This document shows positions 1-64,000 of a stretch of DNA of 64,000 bases, piece by piece. Every line of letters starts with the position of its first letter. Position 1 is the first letter of the stretch. The stretch spans positions 1,240,001 through 1,304,000 of the forward strand of contig NZ_SJPI01000001.1 of assembly GCF_007859865.1 (NCBI RefSeq). Direction: 5' to 3'. The stretch comes from Rubripirellula amarantea. GTDB lineage: Bacteria > Planctomycetota > Planctomycetia > Pirellulales > Pirellulaceae. A program made the position numbers and the translations under genes. The notes beneath the pieces are model-generated. The model was not told where the DNA came from. It saw only the letters and a list, made by a program, of their open reading frames with translations, and did not search any database.

Positions 1-909
1 ATTCGCCACTCGCCACTGATCAAAAAAGCTTGCTGAACGCTTGACGGGTTCTTGCGAAAGCTTGACCTTCCCTCGTCTTTTTTTATTGGCGTCTTCTTTG
101 TAAAGCTGGATTGCCTTGGGCAGACCTGGGACACCGGGGTCAGCTTCATCAACGGTATCGCCCCACAGACGCAGCGCATCGCCAGCAATCAACAGACTGC
201 TACCGCCCGCCAAACCCATCGACATCCCGACTCGTTCCCTTTGAGCGACGAGACCTTTTCCGGGGCCAGGGTCGTAAGCCTGATAGGGCCAAGCGCCTCG
301 AATATCCTGCACCCTCATCAACCACTCGGCACAAGCAGCAACCTTGCCGTAGTCCAAAGGAATTCCATTTCGATCCAACGTCCAGATAGCCAAAACCACG
401 TACTGGACCTGAGAAATATCCCCCGTGGCGTATCCTGGATACCCAAAACCTCCACCAGGCATCTGATGATCCATCAGATGATGCTGGAACGATTCCAACT
501 GAGGCTTGTATCGAGCAGCGTCCACCTCGGCCAGCAACAGCGTTGCGACGGGAATTTCGTAGTTTCGCTTGTGACCGTGCTCGCCTGCCCCATTTTCAAG
601 AGCCTTTTGCATGGCCAAAGCGGCTTGCACCCCCCGCTTCACCACCGGATTGTCGGGATCATGCCTGCATTTGTAGTGAGCGTAGGCAGCCAAAATCGGA
701 ACACCTGAATAGTCGTCAAATGACCCAGGATTGGGCATCGTCATTTTTTGACTTTCCAGGTAGGCAACCCCGCGATCGATCATCTCTTGGACCACTGGGT
801 CATCAGGCGAATAGGCGTGACTAGCAAATGGCGAAATGCCGTGCATCAGCGTGGCAAAGGCAAGGAAAACGAACCAGCCGAAAACTCGCTTCGTTTTTTG
901 AGATTGCAT
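1..909 (-). CDS. Prenyltransferase/squalene-oxidase repeat-like secreted protein (3' end cut by window)
   Basis: Reads leftward from an ATG at 907-909 and stays open for 303 codons to the window edge, so the C-terminus is missing. Residues 1-32 look like a signal peptide (basic start, hydrophobic core, then FASHAYS). The body has alternating helical segments with GGGFGYPGY near residue 155 and RGAWPYQ near 215. These resemble the glycine/aromatic repeat motifs of the alpha-toroid fold shared by squalene cyclases and prenyltransferase beta subunits. Planctomycetes carry many exported proteins of this fold with no known catalysis. No DxDD cyclase motif is visible, so an enzymatic role is not claimed. 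The family call is moderately sure; the function is unknown. Confidence 0.75.
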   Translation of the reverse strand, partial: MQSQKTKRVFGWFVFLAFATLMHGISPFASHAYSPDDPVVQEMIDRGVAYLESQKMTMPNPGSFDDYSGVPILAAYAHYKCRHDPDNPVVKRGVQAALAMQKALENGAGEHGHKRNYEIPVATLLLAEVDAARYKPQLESFQHHLMDHQMPGGGFGYPGYATGDISQVQYVVLAIWTLDRNGIPLDYGKVAACAEWLMRVQDIRGAWPYQAYDPGPGKGLVAQRERVGMSMGLAGGSSLLIAGDALRLWGDTVDEADPGVPGLPKAIQLYKEDANKKRRGKVKLSQEPVKRSASFFDQWRVAN

Positions 910-1160
910 GGGATCCAACCGAATATTTTTGGGGTCATCTAAGCAAAAGGAGACCTGACTAGCCTCAGATTGCGACGTGAACCAATTGACGAATTGTTTT
1001 ATGATACCTACCATCCGAATTAATCGCGATGAGCACCCGGACTAATCACAATCGTTTAGGGCGTGTGTTTGCTGAACAAACTCGTGTATACCGGTCGTTC
1101 AGATCATCCCGATTGAAAGATTGTCGAGTTGATTTTGCTCGGCAATGCTTTGTGATTTAC

Positions 1161-1233
1161 GGTTAGATAGCTCAGTTGGTAGAGCACGGCCCTGAAAAGG
1201 CCGGTGTCGGCGGTTCGAGCCCGCCTCTAACCA
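1161..1233 (+). tRNA. tRNA-Phe (anticodon GAA)
   Basis: Complete 73-nt cloverleaf. The acceptor GGTTAGA at 1161-1167 pairs with TCTAACC at 1226-1232, with discriminator A at 1233. The D arm is GCTC/GAGC. The anticodon stem CGGCC/GGCCG encloses the loop CTGAAAA, with anticodon GAA at 1194-1196. The T arm GGCGG-TTCGAGC-CCGCC is intact. CCA is not encoded. It stands alone, with no other tRNA nearby. Confidence 0.97.
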
Positions 1234-1375
1234 TTTTCTCTTGGGTGTCACTACGTTCACGGGCGACGAGATTACCTTCTCGCTGCCCAAATGCGTGTCT
1301 TCTTTCTTATAGGCGACATCCCCTGGTCATTGCGAACGCCGCAGGCCGTTTCTTTATGGTAAAGTCGTGCCGCAG

Positions 1376-1405
1376 AGCGGAAAACAGACATTTTCCGCTT
1401 TTTTT
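1376..1405 (+). terminator. Intrinsic terminator between tRNA-Phe and the NSS transporter
   Basis: Perfect 9-bp stem AGCGGAAAA (1376-1384) with TTTTCCGCT (1391-1399), loop CAGACA, running into seven T residues at 1399-1405. It lies 143 nt after the tRNA and 60 nt before the transporter start. It may end the tRNA transcript, or it may act as an attenuator in the transporter leader. The sequence alone does not decide this. Confidence 0.75.
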
Positions 1406-1464
1406 GGTCGCATCAAAGTCCAGCTAGCCTCACGAATCTTCCGCAAGGAAAAAGGGTCGCGGTC

Positions 1465-3210
1465 ATGAAAGACTCGCCTTACCAGCCGCCGTCGGACAAT
1501 CCCGGTGACAACAACGATTCCGCCGACAACGATTCCATTGCCAATCACCAGGACAACATGGACTCAGAGCACACGAATTCGCAAAGCGAAACCAGCGATA
1601 ACGCTGGCTCTGCGGATTATATCCCGAAGGAGCAATGGGGATCGCGAATTGGAGTCATCCTGGCGGTTGCCGGATCAGCTGTGGGCCTGGGCAATTTCCT
1701 GCGATTTCCCGGTCAAGCGGCGCAAAATGGCGGGGGAGCATTCTTGCTTCCCTACTTCATCTCGCTTCTAGTCCTGGGCATCCCGTTGTGCTGGGCCGAA
1801 TGGACGATGGGACGGTTCTCGGGAGTCCGGGGATTTCACTCGGCACCAGGCGTATTTAGCATCGCGTGCCGGAACGCGAAGGCACGCTACCTAAGTGTCT
1901 TTGCCTTGTTAATCCCGCTGGTGATCTACATGTATTATATCGTGATCGAGGCATGGTGCCTTGGTTACGCCTGGAACTACGCCACGGGCAACCTGATGCT
2001 TGGCGCCGACCCAGACGCCTACACAGGGTTCTTCAACGATTTTGTTGGTGCTGAACAGGACGGATACACGTTTGGCCCAGGCATAAAACTGCTTGGCTTC
2101 ATCGCGATCACGTTCCTTGTGAACTTCGTCTTGATTTATCGCGGAGTTTCCAAAGGCATTGAGACGTTTTGCAAGTTCGCCATCCCCCTGATGACGATTT
2201 GTGCGATTTGCGTGTTGTGTCGAGTCCTGACTTTGCCTCGCGACCAAGTCATGGCGGGCTTGGGGTTCATGTGGAATCCCAAACCCGAAGCACTGCTTAA
2301 TTCACAGACTTGGCTGGCCGCTTCGAGCCAAATTTTCTTTAGTCTGTCGGTCGGCTTTGGCGTGATCATTAACTACTCGAGCTACCTGTCAAAGAAAGAC
2401 GACGTCGTTCTGAGTGGTCTCACCGCATGCAGCATGAACGAGTTTTTCGAAGTCTGTTTGGGCGGAATGATTACGATTCCCGCTGCTTTCATTTTTCTGG
2501 GTGTCAGTGCGGCCAGCTTTACTACGTTCGGACTTGGCTTCAACGCCCTCCCCAACGTATTTGCTCAGATGCCAGCGGGACAACTGTTTGGATTCCTGTG
2601 GTTCTTCATGCTGTTCCTGGCGGCAATCACCAGCAGTCTGTCGATGCTGCAACCGGTCATCGCTTTCCTAGAAGAGGGCTTTGGACTTGAGCGAAGAGCA
2701 TCGGCTTCCATCCTCGGTATCATCGCGCTGTCGGGAACGATGTTCGTCGTCTACTTTTCAGCCGGTTTGACCGCGCTGGACACGTTCGATTTCTGGGTGG
2801 GTACATTCCTGATTTTCGTGCTCGCGATGGTCCAAGCAGTGATCTACGGCTGGGTCTTTGGAATCAAACGGGGTGCCTACGAATCTTCGATTGGCGCCTA
2901 CATCAAGATCCCAACGCCCGTGCATTACCTTTTGAAATACATCGTCCCGGTATACCTAGGCGTGATCTTCATTGCATTCATTTACCAAAGCGTTTTCGAC
3001 AGCGTGAATGCTGAAACCGGCGAAGTGAAAGAGGGATACCTCAAAGCCGTTCTGAACAATGAGGTAGCGTTGATGTCTGTGATCTTCCTGACTGGCGTGA
3101 CAGCGTTGCTATTGATCCTGATTCACCTCGCTGGCAAACGCTGGGAAGCCGACGGCCGAATGGCAGCGGCGATTGAATCAGCGTCCTTTCCCACCAAACC
3201 TGGAAACTAG
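1465..3210 (+). CDS. Sodium-dependent NSS/SNF-family transporter
   Basis: Secondary symporter of the neurotransmitter:sodium symporter family (LeuT fold), importing an amino acid or similar solute with Na+ across the inner membrane. The first membrane helix carries the family signature [16 protein letters not shown] near residues 73-88, the unwound region that binds substrate and sodium. About twelve hydrophobic segments follow. At 581 residues it is longer than a typical bacterial NSS (about 450-520). The excess includes a 55-residue hydrophilic tail rich in Asp, Asn and Ser at the N-terminus. A putative small subunit begins 3 nt after the stop. The substrate cannot be read from the sequence; pairing with a MetS-like peptide suggests Met/Ala-type substrates, which is inference. 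Confidence 0.93.
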
Positions 3211-3213
3211 ACC

Positions 3214-3324
3214 ATGACGTTAACTACAGGTGGAATGATCGTGATGCTACTTTCCATCAGCGGAGTGCTTTTGCTGCTGGGATTTTGCTTGTTCAAAGTC
3301 TTTACTTTGCCGCCGGTCAAGTAG
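3214..3324 (+). CDS. Small membrane peptide, probable MetS-type NSS small subunit
   Basis: A 36-codon frame starting with ATG 3 nt after the transporter stop and ending TAG at 3322-3324. The peptide begins MTLTTGGMIVMLL, has one strongly hydrophobic helix over residues 8-31, and ends in KVFTLPPVK. Many bacterial NSS transporters are followed by a one-helix peptide of 30-60 residues (MetS in the MetPS methionine importer of Corynebacterium), and this matches in size, topology and position. Standard gene callers would probably miss it. The next gene follows after 2 nt, suggesting one transcript. Confidence rests on context, since peptides this short carry little family signal. Confidence 0.72.
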   Translation: MTLTTGGMIVMLLSISGVLLLLGFCLFKVFTLPPVK

Positions 3325-3326
3325 CT

Positions 3327-4637
3327 GTGACGCGGCCCATTGTTGTCATCAACGTCGTCGGCCTGACACCCCGACTGTTACCGCACGCGCCGCGGATCTC
3401 AGCTTTGGGCGCATCGAGAGCTTGGACCAGTCCGCTGCCTGCGGTCACAAGCACGTCCCAAGCAACGATGTTGACAGGGCTTTCTCCTCGCGAACACGGA
3501 ATCGTAGGCAATGGTTGGTTTTATCGAGACACGCAAGAGATCCGTTTCTGGCAGCAAGCCAGTTCGCTAGTCCAAGGCCCCAAGTTCTACGACGGCGTCG
3601 AGACCGCCAAAATGTTCTGGTGGTTCAATCAATCGTCAGGCGTGAAGTATTCAGCGACTCCGAAACCGCACTACGGGTGCGACGGGTCAAAAGTCTTTGA
3701 CATCATCGACAATACCGGATGCGATTTGACTCGCAAACTTGGCCCGTTTCCATTCTTCTCCTTTTGGGGCCCCAACGCGGGGCTTCCCGCCTCGGACTGG
3801 ATCGCGAAAGCCACAGCCGCCGTGATTCGAAAACAGAAGCCGTCCCTTACGCTCGCCTATTTGCCACACCTGGATTACGACTACCAACGCTTTGACGTGC
3901 AAGACGTCGCAAGGGTCGCCGAAGTTGATCGTTGCGCTGGCGAAATCATCGACGCGGCAAATGAAATCGGAGCGATAGTAATTGCGGTAAGCGAGTACGG
4001 CCTTGGTGCGGTGTCACGACCTGTTCACCTCAATCGCGAACTCCGCCGACGCGATTGGTTGACGGTCCGCGATGGACCGTTTGGTGAAATGCTGCTTCCT
4101 GGTGAATCAGAAGTATTCGCCGTCGCCGATCATCAACTTGCACACGTTTACGTTCGCAACCGAGACCTCATCCCCGAGGTTCGGCGAGAACTTGAGTCGA
4201 TCGACGGCGTGGCTGCGGTCATCAATCCTGGCGACATCGAACTGGACCATCCCCGCAGTGGCGAGCTGATTGCATTGGCCGACTCGGATGCCTGGTTTAC
4301 CTATTACTACTGGCTCGACAACCAGCGAGCCCCGGACTTTGCCAGCACCGTTGATATCCATCGCAAGCCTGGATACGACCCGTGTGAATTGTTCATGACG
4401 AGTAAAGTGCGAGCGATCGGACGTGTTGCTCAGAAAAAACTGGGAATGCGATACAAGATGGATGTCATTCCGCTCGACGCCACACTTGTCAAAGGCAGCC
4501 ACGGTTTGCACCCAAGCGATGACAGCGATGGCCCTTTGATCGTCGGCCCGGGTGACCTACCCGATGACATGCGAGGTTTCGCCGACTACGCGACCAACCT
4601 ACTTCGCGGCGGTGCTAATGATGAACAGCCCCGTTGA
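3327..4637 (+). CDS. Alkaline-phosphatase-superfamily phosphodiesterase/nucleotide pyrophosphatase-like protein
   Basis: Metal-dependent hydrolase of the type I phosphodiesterase/nucleotide pyrophosphatase group. The probable nucleophile region is TSTSQATMLTGLSPREHG (residues about 46-63 from the GTG start), equivalent to the Thr/Ser nucleophile motif of NPP enzymes. Downstream YLPHLDYDYQRF supplies Asp/His metal ligands, and a later HGLHPSD adds a His. The usual SDHGM is replaced by SEYGLG, so one metal site may differ. GTG at 3327 gives the N-terminus VTRPIVVINVVGLTP, a natural first strand for this fold. A TTG at 3285 is in frame but would overlap the small transporter peptide. No signal peptide is seen, so it is probably cytosolic. 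The substrate is unknown. Confidence 0.82.
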   Translation: MTRPIVVINVVGLTPRLLPHAPRISALGASRAWTSPLPAVTSTSQATMLTGLSPREHGIVGNGWFYRDTQEIRFWQQASSLVQGPKFYDGVETAKMFWWFNQSSGVKYSATPKPHYGCDGSKVFDIIDNTGCDLTRKLGPFPFFSFWGPNAGLPASDWIAKATAAVIRKQKPSLTLAYLPHLDYDYQRFDVQDVARVAEVDRCAGEIIDAANEIGAIVIAVSEYGLGAVSRPVHLNRELRRRDWLTVRDGPFGEMLLPGESEVFAVADHQLAHVYVRNRDLIPEVRRELESIDGVAAVINPGDIELDHPRSGELIALADSDAWFTYYYWLDNQRAPDFASTVDIHRKPGYDPCELFMTSKVRAIGRVAQKKLGMRYKMDVIPLDATLVKGSHGLHPSDDSDGPLIVGPGDLPDDMRGFADYATNLLRGGANDEQPR

Positions 4638-4646
4638 TCAAGCTCG

Positions 4647-5678
4647 CTAAGACATGACGCGTTCGCGGTTGTCGATCACAGGAAAATACTCGTCCACCAC
4701 CGCATAGAACTCTTCGGCACTAGAAACCTTGGCGACGTGCATCCGGAAGAATCTCGCACCATGCTTACCTTGCGCGTAACAGCACGCGTACTTTCGCATC
4801 AGCACGGTGCCCTTCTCTTCACCGAAACGATCCACCACCAACTTATAGTGATTAAGCATCACGTCGCGTTGCTGTTGCATCGTTGGATCTGGAGGAATCG
4901 GTTCTCCACGCAACGCTGCAGCGGCTTGGGCAAAGAGCCAAGGTTTACCCAAACAAGCTCTCGCAATCATGACCCCGTCGACATCATAGTTTTCAAACGC
5001 AGCAACCACCTTCTCGGCCGAATCCAAGTCGCCATTTCCAATGAGCGGGATGTTGCGAAGGTGAGATTTGATTTCGCTGATTCGATCCCAATCGGCATTG
5101 CCTCGAAACATGTCCTTGGCAGTCCGACCATGGACGGTCAACGCAGCGGCCCCAGCTTCTTCAACGACCTGGGCGACCTCGTTGCAATTGACGCTTTCAG
5201 GCGAGCAGCCTAATCGAATCTTGGCCGTAACAGGCGTCGGAGCACAAGCTTTGACCAGTTGGCTAATGATGGCATGCATGCGTTTAGGCTCGCGAAGCAA
5301 GTAGCTTCCGCTGTGCGCCTTCTCGGTCACCTGACGCACCGGACAACCAAAATTAATATCGACGACACTGACGCGATACTCCTCAGCCAAACGACGCCCC
5401 ACCTTCGCCATCGTCTCGGGGTCGTTGTCCCAAATCTGTACAGCCAACGGCCGAGCTTCTTCAGCCACGCCCCACAAGCGATCGGGGTGCTCGGCTTCAT
5501 GCTCATCGAGCCAAACGAAACCACGAGCGTTTACCATTTCGGTTGCCAACAGCCCCGCCCCGCCGAATCCGCGTACGATTTCGCGGAAAGCGGCATTCGT
5601 GAACCCAGCCATCGGAGCTTGCAGAATCGGCGGATCGATAACGAGGTCACCGATGCGAAGGGGCGGAGGCGTTTTCAC
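4647..5678 (-). CDS. tRNA-dihydrouridine synthase (DusB-like)
   Basis: FMN-dependent TIM-barrel reductase that converts specific tRNA uridines to dihydrouridine with NADPH. The protein has 343 residues, normal for Dus. It opens with the FMN-binding strand PPILQAPMAGFTNAAFRE, includes DINFGCPVRQVT with the catalytic Cys near residue 110, and then TAKIRLG with the flavin-contacting Lys. VHGRTAKDMFRGNADW and IPLIGNGDL are the usual phosphate- and flavin-binding segments. It is convergent with the preceding hydrolase gene (9-nt gap). The Dus subfamily is assigned only loosely. Confidence 0.93.
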   Translation of the reverse strand: MKTPPPLRIGDLVIDPPILQAPMAGFTNAAFREIVRGFGGAGLLATEMVNARGFVWLDEHEAEHPDRLWGVAEEARPLAVQIWDNDPETMAKVGRRLAEEYRVSVVDINFGCPVRQVTEKAHSGSYLLREPKRMHAIISQLVKACAPTPVTAKIRLGCSPESVNCNEVAQVVEEAGAAALTVHGRTAKDMFRGNADWDRISEIKSHLRNIPLIGNGDLDSAEKVVAAFENYDVDGVMIARACLGKPWLFAQAAAALRGEPIPPDPTMQQQRDVMLNHYKLVVDRFGEEKGTVLMRKYACCYAQGKHGARFFRMHVAKVSSAEEFYAVVDEYFPVIDNRERVMS

Positions 5679-5749
5679 GGAACAGAAACTCTTGGGGAAT
5701 GGTTTAGCGACCCGAATGGATTAGCAGAGACATTCCGGGTCAAGGAATT

Positions 5750-7543
5750 CTACTCATAACCGCTCAGTTCGAGCCACTTTGCTTCCGCTTCTTCGATTTC
5801 GACGCGAAGTTCTTCGATCCGAGTGTGCAGCTTCATCGCCTCGTCAGGGTTCGTCTCAGTCGACATTTTCGTGTCGAGCTTCTTTCGTTCATCATCCAAA
5901 CGGGCAATTTTCTTCTCTAGATTCTTGATTTCCTTCTCGGTCTTCCGCTGATCCTGTTTCTCTTTGCGGTAATCTCCGACGCTCGTTTTGCCGGCGGACT
6001 TGCCTCCGGCGGCAGTTCCGGAACGCTCACGTTCGCCTTCGTCGATTTCACCTTCGACGCTTTCGAGGTAGCTGTCGTAGTTACCGAAGTACAATTTCAC
6101 TCGTCCATCGCGGACCTCGACCACGTGAGTCGCCACTCGTCGCACAAAGTGACGATCGTGGCTCGTGAAGATCACGGTTCCTTTGTAGCTGTCCAAAGCC
6201 GTGGCCAAAGCCTCAACCGTCTCGACATCCAAGTGGTTCCCCGGTTCGTCGAGTACGAGCACGTTGGCAGTACCTAACAACAAGCTTGCCATACACAACC
6301 GCGCGCGTTCGCCACCGCTGAGCACCTTAACTTTCTTTTGGATGTGTTCATCGCGAAACAACAATGCGCCGGCCATCGCCAGCAAATCCTGCCGCACCAG
6401 ATTGCTGTCGGAGTTGTATTCGAGGTGTTCGATGACTGTTTGACGCTCGTCAAGCGAAGTGTAGACGTGCTGGGCATAAGTTCCGATTTCGATGTTGTGC
6501 CCCCATTTCATCGAACCTGCGAGCGGCTCAAGTGAATGAACGAGCGTCCGCAGCAACGTCGTCTTGCCCTGACCGTTGTCACCCACGATCGCAATCCGCT
6601 GACCATGCTCGATCTCTAAGGCGATCGTGTCGGCGATGACATGCTCGGGTAGATCTTTGGTAGCCGGATAGCCAATCGCCAAACCCTCGCATCGCAGCGC
6701 CGTCCCGCTTCGAGGTTCTACCTTGGGGGCTCGAATGTAGACGGTTGGCTCATCAACTTCGATCTCGGTGGTTTGCAATTTCTCGAGCTGCTTGGCTTTG
6801 CTGCGTGCCTGAGAAGCGGTCGCTGCGCTAGCTCGGTTCTTTTCAATGAAGCGTTCGAGTTGTTTTTGCTTGGCGATCACTGTTGAGTTCACTCGTCGAT
6901 CATGCTCGCGTCGTTCTTCGCGATACTCAAGAAACGCGTCGATCTTTCCCGAGAACATGGTCAATTTGCCACGCGAAAGTTCAAGCGTTTGAGTACAGGT
7001 CGCTTTTAGGAAAGCGCGATCGTGGCTAACGATCAATGCGGCTTTACCGAAGTCACGAAGGAAGTGTTCGAGCAGGATCTGCGTCCGCAAGTCCAGAAAG
7101 TTCGTCGGCTCGTCGAGCATCAACATGTTGGGGTCATGCAGCAGAAGCGCCGCCAATTTGACTCGAGTTTGCCAACCGCCTGAAAGTGCTTTGACGGGTC
7201 CTTCCAGATAAGCTCCCTTTAATTCGAACTGCCCCGCGACTTCGCCGCACTTCCAATCCGGCTGACCACTGTCACGCATTAAGAAATCGAGTGCTGATTC
7301 GTCGGGCTTAAACGGGTCGTGTTGCCGCAGATAGCCAATCCTTAGCGAAGGATGGTGGATCACTTCGCCCTTTTCGAGCTCCTCATCACCGAGCAACGCG
7401 CGTAGAAACGTGGACTTCCCGGCTCCGTTTCGGCCAATGAAGCCAACTTTGACATCGTCGGTCAACGAAACTTCGGCTCCGTCGAGTAAAACCTGATCAC
7501 CGTAGGCTTTGTGAGCGTCTCGTACTTGAATCAGAACGGGCAT
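5750..7543 (-). CDS. ABC-F family ATPase (Uup-like)
   Basis: Soluble protein with two ABC cassettes and no membrane domain, of the ribosome-associated ABC-F class. Cassette 1 has Walker A GRNGAGKST (about residue 37), signature LSGGWQTR and Walker B LMLDEPTNFLDL. A charged linker of about 80 residues follows, corresponding to the tRNA-interaction motif. Cassette 2 has GDNGQGKTT, LSGGERARL and VLVLDEPGNHLD. The C-terminus (about 525-597) is a Lys/Glu coiled coil like the DNA-binding tail of Uup. The second D-loop region has GNHLD where TNHLD is usual. At 597 residues the length fits. Uup, EttA and YbiT types can be hard to separate, but the coiled-coil tail favours Uup. Confidence 0.92.
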   Translation of the reverse strand: MPVLIQVRDAHKAYGDQVLLDGAEVSLTDDVKVGFIGRNGAGKSTFLRALLGDEELEKGEVIHHPSLRIGYLRQHDPFKPDESALDFLMRDSGQPDWKCGEVAGQFELKGAYLEGPVKALSGGWQTRVKLAALLLHDPNMLMLDEPTNFLDLRTQILLEHFLRDFGKAALIVSHDRAFLKATCTQTLELSRGKLTMFSGKIDAFLEYREERREHDRRVNSTVIAKQKQLERFIEKNRASAATASQARSKAKQLEKLQTTEIEVDEPTVYIRAPKVEPRSGTALRCEGLAIGYPATKDLPEHVIADTIALEIEHGQRIAIVGDNGQGKTTLLRTLVHSLEPLAGSMKWGHNIEIGTYAQHVYTSLDERQTVIEHLEYNSDSNLVRQDLLAMAGALLFRDEHIQKKVKVLSGGERARLCMASLLLGTANVLVLDEPGNHLDVETVEALATALDSYKGTVIFTSHDRHFVRRVATHVVEVRDGRVKLYFGNYDSYLESVEGEIDEGERERSGTAAGGKSAGKTSVGDYRKEKQDQRKTEKEIKNLEKKIARLDDERKKLDTKMSTETNPDEAMKLHTRIEELRVEIEEAEAKWLELSGYE

Positions 7544-7986
7544 GGGAAAAGCGTAAAAACAATTGCTAGGAAAAGAAACGAAACAGGTTCACCGCGTCGG
7601 AAAACACTTAAAAGTGCACCATGTTTTGACATACAACCGGCCAGCCGAGAACCACGCCTACGCGCGAGGACCGAGTAACGGTGCAAACGGCAAAAAACGT
7701 GACAGATTGATGGTCAAAAGTCACGCCTTATGGGTACCCGCCGATTGTACGATTCTCTAAAGTAAACGAAGTGCGAGTTTGAGTAGGCTCAGGAGAGCTA
7801 GAACTCGCATTCACGCCCATACAAAATTGGCTCCTCACTGAATTCCGCTTCGCGATTTGAATCTCAATTCTCAGCCCTCCCGGATCACCTGAAAAGGACC
7901 GGGTTCTCCACCAGAGATAGGGAAGAAACCGAGAGACGGGCCTCCTACCGATACGGGCTAAGCCAACTTGGCCTGACAAAGCTGAC
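7544..7986. other. Divergent intergenic region between the ABC-F gene and sucA
   Basis: 443 bp that must hold the promoters for the leftward ABC-F gene and the rightward sucA gene. No convincing coding frame is visible; short frames here have no family resemblance. The one clear structure is a stem-loop at 7772-7809, listed separately. No sigma-70 promoter with good spacing could be assigned by eye. Confidence 0.6.
7772..7809. other. Stem-loop upstream of sucA
   Basis: A perfect 8-bp outer arm TGCGAGTT (7772-7779) pairs with AACTCGCA (7802-7809). Inside it TAGGCTC (7784-7790) pairs with GAGCTA (7795-7800) around an AGGA loop with one bulged G. Neither side has a clear T tract, so it does not look like an intrinsic terminator. 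It could be an operator-like inverted repeat or a structured element in the sucA leader. Confidence 0.4.
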
Positions 7987-10821
7987 ATGAATAGCTACAG
8001 CTTGGACTACATTGACGACCTGTATGTCCAATACGTTCGCGACCCTTCGAGCGTTTCCGCAACTTGGCGCACCTATTTCGAGCAGTTTTTGCTCGTCAAT
8101 GGCATCTCTGCGACGGCGGAACAAGCCAAATCGCAAGTTTCCGCAGGCACCGTCCAAAGGTCTGCGAACGGCTCAACTGCTCCATCCAAAGGCAGCGTCG
8201 TAGCCAATCAAGTGGCAACCAGCCAAGGCACGATCAATTCCGAGCAGGCCATTTGGCTTTCGCGAATTCAAGATCGCGTCAACAACCTCGTTCGCGAATA
8301 CCGAGTCCGTGGGCACCTGACCGCCAATTTGGACCCCCTCGGGTTCCCTCGACCCGATAGCCCTAACCTTAGCCCCGAGGTTCACGGCCTGAGCAAGGAC
8401 GACATGAATCGTCCGTTTGATGCCAGTTTTCTTGAAGACGTGATGGGCGAAACGCTCGACGCGATCCTGACGAGACTTCGAAACACGTATTGCCGCAGTA
8501 TCGGTGCGCAGTTCATGCACATCGACCGTCGTACTATTCGTGATTGGCTGCAACGTCGTATGGAAACGACGGAAAACCGACTCGAGTTATCTCACGACGT
8601 CCAACGCCGTATCTATGTCCGCTTGGCCGACGCGTCGATCTTTGAAGAATTTGTTCGCCGAAAATTCGTCGGTGCGAAAACGTTCTCACTCGAAGGTGCC
8701 GAAAGCCTGATCCCGATGTTGGATTTGGCGCTCGAGAAGGCTGGTCAACACAACGTCAAGGAAGTCGTCATGGGCATGGCCCACCGAGGACGACTTAACG
8801 TGATGGCGAACATCCTCAAGAAGCGTGCGCTCAACATTTTTTGGTCGTTCGATGATCCTACGCCCGAGATGAATCGCGGCGGCGGTGATGTGCGCTATCA
8901 CCTTGGCTACAGCAGCGATTGGAAAACCGCCTCGGGCGATAACATTCACATTTCATTGTGCTTTAACCCCAGTCACCTGGAATTCGTCAACACGGTCGCG
9001 CAAGGGCGAACTCGTTGCAAACAGGATCGCCACGGTGACGTGGACCGCCGTGAAGTGATGACCATCTTGATTCACGGCGACGCGGCGTTTGCTGGCGAAG
9101 GCGTTGTCCAAGAAACGCTTAACTTGAGCGAGTTGGCTGGCTACCGAACCGGTGGCACACTGCACATCGTCATCAACAACCAAGTCGGGTTCACGACTGA
9201 ACCTTCCGAAGGACGCAGCACCACCTATGCGACCGACATCGCCAAGATGCTGCAGATTCCCATTTTTCACGTCAATGGCGAAGACCCTGAAGCGGTCGCT
9301 CAAGTGGTATCGTTGGCGATGGACTTTCGCAAAGAATTCCACCGCGACGTCGTGATCGATCTCTACGCGTTCCGACGCTGGGGACACAACGAAGGCGACG
9401 AACCTCGATTCACTCAGCCTCGCATGTACGCCGAGATCGACCGACGCGATAGCGTTCGCCAGCAGTATCTCAACCAACTGCTGAAGCTGGGCAAGATCAC
9501 AGCCGAAGAAGCCGAAGAGATTCAGCGCGAACGAACCGAGAAACTCGAATCCGAATTTGAGGCCACAAAGCACGTCAAGTTCGTTCCCGATACACAAACG
9601 TTGGCTGCCAACTGGTCACAGTACTTCGGCGGTCTTGAACCGTCCGAAGAAACCGACACCACCGTCGATGTCAAAGTTCTCGGTGGCCTGCTGGATTCTC
9701 TCACGCGATTGCCAGCCGGGTTTGCTGCCAACAAGAAGCTCAAGCGACCGATGGCTCATCGTCGTGATATGGCCGAAGGAAAAACTTCGCTCGATTGGGC
9801 CAGCGCCGAAGCGGCTGCGTTTGCGTCCTTGTTGACTGCGGGTCATCCTATCCGCATGACGGGGCAGGATTGCGAGCGAGGCACGTTTAGCCAACGCCAC
9901 GCGGTTTTGCACGATACAAAAACCGGCGAGAAGTACACTCCGCTGAAGAACTTGTCACCCGATCAAGCTCCCCTTGAACTCTACAACAGCCCCCTTTCCG
10001 AAGCCGGTGTGTTGGGATTTGAGTACGGCTATTCGCTTGACAATCCTGACGGACTCACGCTTTGGGAGGCACAGTTCGGCGACTTCTGGAATTGTGCCCA
10101 AGTGATTGTGGACCAGTTCATTGCGAGCGCCGAAGACAAGTGGAATCGTTTGAGCGGCCTAGTCATGTTATTGCCGCACGGTTTTGAAGGCCAAGGTCCC
10201 GAACATTGCAGTGCTCGCGTGGAACGCTTTTTGGCAATGTCGGCCGAGCACAACATCCAAGTGGTCCAGCCAACTACGCCGGCGCAGTACTTTCACCTGT
10301 TGCGGCGGCAAGTGCTTCGCAAATGGCGAAAGCCGCTGGTCGTGCTCACACCCAAGAGCCTGCTGCGACACCCCAAGTGCATCAGTCCATTGCATATCCT
10401 TGCCGGCGGAAGCTTCAAGAAGATCTTGCCGGATCGAAAGGTCAAACTAGCGGACGCGAAGCGATTGATCATGTGCACGGGCAAGGTGTATTACGACCTG
10501 CTCGCCGCTCGGACCGAAAAGGAAATCAAAGATATCGCGATCATGCGAATCGAACAGCTCTACCCGCTGACCACCGACGAGGTCATGTCGACGCTGAAGG
10601 ATTTGCCCGAAGGCAGTGAGTTGGTGTGGGTTCAAGAAGAGCCAACCAACATGGGCGCGTGGCCCTACCTGAAACTTAACTTCTATGACGAGTGGGCCAA
10701 GCGTTTCAAAGTCCACCGAGTCAGTCGTGTAGAATCGGCCAGCCCGAGTACTGGTTCGCTTGCCGCACATAAGCTCGAGCAAGCTGACCTGATCGCAGAA
10801 GCTTTAGGTGACCTGGGCTAA
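7987..10821 (+). CDS. sucA: 2-oxoglutarate dehydrogenase E1 component
   Basis: Thiamine-diphosphate-dependent decarboxylase of the 2-oxoglutarate dehydrogenase complex (TCA cycle; forms the succinyl-lipoyl intermediate on E2). It has 944 residues, close to the 933 of E. coli SucA. The N-terminal segment YIDDLYVQYVRDPSSVSATW is the small domain typical of this E1. The middle carries GMAHRGRLNVMANIL and the ThDP/metal region HGDAAFAGEGVVQETLNLS ending at INNQVGFTT. The C-terminal half has the transketolase-like pyrimidine domain (DCERGTFSQRHAVLHD) and VWVQEEPTNMGAW. The usual partners sucB (E2) and lpd (E3) are not adjacent, so the complex must be assembled from elsewhere. A short degenerate tandem repeat follows the stop. 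Confidence 0.97.
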   Translation: MNSYSLDYIDDLYVQYVRDPSSVSATWRTYFEQFLLVNGISATAEQAKSQVSAGTVQRSANGSTAPSKGSVVANQVATSQGTINSEQAIWLSRIQDRVNNLVREYRVRGHLTANLDPLGFPRPDSPNLSPEVHGLSKDDMNRPFDASFLEDVMGETLDAILTRLRNTYCRSIGAQFMHIDRRTIRDWLQRRMETTENRLELSHDVQRRIYVRLADASIFEEFVRRKFVGAKTFSLEGAESLIPMLDLALEKAGQHNVKEVVMGMAHRGRLNVMANILKKRALNIFWSFDDPTPEMNRGGGDVRYHLGYSSDWKTASGDNIHISLCFNPSHLEFVNTVAQGRTRCKQDRHGDVDRREVMTILIHGDAAFAGEGVVQETLNLSELAGYRTGGTLHIVINNQVGFTTEPSEGRSTTYATDIAKMLQIPIFHVNGEDPEAVAQVVSLAMDFRKEFHRDVVIDLYAFRRWGHNEGDEPRFTQPRMYAEIDRRDSVRQQYLNQLLKLGKITAEEAEEIQRERTEKLESEFEATKHVKFVPDTQTLAANWSQYFGGLEPSEETDTTVDVKVLGGLLDSLTRLPAGFAANKKLKRPMAHRRDMAEGKTSLDWASAEAAAFASLLTAGHPIRMTGQDCERGTFSQRHAVLHDTKTGEKYTPLKNLSPDQAPLELYNSPLSEAGVLGFEYGYSLDNPDGLTLWEAQFGDFWNCAQVIVDQFIASAEDKWNRLSGLVMLLPHGFEGQGPEHCSARVERFLAMSAEHNIQVVQPTTPAQYFHLLRRQVLRKWRKPLVVLTPKSLLRHPKCISPLHILAGGSFKKILPDRKVKLADAKRLIMCTGKVYYDLLAARTEKEIKDIAIMRIEQLYPLTTDEVMSTLKDLPEGSELVWVQEEPTNMGAWPYLKLNFYDEWAKRFKVHRVSRVESASPSTGSLAAHKLEQADLIAEALGDLG

Positions 10822-10854
10822 CCGCTAATCCGCTAGCCGATACGAGAGTGGAAC

Positions 10855-10912
10855 TGCAAAAAGTGCATTTGCAAACAGTGCACCTGCAGAAGTGCGCCTC
10901 CAAAAGTCCACC
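10855..10912. repeat. Four imperfect 14-15-bp tandem repeats downstream of sucA
   Basis: Units TGCAAAAAGTGCATT, TGCAAACAGTGCACC, TGCAGAAGTGCGCC and TCCAAAAGTCCACC run head to tail. The first unit starts 33 nt after the sucA stop. In the rightward frame from GTG at 10848 they would encode repeats of the form VELQK-VHLQT-VHLQK, but that frame is only 28 codons and is not called as a gene. Confidence 0.6.
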
Positions 10913-10985
10913 GCCAAGGAACCATCAAACTTAGAAAGCACCAAACTGTCGCCCCAGTGCGTTGGGCACGCGGGCGACAAGCTTC

Positions 10986-12641
10986 CTAAGTCCCTTCTCG
11001 TAACCGGTCGAAGTACTGCTGAGCATGTTCTCGCTCGTCTCGCGGAAGTGACTGGTTTTCGGTTGGGTCACTTTCTTCGGATAGCTGACTTTGTATAGCG
11101 GCTTTGATGTCTTCACGCGTCACACCCTTGCGGTTGGGGCCATCGGCAAAGCCAGCAATGATTGCTTTGCCTTTCTTCACATCGCCTCGCACTTGCGTTT
11201 CGTAGGTATTGGTGTCGTTTTCGGATTCGGGCCGATCACCTTTCCCCGAGCCGTTACCCAGACCATTGCCTTCGCCAGCTCCCTGACCGCTGCCCATTCC
11301 ATTGCCTTGACACTGCTTGCAGCCACCACCCTGGCAACCTTGGCATTGCATTTGGTTCTTGGACTGAGACAGTTGGTCCATAGCGGATTCGAGGTCTTCA
11401 AGCTCAGACATTTCTTGAGACATTTCACCGAGTTGATCGGCCATTTGCTGCATCGCATCGGCCGCATCCTGCGAATTCCCATTCTTCATCGCATCAGCAG
11501 CCTGCTGCATTGACTGAGCCATCTGCCCCATCTTTTGCGCTTGAGCGTCTTGCTGCTGCATCTGATTGAGCTGTTGCTGCATCTTCGATGCGTCTGCCCC
11601 ACGCCCTTCTTTTTTCGCTTGCTCGATCTTCTCTTTAAGCTCTTGCTTTTCCTGCTCGTGTTTTTTAGCTGCCTTCTTGAGCTGGTCCGCCATCTTCTGA
11701 ACTTGCTTTTGAAGTTCCTTTTTTTCCTCGTTGCTCAATTTGCCATCGTTCATTTTCTTGGCAAGCTCTTTAACGATATCCTCGGCCTTTCCGAACTCTC
11801 CTTTTTGAATCGCTTTGGCAACTTTTGCGCCTTCGCCCGATTCAAGCCCATCCATTTGCGCCAGCGCCTTGCGCACCCCTTCGGACGATCCGAGTTCTTT
11901 ACGACGTTCTTCGAGCTGTTTCTTCAGGTCATTCATCGCAATCATGGTGTCTTTGCGATTGAGACTTTTCTTATTGGTGAGTTTGTCGAGATCCGATTCC
12001 ATCTTCTCGTACATCTCTTTGGCCTCTCGCAGCCCTTCCGCATCCGCCTTGCGTTTTTGTTGTTCGATTCGCTTCTTGAGTTGTTTGGCAACCGTTTGAA
12101 CTTGTTTCATCAACGCCGGATCGGATTGCTCAGTCGAGTTTGCAACCGTGGTGCTGACCGGTTCAACCAACAGCAAAACGAGAGCCAAGATCGGAACGAT
12201 CGATAGGGGAAGCCAACCGAGCTTGCTCGGTTTAAGAGAGAACTTGTCAGCAATCGAAAGCTGACTGGCCCGGCGACCCGCATCGGCTTGAAGCGCCAGC
12301 CCAAATTCCGATTCTCGATCGGATTCGTGAAGCGAGATCGAACTGCTAAGCCGTTCCCGCAGCCCAAAACGGTGGTCCACTTCGGCAGCCACCTTTGCCG
12401 TGGTTGGTGCTTTAACAACGGTGTGTATCAAGGCGGCCAGAACAGCGACAACGACGGTCCCAATCACCCAACCTTTGGACCAGACGGAAAAATCAATTCC
12501 CAGGGCATAAAATGCGGGCACGGCAATTGCAATCGTCGCAATCAGAAGGGCCGCAAACAACGTGACCGAAAGGGTGCGTCCAAATTGAGCCAACATCAAA
12601 CGACGTCGTGCGGATTGGACTTTGGATTCGATTTCGCTCAT
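10986..12641 (-). CDS. Coiled-coil membrane protein with C-terminal CxxC-x4-CxxC motif (DUF4175-like)
   Basis: 551-residue protein of unknown function. Two hydrophobic helices near residues 22-48 and 56-75 and a third near 143-165 anchor it. Residues about 170-430 are almost wholly Lys/Glu/Gln/Met-rich coiled coil, with repeated LKKQLEERR- and QMQQQDAQAQ-type segments. Cys 433, 436, 441 and 444 form CQGCQGGGCKQC, followed by a Gly/Asn-rich tract and a charged tail. The general architecture resembles DUF4175-type membrane proteins common in planctomycetes. The double CxxC resembles a small zinc knuckle of the DnaJ type, though only two pairs are present. It is convergent with sucA. A structural or envelope role is plausible but not shown. 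Confidence 0.8.
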   Translation of the reverse strand: MSEIESKVQSARRRLMLAQFGRTLSVTLFAALLIATIAIAVPAFYALGIDFSVWSKGWVIGTVVVAVLAALIHTVVKAPTTAKVAAEVDHRFGLRERLSSSISLHESDRESEFGLALQADAGRRASQLSIADKFSLKPSKLGWLPLSIVPILALVLLLVEPVSTTVANSTEQSDPALMKQVQTVAKQLKKRIEQQKRKADAEGLREAKEMYEKMESDLDKLTNKKSLNRKDTMIAMNDLKKQLEERRKELGSSEGVRKALAQMDGLESGEGAKVAKAIQKGEFGKAEDIVKELAKKMNDGKLSNEEKKELQKQVQKMADQLKKAAKKHEQEKQELKEKIEQAKKEGRGADASKMQQQLNQMQQQDAQAQKMGQMAQSMQQAADAMKNGNSQDAADAMQQMADQLGEMSQEMSELEDLESAMDQLSQSKNQMQCQGCQGGGCKQCQGNGMGSGQGAGEGNGLGNGSGKGDRPESENDTNTYETQVRGDVKKGKAIIAGFADGPNRKGVTREDIKAAIQSQLSEESDPTENQSLPRDEREHAQQYFDRLREGT

Positions 12642-12809
12642 GGCTATGGCTTAACCCTTCGTATTGACGAACTTTCTCAAAGATACCCGCCCCACGTGAT
12701 CGCTCGGGGCGGCCGAATCGTCGATTTCGACCTACAATCAGTATAGAGGCCATCAACTCATTGCGATGAGCCCATTTTTGATCGAATTTCCCTTTTGAAT
12801 CACATCTCG

Positions 12810-13220
12810 ATGCCAACCCTTCCGGATCCCGACGACCTGAAAGACTCCAACGTCGTGATCTACGATGGCCAGTGCAATTTTTGTCGTGGGCAAGTCAATA
12901 ACCTTCGACGTCTGGACATTGGCGGTAAACGGTTATCATTCATCTCGCTGCATGACCCACGGGTGAAAGAACGATACCCGGATCTGAGTCACGACGACCT
13001 GATGGCACAAATGTATGTCATCGATCGAGACCAAAACCGGTATGGCGGCAGCGATGCCGTACGTTTTCTATCACGCCAACTTCCGCTGCTGTGGCCCGTG
13101 ATGCCGATTCTTCACATCCCCGGGACAGCGGGGCTGTGGCGATGGGGCTACCACCAAATCGCAAAGCGTCGCTACAAACTTGCCGGCAAGAATTGCGAAG
13201 ACGGTGTCTGCAAGATCTAG
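12810..13220 (+). CDS. DCC-family thiol-disulfide oxidoreductase-like protein (DUF393)
   Basis: 136-residue cytosolic protein with the DCC signature: IYDGQCNFCRGQV near residues 14-26 supplies the D-x-x-C-x-x-C motif that gives the family its name. Further conserved points are GGSDAVRFLSRQ and the C-terminal KRRYKLAGKNCEDGVC. The family is presumed thioredoxin-like, but its substrates are not established. The ATG at 12810 is preferred over an in-frame TTG at 12795. It is divergent from the coiled-coil membrane protein, so the roughly 170-bp gap should contain both promoters. Confidence 0.85.
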   Translation: MPTLPDPDDLKDSNVVIYDGQCNFCRGQVNNLRRLDIGGKRLSFISLHDPRVKERYPDLSHDDLMAQMYVIDRDQNRYGGSDAVRFLSRQLPLLWPVMPILHIPGTAGLWRWGYHQIAKRRYKLAGKNCEDGVCKI

Positions 13221-13328
13221 CCCGATTGTCGCCACCGAATAGATGGGCGTTTAGATCAGATCGCGTTTTTAGAGTGCGATGTGAATTTCACAACGCATAA
13301 ATTGCCGAACGTTCGAATGCGATTGGTT

Positions 13329-14144
13329 CTAAGCGAACCACTGGACCGCATTTTGGAACATCGCTAGTCCGTCACCGTGCTCGGGTTGTTCCTTGCGACG
13401 AGTCCAAAAGGGGTGATGAGTCGCTTCGATGTGACGCTCTGGGTGCGGCATCAATCCAAACACGCGACCGCTGGCATCGCAAACCCCAGCCACGTTGGCA
13501 TCAGCACCGTTGGGATTGATGGGAAATGGCAACACCTCGTCGCTTACACCAGCATCGGACTCGTCCGTGTATCGAACGGCCAATCGTCCGGCGTCTCGCA
13601 ATCGTGATAACGCGGATTCGTCTCGGGCAACAAACTTGCCCTCCGCGTGCGCCATGGGAAGGTACATCTTTTCAATGCCTTGCGTGAACACACAAGGCGA
13701 CTTTGCATCGACCGCCAAGTGAACCCAGCGATCCTCGAAACGTCCATGATTGTTCCAAGTCAACGTCGCTGGTGGTTGATCATCCTCGCTAACGCCTTCG
13801 GTCAGAACGCCCAACCGCATCATCACTTGCATGCCGTTACAGATCCCCAGCACTAACCGGTCGCCGTTGCCGTGAACAAACGAGTCCACCATCCCGGCCA
13901 AATGCTCACGAAGCCGGGTAGCAAGAATTCGGCCCGCTGCGATGTCATCGCCGTAGCTGAACCCGCCCGGAAAGCAAAGGATTTGGTAGCGGTCTTTAAG
14001 AGCCGGATTCTCGATCAGCCGGTTGACGTGAACCCGCTCTGCGATCGCGCCAGCTTTTTCAAACGCGAATGCCGTTTCTTCGTCACAATTCGTGCCCGGA
14101 GCACGCAAAACAAGGACTCGGGGAGCAACACTTTGGGTGGACAT
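13329..14144 (-). CDS. purQ: Phosphoribosylformylglycinamidine synthase, glutamine amidotransferase subunit
   Basis: Class I glutaminase subunit of FGAM synthase, supplying ammonia in the fourth step of purine synthesis. The start RVLVLRAPGTNCDEE is characteristic. FPGGFSYGDDIAAGRI contains the oxyanion region. LVLGICNGMQVMMRLG carries the nucleophilic Cys near residue 106. GLMPHPERHIEATHHP near the C-terminus gives the His-x-Glu of the catalytic triad. At 271 residues it is somewhat longer than the stand-alone Bacillus-type PurQ (about 227). purL and purS are not in the window. Confidence 0.95.
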   Translation of the reverse strand: MSTQSVAPRVLVLRAPGTNCDEETAFAFEKAGAIAERVHVNRLIENPALKDRYQILCFPGGFSYGDDIAAGRILATRLREHLAGMVDSFVHGNGDRLVLGICNGMQVMMRLGVLTEGVSEDDQPPATLTWNNHGRFEDRWVHLAVDAKSPCVFTQGIEKMYLPMAHAEGKFVARDESALSRLRDAGRLAVRYTDESDAGVSDEVLPFPINPNGADANVAGVCDASGRVFGLMPHPERHIEATHHPFWTRRKEQPEHGDGLAMFQNAVQWFA

Positions 14145-14357
14145 GGACTCGTTTTGGTGAGCAATCGCGAGGAATAAGAGGCTTGATCAACGCCGCAAGC
14201 CGGATGATAGCCTGCCTCGAACTCATTGCGTAGGCGTGCCCCAAATCGGGTCACATGACGCGTCACCATCACGCAAGGCATAGATTCGGCAATGAGTAGC
14301 CCCAGGAGGATCCGCCCGTTTTTTGCATTCTCAACCTCAAACGCTTATTTTGGCGTC

Positions 14358-15206
14358 ATGAGCGAACCCAATTCCCCGGTCTTCATGGCGTCGAGTGAAG
14401 ATCCAGCGATGCAGCAGGCAATCAAGCGAGCCCGGCAAACATTTCGGTTTTTCTGGCGAGAACTTTCGTGGGAATACCGTCGGATCGTTCCCGGGCTCGA
14501 TATCGCAGCGGTGAAGATTGCCTTTGAAGATCCTCCCGGGACACCCAAGCAAGACCCCGATCAACCGGCGGTCGAAGAAATGTGGGTGAGTGATATCCAG
14601 TTCGATGGGCAACAGGTCTCAGGGACGCTCATCAACAATCCAAACTGGCTGACTTCGGTGAGCGAGGGCGACGATGTCATCGCGAACCCAATGCAGGTCA
14701 ACGATTGGATGTACGCGATCAACCAAAAGGTCTGCGGAGCATTCACGGTCAATGTGATCCGAGCAGCGATGAGTAAGTCGGAACGCCGAGCTCATGACAA
14801 CGCCTGGGGACTCGACTTCGGTCATCCTGAATCCATCGTTGTCGTTCCGCCCGATTACATCGGTCAACCTGCTCCCAAGAAAAGCTTCTTGGGCGGATCC
14901 AAACCCGTGGTACAAGACCTTGCCGAGGTGGCGAAACGCGAGCACCCCATGGCAATCAACATGTTGCCGTCTCTAGAAGAGCAGCTCACGGAAGATCCAT
15001 CAATTGTCCATCAAACCGACGAACGAGGTTTTACATTTCTGCATCAGCTAACCCTAGCCGGTAGTGCCGCCAGCGTTGCGGCGCTACTGACGCATGACGC
15101 TGACCCCAATGCGGTTGCGTCCAATGGCATGACACCTCTGCGACTCGCCAAGTCGCTCGGCTGGAAGGACGTTGCCGAGGTGCTCGTTCATGCTGGCGCT
15201 CAATAA
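14358..15206 (+). CDS. DUF2314 domain protein with C-terminal ankyrin repeats
   Basis: 282 residues. Residues about 15-170 match the DUF2314 pattern: a helical AIKRARQTFRFFWREL start, EEMWVSDIQFDGQQVSGTL with the WV(S/D) strand, GDDVIANPMQVNDWMY, and a His-rich HDNAWGLDFG. The C-terminal 80 residues form about two ankyrin repeats (DERGFTFLHQLTLAGSAASV; ASNGMTPLRLAKSLGWKDVA). DUF2314 has no established activity, and the ankyrin part implies protein binding. No signal peptide is seen. ATG 14358 is chosen because the frame upstream (an ATG at 14292) adds a low-complexity tail that does not fit the fold. The earlier start remains possible. Confidence 0.8.
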   Translation: MSEPNSPVFMASSEDPAMQQAIKRARQTFRFFWRELSWEYRRIVPGLDIAAVKIAFEDPPGTPKQDPDQPAVEEMWVSDIQFDGQQVSGTLINNPNWLTSVSEGDDVIANPMQVNDWMYAINQKVCGAFTVNVIRAAMSKSERRAHDNAWGLDFGHPESIVVVPPDYIGQPAPKKSFLGGSKPVVQDLAEVAKREHPMAINMLPSLEEQLTEDPSIVHQTDERGFTFLHQLTLAGSAASVAALLTHDADPNAVASNGMTPLRLAKSLGWKDVAEVLVHAGAQ

Positions 15207-15309
15207 AGCAATGCCGACCTAGATATCTGTTTCCGTGAATACCTCGGTCATGTTAATTGCGGTCCGCAACAGACCGAATCCTCGGTCTGCAACATACGGG
15301 CCATTACGA

Positions 15310-16728
15310 TCAACGCCCCGTCTCGACTTTGATCTGCAATCGACCGTGCTGATGGTCCCACCCTACGACCGTACCACGACCTCGCCAGATTTGTCGCCCG
15401 ATCTGCTCGAACTCTTCGCCCATGTCATGCGGCACATACAAGACCATTGGCAATTCAGGGTGCTCGGCCCGAGCCCAAACGGCATGACCATTTTCGTAAA
15501 CGTGCGGATCCTCGGAACCGCTGTAGAGCACGCGTCGCTCGACAATCGCTTCAACATCGAATGTCATCCCCTGCACCACATCGACCAATAGATCTCGTTG
15601 ATCATCTTCATCGCGAACATCCCACAAGTGCTGGACCGTTTCTTGGAATGTAACACCTGGCGATGATGAATCCGCTTCGCCGGTCGCCGAAGCCATTGCG
15701 GGCGAAGTCGCGTTAGAAGAAGCCCCGTAAGAAGAGGCTCCGATGACTTGGTTCCCGCTAGGCAACACTTCCAGCTTGTACTTTTTGCTCCAATCAGGGC
15801 ACCTTGGAATATCAATACGGACCTTCGCCTCCCAGATTATTTCATTGCTGGAAAGCTTAATTGAATACGGAGCGTCGCTTGGAATTTCGAACGCAATGGG
15901 ATAGCGATGCTCGACATCCGGCCGAAGCGTCTTGGCGGGCTCTAATTCCAAGAGGCGGCTAAAGAACAGGTGAGTATGCGTGGTCGCATTGCTCCCGCTA
16001 CCGCTCACGCAACGCTCACGTGCTTCGATCTCACACTTTACACCGTTAATGTTCACCGGACGCCGCGGACAAACCACCAACTCACCTCGCAGTACATCGC
16101 CCGGGTGCAAACTGCACTCTTCGATCTCACAAGTCACTTTCCCGAGCTTGTACTTTGGCAATGCATATCGAACGATCATCACGATACCACCGATTAGCAA
16201 CGGAGCGAAAAACAAGGCTCCAAACCAACCCGAACGAATGAGTGCTCCACCGATAGGAATCAGGATCGACGCAAACACCAAAGCGATGATCGCACCCACG
16301 AATCCACTGACGGCTACCTCGCCCGATTTGCCAGCCGACGCGATTTCGGGACCACCGGTTGGTTTCATTAAGAATGGTGCCGAAGCTTTGGGATCAAACG
16401 CCCAGGGAATTTTAGCGCGGGCATCAACGTAGTGGTCGATGTTTAAATAGTGCCCGTGATAACTGGGGGGCCAATCTGCAACCGTCAGCTCAAAGGGATA
16501 CTCAAGCTGATCGCCCGCTTGCCAATCACCGGTAAAAACAATCGTCGATTGAGCATCCTTGGTGGCAACATTGCCTCGACCATGAGTACGCCAAACTGTT
16601 TTGACTTCCAGTCCGTTGCACGTCACATCGCTATCGACCGAAACTCGCACCACGCCGCGAATGGTTTCACCGCCTCCGTAAATCCGATCGGGATTGTCAA
16701 TCTCAACACTTAAATCACACTTGGCCAC
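15310..16728 (-). CDS. Membrane protein with two arrestin-like domains
   Basis: 472 residues, family not firmly identified. Residues 1-120 open with CDLSVEIDNPDRIYGGGETI, which resembles the arrestin N-domain pattern of a beta strand, a DNP-x-x-Y turn and a GE-x-I step. Two hydrophobic helices near 143-165 and 168-190 follow. A second beta-rich domain (about 200-330) contains IPSDAPYSIKLSSNEIIWE and VRIDIPRCPDW, a close match in style to arrestin C-domains. The last 100 residues have no obvious relative. The gene follows the AAA-type ATPase gene by 11 nt on the same strand, so the two probably form an operon. A membrane scaffold or sorting role is inference from the fold. Confidence 0.7.
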   Translation of the reverse strand: MAKCDLSVEIDNPDRIYGGGETIRGVVRVSVDSDVTCNGLEVKTVWRTHGRGNVATKDAQSTIVFTGDWQAGDQLEYPFELTVADWPPSYHGHYLNIDHYVDARAKIPWAFDPKASAPFLMKPTGGPEIASAGKSGEVAVSGFVGAIIALVFASILIPIGGALIRSGWFGALFFAPLLIGGIVMIVRYALPKYKLGKVTCEIEECSLHPGDVLRGELVVCPRRPVNINGVKCEIEARERCVSGSGSNATTHTHLFFSRLLELEPAKTLRPDVEHRYPIAFEIPSDAPYSIKLSSNEIIWEAKVRIDIPRCPDWSKKYKLEVLPSGNQVIGASSYGASSNATSPAMASATGEADSSSPGVTFQETVQHLWDVRDEDDQRDLLVDVVQGMTFDVEAIVERRVLYSGSEDPHVYENGHAVWARAEHPELPMVLYVPHDMGEEFEQIGRQIWRGRGTVVGWDHQHGRLQIKVETGR

Positions 16729-16739
16729 CGACTGATCCT

Positions 16740-17480
16740 CTAGGTTGCTTGGGTCTTTTCTTTAGGTTGTGGATGCGTTGCACCAAAGTTGGCGATCTTC
16801 CGTTGCCACGTTTCATAGAGATACCCTTCGATCGCTCGAATGTCCGTCCCAAACCGACGTGACAATTGTTCTGCGTCCGCTTCGCTAATGAACGGGATGT
16901 CGCCCTCGCCGAACCGCGCGTCTTCGATACGTCGATTGAGCACTCGCCGAATGAGCGAGGGAGTATTTTGTTCGCCAATGGCGTATGTCACAACGTTGTA
17001 ACCGTGCTTGCGCAACCGACGAGAAAGGTCTTTGTGCGTCCCTAGAATTAACGGGACCCCACTATTGAACACGCATTTCATTGCAGCTCGATTAAGACGC
17101 TGGGCTTCATCAATGATTAACGGAGCAGCAACGGGCAGTGCTGGCACGGGTGCGTCTTCGGCCAGGTAAACGTAAACGGATTCAGGCAAACGCGATTGAA
17201 GCGAGATCAAACGCGTGGACTTGCCTCGACCACAATCCCCGATGAACTGCACCGCGTGCCGTTGACGGGTGAAGCTTTCCAGCGATTCCCATTCGTCCAA
17301 CACTGCCAGCGAAGCTCGTTGTCCTCGAGTCAATTCGCCAAACGGATTGCGAACGAGATTCCAACGAGCCCAAGGATGCCTTTGAGACAACAAAACCAAT
17401 TCATCGGCAGGGCCACCCAAACAAATCATCGGCAGTGTGCGTTCCTTGGCAGTGTTGAAGCGGAATAATCGAGCTATCAT
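16740..17480 (-). CDS. AAA-type ATPase, TniB/ExeA-like
   Basis: P-loop ATPase of 246 residues from ATG 17480. Walker A is VQFIGDCGRGKST (about residue 92) and Walker B is APLIIDEAQRLNR (about 140), followed by LILGTHKDLSRRLRKHG and the helical lid FISEADAEQLSRRFGTDIRAIEGYL. The layout resembles TniB/ExeA-type ATPases, but no transposase or secretin partner is near, so a housekeeping or regulatory role is more likely. Its downstream partner is the arrestin-like membrane protein. The leftward frame is open back to 17615, but an upstream start would run through the beginning of the divergent VTT gene. ATG 17480 keeps overlap minimal. Confidence 0.75.
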   Translation of the reverse strand: MIARLFRFNTAKERTLPMICLGGPADELVLLSQRHPWARWNLVRNPFGELTRGQRASLAVLDEWESLESFTRQRHAVQFIGDCGRGKSTRLISLQSRLPESVYVYLAEDAPVPALPVAAPLIIDEAQRLNRAAMKCVFNSGVPLILGTHKDLSRRLRKHGYNVVTYAIGEQNTPSLIRRVLNRRIEDARFGEGDIPFISEADAEQLSRRFGTDIRAIEGYLYETWQRKIANFGATHPQPKEKTQAT

Positions 17481-17514
17481 GGACGGCTTCTCTTCGTTTC
17501 CCAAGATACCGTCC

Positions 17515-18219
17515 ATGATGCGTTCTCGCAGCCAAGTGTACCGATACATCCCGCCTTTGATGATGGTGGCTATCGGAACGACGTTGCTTTGCCGAGGCTT
17601 CGAACTTAGAAACATTCACGACTGGGTTGACTCATTCGGCGCTACCGCTCCGATCGTATTCGTAGCGGTCGGCGTGATACTGATGTCCCTTTTTGTCCCC
17701 AAAACCGTGATGTCGATCACCGCTGGTGCGATGTTCGGAACAGGATGGGGCAGCGGCTTGATGCTGGTCACCGCCCTGCTCGCTGCGGCATTGAATTACA
17801 TGATTGGTCGGTTGTGGGTTTCGGGCTCCAGCGCTACCGACGAAAACCAAAGCAAATCGGTCCCGGCCGGAGACATCATTTCGACAATGCGTCAAATGGC
17901 GGCTGATGCAAATTTTGCCGGGCACCTGCTACTTCGACTCTCGCCGGTACCCACAATGATCATCAGCTACACGATGGGAGCATGCCACGCCAAAATAGTG
18001 CCCTATATCGTCGCGGCCGCTGTAGCAATGATCCCGCAAATTTTGTGGGTCCACAGCGGAACGGCCTCGCACCTGATCGGCGATGCCGATGCATCACCTG
18101 AAAAATGGACAAGCATCGCCCTCGCCGTCGTAGGTGGACTGCTAGTCAGCGTCTTAATTCCGCGAGAAGTGTTGCGTCGGTTGCGAGACTCGCGAACGAT
18201 CGAAGGAGCAGCTACCTAA
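17515..18219 (+). CDS. VTT-domain (TVP38/TMEM64, DedA-like) membrane protein
   Basis: 234-residue inner-membrane protein with about five to six hydrophobic segments. The VTT signature includes VPKTVMSITAGAMFGTGWGS near residue 70 and FAGHLLLRLSPVPTMIISYTMGA near 140, with the conserved R-x-x-P-x-P re-entrant loop. Members of this superfamily move or scramble lipids or act as small-molecule exchangers. ATG 17515 begins MMRSRSQVYRY, a normal cytosolic start. Earlier in-frame starts at 17479 and 17437 would overlap the divergent ATPase gene. The stop shares one base with the start of the next gene (TAATG). Confidence 0.85.
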   Translation: MMRSRSQVYRYIPPLMMVAIGTTLLCRGFELRNIHDWVDSFGATAPIVFVAVGVILMSLFVPKTVMSITAGAMFGTGWGSGLMLVTALLAAALNYMIGRLWVSGSSATDENQSKSVPAGDIISTMRQMAADANFAGHLLLRLSPVPTMIISYTMGACHAKIVPYIVAAAVAMIPQILWVHSGTASHLIGDADASPEKWTSIALAVVGGLLVSVLIPREVLRRLRDSRTIEGAAT

Positions 18220-18749
18220 TGACCAGCGATTCGCAAACGTCCTCCGAAACTGACAATCAACTCAATCCAGTCAATCAATCTAGATCCGACGGTAAACTCA
18301 GTCACCAACGCCCCATGACGCATCGTGTTTACGACTCAGCAATCGATGCCTGGGTCGCGGCGCTACTGATCATTTCACCATTGAGCTCCGTCATCATTGG
18401 CGTCTACTTGTTCCTTCAAGGTCAATCCGACGACGCATCAATCATGTTTGCCGCCGGTGCCTTCACCACGATGGTAATCGTCGCCTGTACCCTGCCCTGC
18501 CGCTACACACTGCTCGAAGACGCAATCTCAATCCGCTGCGGAATTATCCTGTTCTATCAGGTTGCCTACACCGACATTGAATCGGCAGACCTATCATCAT
18601 CGTGGCTCAGCGGTCCCGCCCTTTCGTTGAAACGAATCGCCATCAAGACCAAACGACGAACCATCATCGTGTCGCCCAAAGACCGCGAACAGTTTCTGTC
18701 TGAACTGAACGAGCGAATCGCGAATGCTGGGCTCGATAAGCTGAGTTAG
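18219..18749 (+). CDS. Membrane protein with bacterial PH domain
   Basis: 176 residues. A 40-residue polar N-terminus precedes two hydrophobic helices (about 44-66 and 70-92). A compact beta-rich domain follows: YTLLEDAISIRCGIILFYQV, VAYTDIESADLSSSW and IKTKRRTIIVSPKDREQFLSE. This is the pattern of bacterial PH (bPH) domains found in membrane-anchored proteins. The start codon overlaps the stop of the VTT gene by one base, so the two are translationally coupled. The partner suggests a shared membrane or lipid function, which is inference. Confidence 0.78.
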   Translation: MTSDSQTSSETDNQLNPVNQSRSDGKLSHQRPMTHRVYDSAIDAWVAALLIISPLSSVIIGVYLFLQGQSDDASIMFAAGAFTTMVIVACTLPCRYTLLEDAISIRCGIILFYQVAYTDIESADLSSSWLSGPALSLKRIAIKTKRRTIIVSPKDREQFLSELNERIANAGLDKLS

Positions 18750-18808
18750 TCGTCGACGTTAGCCTGGCATCGCCAATTTTTCCCATTGGGACAACTCAAT
18801 CGCGTTGC

Positions 18809-19681
18809 TTATGTGAGCGAGTCTTCTCTAACTTCTTCGACTGCTTCAGGGCCAACTCGCTCGAACACGTACTCGTTGCATCCCCATCCATTTCCCACCG
18901 TGGTCAGGCGGTCAAGAGTGAACCCTCGTTTTCGCAATGGCATGACGATGTCTTCTGGTTTGGCGACTTCGAAAGGGAGGCCACCGATCCAATCGACCCA
19001 GTCGTACCACACGGTCATGCCTCGATCGTTCTTCTTCGCTCGCCAATCGGCAAACGGTAGCGGGTTGCCAAACCTAGCGAGTCGCGCGAATGCAAACTTT
19101 GATTCGTAGACGCTGGCAACAGCCACTACCCATACAGGCCGCAGAAAGCTTGGAAAACGATGATAGAGTTTCTTGATCGCAAGCCACCTTCGACTGGCGC
19201 CGCCTTGGTCGTTGTAGATCGCAATGAAAAACTGGCCCCCCGGACAAACTCGTCGGCTTGCCAACTCAATCGCTCGGTTCATGTCGCCGGTGTGATGCAG
19301 GACGCCCCAGGAATAGACGACATCGAACTCACCGAGAGCCAGCATGAACGATTCATCCAGTACCGAACCCTGGTGAATGGTCCAACGACCTTGAACGTCG
19401 TCCCCGAATCTATCCCGAAGTGTTTGAGTGCATCCAACGCACTCCTGGTCGTAGTCGATTGAAACGACCTCAGCTCCGAGTCGATGAGCGGCCAACGAAA
19501 ACAAACCACTACCGCAACCAATGTCCAAGAACCGTTCTCCGCCGAGCGAATCACGACCAAGTTTTTGCCTCAGCGATTCTTGGGCTTCCTCGATTCGAGT
19601 TTCATCAACGGTTTCTAAGAAGGCCCGCCAATTCTTGCCAAACTCAAATCGCTCCTCAGACTTCATTGGAAACTTGCTCAA
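18809..19681 (-). CDS. Class I SAM-dependent methyltransferase
   Basis: 290 residues. Motif I is RFLDIGCGSGLFSLAAHRLG (about residue 55), followed by the acidic ribose contact VVSIDYDQ, motif II FDVVYSWGVLHHTGDM and ASRRVCPGGQFFIAIYND. This is the Rossmann core of UbiE/Coq5-type small-molecule methyltransferases. The C-terminal 100 residues are family-specific and include WYDWVDWIGGLPFEVAKPE. The N-terminus FGKNWRAFLE resembles the start of methyltransferases found near sugar and lipid genes. The substrate is unknown. Confidence 0.87.
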   Translation of the reverse strand: MSKFPMKSEERFEFGKNWRAFLETVDETRIEEAQESLRQKLGRDSLGGERFLDIGCGSGLFSLAAHRLGAEVVSIDYDQECVGCTQTLRDRFGDDVQGRWTIHQGSVLDESFMLALGEFDVVYSWGVLHHTGDMNRAIELASRRVCPGGQFFIAIYNDQGGASRRWLAIKKLYHRFPSFLRPVWVVAVASVYESKFAFARLARFGNPLPFADWRAKKNDRGMTVWYDWVDWIGGLPFEVAKPEDIVMPLRKRGFTLDRLTTVGNGWGCNEYVFERVGPEAVEEVREDSLT

Positions 19682-19734
19682 TTATCTCGTATAAATGTGG
19701 CTGAACGATTTTCATCCTCGCACCAACATACACC

Positions 19735-20820
19735 ATGAGTGATACAACCAACCGACGTCGTTTCTTGAAAGTTGCCGCCGCGACTACGGTTGCAGCTCCG
19801 GCTATTTTCACTTCGAAGCGAACCATGGCCCAGGATGTGATTGGCGAAGGTGATCACAAGTTTCATTGCGAACACTTTTTCCCAAGATTGCCCGATCAGT
19901 TCCACTGGCAAATCACTCACAACGTTGCGATTGATCCCGACAACAATCTGTATGTGATTCACGAGGGCAATAAGAAACTTACTGACCATCCTTCGATATT
20001 TGTTTTCGATTCCGAAGGAACTTTTATCCGCGCCTTTGGGCAACAATTCCAAGGTGGTGGACACGGAATTGAAATTCGCGTCGAAGACGGTACGCCTTAC
20101 CTATATGTAGCCGCTTACCAACAGGTCAAATCCATTGCGAAGCTTACTCTTGATGGCGAATTGGTATGGCAGGAATACGCTCCGATGAAAAGCGGGCTTT
20201 ACGCCGCCGGTGAAGCGAGCGATCCCGATCAAGTTTGGGGACGCGATCGCTTCATGCCAACCAATTTTGCCTTCCTACCCAATGGAGATTTCTTGCTCGC
20301 CGATGGCTACGGTGCGTGGGCAATCCATCGATACACTCGCGATGGTAAGTGGCTTTCCCATTTCGGTGGGGCTGGTGATGGCAAAGGCAAGTTCGCGTTG
20401 CCTCACGGAATTTGGCTTGATGATCGAATTGATGGTGCGGCGGAAATCGTTGTTGCGGATCGCGCCCACAATACTTTGCAAACATTTGCACTAGATGGCA
20501 CCTACAAGAAAACCGTCACCGGCTTTGGCTTGCCGGCCAACATCGATGTTTTTGAAGATCTGATGCTAGTCCCCGAACTCGTCGCTCAGGTTTCGATTTT
20601 GGACCAAAATCACAACACGATTGCGAAGCTTGGTTCGGATCAAGACCGTATTTTGGCAGACAAAGAACAAGCGGGTGACTTCACGATTCGCAAGGACGAG
20701 AGCCGTTGGGAACAAGGAAAGTTCGTTCATCCACACGATGGCTGCTTTGACAAGGAAGGCAACATCTACATCGCTGAATGGGTAGCAACCGGTCGGGTAA
20801 CCAAGTTGACGCGAGCTTAG
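19735..20820 (+). CDS. Tat-exported NHL-type beta-propeller protein
   Basis: 361 residues. The N-terminus TNRRRFLKVAAATTVAAPA is a twin-arginine signal, so the folded protein is exported. The remainder reads as a six-bladed propeller of NHL type, with repeated blades such as VAIDPDNNLYVIHEG, TPYLYVAAYQQVKSIAKL, FLPNGDFLLADGYG, FALPHGIWLDD and CFDKEGNIYIAEWV. Relatives include peptidyl-hydroxyglycine lyase-like and SMP-30-like propellers, but no lyase catalytic set can be confirmed by eye. It is divergent from the methyltransferase gene. Probable role: periplasmic binding or hydrolysis, unknown in detail. Confidence 0.85.
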   Translation: MSDTTNRRRFLKVAAATTVAAPAIFTSKRTMAQDVIGEGDHKFHCEHFFPRLPDQFHWQITHNVAIDPDNNLYVIHEGNKKLTDHPSIFVFDSEGTFIRAFGQQFQGGGHGIEIRVEDGTPYLYVAAYQQVKSIAKLTLDGELVWQEYAPMKSGLYAAGEASDPDQVWGRDRFMPTNFAFLPNGDFLLADGYGAWAIHRYTRDGKWLSHFGGAGDGKGKFALPHGIWLDDRIDGAAEIVVADRAHNTLQTFALDGTYKKTVTGFGLPANIDVFEDLMLVPELVAQVSILDQNHNTIAKLGSDQDRILADKEQAGDFTIRKDESRWEQGKFVHPHDGCFDKEGNIYIAEWVATGRVTKLTRA

Positions 20821-20824
20821 CTAT

Positions 20825-20874
20825 GGGAAGTCGGTGCACTCTGCGGTAAACGCAGCCCTGTTCAGGTCTTTCCC
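20825..20874. other. Nested hairpin between convergent genes
   Basis: CTGCG (20841-20845) pairs with CGCAG (20851-20855) around GTAAA, enclosed by GGGAA near 20825 and TTCCC near 20870. It lies just after the propeller gene stop and before the convergent EamA gene end. No T tract is present, so a terminator role is only suggested by position. Confidence 0.3.
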
Positions 20875-20894
20875 AAACGATCTGCGACGGACGG

Positions 20895-21788
20895 TCACTT
20901 ACGTCCAAACGCCAGCACCAACAAACCGGCAAACGTTAGCGTTACGCCACTTACCAGCGCAGCAGTAATCGGTTCAGCGAATAAGATCACACCCGCCAAG
21001 GCAGCCATCGCCACTTGTGATGCATTGATAAGATTCACTGCAACGACAGGTAACGCTTTGAGCGACAACGACATTGCGATAAATGCAGAGAAGTTCAGCA
21101 GACCAGCGGCCGACATCACGACCCACTGCTCGGTCGCAATCGCGTTAAAGTCACTTAATTCAATTCGCGTTAAGACGAACGTCCACAACGAAAGCACCCC
21201 CACAGCGCCGCTTAAAAACATTGTCAATGAAGCTGACACTCCGCTATGCATGGTTTGACGCATGACGACACCGAATAGCGAATAGGCCGCCCCCGAAGCA
21301 GCCGCGCAAAGAGCGCCCACCCAAATTGGCAAAGTGCTGGACGATGCTAAAGGTCTTTCACCTGCGCTAGGTAGGGAAAGAATGACAATTGCGGAAATCA
21401 GGATCACAATAGCGATGACTTTGTTGATCCGAACCGGTTCGCCCAAGACAATTCGCCCCAAGATCGCGCCACCAATGATCAATACTCCGAGCGTTATTGG
21501 CACCGAGATCGCCAAACCGATAACTTCAAGCGCCACTTGGAACGCCGCATTGCCAACAAATTGACCAACCAGTGCAACGATAAGAAAACGAACAATCATG
21601 CGACTACTCGTCATCAACTTCTTACCTCGTGCCACCAGCCACACCAGAAATGGACCGAGAAAGAGCACCGTCGGAACAGCTTTGACCGCTGCTACCAAGA
21701 ATGGATCGACGCCGACGCTTTGCCGCAAAGCAACATTCGCTGCCGTATAGAGGATTGCCGCAAGTCCACCACAAATGACGCCAAACAC
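20895..21788 (-). CDS. EamA/DMT-superfamily permease
   Basis: About ten hydrophobic helices in two homologous halves, the drug/metabolite transporter pattern. Each half contains an EamA-like stretch (first half ending GRIVLGEPVRINKVIAIVIL; second ending VILFAEPITAALVSGVTL, the typical E-P-(I/V) feature). From GTG 21788 the protein has 297 residues and begins VFGVICGGLAAILY, the expected first helix and the usual family length. A longer frame with ATG at 22013 exists but would overlap the PP2C gene by 160 nt and adds a non-membrane tail rich in Arg, Thr and His. It is therefore rejected. The solute is unknown. Confidence 0.85.
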   Translation of the reverse strand: MFGVICGGLAAILYTAANVALRQSVGVDPFLVAAVKAVPTVLFLGPFLVWLVARGKKLMTSSRMIVRFLIVALVGQFVGNAAFQVALEVIGLAISVPITLGVLIIGGAILGRIVLGEPVRINKVIAIVILISAIVILSLPSAGERPLASSSTLPIWVGALCAAASGAAYSLFGVVMRQTMHSGVSASLTMFLSGAVGVLSLWTFVLTRIELSDFNAIATEQWVVMSAAGLLNFSAFIAMSLSLKALPVVAVNLINASQVAMAALAGVILFAEPITAALVSGVTLTFAGLLVLAFGRK

Positions 21789-21852
21789 AACACTGCCATG
21801 GTGATTGTGTGGCTCGATCGAAGTGACGTCTCGCGTTTTCCGATTCAGCGAG

Positions 21853-22965
21853 TTACTCCGGAAGTGTATCGTGCAAGAAGTCGTCGGATGAATCGTCTGG
21901 TTCGTCGGTGTCGATCGTTTCCAATAGCAAGTCGTCCGACTTCGGCAACGATTGGGTACTGACGGGTGGTCGATGGTCATAATCATCGATCCAGGTCGAT
22001 TTTGTAATATCACTTCCGGTGGGTTGTGACACGATCACCGTAATATTGTCTTCGCCACCTGCTTCATTCGCGAGCTGAATTAGCTTTTCGCAAAGGTCCG
22101 CAGACTCGGGATTGGAATCGCTTCCCACTACCTGGGCAAGTTGCTCGGCGGTGAAATAGCGATGAAGCCCGTCACTGCAAAGAACGATACGGTCGTTGTT
22201 CTTCAGATCCACTTGCCGAACCTCTGCCGTAATTTCGCCCCCATCAGACCGTCCACCTAGCACGTTCCAAAGCACATTGCTCCACTTACTTCCCGCTTCA
22301 TCCTCGGGCTTCAGCCCTCCGGCCTCGACCATTTGCCTGGCGAGAGTGTGATCAGTGGTCAATTGCTGAGCCATGCCGTCACGTACCAAGTAACATCGCG
22401 AATCGCCCGCATGAACGACGTATAGCTTCGGCCAAACAACGTACGCCATGGTCAACGTCGTCCCCATGCCACGTTGGTCGACATTCTGAGCCGATTCAAG
22501 CAGGATCCTAGAGTGCGCATTTCGAAGCAAACTTTCCAAGTTCCCCATGAACTCGTCTTCTCGGTCAACATCACCGTGGAAATGCCAGTGAATGCTACCA
22601 AGCAAGTTCGTCACCAATTGATCGATCGCGATTCGACTCGCGTGTTCTCCCGCGGCATGCCCGCCCATGCCATCGGCAACCAACAAGACCTCGCCTTGGA
22701 CTTGGCCAAATAGCCGGTCTTCTAACAACAACGACGTGGCAGTCACCCGCATCGACTTGTTGAGTTGAGCGATCAAGAACTGGTCTTGATTGTTCTCACG
22801 AACGCGACCCTGATGAGTCATCCCGCAGGAATGTGACGTTAAGCCGCCCGCCAAGCTGTCCTTCGAGTCATTCAGATTGCGACTGCCACCGCTCGAATTC
22901 TCGATATTATTCACACCAGCCTCAACTACTTGAAACGCGCACACGGGATGCCCACTTACCCACAC
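21853..22965 (-). CDS. PP2C-family serine/threonine phosphatase (Stp-like)
   Basis: Mn/Mg-dependent phosphatase of 370 residues that reverses Ser/Thr kinase signalling. All PPM motifs are visible: GRVRENNQDQFLIA (motif 1, Asp), LLVADGMGGHAAGEHAS (motif 2, Asp-Gly), GDSRCYLVRDG, IVLCSDGLHRYF and GGEDNITVIV (last metal Asp). The core spans about residues 49-315. The flanking N-terminal 45 residues and the acidic C-terminal tail (DTDEPDDSSDDF) look disordered. The true start may lie nearer the core. No kinase gene is adjacent. The EamA gene begins about 65 nt downstream on the same strand and may be cotranscribed. Confidence 0.93.
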   Translation of the reverse strand: MWVSGHPVCAFQVVEAGVNNIENSSGGSRNLNDSKDSLAGGLTSHSCGMTHQGRVRENNQDQFLIAQLNKSMRVTATSLLLEDRLFGQVQGEVLLVADGMGGHAAGEHASRIAIDQLVTNLLGSIHWHFHGDVDREDEFMGNLESLLRNAHSRILLESAQNVDQRGMGTTLTMAYVVWPKLYVVHAGDSRCYLVRDGMAQQLTTDHTLARQMVEAGGLKPEDEAGSKWSNVLWNVLGGRSDGGEITAEVRQVDLKNNDRIVLCSDGLHRYFTAEQLAQVVGSDSNPESADLCEKLIQLANEAGGEDNITVIVSQPTGSDITKSTWIDDYDHRPPVSTQSLPKSDDLLLETIDTDEPDDSSDDFLHDTLPE

Positions 22966-23143
22966 AAAGTTTACAGCAAAATGCTAGTGCAACAGGTGGG
23001 TATCGCACAATTGAGGTCGACTTGCGCAGTCCCAATGAGCTATCCCTCATTCTGGTCTAAGGATGTGTTCCGAACCGTAGCTCTGACCTTCCTCTCGGAT
23101 GACTTCCACTTTCGCGAATCTCCGCTGTTTAGGGAATCTCTTC

Positions 23144-24988
23144 ATGCTGATTGCTGACAAATCTAACCGTCGATTTCCGCTGTTTCTGCACTTAGGCCTG
23201 CTTTTGACCATCGCAGCGAACATCGGTTCACTGACCGGTTGCTCTCAAAGTCAACCGGAATCCAGGTTTTCGGATGATTCGCCCATCGAAATGAGTTCTC
23301 CCGATGGCATTGCCATGGAAGCAATTCCAGCGAGGCAAACTTACCGACAAGAGGGTCCTGATCAAACACCGACCGAAATGGTTCGCGAGCAGGCATTTCC
23401 ACCGGTTGCCTACCAAAGCTCGCCAGCCGAACGCCCCAGTTTCTCAGGCGTCCAGACTTCGGCCCCAATGCGTATCCCGTCGCAGCCAGACGCCTCATCG
23501 GGGTTCGCAACCAACTCGAGACAATCCGTTTCGAACAGCTTTGATGCGACGTCACTCTCGCCAACGGCATCAGCATCGAACTCATTTACCAACCCGAATC
23601 ATGCAAATAATCCTCGATCATCGGCGTCGTCAAATGCGGCAGCACCGGCGATTGCAGCACCAACACTTCCAGCAACAGCGATTGCATCAACCCCAGCAAC
23701 TTCAACGTTACCGGATCATGTTTCACGATTGCCCGCCGGCAGCGAACGTAACGCAGCGGATGGATTCGCCACGGTTCGAGTGTTTTATGCCACCGATCGA
23801 AAACGTGACTCCCTAACGCTTGATGCCATTTCCGTTAGCGGGCAAAAAGAGCCGTTCATCGCTTTGACCGGTTGTTCCATCTTGTTGATCGGCTTTGGCG
23901 GGATTGGCTTGCTAACCGGTCGAACTCGCGCACGAACGGCGTCGCTATTGGCGGGCTGCGTCGTCGGCTGCGGTGCAGTAGCGTTTGTTTTGGCAGGTCA
24001 AGCAAACATCGAGAAACATGGAGTCACCTATGCGGCCGACCGCGGTTCGCTGGTCCGTGGCATTTGCGATGTGACTGTTCCCGATACACACTCGCGAGGA
24101 CTTGTTGAGCGTCCGAGCTTGTTGCGTTTAGAGTTCCGCGAAGACCAAAGAGAACACATCGTGTTGACCAGCGCGACCGAACTATCGGCGACTGATTTTC
24201 ACCATCGCCTCGCCAATACGGTGGACGCGTCTGATCAAAAAGACCTGCTCGTATTCATTCACGGTTACAACGTTGACTTTGAATCGGCGGTGCAAAGAAC
24301 GGCTCAAATCGCGGTGGACTTGCCCTTCACTGGTACGCCTATCTGTTACTCGTGGCCCAGCCAAGCGACTTTGCTCGGCTATTCCATTGACGAAAACAAC
24401 GCCGTTTGGACCGTCACTCACTTGAAACAATTTCTGCTCGAACTTGCTAGAGAAAGTGGTGCACGTTCAATTAACGTGGTTGCTCACAGCATGGGTAATC
24501 GTGCGATGACCGCAGCGATTCAGCAGATCGACTTCCAACTTGCCGACGACTCGCCCAAAATGTTTGACCGTGTTGTTTTGGCTGCGCCCGATGTGGATGC
24601 CGATCACTTCCGACGTGACCTCGCCCCCTCGCTACTGAACACTGCAAGACAAGTCACGCTTTACGCATCTTCAGATGATCAGGCACTGATTGCTTCCAAA
24701 CAAGTTCACGGTTACCCGCGAGCGGGCGAAAGTGGTCCTCATTTGGTTGTTGTTCCGGGTATTGAAACGATCGATGTCAGCGGCATTGATTTGAGCTTAC
24801 TCGGGCACAGCTACTATGGTGATAACGAATCGATGCTGCGAGATTTGTACGAAGTCGTGGGCGCTCGGTTACCGGCATCTAGTCGCGAGCAATTGATTGC
24901 CCGAGGCATTGAACCAATGACGTATTGGCAGTTGGCTCAGCAACCAAGGACTACGACGCCCGCACAAACCGCACCTTTGAACCGTTGA
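23144..24988 (+). CDS. Lipoprotein alpha/beta hydrolase (DUF900) with inserted membrane segments
   Basis: 614 residues from ATG 23144. The N-terminus ends its hydrophobic stretch with the lipobox IGSLTGCSQ (Cys about residue 33), so it is a predicted lipoprotein. A Ser/Thr/Ala-rich linker of about 170 residues follows. The DUF900 hydrolase begins with VRVFYATDRKRD and continues with VFIHGYNVDFESAVQRTAQ, CYSWPSQ, and the nucleophile elbow NVVAHSMGNRAM (GxSxG variant A-H-S-M-G), with a late His in LLGHSYYGD. Between the YATDR strand and the rest of the fold lie two hydrophobic helices (about 240-260 and 270-290). That insertion is unusual. An upstream ATG at 23099 is also in frame. Confidence 0.85.
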   Translation: MLIADKSNRRFPLFLHLGLLLTIAANIGSLTGCSQSQPESRFSDDSPIEMSSPDGIAMEAIPARQTYRQEGPDQTPTEMVREQAFPPVAYQSSPAERPSFSGVQTSAPMRIPSQPDASSGFATNSRQSVSNSFDATSLSPTASASNSFTNPNHANNPRSSASSNAAAPAIAAPTLPATAIASTPATSTLPDHVSRLPAGSERNAADGFATVRVFYATDRKRDSLTLDAISVSGQKEPFIALTGCSILLIGFGGIGLLTGRTRARTASLLAGCVVGCGAVAFVLAGQANIEKHGVTYAADRGSLVRGICDVTVPDTHSRGLVERPSLLRLEFREDQREHIVLTSATELSATDFHHRLANTVDASDQKDLLVFIHGYNVDFESAVQRTAQIAVDLPFTGTPICYSWPSQATLLGYSIDENNAVWTVTHLKQFLLELARESGARSINVVAHSMGNRAMTAAIQQIDFQLADDSPKMFDRVVLAAPDVDADHFRRDLAPSLLNTARQVTLYASSDDQALIASKQVHGYPRAGESGPHLVVVPGIETIDVSGIDLSLLGHSYYGDNESMLRDLYEVVGARLPASSREQLIARGIEPMTYWQLAQQPRTTTPAQTAPLNR

Positions 24989-25165
24989 TCCGATCGCATA
25001 ATCGGTACCGTTGGACTTATCCGATTCAATTGCTGGCGTGTTTGCAACGACCCTAGGAAGCTCAACGATCCCGCTTCGCGAATATGACTGGGCTACTAGA
25101 CTTAGGAATCGGCCGGCAATCATCTGCCATTTCCCCATGCCTTCACTTTTTTCAATAGTCATCCC

Positions 25166-26641
25166 ATGCGAGTAGCGATCATCGGCGCTGGCCCGGCTGG
25201 GATGACGGCAGCATTGCAGCTATGCCGCGGGGGTGCTGATGTTACGGTATATGAAGCGAGTCAGCATATTGGCGGAATGTCTCGCTCGCTTGACCTTTGG
25301 GGTCACCGAGTGGATATGGGGCCGCATCGTTTTTTTAGCACCGATGCAAGAGTCAATGGACTTTGGCTCGATGTTGTAGGTCGCGACTACGCCATGGTCA
25401 ACCGCCTCACGCGAATCTACTACCAAGACAAGTTCTTTCATTATCCCCTTCGTCCGTTCGACACGCTGCGGAACATCGGGCTCTCGAAAGCGTTCGCCTG
25501 CACACTTAGTTATGTGAAAGAACGCATTCTCCGCGGGCAGTCCCCTCATGAAAACGAATCGTTTGAATCATGGTGCGTTCGTCGTTTCGGTCGAAAGCTC
25601 CACGAAACATTCTTTAAAAGCTACAGCGAAAAATTGTGGGGGATTCCCTGCGACGAACTAAGTGCTGATTTCGCAGCTCAACGGATCAGTTCGTTCTCAT
25701 TGCCCGAAGCCATCCTCAGTGCGATATCAAATCGGCGGGCAGCACAGCACAAAACGCTTGTCGATTCCTTTGCCTATCCCTTTGGCGGAACCGGTGCAGT
25801 TTACGACAAGATGGCAGATCAAGTTCGTCATCTCGGTGGCACCATCGCCCTCAATACCCCCGTCCGTCGAGTCGTTCATGAAGGCTACAAAGTCACAGGG
25901 TTAGAACTAGCTGGCCATGAGAATAACTGCACAACTGATGAATCGTTTGATCATGTTGTTTCAACGATGCCGTTGACCTCGCTCGTCCGCGGTATGCAGG
26001 ACGCTCCTAGCGACGTTGTTGACGCCGCAGCCCAATTGCGATTTCGCAATACTCTTCTCGTGTTCCTAAATATTGATTCGAGCGAACTATTTGATGACCA
26101 ATGGCTGTACATTCATGACCCGAAAGTCCAGGTAGGTCGTGTGACCAATTTCCGCAACTGGGTTCCCGATCTTTACCAGGACCAAAGCACCTCTGTGATC
26201 GCTTGCGAGTACTGGTGTGATCACAACGACGCGATTTGGTCGACCAACGATGACGAGCTGATTGAACGAGCCACCAACGAGTTGCGGTCCACACGTTTGC
26301 TTAATTCCGAACGAGTTTTGGCGGGTCATGTCGAACGTTTGCCACGATGCTATCCCGTCTATCGCCGCGGCTATCGTAAACACGTTGACCGCATTTCGGA
26401 TCACTTGCGACAATACTCGGGTTTGCTACCGATCGGGCGATATGGTTCGTTCAAATACAACAACCAAGACCACAGCATACTGATGGGAATTCTAGCAGCC
26501 GAGAACATACTCAACGATGCTCGCCACGACCTGTGGAATGTCAACGCGGACTTTACCCAGTATCACGAGCGCGCGGTAATCGCTGCCGAAGGTCTCATTT
26601 CTCAACCCCAAGTCTCTTCGCATGCCATGGCTATCGCCTAA
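25166..26641 (+). CDS. FAD-dependent amine-oxidase/UDP-galactopyranose-mutase-like oxidoreductase
   Basis: 491 residues. The N-terminus RVAIIGAGPAGMTAALQLCR is a dinucleotide-binding fold, followed by VTVYEASQHIGGMSRSLDLW and MGPHRFFSTD, a pattern shared by protoporphyrinogen oxidase-like and UDP-galactopyranose-mutase-like flavoproteins in sugar-modification loci. The C-terminal FAD segment is GLLPIGRYGSFKYNNQDHSI followed by MGILAAENIL. No signal peptide is seen. The neighbour is a TPR protein with many membrane helices, consistent with cell-envelope glycan work, but no glycosyltransferase operon is present. The substrate is unresolved. Confidence 0.85.
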   Translation: MRVAIIGAGPAGMTAALQLCRGGADVTVYEASQHIGGMSRSLDLWGHRVDMGPHRFFSTDARVNGLWLDVVGRDYAMVNRLTRIYYQDKFFHYPLRPFDTLRNIGLSKAFACTLSYVKERILRGQSPHENESFESWCVRRFGRKLHETFFKSYSEKLWGIPCDELSADFAAQRISSFSLPEAILSAISNRRAAQHKTLVDSFAYPFGGTGAVYDKMADQVRHLGGTIALNTPVRRVVHEGYKVTGLELAGHENNCTTDESFDHVVSTMPLTSLVRGMQDAPSDVVDAAAQLRFRNTLLVFLNIDSSELFDDQWLYIHDPKVQVGRVTNFRNWVPDLYQDQSTSVIACEYWCDHNDAIWSTNDDELIERATNELRSTRLLNSERVLAGHVERLPRCYPVYRRGYRKHVDRISDHLRQYSGLLPIGRYGSFKYNNQDHSILMGILAAENILNDARHDLWNVNADFTQYHERAVIAAEGLISQPQVSSHAMAIA

Positions 26642-26657
26642 GTCACACGACAAGGCA

Positions 26658-28586
26658 TCACCGGGCGAGCTGCCGTCGAGCGTTTTCCAATTTTTCAGCC
26701 ACCGCAATGTCCCCCCGTTCTCGCGCAAGATCCGAAGCGGACTGTAGCAACCTAAGCACGTCCTCATTCTTTCCAGCTTGAGAATAGGCCAAGACCAAGT
26801 TCATGTACTGAGGCAGGTCTTCGTCCAGACGCAAAGCCATTTCGAGTTGCTTAATGGCACCCGCGACTTGGCCTTGGCTTAGTAACAGCAGACCAAGGTT
26901 TGTTCTTGCCAACGCGAAGTCTGGACTCGCAGAGATGGTTTCGCGGTAATGCGTGATAGCCTGCTCGGAGTCCCCCTCAAACTCAAACAAACGTCCTAGA
27001 TTCAAATGAGTGGCCGGGTCAGTCGGTTTGATCTCAAGTGTCCGTTGGTACTGCTCGATGGCTTCGTTGTTCTTACCCAAACGGTCATAAGCTTGCGCCA
27101 GGTTGTAACTCGATTTGTAGTACGTCGGATCTATTCGGTAAGACTTCTCAAAATACGGAACAGCTTCTTCGACATTTCCTTGCAAAGCTAACAACGTTCC
27201 CGCCCCGTATAATGCGATCGTGTTTTCCGGCTGATGCAGCAACGTGTCCTGCCAAAGTGCAAGTTGGTTGTGATACAGAGTCAACCTTCGCTTCGAGATC
27301 ACAGCGAAAACACTCGCGATCGCTACTACAAAGACCACCACTAGCAAACGGAGAACCTTCGATTCGTGAACGTGGTTACTTAGTCTCGGTCGCAATACGT
27401 CTAAGATCCAGTAACTCCCTGCGATCCCGAACGGCACGATGACGGCGAGCGGCAAGTACATTCGCCGTTCCACCGCAGGTTCCATCGGCAAAGGTATCAA
27501 GAGCGTTGGCGAAAGAATGGCATAGAACGCAACGGTGACAAATGCTACCGGCCAGCGTTTTACGAACCCCCAAACACTTAACAGGATCAACAAAACATTC
27601 GCTGTAACCCACGGCCATACCGCTGCGAAATCAGTAACCACTGGAAACTGATAGTGAATCAATAGAGGCCAAGGCCAAACCGACATTCGCCAATACAAGA
27701 AAACGATGGGCGATTGACTCAACCACCAGTGATGGATTGCAACGCCTTCGTCGAAACCACCACCCGGAGTGCGAAACCCGTAGGCGTACAACAATGCGAC
27801 GGGAATCCATGTCAGAGCTAAGCCAACGTAAAGCTTCCACGATTTTTTGAGCATGCTCCAACAACGATCATCGAAAAAGATTCGCTGGTACACGAACACC
27901 ACCGCAGGCACCGACGCCATCATTTCCTTGCTAAGCATGCCCACAACCGACGCCAAGACCGCCAAGAACAAGTAGGTCGCCTTCGATCGCAAACTTTCCG
28001 CGGTAAAGTAGCATGACGAAAATAGCAAAGTGGCAACGTAGAACAGTCCGACCATCAACTCCGTCCGTTGTGTGATGTAGACGACCGTTTCCGTGTTGAT
28101 CGGATGAACTGCCCAAACAATGGCACTTAGAAAACCGATGAGATTGGCAGATGAATCGAACCGTGTTCCAAATTTTCGCAGACGAAGCGTTCGAGTCACC
28201 AACACCCACACCAAAATTGCGACGGAACCATGGATCACCATGTTCACGACCCGATAACCTCGCGGATCCAATTGGTGAAAGTGATAATTGATGGCGAACG
28301 TAAGATTGACGAGCGGCCGAGCGGAAACAGGGGTTCCCGCGGTGGGATGAAGCGGGCCGAAATCGGGCGAATGTCCCACCAACGGCCAAAGCGTGTGGAT
28401 GGAAGTGTTTTGAATCAGCGTGACTTCGTCATCAAAGATCAAGGGTGCATTAAGCGTGGAACCGTAAACTGCTGCGATCACCATCGCGAGCACAATGGCA
28501 CCGAACGCCCAACGGAACCGATGATTTCGATCGTATGAACTTGCTGGGGCACTTTGATGGTCGGCGGCGATAACGTTGCTTTTCAT
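26658..28586 (-). CDS. Multi-membrane glycosyltransferase-like protein with TPR tail (TMTC/DUF1736-like)
   Basis: 642 residues. Roughly ten membrane helices fill residues 30-450. The first periplasmic loop has LIFDDEVTLIQN, the Asp-Asp motif typical of GT-C fold glycosyltransferases, followed by HPINTETVVYITQRTELMVG. The C-terminal 190 residues form about five TPR units (for example NLAQAYDRLGKNNEAIEQYQ and NLGRLFEFEGDSEQAITHY). This matches TMTC-type proteins, which are O-mannosyltransferases in animals; bacterial relatives are uncharacterised. The gene converges on the flavoprotein gene with a 16-nt gap. Confidence 0.85.
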   Translation of the reverse strand: MKSNVIAADHQSAPASSYDRNHRFRWAFGAIVLAMVIAAVYGSTLNAPLIFDDEVTLIQNTSIHTLWPLVGHSPDFGPLHPTAGTPVSARPLVNLTFAINYHFHQLDPRGYRVVNMVIHGSVAILVWVLVTRTLRLRKFGTRFDSSANLIGFLSAIVWAVHPINTETVVYITQRTELMVGLFYVATLLFSSCYFTAESLRSKATYLFLAVLASVVGMLSKEMMASVPAVVFVYQRIFFDDRCWSMLKKSWKLYVGLALTWIPVALLYAYGFRTPGGGFDEGVAIHHWWLSQSPIVFLYWRMSVWPWPLLIHYQFPVVTDFAAVWPWVTANVLLILLSVWGFVKRWPVAFVTVAFYAILSPTLLIPLPMEPAVERRMYLPLAVIVPFGIAGSYWILDVLRPRLSNHVHESKVLRLLVVVFVVAIASVFAVISKRRLTLYHNQLALWQDTLLHQPENTIALYGAGTLLALQGNVEEAVPYFEKSYRIDPTYYKSSYNLAQAYDRLGKNNEAIEQYQRTLEIKPTDPATHLNLGRLFEFEGDSEQAITHYRETISASPDFALARTNLGLLLLSQGQVAGAIKQLEMALRLDEDLPQYMNLVLAYSQAGKNEDVLRLLQSASDLARERGDIAVAEKLENARRQLAR

Positions 28587-28714
28587 GTCATCCCTATCGT
28601 CGTGCCTTCCTCGAACCGTGTAACATTTCCTGTAGAACGCTGTTAAACCAACGCCAAGCCGACGTGCGTTCGACTATCCCGAAAGCTCGACGACATATTT
28701 AACTTGCCAACAAG

Positions 28715-29452
28715 GTGGCCAACTTGCTGCACGACCTCGACGAAAACCGCGATCACTATAGCCGTGTGCTTGAGCAAAAACCATCGTTGTATTACGAACG
28801 GTTCGATCAGGACTTGCTGGAAAAACAGCCACTCACGAAAGAGCTTGTCGATAAAGCGTTTGAGCGACTGTTTCCGCACAAAGCCGGACGCTTACTCGAC
28901 GTTGGGTGTGGCAACGCCTTCTACTATCCTCTGCTCAGTCGTCACGCTAACGAGATCCAAGGCATTGACGTCTGCGGCCCGATGATCGACGAGGCCAAAG
29001 AAGCCATCGCTGAGCGTGGACTCAATCATTGCCACGTTCAGGAAGCCTCTGCACTCGATTTACCCTTTGACGATGAATCGATGGATGTCGTTTTCTCCTG
29101 GGATTTTCTTCATCATGTGCCGGATGTCCCCAAGACGATTTCAGAAATCACACGCGTTTTGCGTCCCGGCGGTCGATACATCGCCTTAGAACCCAACATC
29201 ATGAATGTCTCAATAGCTTGGTATCACTTCCGCCGACGATCAGAGTGGCGTCTCTTTCTTCAAAACCAATTCAGCATCCCACGCAAGCTACGAAATGACT
29301 TCGACGTCATGGTTCACTACGACAATACGATCATCAGCTTTCTGAACGATCGAACATGGTACATCTGGAAAGCGGCTGATGTATTGACGTCGATTCCGCC
29401 TTTTCATTTCCTTTCGTTCCGTTACTTCATAGACGCGGTAAAACGAGGTTAG
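28715..29452 (+). CDS. Class I SAM-dependent methyltransferase (UbiE-like)
   Basis: 245 residues from GTG 28715. Motif I AGRLLDVGCGNAFYYPLLSR (about residue 56), acidic loop IQGIDVCGPMIDEA, then ASALDLPFDDESMDVVFSWD with FLHHVPDVPKTISEITRVLR (motifs post-I to III). This is the Methyltransf_11 core. The C-terminal third has HFRRRSEWRLFLQNQ and is not recognised. It is divergent from the TPR membrane protein, with about 130 bp between. No associated biosynthetic gene reveals the substrate. Confidence 0.88.
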   Translation: MANLLHDLDENRDHYSRVLEQKPSLYYERFDQDLLEKQPLTKELVDKAFERLFPHKAGRLLDVGCGNAFYYPLLSRHANEIQGIDVCGPMIDEAKEAIAERGLNHCHVQEASALDLPFDDESMDVVFSWDFLHHVPDVPKTISEITRVLRPGGRYIALEPNIMNVSIAWYHFRRRSEWRLFLQNQFSIPRKLRNDFDVMVHYDNTIISFLNDRTWYIWKAADVLTSIPPFHFLSFRYFIDAVKRG

Positions 29453-29475
29453 CAAAGCGTCAACAATCGCGTTGA

Positions 29476-30570
29476 CTAGCCTATCCACCGTTTGCGGTAG
29501 AAGAACACGACCATTCCGCCCGCGACAAGAGACATCAAGAACAACGCAAACGGATAGCCAAAGTACCATTGAGTTTCCGGCATGTTCCAAGGTGATGTCT
29601 GAGTTGAAAAGTTCATCCCGTATAGTCCCGCGATGAAACTAAGTGGGATGAAAATCGTTGCGATGACGGTTAGCACTTTCATCACTTCGTTCATTCGCAT
29701 ACTGGCCGCCGACATTTGAAGGTCTCGCAGGTCAGAGCAACTTTCGCGACACATTTCCAAGAGCTCAACAACGCGGATGGTGTGGTCGGCAACGTCTCGC
29801 AAGTGCAATCGAGTCGCTTCTCCTGTGAGTGGACCGTTGTACGTCAGCCAACTTTGGATCATTTCGCGGTGAGACCAAGCCACTCTTCGCAATCGTCGGA
29901 TATCTGAACGAATTTCGAAGATCTGGTGAACCACTTCGCTGCCTCGATTCTGGTCCGCAATCTCGTCTTCCAGTTGATCTAGCGCATCGCCAAAATGATG
30001 CACATGGGGGAAGAAAGCGTCGACGACTGTATCGACCAGCGCGTACGCCAAGAAGTCACTGCCGTGTCTGCGCACTTCGCGAGACGACGACTCCAGTCGC
30101 TTCCGGACGGCATTGAAACAGTCACCTTCGCGTTCTTGCCATGAAACGACGTATCCGTTTCCGACAAACAAACTGACCTGTTCCAAATCTAACTGACCGT
30201 TGCTACTTGGCATTCGAACAACGATATACAAATGGTCGTCGTAGACTTCGATCTTCGGCCGCTGGTGTGTGTTGACGACATCTTCGAGGGATAACGCGTG
30301 AATCTTGAATCGTTTTCCGATTGCTGAAATCGTAGGTTCGTCACCCAATCCAACCACATCCACCCACACGACATGGTCACTTGAGGCTAATGGAATCTCT
30401 TCCACGGTTAGGTTCTCGAACCGTTTGACCTCGCTTCGGTTAAAACGAATCGCGCGGATCGATGTTGGAACTGCGTCATCGGCGATCGAAATTGTCCCCG
30501 GTGCCAACCCTACCGCTCGATCGACTTTACGTTTGCGTCGGAATGGGTTCGCAAATCGCTTTCGTTTCAT
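29476..30570 (-). CDS. corA: CorA-family divalent cation transporter
   Basis: 364 residues. An N-terminal cytosolic funnel domain (about 1-290) of alternating strands and long helices is followed by two C-terminal helices. The first ends in YGMNF, matching the essential GMN selectivity motif of CorA Mg/Co/Ni channels. The second helix precedes a basic tail (FYRKRWIG). The start codon overlaps the stop of the upstream MscS gene by four bases (30567-30570), so the two are translationally coupled. This couples an ion channel with an osmotic valve. Confidence 0.95.
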   Translation of the reverse strand: MKRKRFANPFRRKRKVDRAVGLAPGTISIADDAVPTSIRAIRFNRSEVKRFENLTVEEIPLASSDHVVWVDVVGLGDEPTISAIGKRFKIHALSLEDVVNTHQRPKIEVYDDHLYIVVRMPSSNGQLDLEQVSLFVGNGYVVSWQEREGDCFNAVRKRLESSSREVRRHGSDFLAYALVDTVVDAFFPHVHHFGDALDQLEDEIADQNRGSEVVHQIFEIRSDIRRLRRVAWSHREMIQSWLTYNGPLTGEATRLHLRDVADHTIRVVELLEMCRESCSDLRDLQMSAASMRMNEVMKVLTVIATIFIPLSFIAGLYGMNFSTQTSPWNMPETQWYFGYPFALFLMSLVAGGMVVFFYRKRWIG

Positions 30571-33500
30571 AAGTCGCTTTCCGTGACAATCGTTCCGGCT
30601 TTTCCATTTGGATTGGGACCAGTAGTTTCAGAAGATTGATTCTTCGATCGCAAAAAGTCTGTTAATCCACTTGGCAACGATCTTAGGTGCAGATCTCGTT
30701 GTGGGAATGAGATTTCAATATTCGCCGCCGCGAACTTCCGATTGATGGACGTGTGCAAATCGTGAGTCACCGCCAATCGTTTTTCGTACGTCCCCAAATA
30801 AGCGCGTAGCGTGAAATTCAGGCTGTTGTCTCCGAAAGCGTCAAAGGTGACGTTTGTTTTGGGTTCTTCGAGAACATCTGGATTCTCCGCAGCAGCTTCT
30901 AGAATCAACTGATGTGCCAATTGAGTATCGGTCCCATAGGCAACGCCGACCGACAACACCAAACGGGTCACGTCATCCGAACGAGTCCAGTTGAGTACTT
31001 TTCCGGTGATGAATTCTTTGTTGGGAACGATGTAATCCTTGCGATCCCAATCGGTGATGGTAGTGGCTCGAATGCGGATCTTGGAAACGATTCCGGTCAC
31101 GCCATCAATCTCAACAACGTCACCCACTCGCACCGGTTGCTCGAACAAGATGATGATTCCGGCAACGAAGTTGGCGAACATTTCTTGCAACCCAAACGCT
31201 AAACCAAACGTCAACGCAGTCGCCATCCATTGGATTTGGTTCCAGTGAAGCCCAATCGTTCCGCCGGCGATAATGATGCCGAGTAACACAATCGCGTAAC
31301 TCACTAACGACGTAACGGCGTAGCGGATGCTGCGATCGATAGGTAGCCGACGCAAAACGGCAAACTCCAACAAACCAGGCAGGTTTCGAGCCGCAGCTAG
31401 CGTCAATCCAAAGAGCACACACGCCAAAGCCACCTCCGCGATCGTCACGTGATCCACCACCTCCCGTGAGTGCGGGATCAAATCACCGTTTTCATTCTTA
31501 ACAAGATCAGTGACCGTGTCCGTTGACGACCAAAGCGGCCACTTCTCGAAAATCCCAAGCGCCGGAACGACATCGCTCCACACAATCCACAATCCGATCA
31601 TCGCCGCGGCCACCATGGCGGTTTGAAATAGATTCCGCGACTGCTGCATCTGTTCTTGCAGGTCTTTGGCCGTGTCTTCGGCGATGGGAACCGGCGTCTC
31701 ACTTGCGGCAGTTTCGGCGGCCAACGCGCGAGCTTGTTTGGCTTGTTCCATTCGCAGGGAGCGACGATGGATAAGTGACCATCGCATTACCAACGAGACC
31801 GCAACGGCGATGCCAAAGAGCAAACCTAAGGAAAGAAAAATTCGCCAGCCGATCTGTTGACTGGTGAAATGGTATCCAATCACCGTCAATACACCTAAGC
31901 CCACCGGTATCGCCACGATCACGGGATACCAAATTATCGCCGTTCGATTGACCCAGCCGCTCGGATGGGAAGCAATGTATCGAGCAGGCACTCCGCGGCG
32001 AGGATGAGCCACTCGCTGAATGAACAATCCAAACACAAAGGTGGCCAGCAACGAAAGGTAGCGTTCGAGCACATCATTGCCGTAGCCAATACTGCCGCCC
32101 GCTAGGAAGGCCGCTATCGATATGATCGGAACGGCAATGAATAGCAATGGCCGGATCGCTTGTCGCACTTTCTTGGTGGTCAGTTCAGGCCAAGCAAAAT
32201 GGGATTGAGCCAATCCTTGCGACCTGCAGACTTGACGCATGAAGTCGAGTGGAAAGTACAAGAACGCTGTCGTCGAGCAACCCAACGAAAGAGCTGAAAG
32301 CGTGCGGTCGTTCCCTGCAATCGAGGAAAACCGTGATCCTAAGAACCCAAAAAACAGAGGGATGGGGAGCGAGGTTGCGACGGTCCAGAAAAACGCCTTT
32401 GCGGTCGGACCAAAATGAGTGAAGCTCGATTGACTGGCCTTTTCACCCAAGAGCGTGATCTCGGCGCGTAAGCGGTACCGTGAGAGCAACAACGTTAGCA
32501 GCGACAATCCCGCAGCAATCCAAATTGCAGGTCGAGTCGTCATATCGGAAATAATTTTCAATCCGACACCGGACCAAGCTGCGGGCAAAGTGAACCACCA
32601 TTCCGCCTTAGCGGGGAACGGCTTCGAGTACATTGGCGAGGTGCTTCGGGTCCACAATACATTCTCGTTGATGTACTTCCGAGAGTCCTCGACCAGCTGA
32701 ATGATTTCTTCCTCTGCCGTTGAAATCGAAACCAGAGTATTAAAGTAGTGGGTTTGATTTCGAATCGCTGGGTCCAAATACTCCGTTCGTTGCGTTTCGA
32801 GTAGTTGCAGAGCTTCCTTTTCTAACTCTTCGCGCTCGACACCATAGACAGGCCGATCGGCCTGCCGCAACAAAGCGTCGATTGTCAGACTCAGCTTAGC
32901 GTTGCGACGATCGGTCATCTCTTCCAACGCGTAGGCAGCGTCATCAATTTCCGATGATCGTTCGCGTATTCTCATGCGGTAAACACCGACACTGGGAAGA
33001 TTCTGTTTTAGATTTCGCAGCATCGCCCCCACGGCGTCCGTCAAACCGACCTTATCGACACGGCTGGTCGCTTGCTTAAATGATTCGCGGATGTCTTCGA
33101 GCTGCGACTTCCGAGAAACAAGCCGGGTCTCTTCGTCCTCAATCTTTTTAGCCAGCGTTTGGTTGAGTTCAGCAAGCGATTGATTTTGTTCGCCGATGAA
33201 GCGGAGCAATGGGTGCATCTGATTGAGTTGCTTGCTTGCCATCTCGACACGGCTCGCAGCATCTTCGGCTCGTTTTTCTTCGACGATTGCTCGCAATGAA
33301 ACCAATTGCTTTTGAAGCGTCTCTGCCTGGCGAGCCTCTAAGTCTCGAGTCAATTGAGGCAGGCTTGCTGCAGCTTCAGCGTCTAACAACGCCTTCTCGG
33401 CTTGCAGGGCAGCGACGTTTGCGTTGAGCAGTTCACTGGCGGTTTTTAACTCTACAATTGCCGCGTCGTTGGCAACCGTGCCATCAGCGTTCGCGACCGC

Positions 33501-34016
33501 GTTCTCAAACTGTTGTTTTCGTTCCTCAGCTGAATTGATGAGCTTCGGCAACTCGGTGTCGATCTCGGCGCGGCGTTGAGCGGAATTCTTCATCGCGGTC
33601 TCAGCCTGATTCACGGTCTGCTGCGCAGCCTGCGCCTTGGCTGTTAGCGACGCCAATTCGGCTTCTAATTCGGCAAGTGTTTCACCACGAGGCGCGCTCG
33701 GCTGAGCGTTCTGAAGCTGCTCGAGACTTCGTTTTGCTGAATCCGCACGCGCAGCAACCGTCTCAATCGCCGCTCGCCGTTTTTGAACCATTTCGGTCTT
33801 GCTGCTAGCCTCAGCCGCTTGTTTCTCTGCTTGATCAAGCACCGTCAGTGCAGCGCTCTTAGCCTCTTCTTCAAGATCCGCAGACTTCACCTGTTCACGC
33901 AACTTTTCTAGACCAGTTGCCGGTGTCGCAGAGCTAGTCTGCTCGCCAACTTGCGCAATCACGCCAGTCGGATTGAGGAGAACTAGAAGGACGGCAATTG
34001 CAAGCAAACGAAACAT
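30567..34016 (-). CDS. Large MscS-type mechanosensitive channel (MscK/KefA-like)
   Basis: From ATG 34016 the protein has 1149 residues and begins MFRLLAIAVLLVLLN with a signal-like cleavage after VIAQ. Residues about 30-450 are periplasmic coiled coil with many Ala/Glu/Gln heptads. About eleven membrane helices follow. The C-terminal MscS core includes the pore helix region FGLAFGLQEMFANFVAGIIILF, PVRVGDVVEIDGVTGIVSKI and the beta domain with PNKEFITGKVLNW. This is the architecture of the MscK-type large channels, which open on membrane tension and can be gated by ions. Longer in-frame starts exist at 34046 and 34076. It is translationally coupled to corA. Confidence 0.93.
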   Translation of the reverse strand: MFRLLAIAVLLVLLNPTGVIAQVGEQTSSATPATGLEKLREQVKSADLEEEAKSAALTVLDQAEKQAAEASSKTEMVQKRRAAIETVAARADSAKRSLEQLQNAQPSAPRGETLAELEAELASLTAKAQAAQQTVNQAETAMKNSAQRRAEIDTELPKLINSAEERKQQFENAVANADGTVANDAAIVELKTASELLNANVAALQAEKALLDAEAAASLPQLTRDLEARQAETLQKQLVSLRAIVEEKRAEDAASRVEMASKQLNQMHPLLRFIGEQNQSLAELNQTLAKKIEDEETRLVSRKSQLEDIRESFKQATSRVDKVGLTDAVGAMLRNLKQNLPSVGVYRMRIRERSSEIDDAAYALEEMTDRRNAKLSLTIDALLRQADRPVYGVEREELEKEALQLLETQRTEYLDPAIRNQTHYFNTLVSISTAEEEIIQLVEDSRKYINENVLWTRSTSPMYSKPFPAKAEWWFTLPAAWSGVGLKIISDMTTRPAIWIAAGLSLLTLLLSRYRLRAEITLLGEKASQSSFTHFGPTAKAFFWTVATSLPIPLFFGFLGSRFSSIAGNDRTLSALSLGCSTTAFLYFPLDFMRQVCRSQGLAQSHFAWPELTTKKVRQAIRPLLFIAVPIISIAAFLAGGSIGYGNDVLERYLSLLATFVFGLFIQRVAHPRRGVPARYIASHPSGWVNRTAIIWYPVIVAIPVGLGVLTVIGYHFTSQQIGWRIFLSLGLLFGIAVAVSLVMRWSLIHRRSLRMEQAKQARALAAETAASETPVPIAEDTAKDLQEQMQQSRNLFQTAMVAAAMIGLWIVWSDVVPALGIFEKWPLWSSTDTVTDLVKNENGDLIPHSREVVDHVTIAEVALACVLFGLTLAAARNLPGLLEFAVLRRLPIDRSIRYAVTSLVSYAIVLLGIIIAGGTIGLHWNQIQWMATALTFGLAFGLQEMFANFVAGIIILFEQPVRVGDVVEIDGVTGIVSKIRIRATTITDWDRKDYIVPNKEFITGKVLNWTRSDDVTRLVLSVGVAYGTDTQLAHQLILEAAAENPDVLEEPKTNVTFDAFGDNSLNFTLRAYLGTYEKRLAVTHDLHTSINRKFAAANIEISFPQRDLHLRSLPSGLTDFLRSKNQSSETTGPNPNGKAGTIVTESDL

Positions 34017-34247
34017 CAATACCCAGCGAATGAAAAGGACAACCATTAAAGGAACGAGAGGCTGAGGATAAAGCAACCAATCTGCTTACGCACGGGAGGA
34101 TCAACGGGTGGGCGGACCAATTCGCTGCGATTCGGCCCAGAAATCATCGTTATGGCAAGAAATTTGCCGCTGCAAGTATCAAGGATTAGTTTCTAATCAG
34201 TGTGCTGATACCTGTCCCGCCCTGGTTTGCTTTGAAGGATAGATTCG

Positions 34248-34703
34248 ATGCCCGATCATTCGCGACTTCCACTGATCTTTTCAATGGCTGTTTTTGTCGC
34301 TCTATTTCCGTCGCCATCATTCGCCCAGGTCAGTGGGCCGGACACGCAAAGTGTTCCTGAGATCCATTCATCGAAGGCCGAGCAGACGGAAGATTTACAC
34401 CACCAGCAACGCGAACTGGAACGCGACGTTCAACAGTCTAAGACGCGGATCAAGATGCTCAATGCCGAAGAGCTTGCACTTCGCAAACGTCTTGAAGAAC
34501 TCGATCGCGAGAAACTAGAAGTGGAAGCCAGAATCTCGCGTCTCATGGAAAGCCTTCGCGCACTCACCGCCCGAATCGAGTCGATGAACGATGAGGCGTT
34601 CAAAGATCAAAACGAGTTACCAACGTTTCAACCGCAGTTTCCGATTGAAATTGAAAGAGCCATGTTCATGGATTCGCAACCGATGTTTCGACTGCAGCGG
34701 TGA
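34248..34703 (+). CDS. Secreted coiled-coil protein of unknown function
   Basis: 151 residues. A signal peptide spans about 1-27 (LIFSMAVFVALFPSPSFAQ with cleavage after FAQ). Residues 45-110 form one long charged coiled coil (QQRELERDVQQSKTRIKMLN, then RLEELDREKLEVEARISRLM). The C-terminus is short and unstructured. It resembles no named family that I recognise. It is divergent from the MscS gene, whose periplasmic domain is also coiled coil, so an interaction is conceivable but unsupported. Confidence 0.7.
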   Translation: MPDHSRLPLIFSMAVFVALFPSPSFAQVSGPDTQSVPEIHSSKAEQTEDLHHQQRELERDVQQSKTRIKMLNAEELALRKRLEELDREKLEVEARISRLMESLRALTARIESMNDEAFKDQNELPTFQPQFPIEIERAMFMDSQPMFRLQR

Positions 34704-34721
34704 AAACTCAAATTTTCAAAT

Positions 34722-35516
34722 CTAGTCAACCAGGGTTTGATACGCATTCGCATAACGCCGGCCCAACTCTCGATACGATTCAGCGTTGAAGTGGATGTTG
34801 TCGCCTTTGTGTTCCAAATCATCCGAATTGACGAACGCAGTGCGAGAGACTTGGTCAGGCAAGTTTCGGTGAACTGCGTCGACTCGCTTCTTGTCATCGT
34901 TCCAAGGTCGTTCGGGGAACTGTCCCATCTGGCCGACAACGATCGGAACATTCGGATCGCCCACTTCGGTTCGCAAGCGAGCGATCAACGTATGCAATTT
35001 AGACTCATAGACTTCGCTGAGCTGTGGTTGGCAATCCGATTCACCTTGGTGCCATAGAATTCCCTTGAGCGTGCCCACTTTCATCGCCATTAATAGCCGA
35101 GGCAACATTTCGTCATAGGGATGCGTCTTGGTTTCCGAGTGATAACCACCGGGCTCCCAACTCGCAATCGGCGAACCGCCAACGGCACAAGGAATCAGTC
35201 CAATCACTGCATCAGGGTTTTGTTTGGCAATTTCTATTGCAAAAGTTCGCCCCAAACCAACACCCACGATGTTCGGTTTGTCAAAGTGAATTGGATCAAC
35301 CGCCGGCACCCATTGGTTCTGCTGGTTCAACATCAAGATGTTTGGTATTGGCGTCTTGTCGGCGTCGGTCACTGCGCCGCGCCCCGCCATATTGGATTGC
35401 CCGATCAGCAAGTAGAGATGAAAGTCTTTTTGGTTCTTAGGCAGCCCATTGTTTTGAGCATCAACAACCGGGGAAACAAGGGCGATCAGGATCAAAGCAA
35501 CCAGGGAACGCAACAT
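34722..35516 (-). CDS. Sialate O-acetylesterase-like secreted SGNH hydrolase (SASA)
   Basis: 264 residues from ATG 35516. The signal peptide is MLRSLVALILIALVSPVVDA. The catalytic block I is LYLLIGQSNMAGRG (Ser in GQSNM). KGILWHQGESDC is the conserved W-x-Q-G-E-x-D motif. DLEHKGDNIHFNAESYRELG gives the catalytic Asp/His. This is the short carbohydrate acetylesterase family abundant in planctomycetes, which strips acetyl groups from polysaccharides outside the cell or in the periplasm. Earlier in-frame ATGs at 35552 and 35612 exist. It converges on the coiled-coil gene with an 18-nt gap. Confidence 0.92.
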   Translation of the reverse strand: MLRSLVALILIALVSPVVDAQNNGLPKNQKDFHLYLLIGQSNMAGRGAVTDADKTPIPNILMLNQQNQWVPAVDPIHFDKPNIVGVGLGRTFAIEIAKQNPDAVIGLIPCAVGGSPIASWEPGGYHSETKTHPYDEMLPRLLMAMKVGTLKGILWHQGESDCQPQLSEVYESKLHTLIARLRTEVGDPNVPIVVGQMGQFPERPWNDDKKRVDAVHRNLPDQVSRTAFVNSDDLEHKGDNIHFNAESYRELGRRYANAYQTLVD

Positions 35517-35770
35517 CGGATCGTACTTAGGGGGTCGAGATACAAACTTCATGCCCACCAGCATACTCTGATGCCTATTGGAAATGTCTATCCGACGGCC
35601 TTGAACATTCATGCCTGTGCGATGTCGACAAATCCAGAAATCCGGTTTCTTTACATTAACAACCGGTACGGACGAAACCGTTCGCTTACGCGTCGTGCTG
35701 GTAATCCGTCCAGCTTCATGTCACGATAACGCTGGATTTTGACGCTGGACTACAACGGTGGGCACGAATC

Positions 35771-37318
35771 ATGTTAGCGCGACTGAAAACGTTTACGTTG
35801 CTGGGGATCGAAGCGATGCCGGTCGATGTCGAGGTCGACATCTCTCCAGCAGCGATGCCCAAGACGATTCTCGTGGGACTTCCCGACGCCGCGGTTAAGG
35901 AATCGACTCACCGCGTCGAGCGTGCGATCGTCAACAGCGGTTTCATCCGGCCTCAAGATCGCATCGTCATCAACTTGGCTCCTGGGGATCTTCCCAAACA
36001 AGCCGCTTCATTTGATCTGCCGGTCGCGTTAGGCGTACTGGCCGGCAGCGGTCAACTCGCGGCCGATCGACTCGAGGAGTACTCAATCATCGGTGAACTG
36101 GCACTCGAAGGCCAGACTCGTCCCGTCAAAGGTGCGTTGTCCATCGCGATCGAAGCTGCCAAGGACAAGAACATGCGCGGCATTGTGGTACCAGCGGAAA
36201 ACGCCGCGGAGGCTGCGGTTGTCGAAGACCTTGAAGTGATTCCGGTACGATCGCTCGCCGAAGCCGTTGCGTTCTTCTCCGGTGCCATCGATGTGGATCC
36301 CTACCCGAGCAAGATACAAGAATTGTTCGAGCAGTTCAGCGTCTACGACTTAGACTTCGGTGACGTGCGCGGACAAGAATCTGCCAAGCGAGCGATGACC
36401 CTTAGCGCGGCAGGGCAACACAATTTGCTGATGGTCGGGCCGCCCGGTTCGGGGAAGACGATGCTGGCGAAACGCATGCCAACTATCTTGCCTCAATTAT
36501 CAGCGGGTGAATCCATTGAAACCACTCGCATCTATTCGGCGCTGGGTCAACTTCCAGCCGGTCAACCGCTACTCGCTCGGCGACCATTCCGAGCACCTCA
36601 TCACACAATTAGCGACGCGGGACTCGTCGGCGGCGGTTCACCACCGTCGCCCGGCGAAATCAGCAAAGCTCATAACGGCATTCTGTTCCTCGACGAGTTA
36701 CCCGAGTTCAATCGAAAGACTCTTGAGGTCATGCGTCAACCTCTTGAAGATGGCATCGTTACGATCAGCCGAGCGCTCCGTTCCACGACCTTTCCCAGTG
36801 ACTTCATGTTAGTCGCCGCTGCGAACCCTTGCCCATGCGGTTATCGATCCGACCCAAGACGTAGTTGCAACTGCACGCCCCCCCAAATTGAAAAGTACAT
36901 GAACAAGATATCGGGACCGTTGCTTGATCGTATCGATATTCATATCGAGGTGCCGGCGGTACCGTTTGAAGAACTGCAGGGCAAAGCTACCGCGACCGAT
37001 GGAACCACAAGCTCTGTGATGCGTGAGGAAGTTACTCGTGCGCGTCATCGACAAGCCGAGCGGTTTGCTAATTCCCAGACTCGTTACAACGCGCAAATGA
37101 GCAGTCGCGACGTTCGCAAGTACTGCGAACTGAACAAAGCCTGTCAACAAATGCTGCGACACAGCGTTGAAGAAATGGGATTGTCCGCACGAGCGCACGA
37201 CAAAATCTTACGCGTCAGTCGCACGATCGCCGATATCGCTGGCGACGAGTCGATCGACGAGATGCACTTGGCCGAAGCAATTGGTTATCGAAATTTGGAC
37301 CGGGATCTCTGGACATAA
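35771..37318 (+). CDS. YifB/ComM-family Mg-chelatase-like AAA+ ATPase
   Basis: 515 residues. The N-terminal ChlI-like domain (about 1-165, VDVEVDISPAAMPKTILVGL) is followed by an AAA+ module with Walker A MVGPPGSGKTMLAKRM (about residue 222), Walker B ILFLDELPEFNR and the zinc-finger-like CPCGYRSDPRRSCNC. The C-terminal Mg_chelatase_C helix region is RTIADIAGDESIDEMHLAEA. ComM is a hexameric helicase that promotes branch migration during natural transformation. Homologues are widespread in species not known to be competent. The gene stands alone, with no com genes nearby. Confidence 0.95.
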   Translation: MLARLKTFTLLGIEAMPVDVEVDISPAAMPKTILVGLPDAAVKESTHRVERAIVNSGFIRPQDRIVINLAPGDLPKQAASFDLPVALGVLAGSGQLAADRLEEYSIIGELALEGQTRPVKGALSIAIEAAKDKNMRGIVVPAENAAEAAVVEDLEVIPVRSLAEAVAFFSGAIDVDPYPSKIQELFEQFSVYDLDFGDVRGQESAKRAMTLSAAGQHNLLMVGPPGSGKTMLAKRMPTILPQLSAGESIETTRIYSALGQLPAGQPLLARRPFRAPHHTISDAGLVGGGSPPSPGEISKAHNGILFLDELPEFNRKTLEVMRQPLEDGIVTISRALRSTTFPSDFMLVAAANPCPCGYRSDPRRSCNCTPPQIEKYMNKISGPLLDRIDIHIEVPAVPFEELQGKATATDGTTSSVMREEVTRARHRQAERFANSQTRYNAQMSSRDVRKYCELNKACQQMLRHSVEEMGLSARAHDKILRVSRTIADIAGDESIDEMHLAEAIGYRNLDRDLWT

Positions 37319-37381
37319 ACCGATATTTAGACAAAGCTCAGAGGATCGAACCTCGACTGGCGGAAAGGCAAGGAATGTTTA

Positions 37382-39031
37382 TTGAATACGCACTTTTCCA
37401 TTACTGGCAGGCTAGTTGATGTCCACCATCGGGAAATTTACCCCGCTCGGGTGAACGTGGCCGACGGACGAATTGCTCGCATAGAACGAATCGAAGAACG
37501 ACACCTCGATTCATCAGGTTCGTTCTTGATGCCTGGCTTCGTCGATTCACACATTCACATCGAGAGTTCGATGGTTCTGCCGAGCGAGTTTGCTCGCGTG
37601 GCAGTGACTCACGGCACTGTGGCAACGGTCTCAGATCCCCACGAGATTGCCAACGTTTGTGGTATCGACGGCGTTGAATTGATGCTTCGCAATGCGGCTC
37701 AGACTCAATTCAAGTTTATGTTTGGAGCACCCGCGTGCGTGCCGGCCACCATTTTTGAAACCGCTGGCGGATGCCTGGATGTAGCGGCCGTGACGCGGCT
37801 TCTTGACGACGATCGCATTGGCTACTTGAGCGAAATGATGGACTTCCCAGGAGTCCTAAATCGCAATCCGCAGGTGATGCAGAAAATCGCCGCTGCCTTG
37901 GAACGCGGTAAGCCAGTCGATGGTCATGCGCCGGGACTGCGCGGCGAAGCGGCCGCTCGATACATCGCCGCAGGTATTACAACGGATCACGAATGCTTTA
38001 CGATTGACGAAGCGCTCGACAAAATCAACGCCGGTTGCAAGATCGCGATTCGCGAGGGTTCCGCAGCAAGAAACTTTGATGCGTTGCAATCACTCATCGA
38101 CCAATATCCCCAGTCCTGCATGTTATGCAGCGACGACAAACACCCCGACGAATTATTGCTCGGTCACATCAATCAAGTGGCAGCCCGCGCGATCGCTGCG
38201 GGACGAGATTTGATGAACGTGCTGCAGGTTGCCTGCGTTAATCCGGTTGAGCATTACCGAATGGAAGTCGGGTTGCTTCGCGAAGGTGATCCGGCGGACT
38301 TCATCGTTGTCGATGATCTTATCCATTTCGGGGCTAACCAGACTTACATCGGCGGCGAACTGGTGGCCCAGCGCGGCCAATGCTTGATGCCCAATGTTCC
38401 TACGGAAACCATCAATCACTTTGAAGCCAATCCGATCAGCGAAGACGCTTTGGCAATCCGAGCACGTTCGCAGAAAATTCGCGTCATCGAAGCCATTGAC
38501 GGGCAATTGATTACCAACTCAATCGTGCGGCAGTGCCTAAGCGTCAACGGTTTCGCTGTCGCAGACGTCCTGCGTGACCTGTTGAAGATCGTCGTTGTCA
38601 ATCGATACGCCAATGCGTTGCCATCGGTTGGCTTCGTGACGGGTTTTGGGCTTCAATCGGGTGCGATTGCGTCGTCCGTCGCCCACGATTCACACAACAT
38701 CGTCGCCGTGGGCACCAATGACTCGGACTTGGTCGCTGCGATCAATGCGGTCATCGGTAGTCGCGGTGGGCTGTCCGTCGCCGACCGCGGTCAGATCGAC
38801 GTTTTACCGTTACCGGTTGCAGGACTGATGTCGACACAGTCGTGCCAATCGGTCGGCACCCACTACAGCCAGATGGACGCTCGTGTGAAGGAACTCGGCA
38901 CACCGCTTCAATCTCCATACATGACGCTCTCGTTCATGGCGTTGCCGGTGATTCCGGCTTTGAAACTAAGCGACAAGGGATTGTTCGACGTCAGCGTGTT
39001 CAACTTCGTTTCGCTGTTTGTCGATGAATGA
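37382..39031 (+). CDS. ade: Adenine deaminase
   Basis: Amidohydrolase-superfamily enzyme converting adenine to hypoxanthine and ammonia. It has 549 residues, near the bacterial Ade length. Metal-binding PGFVDSHIHIESSMVLPSEF (about 52-71) is the Ade signature, followed by THGTVATVSDPHEIANVCG. Later elements include DGHAPGL, GITTDHECF, CSDDKHPDELL and the C-terminal SHDSHNIVAVGTND. The start is TTG at 37382, preceded by AAGGAA about 6 nt upstream. It opens the purine degradation island: its product hypoxanthine feeds the xanthine dehydrogenase encoded just downstream on the other strand. Confidence 0.95.
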   Translation: MNTHFSITGRLVDVHHREIYPARVNVADGRIARIERIEERHLDSSGSFLMPGFVDSHIHIESSMVLPSEFARVAVTHGTVATVSDPHEIANVCGIDGVELMLRNAAQTQFKFMFGAPACVPATIFETAGGCLDVAAVTRLLDDDRIGYLSEMMDFPGVLNRNPQVMQKIAAALERGKPVDGHAPGLRGEAAARYIAAGITTDHECFTIDEALDKINAGCKIAIREGSAARNFDALQSLIDQYPQSCMLCSDDKHPDELLLGHINQVAARAIAAGRDLMNVLQVACVNPVEHYRMEVGLLREGDPADFIVVDDLIHFGANQTYIGGELVAQRGQCLMPNVPTETINHFEANPISEDALAIRARSQKIRVIEAIDGQLITNSIVRQCLSVNGFAVADVLRDLLKIVVVNRYANALPSVGFVTGFGLQSGAIASSVAHDSHNIVAVGTNDSDLVAAINAVIGSRGGLSVADRGQIDVLPLPVAGLMSTQSCQSVGTHYSQMDARVKELGTPLQSPYMTLSFMALPVIPALKLSDKGLFDVSVFNFVSLFVDE

Positions 39032-39056
39032 TCGGCGGCAAAGCGAATCTTATTTG

Positions 39057-39848
39057 TTAAACATTCTTGATACGGTCGCGGTGCTGTAGCAATTGCGCAG
39101 AGATACTAATTGCTATTTCGGCGGGTTGATTGGAACCGATGGGCAAACCGATCGGGCACAAAAAACTAGCCGCGGTTTCGGCATCTATCCCTTCCTCACG
39201 TAGCTCACGCTCGAGGACACCTCGCTTGGACTTGCTGCCGATCACGCCCAGGTACGCCGGACTTATCGCGTTCTGAAACAAAGTCGCCAAGACGGGCCGA
39301 TCGGTGGAGTGCCCCATGGTCATGCAGATGACGTAGTCATTTGAAGTCAATGTTGCAGCTACGGTCGTCAAATCATCAACGCACTTTTTAGTCAGTCTAG
39401 GATGGTCATCGATACGTTTCATCCATTCTATCCGTGTGTCGACGCAGGTAACGTGGCAATCCAGGGTACCCAGCACCTTCAACAAAGCCTGAGCCACGTG
39501 CCCGGCACCAAAGACGACGACGTGCCAGTGATCACGGTTGTAAACTTCGAAGTACAGCTTGACCAATCCACCGCACGTCATGCCAATGTCGCGTTGCAAG
39601 TTCCAGTCGACCAGGGCGCGACACCGACTCGGGTCGGCGAGCATCTCTTTCGCAAACTCAATCGCGTGAAATTCAACTTTTCCTCCGCCCACGGTTCCAT
39701 GCACCAACCCATTCGCATCAACGAGCATCTTTGAACCGGCGTCTTGAGGAGTGCTACCAATGGCTTCAACCATGGTCACAGCCACAAACGGCAAACCACC
39801 GGCGGCCAAACTGGCTAACGATTCGATATGGGAGACATTCTTGGTCAC
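39057..39848 (-). CDS. xdhC: Xanthine dehydrogenase accessory protein XdhC
   Basis: 263 residues. XdhC binds molybdenum cofactor and helps insert the sulfurated cofactor into xanthine dehydrogenase. The N-terminal XdhC/CoxI domain has TMVEAIGSTPQDAGSKMLVD and VHGTVGGGKVEFHAIE. The C-terminal Rossmann domain has VVFGAGHVAQALLKVLG and YLGVIGSKSKRGVLERELRE, ending CPIGLPIGSNQPAEIAISI. The start overlaps the xdhB stop by four bases (39845-39848), so it is the last gene of the leftward xdhABC operon. It converges on ade with a 25-nt gap. Confidence 0.95.
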   Translation of the reverse strand: MTKNVSHIESLASLAAGGLPFVAVTMVEAIGSTPQDAGSKMLVDANGLVHGTVGGGKVEFHAIEFAKEMLADPSRCRALVDWNLQRDIGMTCGGLVKLYFEVYNRDHWHVVVFGAGHVAQALLKVLGTLDCHVTCVDTRIEWMKRIDDHPRLTKKCVDDLTTVAATLTSNDYVICMTMGHSTDRPVLATLFQNAISPAYLGVIGSKSKRGVLERELREEGIDAETAASFLCPIGLPIGSNQPAEIAISISAQLLQHRDRIKNV

Positions 39849-42223
39849 GTGGAACTTTGGGCTGCGAGATGTTCACTAAGACAACGCAAAATTTCTTCAC
39901 CAGTCGCCGGTAAACGCAAACCTGGATCCACCTTTCCCGGCAATGACGCCAATGCGTTTTTCACGGCTGCCCAAGCGGCTACGCCAAGTAGCAACGGCGG
40001 TTCGCCAACAGCCTTGCTGCGACGAACGCAGTGCAGATTATCCTCATTGGGAAACATCTCGCAGCGAAAATCGGCCGGAACATCGGTGATCGCGGGAATC
40101 TTGTAGGTTGTTGGCGAATGAGAAAGTAACCGTCCAGCCTCGTCATAGACAAGGCATTCCGAAGTGACCCATCCCATTCCCTGGATGAAACCACCCGTGA
40201 TCTGTCCGATATCAACGCCAGGATTGATCGACTTCCCAATGTCCATCAACAAGTCGACACGCGGCACCGAAAGATCACCGGTGAAACGATCGATCTTCAC
40301 TTCCGCAACGGCTGCTCCCTGAGTGAAGTAGAGGAAAGGATTGCCTCGCCCCGTATCACGGTTAAAGTCCACTCCTGGCGTTTTGTAGAACCCCCTCGCT
40401 CCGATATCGATGCGTTCAAGTCGTGCACGATTGGCAAGATCGGGAAATGACAAACGGGATCCCGGTTGCCGCGAATCTCGAACGCAACCGTTCTCAAAAA
40501 CAATATGCTCTGCCGAAGGGATCAAACCCTCTTCACGGGAAGAAAAGATAGTCGCGGCAAACTCGGCCATGCGAGTCTTAATCAATCGGCACGCATCCAA
40601 CGCTGCCGCACCGTTTAAGTCGGTACCGGCCGAGGCCGCCGTGGGTGACGTGTTGTTATTCTTCTCGGTGGACGTTGGCATTACGATCACATGCCGGTAG
40701 TCGATTCCGAACTCGTCGGCCACCAATTGCCGAATCTTGGTGTTAAGACCTTGGCCCATCTCAGTGCCGCCGGTGGAAACCTGCACCGTGCCATCGGTGT
40801 AGACGTTCACCAAGGCATTGCCCTGGTTCAGGAACTTCGACGTGAACGAAATCCCGAACTTCACCGGCGTCATCGAAAGACCACGAAGGAACATTGGGTC
40901 ACGTTGATTGGACAACGCAATCTCGCTTGCCCGTTTGGTGTAATCGGACGTTCGCGCCAGCGTTGTCATGATTTCAGGCAAATGATTGCCACTGAAGTAC
41001 TGCCCATAGGGTGTTACGTTGCGATCAGTGGTCCCGTAAAGATTGCGAAGTCTGACGTCTAAAGAATCGACTTTCAAAAAGTCCGCAACTCTCTCGATGA
41101 TATTCTCAGTTGATGCAACAGCTTGGGGTCCGCCAAAACCTCGAAAGGCGGTATTGGGTGGATAGTGAGTACGGCAGACTTGACCATTGACTTCGATGTT
41201 CGCAAAGTAATAGGCATTGTCCGTATGCAACAACGTGCGTTCCATGATCGACGTCGATAAGTCCGCCGCTGCGCCGCCGTCGGAATAGTAGTCACACGTC
41301 AGACCCACGATCTCGCCATTGGGTTCGAAACCGACCTGCCAACGACAAAGGTAGCCGTGTCGTTTGCCGGTGACACACATATCGGTGTCTTTGTCGTAGA
41401 CGATCCTAGCAGCACGACCAGTATGGTTGGCGACCATTGCAACCATCAAAGCCGGGATCACCGCCTGAGTTTCCTTACCACCAAACGCGCCGCCCATGCG
41501 TTTGCAAACGCAGACGACTTGGTGCATGGAAAGACCAAGCACTTCAGCGACCATCGTCTGAATCTCGGTCGTGTTCTGAGTTGACGAGTGAACGACCAAC
41601 TGTCCTTGCTCGCCGGGGTACGCCGCGGCAGCTTGCGATTCGAGATAAAACTGTTCCTGCCCACCAATTTCAAATTCACCGGACAACTGGTGAGTCGCCG
41701 TCGCGATTGCTAGATCAGGATCGCCTCGACGAATTTGCCGACGCGGACCAATGAAGTGCTCACCGGCTACCGCGTCTTTGATCGAAAGGACCGGTTGGGA
41801 TGGCTTGACATGGATCTTGACCAACGCACACGCTCGCCTGAGAGCTTCCGAAGTGCTTGCCGCGATCACTACGACCGGTTGCCCCACATACAACACTTCT
41901 GCATCCGCTAAGAAAGGTTCGTCGCATATGATCGGACCAAATAGATTGTGCTCGCCAACGTCAGCATAAGTAAGCAGACACGCAACACCTTCCACTTCCT
42001 TGGCGGCTTCGAGCTCAATCGATGTAATGGTTCCAAAAGCGATGGGGCTCCCCACAAAGCCCACGAACAACTCGTCTTCTCGACGCGGTAGGTCGTCAAT
42101 GAACGGAGCCGAGCCGGTCACATGACCAATGGCTGAATCATGCGGAATGGTTCGACCAACCGACGGATCAACCTTGTCTGCCACTGCCGAACCGTCTTGC
42201 ACTTGTTGGACAAGCTTATTCAC
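39845..42223 (-). CDS. xdhB: Xanthine dehydrogenase, molybdopterin-binding subunit
   Basis: 792 residues, the usual length for the stand-alone large subunit. It oxidises hypoxanthine to xanthine and xanthine to urate at the molybdenum centre. Seen in order: an N-terminal Ald_Xan_dh a/b-hammerhead (GHVTGSAPFIDDLPRREDEL), the glutamine-loop region CKRMGGAFGGKETQA, NTAFRGFGGPQAV with the substrate-positioning Arg, STGGTEMGQGLNTK, and KAVGEPPLLLG with the catalytic Glu near residue 750. It overlaps xdhA and xdhC by four bases on each side. Confidence 0.96.
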   Translation of the reverse strand: MNKLVQQVQDGSAVADKVDPSVGRTIPHDSAIGHVTGSAPFIDDLPRREDELFVGFVGSPIAFGTITSIELEAAKEVEGVACLLTYADVGEHNLFGPIICDEPFLADAEVLYVGQPVVVIAASTSEALRRACALVKIHVKPSQPVLSIKDAVAGEHFIGPRRQIRRGDPDLAIATATHQLSGEFEIGGQEQFYLESQAAAAYPGEQGQLVVHSSTQNTTEIQTMVAEVLGLSMHQVVCVCKRMGGAFGGKETQAVIPALMVAMVANHTGRAARIVYDKDTDMCVTGKRHGYLCRWQVGFEPNGEIVGLTCDYYSDGGAAADLSTSIMERTLLHTDNAYYFANIEVNGQVCRTHYPPNTAFRGFGGPQAVASTENIIERVADFLKVDSLDVRLRNLYGTTDRNVTPYGQYFSGNHLPEIMTTLARTSDYTKRASEIALSNQRDPMFLRGLSMTPVKFGISFTSKFLNQGNALVNVYTDGTVQVSTGGTEMGQGLNTKIRQLVADEFGIDYRHVIVMPTSTEKNNNTSPTAASAGTDLNGAAALDACRLIKTRMAEFAATIFSSREEGLIPSAEHIVFENGCVRDSRQPGSRLSFPDLANRARLERIDIGARGFYKTPGVDFNRDTGRGNPFLYFTQGAAVAEVKIDRFTGDLSVPRVDLLMDIGKSINPGVDIGQITGGFIQGMGWVTSECLVYDEAGRLLSHSPTTYKIPAITDVPADFRCEMFPNEDNLHCVRRSKAVGEPPLLLGVAAWAAVKNALASLPGKVDPGLRLPATGEEILRCLSEHLAAQSST

Positions 42224-43710
42224 ACGCTGACTCCTTCTGACGTCGTCTGGTAGTAGAACTTTGCCAAGACATTCCGAGCTAATTGGATTCGAAATTCATG
42301 GCCACCGCGGACATCCGATATCGGTGAAATTTCACTGACAGCGATGTCACCGGCTTCCCGCATGGATTCAAGGCTAAAGGAACGACCTCGGAGGAACGAT
42401 TCTGTTTTCCGCAGTCGAAGCACCACCGGCCCTACTGCTCCATAAGCGATTCTTGAATCAACAATCAAATCACCATCACGCTCAATTTGAATGGCCGCGG
42501 TGAACGTGCTGATGTCCAGATCGCGACGACGCGACACCTTGTACAAGCGTAAATCAGCGGTTGGAGGAGGCATTGGAATTCGAATGCGAGTGAGCAACTC
42601 GCCACGCCGCAGGTCAAACTTCTTGTAATCCTGATAGAAGTCGTTGATGTTGACTATTCGCGTCCCCCCAGCACTTTGCAATTCTAGTTCCGCACCACAC
42701 ACCATTAAGAACGGCAACGAATCGGCAATGGGCGACGCGTTGATAATGTTGCCGCCAATGGTTCCGACGTGGCGGATCTGAGGTGAACCAAAGATGGAAA
42801 GGATCTTGTGAAATTCAGGTGCGGTCGTTTTGCATAGGTGTTCCAAATTAGTCCAGGTCGCACTCGCCCCCGCGATGATGGATTGATCCTTCCACTCGAT
42901 GTCTGTCAACTCATCCACTCGACTCAGATCAAGCCAATGGCTGGGACTGCAAATTCCCTTATTGAACTGAACGCCAACGTCCGTCCCCCCGGAAATGATT
43001 TTTGCACCTGGAAACTCTTGCAAGAAGGCAATTGCTTGGGCGAGCGAACGCGGCGATGCAATCACTTGCGTTTCGCCATCGATCGACTCGTTTTCGACGC
43101 GGACCTCATCATCACCAACTGATCGAACAGCATCAGCCATTTGCATCGCAGGGTAGCGCTGGTTCATGGAAGGCGAACTCACTGCTGCCGCTTGGCGTCC
43201 CGCAGCAACGATTGGCGAGTACCCCGTGCATCGACATAAGTTACCCGTCAAACCACTACGCCACTCTTCTTCGGACGGGTTGTTGTTCTGTTCAAGAATT
43301 CCGGTCATCGCGACTACGAAGCCCGGAGTGCAAAAGCCGCACTGGGATCCGTGGCAATCGATCATCGCTTGCTGAACGCTCGTTAGAGTTTCGTTCTGCT
43401 GGGTTTGCTTGGGTAATGCATTCAATGGTGGGCCATCCGCTAGCCCCTCAACAGTGATGATGTGACAGCCATCAAGCTGAAAAACAAAACGTATGCATGA
43501 ATCAATCGGCAGGTAGTGAATTGCTTCACCCGATGTGTTGATTCGACCGCAAAGAACAGAACAAGATCCGCAATCGCCTTCCGAGCAAACAATCTTGGTG
43601 CCACACAACTTGAGTGTCTTGCGAAGAAAAACTGAGAGCGTCAGAAATGCATCATCTCCCTTAATGAGATGCTGGCGTCCATTGACGAACAGTAAGGTAT
43701 GATTCCGCAT
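42220..43710 (-). CDS. xdhA: Xanthine dehydrogenase, FeS/FAD small subunit
   Basis: 496 residues from ATG 43710, giving the natural ferredoxin start MRNHTLLFVNGRQHL. The plant-type 2Fe-2S site uses Cys 42, 47, 50 and a later Cys near 72. The second 2Fe-2S domain has GSQCGFCTPGFVVAM and NLCRCTGYSPI. The FAD domain (about 215-390) has AKIISGGTDVGVQF and GNIINASPIADSLP, and the CO_deh_flav_C tail ends it. It passes electrons from the Mo subunit to NAD+. A longer start at 43752 is possible but adds an Arg/Cys-rich stub. First gene of the leftward operon. Confidence 0.95.
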   Translation of the reverse strand: MRNHTLLFVNGRQHLIKGDDAFLTLSVFLRKTLKLCGTKIVCSEGDCGSCSVLCGRINTSGEAIHYLPIDSCIRFVFQLDGCHIITVEGLADGPPLNALPKQTQQNETLTSVQQAMIDCHGSQCGFCTPGFVVAMTGILEQNNNPSEEEWRSGLTGNLCRCTGYSPIVAAGRQAAAVSSPSMNQRYPAMQMADAVRSVGDDEVRVENESIDGETQVIASPRSLAQAIAFLQEFPGAKIISGGTDVGVQFNKGICSPSHWLDLSRVDELTDIEWKDQSIIAGASATWTNLEHLCKTTAPEFHKILSIFGSPQIRHVGTIGGNIINASPIADSLPFLMVCGAELELQSAGGTRIVNINDFYQDYKKFDLRRGELLTRIRIPMPPPTADLRLYKVSRRRDLDISTFTAAIQIERDGDLIVDSRIAYGAVGPVVLRLRKTESFLRGRSFSLESMREAGDIAVSEISPISDVRGGHEFRIQLARNVLAKFYYQTTSEGVSV

Positions 43711-43769
43711 CGAAAGACCTTGGCAGCATCGGGGAGATCGTCGCAGCAGCAAGCAAGACGAACATTACA

Positions 43770-43832
43770 AGTATAGTAACTGCATAGCATCCAACGATAA
43801 CCGCACTTTGGCAACCTTCAACCACAGCCAAA
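43770..43832. promoter_or_regulatory. Divergent promoter/operator region of the purine island
   Basis: Lies between xdhA (left) and allC (right). TTTGGC (43807-43812) and GCCAAA (43827-43832) form a 6-bp inverted repeat with a 14-nt spacer, as expected for a dimeric regulator site. On the left strand TATACT at 43775-43770 could be a -10 box for xdhA, 60 nt upstream of its start; no good -35 was found. No regulator gene lies in the island, so any factor acts in trans. Confidence 0.3.
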
Positions 43833-43870
43833 ACAACAACCACAGAACAGCGTTAGCAGCCGCCCTCTTC

Positions 43871-45151
43871 ATGACTGATTCATCTCCATGCGAAACGGAA
43901 CCAAGTGTCCTGCGGTCTGCTGCAGAACGAGTGGTCGAGCGATGCCTTCGTCTAGCAGAGTATTCCGATGATCCAGGTAAGCTGACCCGAACGTTTTGCT
44001 CGCCCGCGATGAAGAGTGCTCACGCCGAATTATCGACGTGGATGCAGGACGCGAAGATGGACTGCGTTCTTGATCCGGTCGGCAACTTAATCGGCAAGAC
44101 CCGTCATCGCGCCAACAATGACATCTTCATGATTGGATCTCACTTAGACACCGTCATCAACGCAGGTCGTTTTGATGGACCGCTGGGAGTATTGCTTGGG
44201 CTCGCGGCCGTCGAAGTACTCAACGAATACGAATCGAAGATGTCGTTTGGGATTCACGTCGTCGGATTCTCTGAAGAGGAAGGTGTGCGATATCGGTTTC
44301 CCTTCATCGGATCTCGCGGGATCGCCGGACGCCTTGATGACTCGGAACTCGATCGAGTCGACGCGGACGGCATCAGCATCCGTTCGGCTCTCTCATCGTT
44401 CGGGTGCAATCCCGCGAAGTTGAATTCGGCTAGTTACGCCGACAAACGCCTTGTCGGATTCATGGAAGCGCACATCGAGCAAGCGGTTGTCCTTGAGGAA
44501 TCGTCGTTACCGGTTGGAATCGTATCCGCGATCGCCGGTCAAACACGTGCAAAGATTTTGATCGAAGGCGTTGCCGGTCACGCTGGTACGGTGCCCCATC
44601 ATCATCGACGCGACTCTTTGGCGGCGGCGGCTGAATTGATCCTGAAGATCGAATCGCTTGGCAAACAAACACCGGGCTTGTTCGCTACCGTGGGTTGCGT
44701 TGATGCTAGCCCCGGATTATCCAACGTGATTGCCGGACGAACAGAACTAAGACTAGACCTCAGACACGAGAACGATGAAGAGCGAACGAAGGCTTTTCAA
44801 TCCATCGACCAATGCCTGGGCCAAATCAGTCAAGAACGTGGTGTTCGAGGAAGCTTCGAAGCAATTGAACACACGCCTGCGGTGATCATGGACTCATATT
44901 TGTCAGGCCTGCTTGCAACCGCCACCCAAGAAACAATCTCGAACGTCACCTCGATGGTCAGTGGCGCCGGTCACGACGCCATGCTCATGTCGAAAATCAC
45001 ACCGACGTGTATGTTGTTCATACGTTGCCACAATGGGATCAGTCATCATCCCGACGAAAGTGTTACCGCCGAAGATATTCACGTCGCCTTGTGTGTGATG
45101 GTGAAAACGTTGATGGAACTAAACCAACGGGCTTTGGGCACGACCACATAG
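43871..45151 (+). CDS. allC: Allantoate amidohydrolase
   Basis: M20-family di-metal hydrolase of 426 residues that converts allantoate to ureidoglycine, CO2 and ammonia. Metal and catalytic segments are IGSHLDTVINAGRFDGPLGV (about 90), FSEEEGVRYRFPFIGSRG (with the adjacent Glu pair), HIEQAVVLEESSLPVGIVSA and MVSGAGHDAMLMSK, with the last His in ISHHPDE. HIEQ and the RF-x-GP-x-GV loop separate AllC/hydantoinase-like enzymes from peptidases. The same fold includes ureidoglycolate amidohydrolase and beta-ureidopropionase, but neighbours favour AllC. An in-frame ATG at 43808 would add a Gln/Asn/His-rich tail. It starts the rightward ureide run, with 85 nt to the next gene. Confidence 0.9.
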   Translation: MTDSSPCETEPSVLRSAAERVVERCLRLAEYSDDPGKLTRTFCSPAMKSAHAELSTWMQDAKMDCVLDPVGNLIGKTRHRANNDIFMIGSHLDTVINAGRFDGPLGVLLGLAAVEVLNEYESKMSFGIHVVGFSEEEGVRYRFPFIGSRGIAGRLDDSELDRVDADGISIRSALSSFGCNPAKLNSASYADKRLVGFMEAHIEQAVVLEESSLPVGIVSAIAGQTRAKILIEGVAGHAGTVPHHHRRDSLAAAAELILKIESLGKQTPGLFATVGCVDASPGLSNVIAGRTELRLDLRHENDEERTKAFQSIDQCLGQISQERGVRGSFEAIEHTPAVIMDSYLSGLLATATQETISNVTSMVSGAGHDAMLMSKITPTCMLFIRCHNGISHHPDESVTAEDIHVALCVMVKTLMELNQRALGTTT

Positions 45152-45236
45152 TGCCGATAGAAATTCGGTTAGCCTGATAACGAGGTTCCGCCTCGCTTGG
45201 CAATCGCACCTTAGAACCAATATCAGAAAGAAAGTT

Positions 45237-46001
45237 ATGACGTCCAACGCACCGCTCGTCTTCGGAAGTACTCGTAGCCGCGTGGAGCGAAACTACGCAT
45301 TAATTACTCCTGACACTCACGTCAATTCGCCGTTGATTGGTTGGACGGAAGCGACGGCAGTCATTCACATTTCGCCGGAAATGGGTGCTCGATTCACTCA
45401 GTACACTGCCATGCTTGCCGCGGGCGGTAGGAGCGGTTCAGCAGGGCCCGGGGTAGAACGCTTTATCTATGTGACGCAAGGTTCCATTGTCCTATCGACG
45501 CAATCGGATCGCTCACTCTCGGTGGGTTGCTACGCCTTCATCCCTGCTGATTCGGAAGTGTTTTTTTCCTGTGACCAATCGGCCACTTTGGTCGTTTTCG
45601 AAAAACAATATGTACCGCATCCAGATTTCGAACCGCCGGCGATGGTGGTGGGTAACGCTAAGGAAGTGGAAGGGGTGCCATTCATGGGCGATCCCGATGC
45701 AGTCTTGCAAACGTTTTTGCCGATCTCGCCTGAGTTTGATATGGCCGTCAATTTGTTCACCTACCAGCCCGGCGCTACCCTTCCGCAAGTCGAAATTCAC
45801 GTGATGGAACACGGCCTGATCATGACGGACGGGCAAGGCATCTATCGTCTTGGTGAAGACCACTTCCCTGTCGCTGCCGGCGACGTGATTTGGATGGCGT
45901 CGTACTGTCCCCAATGGTTCGTAGCGATGGGCAAAAAACCAGCCAGCTACCTTTATTACAAAGACATTCACCGCGACCGATTAAGCGAGAAATTTCAATG
46001 A
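45237..46001 (+). CDS. allE: (S)-ureidoglycine aminohydrolase
   Basis: Double-cupin Mn enzyme of 254 residues that hydrolyses (S)-ureidoglycine to (S)-ureidoglycolate and ammonia. The N-terminal start FGSTRSRVERNYALITPDTH and the C-terminal cupin QVEIHVMEHGLIMTDGQGIY supply the E-x-H-x3-H metal set, with the final Gln in YCPQWFVAMG. Length equals the family norm (about 260). Its stop overlaps the uricase start by four bases (45998-46001), so the two are coupled. It is the last recognised enzyme on the classical path. Confidence 0.93.
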   Translation: MTSNAPLVFGSTRSRVERNYALITPDTHVNSPLIGWTEATAVIHISPEMGARFTQYTAMLAAGGRSGSAGPGVERFIYVTQGSIVLSTQSDRSLSVGCYAFIPADSEVFFSCDQSATLVVFEKQYVPHPDFEPPAMVVGNAKEVEGVPFMGDPDAVLQTFLPISPEFDMAVNLFTYQPGATLPQVEIHVMEHGLIMTDGQGIYRLGEDHFPVAAGDVIWMASYCPQWFVAMGKKPASYLYYKDIHRDRLSEKFQ

Positions 46002-46846
46002 GCGTGATTCTTACCAATCAATCTTACGGCAAATCTCAAGTCTGCTTGTCCTACGTTACCCGACGCGACGGCATTCATGATTTCATTCAAATCACCGTCG
46101 ATGTGGCACTCGAGGGTGACTTTCACGCGGCCTATCTTGAAGGTGACAACTCCAATGTCGTTCCCACGGACACCGTGAAGAACACGGTTTACGCGATCGC
46201 TCGCATTCATGGCGTCGAGTCAATCGAATCGTTTGCTCAACACCTAGCCAAGCACTTCTGTAAGACCTATCCACAAGTGGATTCGACAACCGTGTCGATT
46301 AGCCAAACATTGTGGACACGGGTTTGTCGTGACGGCGCATCACATGACCACGCGTTTGTCGGTGGCAGCAATGAACGCAACACGTGCCGAGTTGTCGCAA
46401 CCAACGATTCGCTGCTGATGCATTCGGGGTTGCTTGGTTTACAAGTCCTAAAGACAACTGAATCCGGATTCGTGGGCTTCTCGAAGGATCAATACACGAC
46501 GCTGGCCGAAACAACCGATCGCATCTTCGCCACGACGATTACGGCAGACTGGCCGTGTGGTGACCCAACGCTCGATTGGACTCAAATTCGCGATACCGTT
46601 CGAGGTTGCTTGTTAGACATCTTCTCGAACCGCTATAGCCCATCAGTTCAAAAAACGCTTCACGAGATGGCGGAAGCCGTACTTGAAGAATGCCCCCAAA
46701 TCGACGAGATCGCACTCAAAATGCCAAACCAACATCACATCCCTGCCGATATCGCGAAGCTTGGCCTCGAGAACAACAATGACATCTTTGTTCCATCGCC
46801 AGAGCCGTTCGGCGTGATCAGCGCAACCATCCGTCGGGTTGCCTAG
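45998..46846 (+). CDS. pucL: Factor-independent urate oxidase (uricase)
   Basis: Cofactorless tunnelling-fold enzyme that oxidises urate to 5-hydroxyisourate and H2O2. It has 282 residues from ATG 45998. YGKSQVCLSYV gives the catalytic Lys (residue 12). VPTDTVKNTVYAIAR contains the Thr of the Thr-Lys dyad and the conserved KNT. IDEIALKMPNQHHIPADI near the C-terminus holds the catalytic His. FSKDQYTTL is the usual F/Q substrate loop. The Bacillus PucL is fused to OHCU decarboxylase at its N-terminus; here the uricase is free and the decarboxylase is fused to the next protein instead. Confidence 0.94.
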   Translation: MSVILTNQSYGKSQVCLSYVTRRDGIHDFIQITVDVALEGDFHAAYLEGDNSNVVPTDTVKNTVYAIARIHGVESIESFAQHLAKHFCKTYPQVDSTTVSISQTLWTRVCRDGASHDHAFVGGSNERNTCRVVATNDSLLMHSGLLGLQVLKTTESGFVGFSKDQYTTLAETTDRIFATTITADWPCGDPTLDWTQIRDTVRGCLLDIFSNRYSPSVQKTLHEMAEAVLEECPQIDEIALKMPNQHHIPADIAKLGLENNNDIFVPSPEPFGVISATIRRVA

Positions 46847-46850
46847 CACG

Positions 46851-48710
46851 ATGGCAGAACCATCCACCGCAGCGTTCGCTATCACCAGCACTCGAGTTGT
46901 TACTCCCGAGGGCGAGGTCGACACAGCCATCGTGATCGAGGGCGACAAAATCAGTGAGCTGAAGAACCGCGCGGAAATCCCTTTTCACATGCCACTGATC
47001 GATGTCGGCGACTCGATGGTTTCGCCTGGCATTATCGACGCTCACGTTCATGTCAATGAACCCGGACGAACGAACTGGGAAGGTTTCGAAACCGCAACGC
47101 GCGCGGCTGCTGCTGGGGGTGTTACCACGATCATCGACATGCCTTTGAATAGCAGTCCAGTAACGACGACGGTTGAAGCACTTCGCATTAAGCAAGCCGC
47201 CGCGCACGGCAAGTGCGCCGTAGACGTTGGTTTCTATGGTGGGTTGGTACCGGGCAATGAGAACGATATCGCCAAACTGGTTGATGCGGGCGTGATGGGT
47301 ATCAAAGCCTTTCTGTGTGATTCGGGCTTAGATGAATTTCCAGCCGCGGGCGAGAAAGAGCTTCGTTCCGCGTTGCAGACTTTGCGAAGCAAAAATGTTC
47401 CTCTGCTTGCTCATGCGGAAGTTGTCGGAAACACGATTACGATTGCTGACCCAAGGTCCTATAACGACTACGCAAATTCGCGACCGGAAAGCTATGAGAT
47501 CGCCGCGATCAAACAACTGATTGATCTTTGTCGCACCTATGTGACCCCGATTCACATCGTTCACCTAGCCACAAGCGCTGCGCTATCAATGATTGCCGAA
47601 GCAAAGGCGGAAGGCTTGCCCATCACGGTGGAAACCTGTCCTCACTACCTGTTCTTCGAAGCTGGCCAGATTGGTGAAGGTCAAACGAGTTTTAAATGTG
47701 CTCCGCCCATCCGAGATCAAACCAATCGTGATCTGCTCAGGGATGCCGTTGCGTCAGGTATCATCGAAACGGTGGGCTCGGATCATTCGCCGTGCTCGCC
47801 AGACTTGAAATGCCTTGAAACCGGTGACTTCTCGAAAGCGTGGGGAGGTATTGCAAGTCTGCAACTTACGCTTAGCGTGATGTGGACGATCGCCAAAGAG
47901 GCTGGTTGGACGCCGGGACTGCTGGCGGAACGATTGTCTCATCGTCCCGCTGAAGTATTCGGTCTCGGATCAACCAAAGGTCGAATTTCACCCGGCTTCG
48001 ATGCGGACTTGGTCATTTGGGACCCCGCCGGATCGTTCGACGTACACGGTCATGAACTCGGCCATCGCCACGACGTCACTCCTTATGAAAACCTTCAATT
48101 GCTTGGAAGAGTCGAGCAAACTTATCTGCGAGGGAAGCTGATTTACCAAGCTGGGTCATTAGTCGGTGATCGCGTGGGCAAACTGTTGCACCGTCAATCA
48201 AATTGTCTGCTAGCGAGTCGCCTCAACAGCATGAACGACACCCAACTTGCCGATGCATTGGAAACATGTTGTGCATCAAAGACATGGATCCAACAGATGA
48301 TTTCCGGTGGGCCATTCAAAGACGACAAAGAAGTAGTCACACGTTCAACTGAAGCTGGGCAAACTTTAGGTGAAGCCGATTGGTTAGAAGCGTTCTCGGC
48401 ACACCCTCGCATCGGAGACATTGACTCACTTCGCCAAAAGTACGCCAATACAAAATCCATTGCGGGCAATGAGCAGTCCGGAGTCAACGATGCCAGCGAC
48501 AAGGTCCTTCATCAGTTGTCCGCGGCTAACGATGCCTACTACGACAAGTTCGGTTTCATCTTCATCGTTTGCGCAACTGGTAAATCTGCGGCCGAAATGC
48601 TCGCGATACTCGAACAGCGATTACCGCTTTCTCGTGATCAGGAACTCGCCAATGCTGCCGTCGAACAACTCAAAATCACCGAAATTCGACTGAGAAAACT
48701 AATCCCATGA
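46851..48710 (+). CDS. allB-uraD: Bifunctional allantoinase / OHCU decarboxylase fusion
   Basis: 619 residues in two enzymes. Residues 1-448 are allantoinase: metal-binding DAHVHVNEPGR (His 65 and 67), carboxylated Lys 152 in GIKAFLCDSG, LLAHAE (His 188), IHIVHLATS (His 238) and VGSDHSPC (Asp 311). Residues about 455-619 are OHCU decarboxylase: CCASKTWIQQM, DWLEAFSAHPRIGD with catalytic His 518, AGNEQSGV with the conserved Glu-Gln, and KFGFIFIVCATGKSAAEML. The first half hydrolyses allantoin to allantoate; the second makes (S)-allantoin from OHCU. The product of one active site is thus the substrate of the other. ATG 46851 is preferred over TTG 46839. uraH starts within the stop codon overlap. 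Confidence 0.95.
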   Translation: MAEPSTAAFAITSTRVVTPEGEVDTAIVIEGDKISELKNRAEIPFHMPLIDVGDSMVSPGIIDAHVHVNEPGRTNWEGFETATRAAAAGGVTTIIDMPLNSSPVTTTVEALRIKQAAAHGKCAVDVGFYGGLVPGNENDIAKLVDAGVMGIKAFLCDSGLDEFPAAGEKELRSALQTLRSKNVPLLAHAEVVGNTITIADPRSYNDYANSRPESYEIAAIKQLIDLCRTYVTPIHIVHLATSAALSMIAEAKAEGLPITVETCPHYLFFEAGQIGEGQTSFKCAPPIRDQTNRDLLRDAVASGIIETVGSDHSPCSPDLKCLETGDFSKAWGGIASLQLTLSVMWTIAKEAGWTPGLLAERLSHRPAEVFGLGSTKGRISPGFDADLVIWDPAGSFDVHGHELGHRHDVTPYENLQLLGRVEQTYLRGKLIYQAGSLVGDRVGKLLHRQSNCLLASRLNSMNDTQLADALETCCASKTWIQQMISGGPFKDDKEVVTRSTEAGQTLGEADWLEAFSAHPRIGDIDSLRQKYANTKSIAGNEQSGVNDASDKVLHQLSAANDAYYDKFGFIFIVCATGKSAAEMLAILEQRLPLSRDQELANAAVEQLKITEIRLRKLIP

Positions 48711-49042
48711 CTGGAATCACCTCGCACGTCCTGGATACCTCGCTCGGAAAACCTGGCGCAGGCATTCGAATCACGCTGGAACAAGCAGAAGGATCCAATT
48801 GGATCTCGTTGGGCGAAGGCGTTACCAACGATGATGGTCGAGTTGCCGACTTGTCCAATGGAAACGTCACGGAAGGCGAATATCAAATCACGTTCTTCGT
48901 CGCTCAGTACTTTGAAGAACGAAATGTGGAAACGTTCTATCCAATCATTCGGATTGCGTTTTCGATCGTTGATGCTCAACAACATTATCATGTACCGCTT
49001 CTACTTAATCCGTTCGGTTTCTCAACGTACCGCGGAAGCTGA
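48707..49042 (+). CDS. uraH: 5-hydroxyisourate hydrolase
   Basis: Transthyretin-like hydrolase of 111 residues that opens 5-hydroxyisourate to OHCU. It begins GITSHVLDTSLGKPGAGI, the HVLD signature with catalytic His, and ends FGFSTYRGS, the obligatory C-terminal Y-R-G-S. No periplasmic signal is present, so it is cytosolic, like the fused decarboxylase that takes its product. The start overlaps the previous stop by four bases (48707-48710). Confidence 0.96.
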   Translation: MTGITSHVLDTSLGKPGAGIRITLEQAEGSNWISLGEGVTNDDGRVADLSNGNVTEGEYQITFFVAQYFEERNVETFYPIIRIAFSIVDAQQHYHVPLLLNPFGFSTYRGS

Positions 49043-49095
49043 CTCAACGAGAATGACGAACACCCTCACTTCCGCTAACCCATGTGAATGATGCT

Positions 49096-50079
49096 ATGGA
49101 AAACCAAATTTTCTTAGACAAAGACGCCGATCTAAAGGTGCTCGAAAACAAAAAAATAGCCATCATCGGCTACGGAATCCAAGGCCGCCCGCAAGCGTTG
49201 TGCATGCGAGACAGTGGCTTGGACTTGATCATAGGAGTGGGTTCAAAAACGCGGTCATCGTGGGGCGCCGCGATCGAAGATGGGTTTGAACCGGTTTCAA
49301 TCGAAGAGGCGACGGCGGCTGCGGATTTGGTTTACATCTTGCTCGCAGATCCTCCCCAGCCCGAGATCTATTACGCATCCATTCATGAGCATCTGAAACC
49401 CAACAGCACGCTTGCGTTTTGCCACGGCTTTAATGTTCTTTACGGAGCAATCAAGCCGCCTGAAAATGTGAACGTGGTACTGTTCGTGCCCAACGGTCCC
49501 GGTCACACGGTCCGGCAAAAGTACTTGGACGGCTCTGGTATCTATGGTGCGATTTCGGTCGAACAAGATGTTACCGGCAACGCACTGGACATGGTGCTTG
49601 CGCTTGCGAAGTCCGTGGGTAGCCTGCGTGTAGGCTCGGTTGGCGTGACGTTTCAACAGGAAACCGAGGGCGACAATTTCGAGGAACAAGTGTTGTACGG
49701 CGGAGTCATTCATTTGATGAAGGCGACGTTCGACACGATGGTCGCCGGCGGCTACCCGCCGCACTTTGCGTACGCAAAGGCGATTCGATCACTCCGCACC
49801 GTTGTCGACGTGATGGATGAAATTGGTATCGAGGAATACATTTCGCGCCGCTCTAGTCGCACATGCGAGTTCGCCGTTCGCAAAAGTGGCCCGAGGGTTG
49901 TCAACTACGAAGAAGTGCAAAAGATCTTTGACGAAACTGAACGTGGCGAGTTTGCGGCAAATTGGATGCAAGAATGGACACTCGGAATGCCACGCTTGCA
50001 TCGCATGCGAAGAACAGGTGCCGAATCCAAGATGGAACAAACCGGTCGCGAGTGGCGCGAAAACTTTGGTAAGGGTTAA
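49096..50079 (+). CDS. Ketol-acid reductoisomerase homologue with altered active site, in a ureide operon
   Basis: 327 residues, close to class I KARI in length. Clear KARI features: KIAIIGYGIQGRPQALCMRD (Rossmann loop at 25-30), AFCHGFNVLYG (His 110), VPNGPGHTVRQKY, QETEGDNFEEQ and SSRTCEF. Compared with KARI as I remember it, Asp 193 and Glu 197 (first metal pair) are kept. The Lys of PKGPGH is Asn 133, and the two Glu of the YFExxHEL helix are Lys 228 and Ser 232. Acetohydroxyacid isomeroreduction therefore seems unlikely. It lies between uraH and an M20 hydrolase, so an NAD(P)-dependent reaction on a ureide or its 2-oxo acid, such as ureidoglycolate oxidation, is the working guess. ATG 49096 is chosen over GTG 49084. 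Confidence 0.85.
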   Translation: MENQIFLDKDADLKVLENKKIAIIGYGIQGRPQALCMRDSGLDLIIGVGSKTRSSWGAAIEDGFEPVSIEEATAAADLVYILLADPPQPEIYYASIHEHLKPNSTLAFCHGFNVLYGAIKPPENVNVVLFVPNGPGHTVRQKYLDGSGIYGAISVEQDVTGNALDMVLALAKSVGSLRVGSVGVTFQQETEGDNFEEQVLYGGVIHLMKATFDTMVAGGYPPHFAYAKAIRSLRTVVDVMDEIGIEEYISRRSSRTCEFAVRKSGPRVVNYEEVQKIFDETERGEFAANWMQEWTLGMPRLHRMRRTGAESKMEQTGREWRENFGKG

Positions 50080-50089
50080 GTGACGTTCG

Positions 50090-51301
50090 ATGATCTCTCT
50101 TGAAACTGCCGGCCAAGTCACGCAGCAACGACTCGCCGCCCTGACCCACTTCACTCAGCGCATTGTTCAGACCCCTAGTCTTTCGGGGCATGAAGGCGAT
50201 GCGGCCGCGCTGATCGTGCGTGAAATGGAGTCGCTCCGCTACGATGACGTCTGGGTGGACGAAGTGGGGAACATCATTGGAAGGATCAAGGGTGGCAATG
50301 GTCCCACGATCATGCTCAATGGACACATGGACGTCGTTGACCCAGGTCCCGACGAAGGTTGGCCGCACGCGGCGTACAGCGGCGAAATTGTGGATGGGCA
50401 TTTGTGGGGTCGCGGTTCGGTCGACATGAAAGGACCGGTTGCCGCCATGATTTACGGTGCATCGCTTTTTAAGCATCTCGACATTCAACCCACTGGCGAT
50501 GTCTTGATGACGGTCGCGGTAATGGAAGAAATCGGCGGCCTTGGCAGCCAGTTTCTAGTCGAGCACACGCAAGCCGATGGAGCCATTGTTGGCGAGCCGA
50601 GCGAAAACGAGCTGCGCCTCGGCCATCGGGGACGCATCGAGGTTCAAGTTAAGTTCCATGGTCGATCCGCGCATGCGAGCGTGCCGCACTTGGGGATCAA
50701 TCCGCACTTTGCCGCAGCCGAGTTCCTTAACCGACTCGACGAAGTTTCGCTTGGTTGTGATCCGGTGCTCGGCCAATCGACGATTGCTCCCACACTCTAT
50801 CAAACCGATCAGGTCAGCCCGAATGTTATCCCTAGCGAAGTCACGTTATTTCTCGATTGGCGAAACGTTCCGTCGGAGACTCCCGAACATGCTCGGAGTG
50901 TACTGCAAAAGTTAGCAGAAGCTTGCGCAGCCGATGGTTCCGATCCGCCCGAGGTAACGGTGACGCATCGTGTGTTTGACACCTACACCGGAGCGAAACG
51001 AAACTTTGCCGCCGTCTTTCCGCCCTTTGCAACTTCGCCCACCGACGCATTAGCACTAGCAGCAGCAAAAGTGATTTCGAATGCGACGGGGCAAACTCGT
51101 GCTGGTGTTTGGCAATTCGCGACCGATGGCGGTCATTTAATGAGTGCAGGAATTCCAGTGGTCGGTTTCGGCCCTGGCGACGACCGACTGGCACACACCA
51201 ATCAAGAACGAATCAACATCGCCGAGCTGCAACTCGCTGCGGCCACCTATACGCCCCTTTGCATCGCTTTGGCTTCGGCAATTGAAAAAGGGACTTTGTG
51301 A
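50090..51301 (+). CDS. M20-family metallohydrolase, YgeY-like
   Basis: 403 residues. Zinc ligands and base are visible: NGHMDVVDPG (His 79, Asp 81), GRGSVDMKGPVAAM (Asp 112), AVMEEIGGLGSQFL (Glu 146 base, Glu 147 ligand), IVGEPSENELRLGHRG, and the final His in GDDRLAHTNQERI. The dimerisation domain lies at about 195-310. The sequence style matches the ArgE/DapE group and in particular YgeY, an M20 protein that sits in purine and uric-acid degradation clusters of enteric and gut bacteria; its substrate was not known to me. It follows the KARI-like gene by 10 nt. Ureidoglycolate or oxalurate hydrolysis is plausible and not shown. Confidence 0.9.
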   Translation: MISLETAGQVTQQRLAALTHFTQRIVQTPSLSGHEGDAAALIVREMESLRYDDVWVDEVGNIIGRIKGGNGPTIMLNGHMDVVDPGPDEGWPHAAYSGEIVDGHLWGRGSVDMKGPVAAMIYGASLFKHLDIQPTGDVLMTVAVMEEIGGLGSQFLVEHTQADGAIVGEPSENELRLGHRGRIEVQVKFHGRSAHASVPHLGINPHFAAAEFLNRLDEVSLGCDPVLGQSTIAPTLYQTDQVSPNVIPSEVTLFLDWRNVPSETPEHARSVLQKLAEACAADGSDPPEVTVTHRVFDTYTGAKRNFAAVFPPFATSPTDALALAAAKVISNATGQTRAGVWQFATDGGHLMSAGIPVVGFGPGDDRLAHTNQERINIAELQLAAATYTPLCIALASAIEKGTL

Positions 51302-51369
51302 TTCACGGGTAACAATTTGCGACGTAACCACAATTGAACCTATTTCATCTTCAGTCCTACGCGGAACGT

Positions 51370-51954
51370 TTAATCATCCGATCCTGATCGGCCGTTGTAA
51401 ACCTTCGCACCGCTTGCGGCGAACTCTCGAAACATATCGCAAGCTTGGTCCGCGAGCACATCTTCAATGACATCGATCCCGCGTGACTGAAGTTCGTCTT
51501 GCCAACGCGGATGAATGGGACCTTCATCGAATCCGGTGATCGTTTCGATTTGTTCACCGCTCGCGCCAATCACGAGCGAACGGATGCCTGACCAAGGAAG
51601 CGACCCAAAGCACATCGCGCAAGGACGTCCGTTGACGACCAAACGGTGATGCGGCATTCCCGGTCCACCGAGATCAAAAGTCTCCAACGACTGTTGAGCC
51701 AACGAGAGGGCTACGATTTCGGCATGAGCCGACGAGACATGTTCTGGAACCACACGATTCACACCAATCGCAATCAGTTTTCCGGTTTCCTTTTCGAACA
51801 CCCCCGCTGCAAAAGGCCCACCGGTTTGGTTCTGGAAATTCAAACGGGAAAAATGAATCACGGCTTCCATCTGCGCTTCGGTGGACGTCAGATGGGTCGG
51901 CAGCTTTGTCTGCTCCGTAAGGACCCACGCAGGAATTTCAATGGAAACGCGCAT
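51370..51954 (-). CDS. Guanine deaminase-like CMP/dCMP-type zinc deaminase
   Basis: 194 residues from ATG 51954. The zinc site is SSAHAEIVAL (His 77, Glu 79) and GRPCAMCFGSL (Cys 112, Cys 115), the cytidine deaminase-fold signature. The helix FSRLNFQNQTGGPFAAGVFE and the C-terminal FDEGPIHPRWQDEL resemble Bacillus-type GuaD, which turns guanine to xanthine. tRNA adenosine deaminase shares the motif, but the location facing the purine island favours guanine deaminase. It is convergent with the M20 gene (68-nt gap). An ATG at 52071 would add a basic tail and is less likely. Confidence 0.82.
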   Translation of the reverse strand: MRVSIEIPAWVLTEQTKLPTHLTSTEAQMEAVIHFSRLNFQNQTGGPFAAGVFEKETGKLIAIGVNRVVPEHVSSAHAEIVALSLAQQSLETFDLGGPGMPHHRLVVNGRPCAMCFGSLPWSGIRSLVIGASGEQIETITGFDEGPIHPRWQDELQSRGIDVIEDVLADQACDMFREFAASGAKVYNGRSGSDD

Positions 51955-52386
51955 CAGATGTTTCTTCGTGATGTAGTAAGCAAGTTTGAATCGGCGAGCT
52001 GATTCTATCGCGTTTTGATGATTTTTGCTCCCAGGGAAACGAGATCGACGTGGCAAAGAACGATCACTCAAAACGAATCAGCGGTAACGAAACTCCAGAA
52101 ATCGCGTTGTGAGCGCGATCGTGAAAAGTCCGATTGTCGCCTTAAGCAACCCTAGCCGACTGCAAGATAAGAATCAGCGTCCATCGCCTGAGGGTGCCTC
52201 TAGATCCACCCACTCGCCAAGACCGTTGAACAACCCAACGATACGCGACTTCGGTACGACTTGCGGTTTAGCCAACCGCACCCTTATCAGCGAATAGCGG
52301 TGTGGCAACGGCTCCGCTTTTCAACGGACGCCGCTGCCTTAGTGACGCCGGGCGCAGTTCGCACGGACAAGCACGTTGGCTTTCGC
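51955..52386. other. Intergenic region between guanine deaminase and outer-membrane-like gene
   Basis: 432 bp upstream of the leftward deaminase gene and downstream of the next leftward gene. Two small hairpins are visible: ATCGCG/CGCGAT at 52101-52119 (7-nt loop) and TGCGGTT/AACCGCA at 52262-52280 (TAGCC loop). Neither has a T tract. No coding frame looks real. The deaminase promoter must be in here but was not located. Confidence 0.5.
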
Positions 52387-53268
52387 TTACAGCAGGATCT
52401 CGAACATCAACGAAACCGTTGCCGCATCGTCGGTGCTAAGCGTTGCTTGCGAACCGCTGTTGTGAACGATCGTGGGCATGTCTGTGATGTACATGCCGCC
52501 GAGAGTCGTTCCGATCAAACGGTCGCCCCAATGATGCCAAGTCGTCCAACGGGTTTCGATCGTTGCCGATTGATCAGCAAGCTGCTTGTTGAGGCTGCCA
52601 GGTGCGGTTCCGCCGGTGTAGTTGTAATCGGCATCCACATCAAAGTAGCCAATCCAAAGATCAAGAGTCGACGCTTTCCCTAAAAGGTATCCGTCCCAAC
52701 CCAAGATCACCTTTCCACCCAAGAAGTCGCTATCGAGCGTTTCGGTCATCAATCTTGTTTCGTTGAAATTTAGTTCAAACTCCTGATCGAAGGCCATGTA
52801 GCTAAACGCCATGCCAGCCGACAATCCGCCGAATTGAGTTCGCCAAGTATCACGAATGACCAGATCGATACCGTAGTGATCAAGGTCCGACCCTAGGTGC
52901 GCGTTTCCAGCACCACGGGCAATGGCCGAACCATCAACGGGATTCGGAACGCTGATACCGGTGGTCGAGTTGCTTTGGTTCGACCACGACGTGCCGTAGA
53001 ACGTGCGAGCTTCAAAGCTCGTACGCGTGTGCAAGAAGCGACGAATCGCACGCAATTCCCAGAGCGCACCGGGACTGTCCAAGTCGTCCTGAAACGCAAG
53101 TCCGCCGCCCGTTTCCGAGCCCAGTTCGTACCCGGGCATCAAGGTGGCCCAAGACGCTTTTCCGAACGTAAGTTCAAGCGGCCGGTCGGAAATCGTCGTT
53201 TGCGCACGAGCACTCTGCCCCAGCAGGCAAGCAACGACAATCGCGACAATTGAGAAAGAAAATCGCAT
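52387..53268 (-). CDS. Putative outer-membrane beta-barrel protein
   Basis: 293 residues. The signal peptide is about 1-23 (FSIVAIVVACLLGQSARAQ). The mature part is a series of amphipathic strands with alternating aromatics and Gly/Ser turns, for example SFEARTFYGTSWSNQ, AGMAFSYMAFDQEFELN, TLDLWIGYFDVDADYNY and a last strand AATVSLMFEILL ending in a hydrophobic residue. This is the pattern of a porin-like or Lom/BBP7-style barrel in planctomycetes. No family is recognised with certainty. It is divergent from the thioredoxin-fold gene. Confidence 0.7.
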   Translation of the reverse strand: MRFSFSIVAIVVACLLGQSARAQTTISDRPLELTFGKASWATLMPGYELGSETGGGLAFQDDLDSPGALWELRAIRRFLHTRTSFEARTFYGTSWSNQSNSTTGISVPNPVDGSAIARGAGNAHLGSDLDHYGIDLVIRDTWRTQFGGLSAGMAFSYMAFDQEFELNFNETRLMTETLDSDFLGGKVILGWDGYLLGKASTLDLWIGYFDVDADYNYTGGTAPGSLNKQLADQSATIETRWTTWHHWGDRLIGTTLGGMYITDMPTIVHNSGSQATLSTDDAATVSLMFEILL

Positions 53269-53560
53269 GGGTGTATATTTTTTTGTAGAGTCAGACTTGG
53301 GAGGTAACTGATTAATTTGGCTATCGAAGCTAGCACTTGCTTGCGTTCACGGTCGTTGTCGCAAAAGCAGGAAATCCGTTTGCCGGTTGGGTGGTGTTGC
53401 GAATTGGTCGGAAGTCACCGATTCCCCAGTACTGACCGTTTTGACGAGTGAACGCGTCGTTCGGACGAGGTAAACCTTGCGGCTTTTCGTGGCGAGAGGG
53501 ATTAGAAATGGTTTAACATGCGGTCAACTCTTTCGTTGTTCTGTTTCAGCAGGTTCGCTC

Positions 53561-54709
53561 ATGTCCAACGCTTCTTTCGTTTTCGCGATTATTGCGCTTT
53601 GCTTCTCGATTGCTTGGCCGCCTTCGGTTGCAATTGCCGAAGATCCATCGGCCAAGTCGGAGACAACCGGGATCACGATAGGCGATTCGATGCCGGTCTT
53701 TAAGCTTCCTGGGGTGGATGGAAAGTCCTACGCCTCGAGTGACTTCGACGACTCGAAAATGATGTTGGTCATCTTCACTTGTAATCATTGTCCGACCGCT
53801 CAAGCTTACGAAGCACGCATCAAGAAACTGCATCAGGATTACAGCGACCGCGGTTTAGCATTGGTCGCGATCACACCGAATCATCCTGCGGCAGTGAGAT
53901 TGGATGAACTAGGTTATTCCGATTTGGGCGACTCGTTTGAGGACACCCAGAAACGTGCCCAAGAAGCGGGGTTTGAATTTCCGTATCTCTATGATGGCGA
54001 TACACAAACCATCGCGAAGGCGTTTGGTGCGATCGCTACGCCGCACGCATTTTTATTCGATCATGATCGCAAGCTTCGCTACGCCGGACGCATCGACAAT
54101 GGTGAAGTAACGCCGGTCACCAAGGACGATCTTCGAAACGCAATTGAGTCCTTGATTAACGGCACAACGATCGAGTCTCCGCTGACTCGCGTTTTTGGGT
54201 GCTCATTGAAATGGGCTTACAAGACTGAAGACGCTGTCAATGCGGTGAAAGAATGGAACCAAGAGCCCGTCACACTTACGAAACTAGACGAAGCGGGTCT
54301 AAAGGAGTTAGTCCGCAACGATACCGACAAGTATCGCTTAATCAATTTATGGGCCACATGGTGCGGTCCTTGCATCGAGGAACTTCCTGACTTCGTCGAA
54401 ATTCACCGTATGTATCGACGTCGTCCTTTTGAGATGGTCACCATTTCGCTCGATCAATTCGCAGACTTCGATGTCGCGCACGAGCGGTTGAAAGAGGCTC
54501 ATGCTTCGATGACGAACTATTTTTCGGTGGTCCATGACCGAGATGAATTCGCTGAGTTATTTGATGCGAAATGGCCAGGCCCCGTTCCTTACACCATCCT
54601 GATCGCGCCAGGCGGCGAGATCGTGTATCGGCATGAAGACACGATCGACGCCTTGCAAGTGCGTCGCGAGATTGTCAATCGCATCGGGCGAACCTATGCG
54701 GAAAAGTGA
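53561..54709 (+). CDS. Exported double thioredoxin-fold protein
   Basis: 382 residues from ATG 53561, with a signal peptide to about residue 27 (AIAWPPSVAIAED region). The first domain (about 36-200) is redoxin-like: GDSMPVFKLPGVDGKSYASS and IFTCNHCPTA with CxxC at 74-77, then GAIATPHAFLFD with the cis-Pro. The second (about 235-382) is a TlpA-like thioredoxin with NLWATWCGPCIEELPDF, CxxC at 268-271, and VPYTILIAPGG. Both disulfide sites are complete, so the protein could relay electrons between two partners or reduce two targets in the periplasm. An upstream in-frame start at 53477 adds 28 residues without clear purpose. Confidence 0.9.
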   Translation: MSNASFVFAIIALCFSIAWPPSVAIAEDPSAKSETTGITIGDSMPVFKLPGVDGKSYASSDFDDSKMMLVIFTCNHCPTAQAYEARIKKLHQDYSDRGLALVAITPNHPAAVRLDELGYSDLGDSFEDTQKRAQEAGFEFPYLYDGDTQTIAKAFGAIATPHAFLFDHDRKLRYAGRIDNGEVTPVTKDDLRNAIESLINGTTIESPLTRVFGCSLKWAYKTEDAVNAVKEWNQEPVTLTKLDEAGLKELVRNDTDKYRLINLWATWCGPCIEELPDFVEIHRMYRRRPFEMVTISLDQFADFDVAHERLKEAHASMTNYFSVVHDRDEFAELFDAKWPGPVPYTILIAPGGEIVYRHEDTIDALQVRREIVNRIGRTYAEK

Positions 54710-54715
54710 TCACGG

Positions 54716-55405
54716 TCACTCTTCTTCACTAGGGTCTAGACATTGCGGACCTTCGTTGCGGGCATTGTTGACATAACGAGACACCGGACGCATCGCCAAT
54801 GCGTCGTCGTTTGCTGGGCGAAGCATAGGCGATATTTCTTCAATGGCATCAACATCAGGGTCTAGCCATTTCGAAAAATCGCTCGGATCAATGATCACGG
54901 GCATACGGTCATGAACACTTTTCGCAAAGTCGTTTGCTGACGTTGTCATGATCGTACATGTCTTGATTGGCCCCTCGGGTGACGCTTTGGAATTGGATTC
55001 CCAAAGTCCCGCCAAAGCCAGCGGACGATCGCATGAAGAATGAATGTAGTACGGTTGTTTCCCGTTGCTGACTTTCTTCCATTCATAGTAACCGTCCACC
55101 GGAATTAGACATCGACGATTCGCGAGCGCTCGTTTGAACGAAGGTTTCTCATGAGCTGTCTCACTACGCGCGTTGATCATTCGGTTGCCAATTGACAAGT
55201 CATCCGCCCATGATGGGACAAGCCCCCATCGAAAGGTCGTCGCTCGCCAACCACTATCGTGTGCGACTACGGCGGCAATCGTTTGAGTAGGTGCGATGTT
55301 GTATCGCGGCGGTAATTCCGCAACCGCTTCGTCCATCGGTAAGTTGGGCAAGAACAACTGAGCCCAAGATGAGGGCGCGGTTTTCAGGTTGATGCGTCCG
55401 CACAA
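54716..55405 (-). CDS. SOS response-associated peptidase (SRAP, YedK/HMCES-like)
   Basis: 229 residues. SRAP proteins form a covalent thiazolidine bond with abasic sites in single-stranded DNA through Cys 2. The start MCGRINL provides that Cys directly after Met 1. Other conserved parts are MINARSETAHEKPSFKRAL (Asn and Arg contacts), IPVDGYYEWKK (Glu), and KSVHDRMPVIID with the catalytic His. It converges on the thioredoxin gene (6-nt gap). The gap upstream contains a leftward terminator and a folded element, listed separately. Confidence 0.95.
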   Translation of the reverse strand: MCGRINLKTAPSSWAQLFLPNLPMDEAVAELPPRYNIAPTQTIAAVVAHDSGWRATTFRWGLVPSWADDLSIGNRMINARSETAHEKPSFKRALANRRCLIPVDGYYEWKKVSNGKQPYYIHSSCDRPLALAGLWESNSKASPEGPIKTCTIMTTSANDFAKSVHDRMPVIIDPSDFSKWLDPDVDAIEEISPMLRPANDDALAMRPVSRYVNNARNEGPQCLDPSEEE

Positions 55406-55520
55406 AGATAGATCTCGCTTAGCCGTGGCAAGGTAGATGACGCAATATCAGACACTCGACGTCGGATTGCGTCAGGCAAATTACAACAAATGATACGTCA
55501 ACGAAGACAGTTCGTTTGGT

Positions 55521-55580
55521 GAAAAAGCCGTGCAAGTGGCGGCCGCGCCTCGTGCGACCGCCACTCACACCTGCCACGGC
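55521..55580 (-). terminator. Orphan leftward intrinsic terminator
   Basis: Outer stem GCCGTG (55527-55532) with CACGGC (55575-55580); inner stem AGTGGCGG (55535-55542) with CCGCCACT (55558-55565), whose loop can add CGC/GCG. On the leftward strand this is followed at once by TTTTTC. No gene lies just upstream on that strand, so it either ends a short unannotated RNA or attenuates the SRAP transcript. Confidence 0.6.
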
Positions 55581-55621
55581 GCTCTGTTGTGGGAAACAAT
55601 AGAAAGGAATCAAGGAGATTT

Positions 55622-55721
55622 TAGGCAAACTTTGAATCATCAAAGTCTTGGATTTTGGGGAAACCCAAGGCCTAGCATTCGCCTCACTCCACGCTCCGTG
55701 ATCCCGAACCAAGGCCGGGAT
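55622..55721 (-). ncRNA. Candidate structured RNA upstream of the orphan terminator
   Basis: TAGGC (55622-55626) pairs with GCCTA (55670-55674), enclosing ACTTTG/CAAAGT (55629-55646, 6-nt loop) and then CTTGG (55647-55651) with CCAAG (55665-55669). The junctions are 2, 0 and 0 nt, which gives a compact three-way fold. An alternative third helix is TTGGG-GAAA-CCCAA (55655-55668). ATCCCG/CGGGAT follows at 55701-55721. Strand is inferred from the leftward terminator next to it. It matches no RNA family that I recognise. Confidence 0.35.
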
Positions 55722-55887
55722 GGAAGACCTATTGGCAGTTCGCGTACCGAAACGAAAAAATGATGGCTGACTTTATTGCTTTAGCATCATGTTCTTTTCA
55801 AAAGTCGCTGGGTAGGTTTAATGGTGATCCTGCGAACCCACCTGGGCATTCTTGCGATTCCTCGTCTCATACTGTTGACCCAACACC

Positions 55888-57492
55888 TTGAACTACCGCC
55901 TGCTGATTCGATTGTTGGGAACGATCTGCCTGCTGATTGGCGGTTCGATGAGCTTCTCGCTGCCGTTTGCTTATCCCTGGCTTGCTGAACGCACGTTTTT
56001 AGAACCCGCGTCTGAATTTGAGTACGCGGGCTTTCGCGGGCTGCTTTTCAGTATGGCGATCTGTTGCATCTTGGGCGGGATACTGCGTTTCTTGGGACGC
56101 GGATCACGGGGAAGTCATTTGTTTCAAAAGGAAGCGATGGCCATCGTGGGACTCAGTTGGGTTCTGGCGACCATTTTAGGTGCCCTCCCCTATTACTTGA
56201 GCGGAACTTCGATCGGCCCCGATTCATCGATGACTTTCATTGAAGCCATGTTTGAATCGCAGTCGGGGTTTAGCACCACTGGCGCCACGGTGCTGACTGA
56301 TTTAGAGACACCCGAGCTTGTTCCGCACTGTATTCTCTTTTGGCGATCATGGACACACTTTTTGGGTGGGCTAGGCATCGTTGTGTTGTTCGTTGCGATC
56401 TTGGGTCAGGGCTCGGCTGGAAAGGCTATGATGCGTGCCGAAATGCCGGGACCCACTAAAGAGGGAAGTATGCCGCGGATGCAGCATACTGCTTTAGTAT
56501 TTGCCGCCATCTATGTCGCACTCAACGCAATCTTGACGGCAATTTACATGCTCGAAGGCATGACGCTGTTCGATGGTTTGTGCCATGCATTTGGCACAAT
56601 GGCAACGGGCGGGTTTAGCACCTACAACGCCAGTCACGGGCAATTCGATAGCGCGATCATCGACTACACCACGATCTTGTTCATGATTGCCGCTGGCACC
56701 AACTTTACGCTGTTGTACCTAACGTTGATCGGTGGTCCCAAACGTTTGCTCGCCGACGTGGAATTCAGAACCTTTATCGGGATCATCTTTCTAGTCACGG
56801 TCGGAGTCGTATTTTTCGGAATGCGTGCAGGCGATTACCGCTTCGACAATATCTTTGACGCACTCCGGTTCGGGCTTTTCCAAGTCGTTTCCATTATCAC
56901 CACCACCGGTTATGGGACAGCAGACTTTGATGGTTGGAACAACTTTGGTCGAGGCATCTTGTTGATGATCATGTTTATCGGCGGATGTGCAGGCAGCACG
57001 GGCGGCGGATTGAAAGTGATCCGTCACATCTTGTTCTATAAGATTCTGGTGCATGAGATTGAACACGCTCACCGACCTCGTGTTGTGCGTTTCATTCGCA
57101 TCGGCGGATCCAATGTCGATGACCCAGCCATCGCTCGCGGGATACTCGTTTACTTTTCGATGATTTTGGCCATCTTTGTGGTTTCATGGCTGGCGTTGAT
57201 CACGCTTGAACCCAACAGCACGTGGGGAGTCGACGACAGCTACACCACTCAAGAAGCAGCGGCGGCGGGCATGACCGATACGCTCGACGAAAAGTTGCTT
57301 GATTGCGCCAGTGCCGTGATTGCAACGCTCAATAACATCGGCCCCGGAGTCGGTGTCGTGGGAGCCACGCAGAACTACGCAGGCTTTAGTCAGGGCGCAA
57401 AATTACTGTTTGTTTGGTTGATGATGCTCGGACGAGTGGAAATTTTCAGTGTTCTGGTACTGATTTTTCCAACTTTCTGGCGACGGGTTTAG
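55888..57492 (+). CDS. trkH: TrkH-family potassium uptake membrane subunit
   Basis: 534 residues with about ten membrane helices and four re-entrant pore loops. Visible selectivity loops include ESQSGFSTTGATVL (about residue 122), FGTMATGGFSTYNAS, VSIITTTGYGTADFDGW and TLNNIGPGVGVVG, each carrying the central Gly. This is the pore subunit of Trk/Ktr K+ uptake. The cytosolic gating partner TrkA is not in the window. The start is TTG at 55888 (NYRLLIRLLGTICLLIGG), which gives a complete first helix. Confidence 0.95.
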   Translation: MNYRLLIRLLGTICLLIGGSMSFSLPFAYPWLAERTFLEPASEFEYAGFRGLLFSMAICCILGGILRFLGRGSRGSHLFQKEAMAIVGLSWVLATILGALPYYLSGTSIGPDSSMTFIEAMFESQSGFSTTGATVLTDLETPELVPHCILFWRSWTHFLGGLGIVVLFVAILGQGSAGKAMMRAEMPGPTKEGSMPRMQHTALVFAAIYVALNAILTAIYMLEGMTLFDGLCHAFGTMATGGFSTYNASHGQFDSAIIDYTTILFMIAAGTNFTLLYLTLIGGPKRLLADVEFRTFIGIIFLVTVGVVFFGMRAGDYRFDNIFDALRFGLFQVVSIITTTGYGTADFDGWNNFGRGILLMIMFIGGCAGSTGGGLKVIRHILFYKILVHEIEHAHRPRVVRFIRIGGSNVDDPAIARGILVYFSMILAIFVVSWLALITLEPNSTWGVDDSYTTQEAAAAGMTDTLDEKLLDCASAVIATLNNIGPGVGVVGATQNYAGFSQGAKLLFVWLMMLGRVEIFSVLVLIFPTFWRRV

Positions 57493-57602
57493 GTCTGAAT
57501 TGGGCCTAGTACATTGTCATCGGATCGGTGAATTCGATTTTTGATTCGGATTCGACGATACAATGATAGAACCGTCACCAAAGCTTTCGCCTCGGCAATG
57601 TC

Positions 57603-59147
57603 ATGTCATCAACAACATCTCCCCTGACGTTTCAACTCCGAGCAACGATGGCTCGGTTGGCATGTCTTGCGTGCATGCTGATGTGTTGGATATTTGAGCC
57701 TCAAGTTGCGTGCTCGCAGATTCTGAAACAAGATCAGCCGGCGGGCCGCAAAGCCGTGATCATTCCCCTGCACGAAGACATCAATCCGCTCAGCGGTGGC
57801 ATTTTGCAGCGGAAGTTTGACCAGGCCATCGCTGCGGGTGCCGAGGTGGTGATCTTCGATATCAATTCACCGGGCGGGCGAGTGGATGTGACGTTCGAGC
57901 TGATGGACATGCTACTTGAAGCAAAGAGCGTCGAGACCGTCGCGATGATCGAGCGAGACGCAATTAGCGGCGCGGCATTGTTCTCCCTTGCATGCGACAA
58001 AATCATCATGCTGCCCGGTGCTCGACTGGGTGATGCCGGAGTGATTGTGCTGGGGCCTAGTGGTGAATTTCGCTACGCCGAAGCCAAGAGTCGTAGCATG
58101 GTTGCTCAGAAGGCTCGCGACACCGCTCGGGCAACTGGACGTCCGGAAGTCTTGGCCGAAAAGATGACGGACAAAGACATGATTGTCTTCAAAGCCACGA
58201 ACAAGGTTACGGGTGAGTCCCGATACTTTTCAGACAAAGAGTGGGAAACGCTTGAAGACGGCGACCAATGGACGCGCGGAAAACAAATCCGTGAAGGTGG
58301 CAAAGAGATGTTCTTCATTGCCAATGGCGAGCGGTTATTGGAGTTCGGTATTGCGGATCAAACCTTCAATGATCGCAGTGAACTTGGCGAATTACTTAAT
58401 GTTCGAACTCCGATCGAGGTGCTTACTCCCACGTGGGCGGAATCGATTGCGAGGATTCTTAACAACGGTTGGGTCACCTTCTTTTTGATCACGATTGGAC
58501 TTATCGCGATCGCAATCGAGCTTAGTGCTCCTGGGATCAGCGTTGGTGGTTTGACCTCGCTGCTTTGCTTTAGTCTTTTCTTCTGGAGTCGGTTTGCGGC
58601 GGGCACGTCTGGATGGCTTGAGGTAACACTGTTTGCATTGGGGCTCATTTTCATCGCGTGCGAATTCTTTGTGATACCGGGTTTTGGCATCGCTGGCCTT
58701 GGCGGAATCGTGCTCACACTGGGTTCACTGGTGATGGCCTCGCAGCGTTTCCTGATACCTTCCACTGCCGATCAATTGTCAGGCTTAGGCTATGACGTTC
58801 TAACGGTTCTAGGTGCGTTCGTCGGCTTCTTGGTCGCCGCGGTGGTGCTGGCCAACTACATTGGCGAGATCCCAGGCTTAAGCCGGCTGACCTTACAACC
58901 ACCGGTGGTGATGGAAACGTCAACCGGAATTGGCCGTGATCAAAGCTCGCAGGCTGCTCAGCCCGGTTGGCAACGCGTTTCGATTGGCGACGTCGGTCGA
59001 GCCTCTGGACCGCTGCGACCCAGCGGACGCATTCTTGTCGAAGACTATCTGGTTGATGTCGTTACCGAAGGAGACTTCGTCGATGCCGATTCCGAAGTCC
59101 GGGTGATCGCTAAGCAAGGTGCAAAGGTGATTGTGCGAGAGGTCTGA
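57603..59147 (+). CDS. NfeD-family membrane protein with ClpP-like serine protease domain
   Basis: 514 residues. A signal peptide (about 1-35) is followed by a ClpP/SppA-like domain (about 50-260): INSPGGRVDVTFELMDML, then ERDAISGAALFSLACDKIIM with the catalytic Ser, and SMVAQKARDTARA with the candidate Lys. About five membrane helices lie at 290-430. The C-terminal NfeD OB-fold (about 450-514) has GDVGRASGPLRPSGRILVED. Long NfeD proteases are thought to cut membrane partners such as stomatin; no stomatin gene is next to it here. It is convergent with the TM2 gene (1-nt gap). Confidence 0.93.
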   Translation: MSSTTSPLTFQLRATMARLACLACMLMCWIFEPQVACSQILKQDQPAGRKAVIIPLHEDINPLSGGILQRKFDQAIAAGAEVVIFDINSPGGRVDVTFELMDMLLEAKSVETVAMIERDAISGAALFSLACDKIIMLPGARLGDAGVIVLGPSGEFRYAEAKSRSMVAQKARDTARATGRPEVLAEKMTDKDMIVFKATNKVTGESRYFSDKEWETLEDGDQWTRGKQIREGGKEMFFIANGERLLEFGIADQTFNDRSELGELLNVRTPIEVLTPTWAESIARILNNGWVTFFLITIGLIAIAIELSAPGISVGGLTSLLCFSLFFWSRFAAGTSGWLEVTLFALGLIFIACEFFVIPGFGIAGLGGIVLTLGSLVMASQRFLIPSTADQLSGLGYDVLTVLGAFVGFLVAAVVLANYIGEIPGLSRLTLQPPVVMETSTGIGRDQSSQAAQPGWQRVSIGDVGRASGPLRPSGRILVEDYLVDVVTEGDFVDADSEVRVIAKQGAKVIVREV

Positions 59148-59148
59148 A

Positions 59149-59601
59149 CTACATCCACGTTGTCGGCCTGTCCGCCACGTTGATCTCAGCGATTTGGTCG
59201 TTCAGGGTGAGCGTGTCGTAGATGTAGCCAATGCCGAAGAGGCCTCCGGTAAGCATGTACAAGATGCCGGTGAACAGCTTGCCCATGTAGATGCGATGGA
59301 TTCCGAAGATGCCCAAGAATAGCTGCAACAACCAAGCAACCGTGTAGTCCACTCGACCCGGCGGAAATCTGCGTTCTGCTTCTTCGGCCATGGCGGGTAT
59401 GAAAAAGAAGTCGACAATCCAACCCACCAAGAACAAACCGCCGGTGAAAAACCACAACACTCCGGTAAGCGGTTTGCCAAAGTAGAAGCGGTGCGCTCCC
59501 ACAAACCCCAACAACCAGAACACGTATCCCATCAACACCGGATGAGTCGGTGCGACTTCTTGGTAATGAGCTGTGCGTTCAGAATAAGTATGGGGTTGCA
59601 T
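59149..59601 (-). CDS. Tandem TM2-domain membrane protein
   Basis: 150 residues with two copies of the TM2 unit, each two helices joined by a short loop. Copy 1 is about residues 22-72 (LGFVGAHRFYFGKPLTGVLW, then GGLFLVGWIVDFFFIPAM) and copy 2 about 88-137 (LGIFGIHRIYMGKLFTGILY, then GGLFGIGYIYDTLTLND). Both keep the G-x-HR-(F/I)-Y-x-GK core and the Trp/Tyr-x-x-D end. Single-copy TM2 proteins are common; internal duplication is less so. Function is unknown. Confidence 0.9.
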   Translation of the reverse strand: MQPHTYSERTAHYQEVAPTHPVLMGYVFWLLGFVGAHRFYFGKPLTGVLWFFTGGLFLVGWIVDFFFIPAMAEEAERRFPPGRVDYTVAWLLQLFLGIFGIHRIYMGKLFTGILYMLTGGLFGIGYIYDTLTLNDQIAEINVADRPTTWM

Positions 59602-59782
59602 GACTTGCCTAGCGAAAGGTGAAAAGACTTACTGACAGTTCGTTTCTACGATGCGAATCTTGGGCCAGAGAAGGCAAAATCCAGTGACCCCAAAATATCG
59701 AGAAGACGCTGTACACGCCTGGACGGCGATCAGCCGCTTCCGTAACGTGGACAAAAATCCACCTCGCGCCGTTTAAGCCTTG

Positions 59783-62700
59783 ATGCGTTACGTCGAACTG
59801 CACTGCAAAAGTAATTTCTCATTTCTCGAGGGTGCTTCCCATCCTGATGAGTTGGTCGAACGAGCTGCCCGGCTCGGTTACGAAGGCCTTGCGCTGACCG
59901 ACCGCGAATCCGTTGCTGGAGTCGTACGTGGCTTGGCACCAGCCAAGGAATCGGGACTGCAGTACATCGTTGGTACCGAAATTCATCCCACTGACGCACC
60001 ACCGATGGTGCTTTGGCCAACCGACCGCGCCGCCTACGGCCGAATGTGTCGCTTGATTTCCCGCGGTCGCCTACGTGCCGAGAAAGGTCAGTGTGAATTG
60101 CGTTGGGCCGATGTGGTCGAGATGAACGACGGCATCATCGCTGGTTTGGTTCCGCCCATGCCGGGCCCCCGTCGCATGTCAAGAATATCGGACACCACAT
60201 CACGCCCGATTCGCCCGGCATCGCTTTCGCGATTCTTAAGAACAAAGTTTCGCGATGTGTTTGGTGACCGCGGATACCTGATGTGTGAATTGCATCTCGG
60301 CGTAGACGATCAATTAGCGATCGAACGACTGCGCCGACTTTCCGTTAGCAACGACGTGCCTTTGGTTGCAGCGGGAAATGTCCATTATCACACCGCTTCG
60401 CGAATGTTGCTGCATGACACGGTCACAGCAATCCGACGGGGACAAACAATTGGCGGCGTTCACGAAGCGAGATTCACTAACAGCCAACGCCATTTGCGCA
60501 GCCTTGAAGAGATCGCAGAGTGTTATCGCGATGTTCCGCACGCGATCGCTCGTACACTTGAAATCGCTGCTCGATGTGATTTCACGCTTGACCAATTACG
60601 TTACGAGTATCCCGAGGAAATCGCACCGCCGGGCATGACATTGATCGAGCATTTACGTCGGTTGACATGGGAGGGCGCTAAACAACGTTGGCCGGGCGGA
60701 GTTCCCGAAAAGGTCCTCGATCAGATTCGCCATGAAATGCGACTGATTGAAGAATTGCATTACGAGGCGTACTTCCTAACGGTCTGGGACATTGTCCGAT
60801 TTGCGCGCGAGCGAAGCATTTTGTGCCAGGGTCGTGGTTCGGCTGCGAACTCAGCGGTTTGTTATTGCTTAGGCGTGACCAACGTGGACCCTAGCCAAAC
60901 CGATCTGCTGTTCGAACGGTTCGTTTCGAAAGAACGAGCCGAGGCACCCGACATTGACGTTGATTTCGAGCATCAACGTCGCGAGGAAGTGTTGCAATAT
61001 CTTTATGAAAAGTACGGTCGTGATCGTGCAGGCATGACTGCGGTAGTGACAACCTATCGCACCAAGAGTGCTGTTCGCGAAGTCGGCAAGGTGTTGGGAA
61101 TCAACGCTGATTGCATCGACACGATCGCGAAAGTGGGCAGCGATGCAGGCGAGATGCCCGATCGTTGCCGTGCCAGTGGTCTCGATCCCGAATCAGCTTT
61201 AGGCCAACGCTTTGTCTATCTTGTTTCCACCCTCAAAGGATTTCCTCGTCACCTGTCGCAACATGTCGGTGGGATGGTGATGACGGCGGGCAGCTTGTGC
61301 GAATTGTGTCCTGTGGAAAACGCATCGATGGAAGGCCGAACCGTCATTCAATGGAACAAAGACGACCTGGATGAACTTGGCATTCTTAAAGTCGATGTTT
61401 TGGCATTAGGCATGTTGTCGGCAATTCGACGTTGTTTGGCACTAGTCAAAACGCATCACGGCAACGCGTTATCATTATCGACGATTCCCCAAGACGACCA
61501 ACCGACTTACGACATGATTTGTCGTGCGGATACCTTGGGCGTTTTTCAAATCGAAAGTCGGGCTCAAATGAGTATGTTGCCTCGACTTCGTCCCCGTTGC
61601 TTCTACGACTTGGTGATCGAAGTTTCCATCGTCAGACCCGGTCCTATTCAGGGCAACATGGTCCACCCGTTTCTCAAAGCGAGAGAAAATCCATCGGCAG
61701 TGTCTTATCCCAACGAGGCAATTCGTGGCGTTCTTGAAAAGACACTTGGTGTTCCCATCTTCCAAGAACAGGCGATGCGATTGGCCGTGGTGGCCGCGGG
61801 CTTCACGCCGGGCGAAGCCGACCAGTTGCGACGAGCGATGGCAGCTTGGCGACGACCAGGTGTGATCGACAACTTTCGCATCAAGTTGATCGAAGGCATG
61901 GCGTCACGCGGACTGCGAGGCGAGTTTGCAGAGCAAGTGTTCAATCAGATCCGCGGATTTGGTGAGTATGGTTTCCCCGAATCGCATGCGGCCAGTTTCG
62001 CGTTGTTGGTCTATGCGTCGTGCTATTTGAAACGCCACTACCCGGCAGCGTTTTGCGCGGCATTACTGAACAGCCAGCCGATGGGATTTTACGCTCCGGC
62101 GCAGTTGGTTGACGATGCAAAGAAGCACGGGGTGAGGATCCGAGGCGTTGACGTGAACCACAGCCACGCCGAGGCAACGTTGGAACCAGATCCCGATTCC
62201 AAACAACCCGCAGTTCGACTGGGGCTATCCTCGATTCGCGGACTACCGCGTTTGGCGGCACAGGGAATCGTGGATGAACGTACGGCCAGGGGAGCGTTCA
62301 CGAGCATGGAAGAGATGGCGCGGCGATGCAGGATGGGCAAATCGGTGTTGGCGATTCTTGCCGACGCTGACGCTTTAGGTTCTCTCGCAGGCGATCGCCG
62401 AGCAGCGGTTTGGCAATCGCTCGGGCGTGAAGAAGATCCCAACTCGCAGCCGCTCTTTGGCGATGACTTGGACGATGAAGTGATTCCGAACGAGCTGTTA
62501 CCAATGACACCTTTAGAGGAAGTACATGCAGATTACGAGATGACAGGGCTGAGCCTAAAGGCGCACCCGATATCATTTGTTCGCGAAGAGCTCGACGCCC
62601 AACGTTGCGTCAAGGCAGCGGAACTTGCCGGTCTTCGCGATGGGCGACATGTTCGTGTAGCTGGTTTAGTCTTGATGCGTCAACGCCCCGGCACCGCCAA

Positions 62701-62926
62701 GGGAATCACCTTCATCACGATCGAAGACGAAACCGGATCGATCAACCTTGTTATGTTTGCCGCGGTTTGGAAACGGTTTTTCCGCATTGCTCGTACGAGC
62801 AATGCATGGCTAGTCGATGGTAAACTCGAAAACCGCCAAGGCGTGATTCATGTGATCGTGGGACGGATCGCCGACATGACTTCCGAAGTCGAAGGCCTGA
62901 CACTGAAGAGCCGCGACTTTCACTAA
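59783..62926 (+). CDS. dnaE2: Error-prone DNA polymerase III alpha subunit
   Basis: 1047 residues from ATG 59783, the DnaE2 length (shorter than replicative DnaE). The PHP domain begins YVELHCKSNFSFLEGASHPD and has lost several metal His residues. The polymerase core has LCQGRGSAANSAVCYCLG and EAPDIDVDFEHQRREEVLQ with catalytic Asp residues. The helix-hairpin-helix region and C-terminal OB fold (RVAGLVLMRQRPGTAKGITF) follow. DnaE2 carries out mutagenic lesion bypass, usually with ImuA and ImuB. Neither is encoded in the surrounding window, which is unusual since imuA-imuB-dnaE2 is a common operon. Confidence 0.95.
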   Translation: MRYVELHCKSNFSFLEGASHPDELVERAARLGYEGLALTDRESVAGVVRGLAPAKESGLQYIVGTEIHPTDAPPMVLWPTDRAAYGRMCRLISRGRLRAEKGQCELRWADVVEMNDGIIAGLVPPMPGPRRMSRISDTTSRPIRPASLSRFLRTKFRDVFGDRGYLMCELHLGVDDQLAIERLRRLSVSNDVPLVAAGNVHYHTASRMLLHDTVTAIRRGQTIGGVHEARFTNSQRHLRSLEEIAECYRDVPHAIARTLEIAARCDFTLDQLRYEYPEEIAPPGMTLIEHLRRLTWEGAKQRWPGGVPEKVLDQIRHEMRLIEELHYEAYFLTVWDIVRFARERSILCQGRGSAANSAVCYCLGVTNVDPSQTDLLFERFVSKERAEAPDIDVDFEHQRREEVLQYLYEKYGRDRAGMTAVVTTYRTKSAVREVGKVLGINADCIDTIAKVGSDAGEMPDRCRASGLDPESALGQRFVYLVSTLKGFPRHLSQHVGGMVMTAGSLCELCPVENASMEGRTVIQWNKDDLDELGILKVDVLALGMLSAIRRCLALVKTHHGNALSLSTIPQDDQPTYDMICRADTLGVFQIESRAQMSMLPRLRPRCFYDLVIEVSIVRPGPIQGNMVHPFLKARENPSAVSYPNEAIRGVLEKTLGVPIFQEQAMRLAVVAAGFTPGEADQLRRAMAAWRRPGVIDNFRIKLIEGMASRGLRGEFAEQVFNQIRGFGEYGFPESHAASFALLVYASCYLKRHYPAAFCAALLNSQPMGFYAPAQLVDDAKKHGVRIRGVDVNHSHAEATLEPDPDSKQPAVRLGLSSIRGLPRLAAQGIVDERTARGAFTSMEEMARRCRMGKSVLAILADADALGSLAGDRRAAVWQSLGREEDPNSQPLFGDDLDDEVIPNELLPMTPLEEVHADYEMTGLSLKAHPISFVREELDAQRCVKAAELAGLRDGRHVRVAGLVLMRQRPGTAKGITFITIEDETGSINLVMFAAVWKRFFRIARTSNAWLVDGKLENRQGVIHVIVGRIADMTSEVEGLTLKSRDFH

Positions 62927-62983
62927 TGAACAACAGTGTCGCGGCTAGGGTCCCGCCGGACGATGGGCTCAATGACTTCAAAC

Positions 62984-63748
62984 TTAGTTCGAAGACTCGG
63001 CAATGATCAGTTCACGATACGGTTGAACCAAATTGACGTGCCATTGCCCCTGGTCATTCGAGTCGACCAAGTAGTGCATGAAGAACTGCAACTGCTTACC
63101 GTCCTCCTGGTTTTTAAAAACGATCTCGGCCTTATCCGTTCCAAATTGGTGATACACACGCACGGGACGATCGAGTACCCATTGAGCATCCGGCCCGTAA
63201 CTCTTGATTAGATTCATCGCCTCGTTGTTCTCATAGAACTCCACCTGTCGATCATCATCTCCTTCGACGTAGTAGTCACGCAGCGGCATCGTTGGAGCAA
63301 ACCGATTGTTGTACGACTTGTGCAACTCCATCACGATCTCTTTCTGGTCTTCCATGACAAGGTTCATGAATTGGCGTGCAAAGTACTCTGCCTGATTGCC
63401 CAGTGTTCGCGTCTTGAGAACCGGAAGCAAAACGCCGCAGATTCCAAACGCGACACCAAGCAGGATGCCAAACTTCGCGGGCAAGATACCACTGACCTTG
63501 CTGGCGGCTGGTCGCAAAGCGAATGCACCAAAGGCGATCGCGAGAACTGCAACTGCGACACCGCCGATTCCCACCAACGATACGGCGCTAAAGATCCCCA
63601 GGACCGCACTGACGTAGCCGGAAAAGCGTAGCGGTTCGCCGAGTTCATCCTCCTCAAAACCAGTTTCGGCACCCAGGCCGCCCAATTCGGTCATGGCGAG
63701 GTCAGAAAACGAAGATTTCTCGGGCATGATGAATGCAGAATGAGACAT
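62984..63748 (-). CDS. Membrane protein of unknown function (DUF4190-like helices)
   Basis: 254 residues. After a 40-residue acidic N-terminus (TELGGLGAETGFEEDELGEP) there are two to three hydrophobic helices at about 45-120, arranged like DUF4190 proteins (GYVSAVLGIFSAVSLVGIGG, then FGILLGVAFGICGVLLPVL). A 130-residue soluble domain follows (EYFARQFMNLVMEDQKEIVM, VLDRPVRVYHQFGT, LQFFMHYLVDSNDQGQWHVN), possibly with an NTF2-like fold. It converges on dnaE2 with a 57-nt gap. A later in-frame ATG at 63727 is an alternative start. Confidence 0.7.
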   Translation of the reverse strand: MSHSAFIMPEKSSFSDLAMTELGGLGAETGFEEDELGEPLRFSGYVSAVLGIFSAVSLVGIGGVAVAVLAIAFGAFALRPAASKVSGILPAKFGILLGVAFGICGVLLPVLKTRTLGNQAEYFARQFMNLVMEDQKEIVMELHKSYNNRFAPTMPLRDYYVEGDDDRQVEFYENNEAMNLIKSYGPDAQWVLDRPVRVYHQFGTDKAEIVFKNQEDGKQLQFFMHYLVDSNDQGQWHVNLVQPYRELIIAESSN

Positions 63749-64000
63749 GAGGGCGTAAAAATAGCGTGCCTAGCGTTCAAGCAGGCGGATTCGCTTTGAT
63801 ACGCAGCGAAGTCCAAGATGGTTTGCTTGAGGATTTTGGCGTCTTCCTGGTAAGGAAAACCACAATAACTCACGCGAGAACCGCTCGACTGCTATGCCGC
63901 TCGAGAGTTCTCGAGCCCTGATGGACCAGCAAGATTCGACTGCAAACTTTGCTGGACCCATCGAGCCGCATTATCGGTGGCGCCGGGTCTAGCGTATTGA
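63749..64000. other. Intergenic end of window with a 16-bp palindrome
   Basis: CTCGAGA-GT-TCTCGAG at 63900-63915 is a 7-bp perfect inverted repeat with a 2-nt spacer, about 150 bp upstream of the leftward membrane protein gene; it could be an operator. A leftward frame open at the window edge and ending at 63892 could be the tail of another gene, but 35 codons are too few to call. Confidence 0.35.

Follow-up and report, generated by a model that had tools for sequence, protein, structure and literature searches.

The window analysed here is a stretch of 64,000 nucleotides from Rubripirellula amarantea. It carries a gene resembling ketol-acid reductoisomerase (KARI, ilvC, EC 1.1.1.86), the textbook branched-chain amino acid enzyme, inside a run of purine-breakdown genes (Table 1), which raises the question of what such a protein does there. 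We consider it likely that the gene encodes an (S)-ureidoglycolate dehydrogenase of EC 1.1.1.154, converting (S)-ureidoglycolate to oxalurate, as judged from genomic context, residue conservation and alternation with other enzymes across genomes. That the protein acts somewhere in ureide breakdown, in a role distinct from acetolactate conversion, is held with greater confidence.

Table 1. Features of the window and of related loci (L numbers) discussed in the text
Feature	Coordinates	Strand	Details
KARI-like protein, proposed (S)-ureidoglycolate dehydrogenase (oxalurate-forming)	49096..50079	+	residues N133, D193, E197, K228, S232
Allantoate amidohydrolase-type M20 hydrolase (AllC)	43808..45151	+	NCBIfam PRK09290.2-5, 495.8 vs cut-off 479
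(S)-ureidoglycine aminohydrolase (AllE)	45237..46001	+	TIGR03214, 284 vs cut-off 200
Urate oxidase	45998..46846	+	TIGR03383, 318.4 vs cut-off 168.4
Allantoinase fused to OHCU decarboxylase	46839..48710	+	TIGR03178 and TIGR03180 above cut-offs; Pfam
5-hydroxyisourate hydrolase (uraH)	48707..49042	+	TIGR02962, 138.6 vs cut-off 87.45
M20 hydrolase, YgeY/DapE-like	50090..51301	+	below cut-off in each of the 25 best NCBIfam models shown
Xanthine dehydrogenase-type large (792 aa) and small (510 aa) subunits	39845..43752	-	Pfam MoCo-binding, FAD_binding_5, Fer2_2
OTC-like carbamoyltransferase	L012:9321-10406; L009:3862 on; L010:11018 on		homologues in L008, L011, L013, L014
ATC-like carbamoyltransferase	L010:8786-9775; L012:1264-2262		also in L013, L014, L023, L024, and in L092, L095

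The gene order uraH, KARI-like gene, M20 hydrolase, given in a preliminary description of this DNA, was found again, with gaps of 53 bases (counted from the ATG) and 10 bases, respectively. AllE, the expected producer of the substrate, belongs to the same run and is separated from the KARI-like gene by three genes. The xanthine dehydrogenase-type genes, together with an XdhC gene (39060-43752), are divergent from the rightward ureide run. Another purine gene of the window encodes an adenine-deaminase-type amidohydrolase (37382-39028, plus strand; Pfam Adenine_deam_C and Amidohydro_1), homologues of which adjoin KARI-like genes in loci L032-L036. A cytidine-deaminase-type deaminase, possibly a guanine deaminase, is encoded at the end of the purine island (51370-52071, minus strand; TadA 40.1, cut-off 150). 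The fusion partner of the OHCU decarboxylase varies, being allantoinase in the window and an AllC-type M20 hydrolase in a Phycisphaerales locus (L033:10976-12769).

The open reading frame encodes 327 amino acids from its Met. An alternative GTG start four codons upstream (49084) would give 331 amino acids; the alignment of the closest relatives begins at the Met, not at the GTG. Both Pfam domains, KARI_N and KARI_C, were detected at class I length, and all four NCBIfam matches are ketol-acid reductoisomerase models. The protein passes the ilvC equivalog TIGR00465 (284.9, cut-off 226.15) and just misses PRK05479 (324.6, cut-off 336), so that an automatic pipeline would probably name it ilvC. 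Its identity to canonical KARI copies is 36-41%. The KARI length, the fold motifs and the first metal pair, Asp193 and Glu197 of the DxxxE motif, were said to be retained in the preliminary description, and the domain matches and the alignment agree with this. An AlphaFold2 model, built with 28 of the 42 family sequences as alignment input, reached a mean pLDDT of 82.7, and all 50 PDB matches listed by Foldseek are KARIs, with TM scores of 0.70-0.78. The residue geometry of the model was set aside, because it is a monomer of an active site that we take to be built from two subunits and because the Foldseek rmsd was about 15.5-16.3 Å despite those TM scores. Compared with four close relatives, dN/dS of the gene was 0.015-0.066 in three and undefined in one, at dS values of 1.4 to 4.9 that place the ratios near or past saturation.

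Scanning GTDB 220, one genome for each species, with the KARI-like protein as query revealed 41 relatives with 59-91% identity to the window protein. By label, they belong to Planctomycetota (18), Spirochaetota (8), Chloroflexota (6), Verrucomicrobiota (3), Bacillota (2), Thermodesulfobacteriota or 'Deltaproteobacteria' (2, one of them labelled Myxococcota in the tree), Synergistota (1) and Gemmatimonadota (1). The family is thus spread over lineages labelled as about eight phyla, labels which may err since 40 of the 41 relatives come from records titled as metagenome-assembled genomes, the exception being Rubripirellula obstinata. The family is rare: within the window's phylum it was found in one of 392 genomes (E 1e-105), and within the class of L012 in two of 396 (E 1e-78). 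The latter search was also meant to reveal sequences intermediate between canonical KARI and the family; only these two genomes matched, both of them known members.

For comparison, 41 full-length family sequences (40 loci and the window; the partial copy L044 was left out of alignment and tree) were aligned with 30 canonical KARIs from the window's own genome and 29 family genomes. The best-scoring canonical copies were taken. One of 31 canonical loci, L076, was missed by the motif filter, and weaker canonical KARIs, six spirochaete copies included, stand outside the alignment. Positions 133, 228 and 232 are Asn, Lys and Ser in 41/41 family sequences and Lys, Glu and Glu in 30/30 canonical KARIs, which bears out the exchanges that the preliminary description had proposed. 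Every full-length member thus has the Asn-Lys-Ser combination sought as a check of that proposal, and these homologues are linked to allantoin genes. Such invariance excludes chance; Lys228 and Ser232 recur in the partial copy L044. Asp193 and Glu197 are present in all sequences of both sets, and His110 and Ser254 are likewise common to both. Altogether, 13 positions are diagnostic between the 41 family and the 30 canonical sequences (131, 133, 150, 192, 194, 196, 201, 215, 227, 228, 232, 234 and 260), along with an inserted residue at 246 and a one-residue deletion after E197-Q. Several of them flank the metal pair, where the family has EGDNFEEQ or EGDNYEEQ and canonical KARI has ETDLFGEQ; this stretch was partly selected for, because EGDNFEEQ was among the six patterns of the scan, none of which covers positions 133, 228 or 232. 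In a maximum-likelihood tree the 41 family sequences were split from the 30 canonical ones with 100/100 support and a long stem. Pirellulaceae copies cluster with Chloroflexota copies and L010 (100/97), suggesting that the gene has moved between phyla. Judged by alignment and tree, the KARI-like proteins form a distinct family derived from KARI.

The genome of R. amarantea possesses a second, canonical KARI gene on another contig (C3:428485), so the separate ilvC that the preliminary description asked for is present. Two KARI_N genes were detected in 38 of the 41 family genomes (E 1e-20). The three genomes with one match have the KARI-like gene only (G394, G396) or the canonical gene only (G432), in the last case because its KARI-like copy, L044, is cut by a contig end. 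Six spirochaete genomes (G410, G414, G417, G419, G429 and G431) have a weaker second match, situated in a long frame of 496-755 amino acids, perhaps a class II KARI. The canonical gene of G427 and G428 is located about 1 kb from a match that appears to be of acetolactate-synthase type. As a control for linkage the canonical loci are weak, with fetched stretches of about 3.5 kb or less.

Genes encoding AllE were detected by tblastn in 36 of the 41 family loci, on the same strand as the KARI-like gene in 35. The preliminary description had named homologues lacking purine linkage as evidence against its proposal, and this is not what the loci contain. AllE lies directly upstream, on the same strand and with a gap below 300 bp, in 30/41 loci; in the window, L004, L005 and L007 it belongs to the cluster at more than 3 kb from the KARI-like gene. 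Eight of eight AllE proteins tested scored above the TIGR03214 cut-off. The loci without AllE are L006, L015, L018 and L044 (contig end no more than 600 bp from the KARI-like gene) and L038, which lacks AllE but possesses AllC and allantoinase. AllA was found neither in the 41 family genomes nor in the window's own genome. AllD over cut-off was found in none of the 41, and the AllD model (TIGR03175) had no match in the own genome. More distant AllD relatives below cut-off (E 1e-30) occur in 16 of the 41 family genomes and could share ureidoglycolate dehydrogenase activity. The KARI-like gene is thus linked to AllE in genomes without AllA or cut-off AllD, within the completeness of metagenome-assembled genomes, as which 40 of the 41 records are titled and in which gene absences are soft.

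The reciprocal search, for AllE in the window's phylum, gave ten of 392 sampled genomes including the window's own, nine of them above cut-off. The surroundings of AllE were fetched for eight others; G347, whose AllE consists of two fragments below cut-off, is outside the fetched set. AllD over cut-off is encoded on the AllE contig in five genomes, adjacent to AllE in G250 and G330, with one gene between in G260 and G269, and at about 2.5 kb in G347. AllF and AllG homologues accompany AllD in G250, G260, G269 and G330. A second AllC-type M20 hydrolase, perhaps a ureidoglycolate amidohydrolase, adjoins AllE in G198, G242 and G356 (NCBIfam check for G242). The AllE gene of G184 is near the end of a 3.7-kb contig, with no AllD match in the whole genome and no second M20 in view. 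The KARI-like gene is confined to the window's genome among these ten; eight of the others gave canonical-level matches to the KARI-like query (36-41% identity) and G260 gave none. Two of the three solutions (AllD, second M20, KARI-like gene) were not seen together in any of these genomes, the M20 having been sought in the fetched stretches. Across the AllE genomes, this alternation looks like non-orthologous replacement.

The preliminary description had suggested that an NAD(P)-dependent dehydrogenase had been recruited to act on ureidoglycolate, and we arrive at the same proposal from the separate ilvC, the allantoin-linked Asn-Lys-Ser homologues and the missing AllD and AllA matches. The Lys of the PKGPGH motif and both Glu of the helix that follows, which we take to be needed for alkyl migration and for holding the second metal, have given way to Asn, Lys and Ser, so that loss of acetolactate isomerisation is expected. 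The reductase half of the KARI reaction may survive the loss of residues for the second metal or the alkyl shift. In the proposed reaction, AllE would supply (S)-ureidoglycolate, which the KARI-like enzyme would bind through its 2-hydroxy-carboxylate head at the Asp193/Glu197 metal site. The C2 hydride would pass to NAD(P)+, yielding oxalurate. The isomerase step would have been lost, and the hydride-transfer (reductase) half would be retained and run in reverse as an oxidation. Substrate, direction and metal use are what we infer; NAD and NADP are not distinguished, because the loop near residues 47-57 differs between family members in both length and charge.

Several descriptions of KARI and its homologues are compatible with this chemistry. 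In canonical KARI, isomerisation of acetolactate comes first and reduction to (2R)-2,3-dihydroxyisovalerate second, and the enzyme uses two Mg2+ together with Asp and Glu as catalytic residues (PMC11264209). By our own CIP reasoning, (S)-ureidoglycolate would have the same spatial arrangement at C2 as (2R)-dihydroxyisovalerate. Going by its entry title, PDB 6bul holds a canonical KARI with a hydroxyoxamate inhibitor bound. Dehydrogenation of ureidoglycolate itself is described for AllD, which prefers NAD+ (PMC3527362). BurG, a KARI homologue, is reported to oxidise a 2-hydroxy acid transiently with NAD+, and in one crystal a bound hydroxamate was reduced to a hemiaminal at the KARI metal site (PMC9359912). 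By analogy, this would be the same kind of carbon change as from oxalurate to ureidoglycolate. The preliminary description spoke of a new role for the fold. BurG is an earlier example of a KARI taken into a new role, other than the one proposed here (PMC9359912). Among the papers listed in searches of the open-licence literature, none was seen to link a KARI homologue to ureidoglycolate or allantoin, and the word 'ketol' is absent from the main text of PMC12507026 and PMC12625717.

If oxalurate is the product, the genes further downstream become relevant. In L008-L014 (six Chloroflexota and one spirochaete) an OTC-like carbamoyltransferase is encoded one or two genes downstream of the KARI-like gene, as expected for oxalurate use. 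Carbamoyltransferases were found in nine of the 41 loci and carbamate kinase in six. AllFGH convert oxalurate to oxamate and carbamoyl phosphate, and until 2024 the gene for oxamate carbamoyltransferase was not known from any strain (PMC11326118). AllF, AllG and AllH homologues were found in none of the 41 family loci. Of the 14 NCBIfam models that match the OTC-like copy of L012, none is reached at its cut-off (best PRK04523, 259.7, cut-off 288), and this gene is a candidate single-gene oxamate carbamoyltransferase. FixC-like flavoprotein and electron transfer flavoprotein subunit genes are present inside Chloroflexota ureide clusters (L009:5178-8602, and L014 by homology clustering). Glycine decarboxylase P-protein genes adjoin the ureide cluster in L012 (15179-17973, by homology) and L038 (5892-8739, by Pfam), which suggests that glycine is also an intermediate in some lineages.

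The ATC-like carbamoyltransferase, present in six loci, was also considered as the oxamate enzyme. By comparison with E. coli PyrB, the carbamoyl-phosphate residues and R167 are conserved in all six aligned copies, but R229 and Q231 are exchanged for Gly and Ser. The candidate was dropped because two AllD genomes (L092 and L095) carry it together with AllF/AllG, with no AllC within the fetched stretch, and because pseudo-ATCases have been proposed to act at another step, as ureidoglycine transcarbamylase (Barba et al., PMC4016543). By this analogy, the ATC-like protein may serve that step.

No oxalurate-consuming enzyme was recognised in the uricase-bearing loci, the window included, and this missing consumer is the main weakness of the dehydrogenase reading. 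A search of these loci for an oxalurate hydrolase gave nothing convincing: apart from one amidohydrolase-family protein (L027:7453-8862), the open reading frames tried belonged to unrelated families or had no match, and several of them are probably artefacts of simple ORF calling. Consumption of oxalurate by the M20 hydrolase of the window is possible; it is a candidate only because each of the six Pirellulaceae loci (L004-L007, L044 and the window) has a homologue downstream of the KARI-like gene. This homologue comes directly next in four of them, and one open reading frame lies between in L006 and L044. This intervening gene encodes a YhcG-type PDDEXK nuclease (DUF1016, Pfam) in L006 (1049-2215), and that of L044 (165-1484) belongs to the same cluster.

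Other roles for the KARI-like gene have to be weighed against the dehydrogenase. It could be simply a second ordinary ilvC, an acetolactate isomeroreductase, as automatic annotation would have it since TIGR00465 is passed. We regard this as very improbable, and reject it, since a separate canonical copy exists in the own genome, with two KARI_N genes in 38/41 family genomes, and the Lys, Glu and Glu fixed in 30/30 canonical KARIs are all replaced; the identified neighbours, moreover, are purine or unrelated genes. Less easily dismissed, though unlikely, is the second suggestion of the preliminary description, an NAD(P)H-dependent, GlxR-like reductase of a downstream 2-oxo acid such as glyoxylate, hydroxypyruvate or tartronate semialdehyde. 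Glyoxylate is one possible breakdown product of ureidoglycolate, and glxR sits in the allantoin region of E. coli. Furthermore, hydroxypyruvate was reduced by a KARI-fold enzyme in the BurG assay (PMC9359912). However, AllA, which would make glyoxylate, was found in none of the 41 family genomes, and glyoxylate carboligase over cut-off in none of 25 genomes (the own and 24 of the 41; below cut-off at E 1e-100 in six), which makes a GlxR-like role alongside glyoxylate carboligase unlikely. The position of the gene also speaks against such a reductase, as it adjoins AllE in most loci, the place of AllD in some related genomes, and precedes a carbamoyltransferase in seven.

The missing oxalurate consumer in uricase-bearing loci would fit a redox-neutral or amine-directed enzyme, in which bound NAD carries out a hidden redox on ureidoglycine or ureidoglycolate, for example in racemisation or C-N cleavage, with no net oxidation. 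A concealed redox cycle of this type is known from BurG, itself a KARI (PMC9359912). Nevertheless, the carbamoyltransferase and carbamate kinase beside the anaerobe-type members suit oxalurate, and AllD alternates with the KARI-like gene in the phylum sample; we find this explanation improbable, more so than the 2-oxo acid reductase. Returning to the ureidoglycolate dehydrogenase, we lean, by a narrow balance, towards a broader proposal: an isomerase-less KARI would have replaced AllD independently and, in anaerobes, would form together with the single-gene OTC-like oxamate carbamoyltransferase, of a family other than AllFGH, a complete second oxamate branch hidden under the names ilvC and ornithine carbamoyltransferase.

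The finding provides candidate genes for the oxamate branch in bacteria where AllF, AllG and AllH were not seen beside the allantoin genes. Because the KARI-like protein passes the ilvC equivalog model, genomes can gain a redundant ilvC and lose the ureidoglycolate step in annotation. The family is also a natural test of which KARI residues run which half-reaction.

Similar to class I KARI (IlvC, TIGR00465/PRK05479), the KARI-like protein has the length, both Pfam domains, the Rossmann motif, D193/E197, H110 and S254; it differs in the exchanges K to N, E to K and E to S, in its purine context and in being a second gene copy. With AllD, of the L-sulfolactate dehydrogenase-like family, it shares the proposed reaction and the neighbourhood at or near AllE, whereas it belongs to another sequence family and matches KARI models only. 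BurG is likewise a member of the KARI family recruited to another pathway, with transient oxidation of a 2-hydroxy acid; that pathway is a different one, and BurG keeps a catalytic Glu (E232 in its own numbering) and two Mg (PMC9359912). It is also more distant in sequence, with 137 bits for 7pcc and 250-289 for the three best KARI chains. At the level of gene order, the genome of E. coli carries AllE-AllC-AllD beside fdrA-ylbE-ylbF (AllFGH) and carbamate kinase, and L008-L014 and the loci with carbamate kinase resemble this arrangement.
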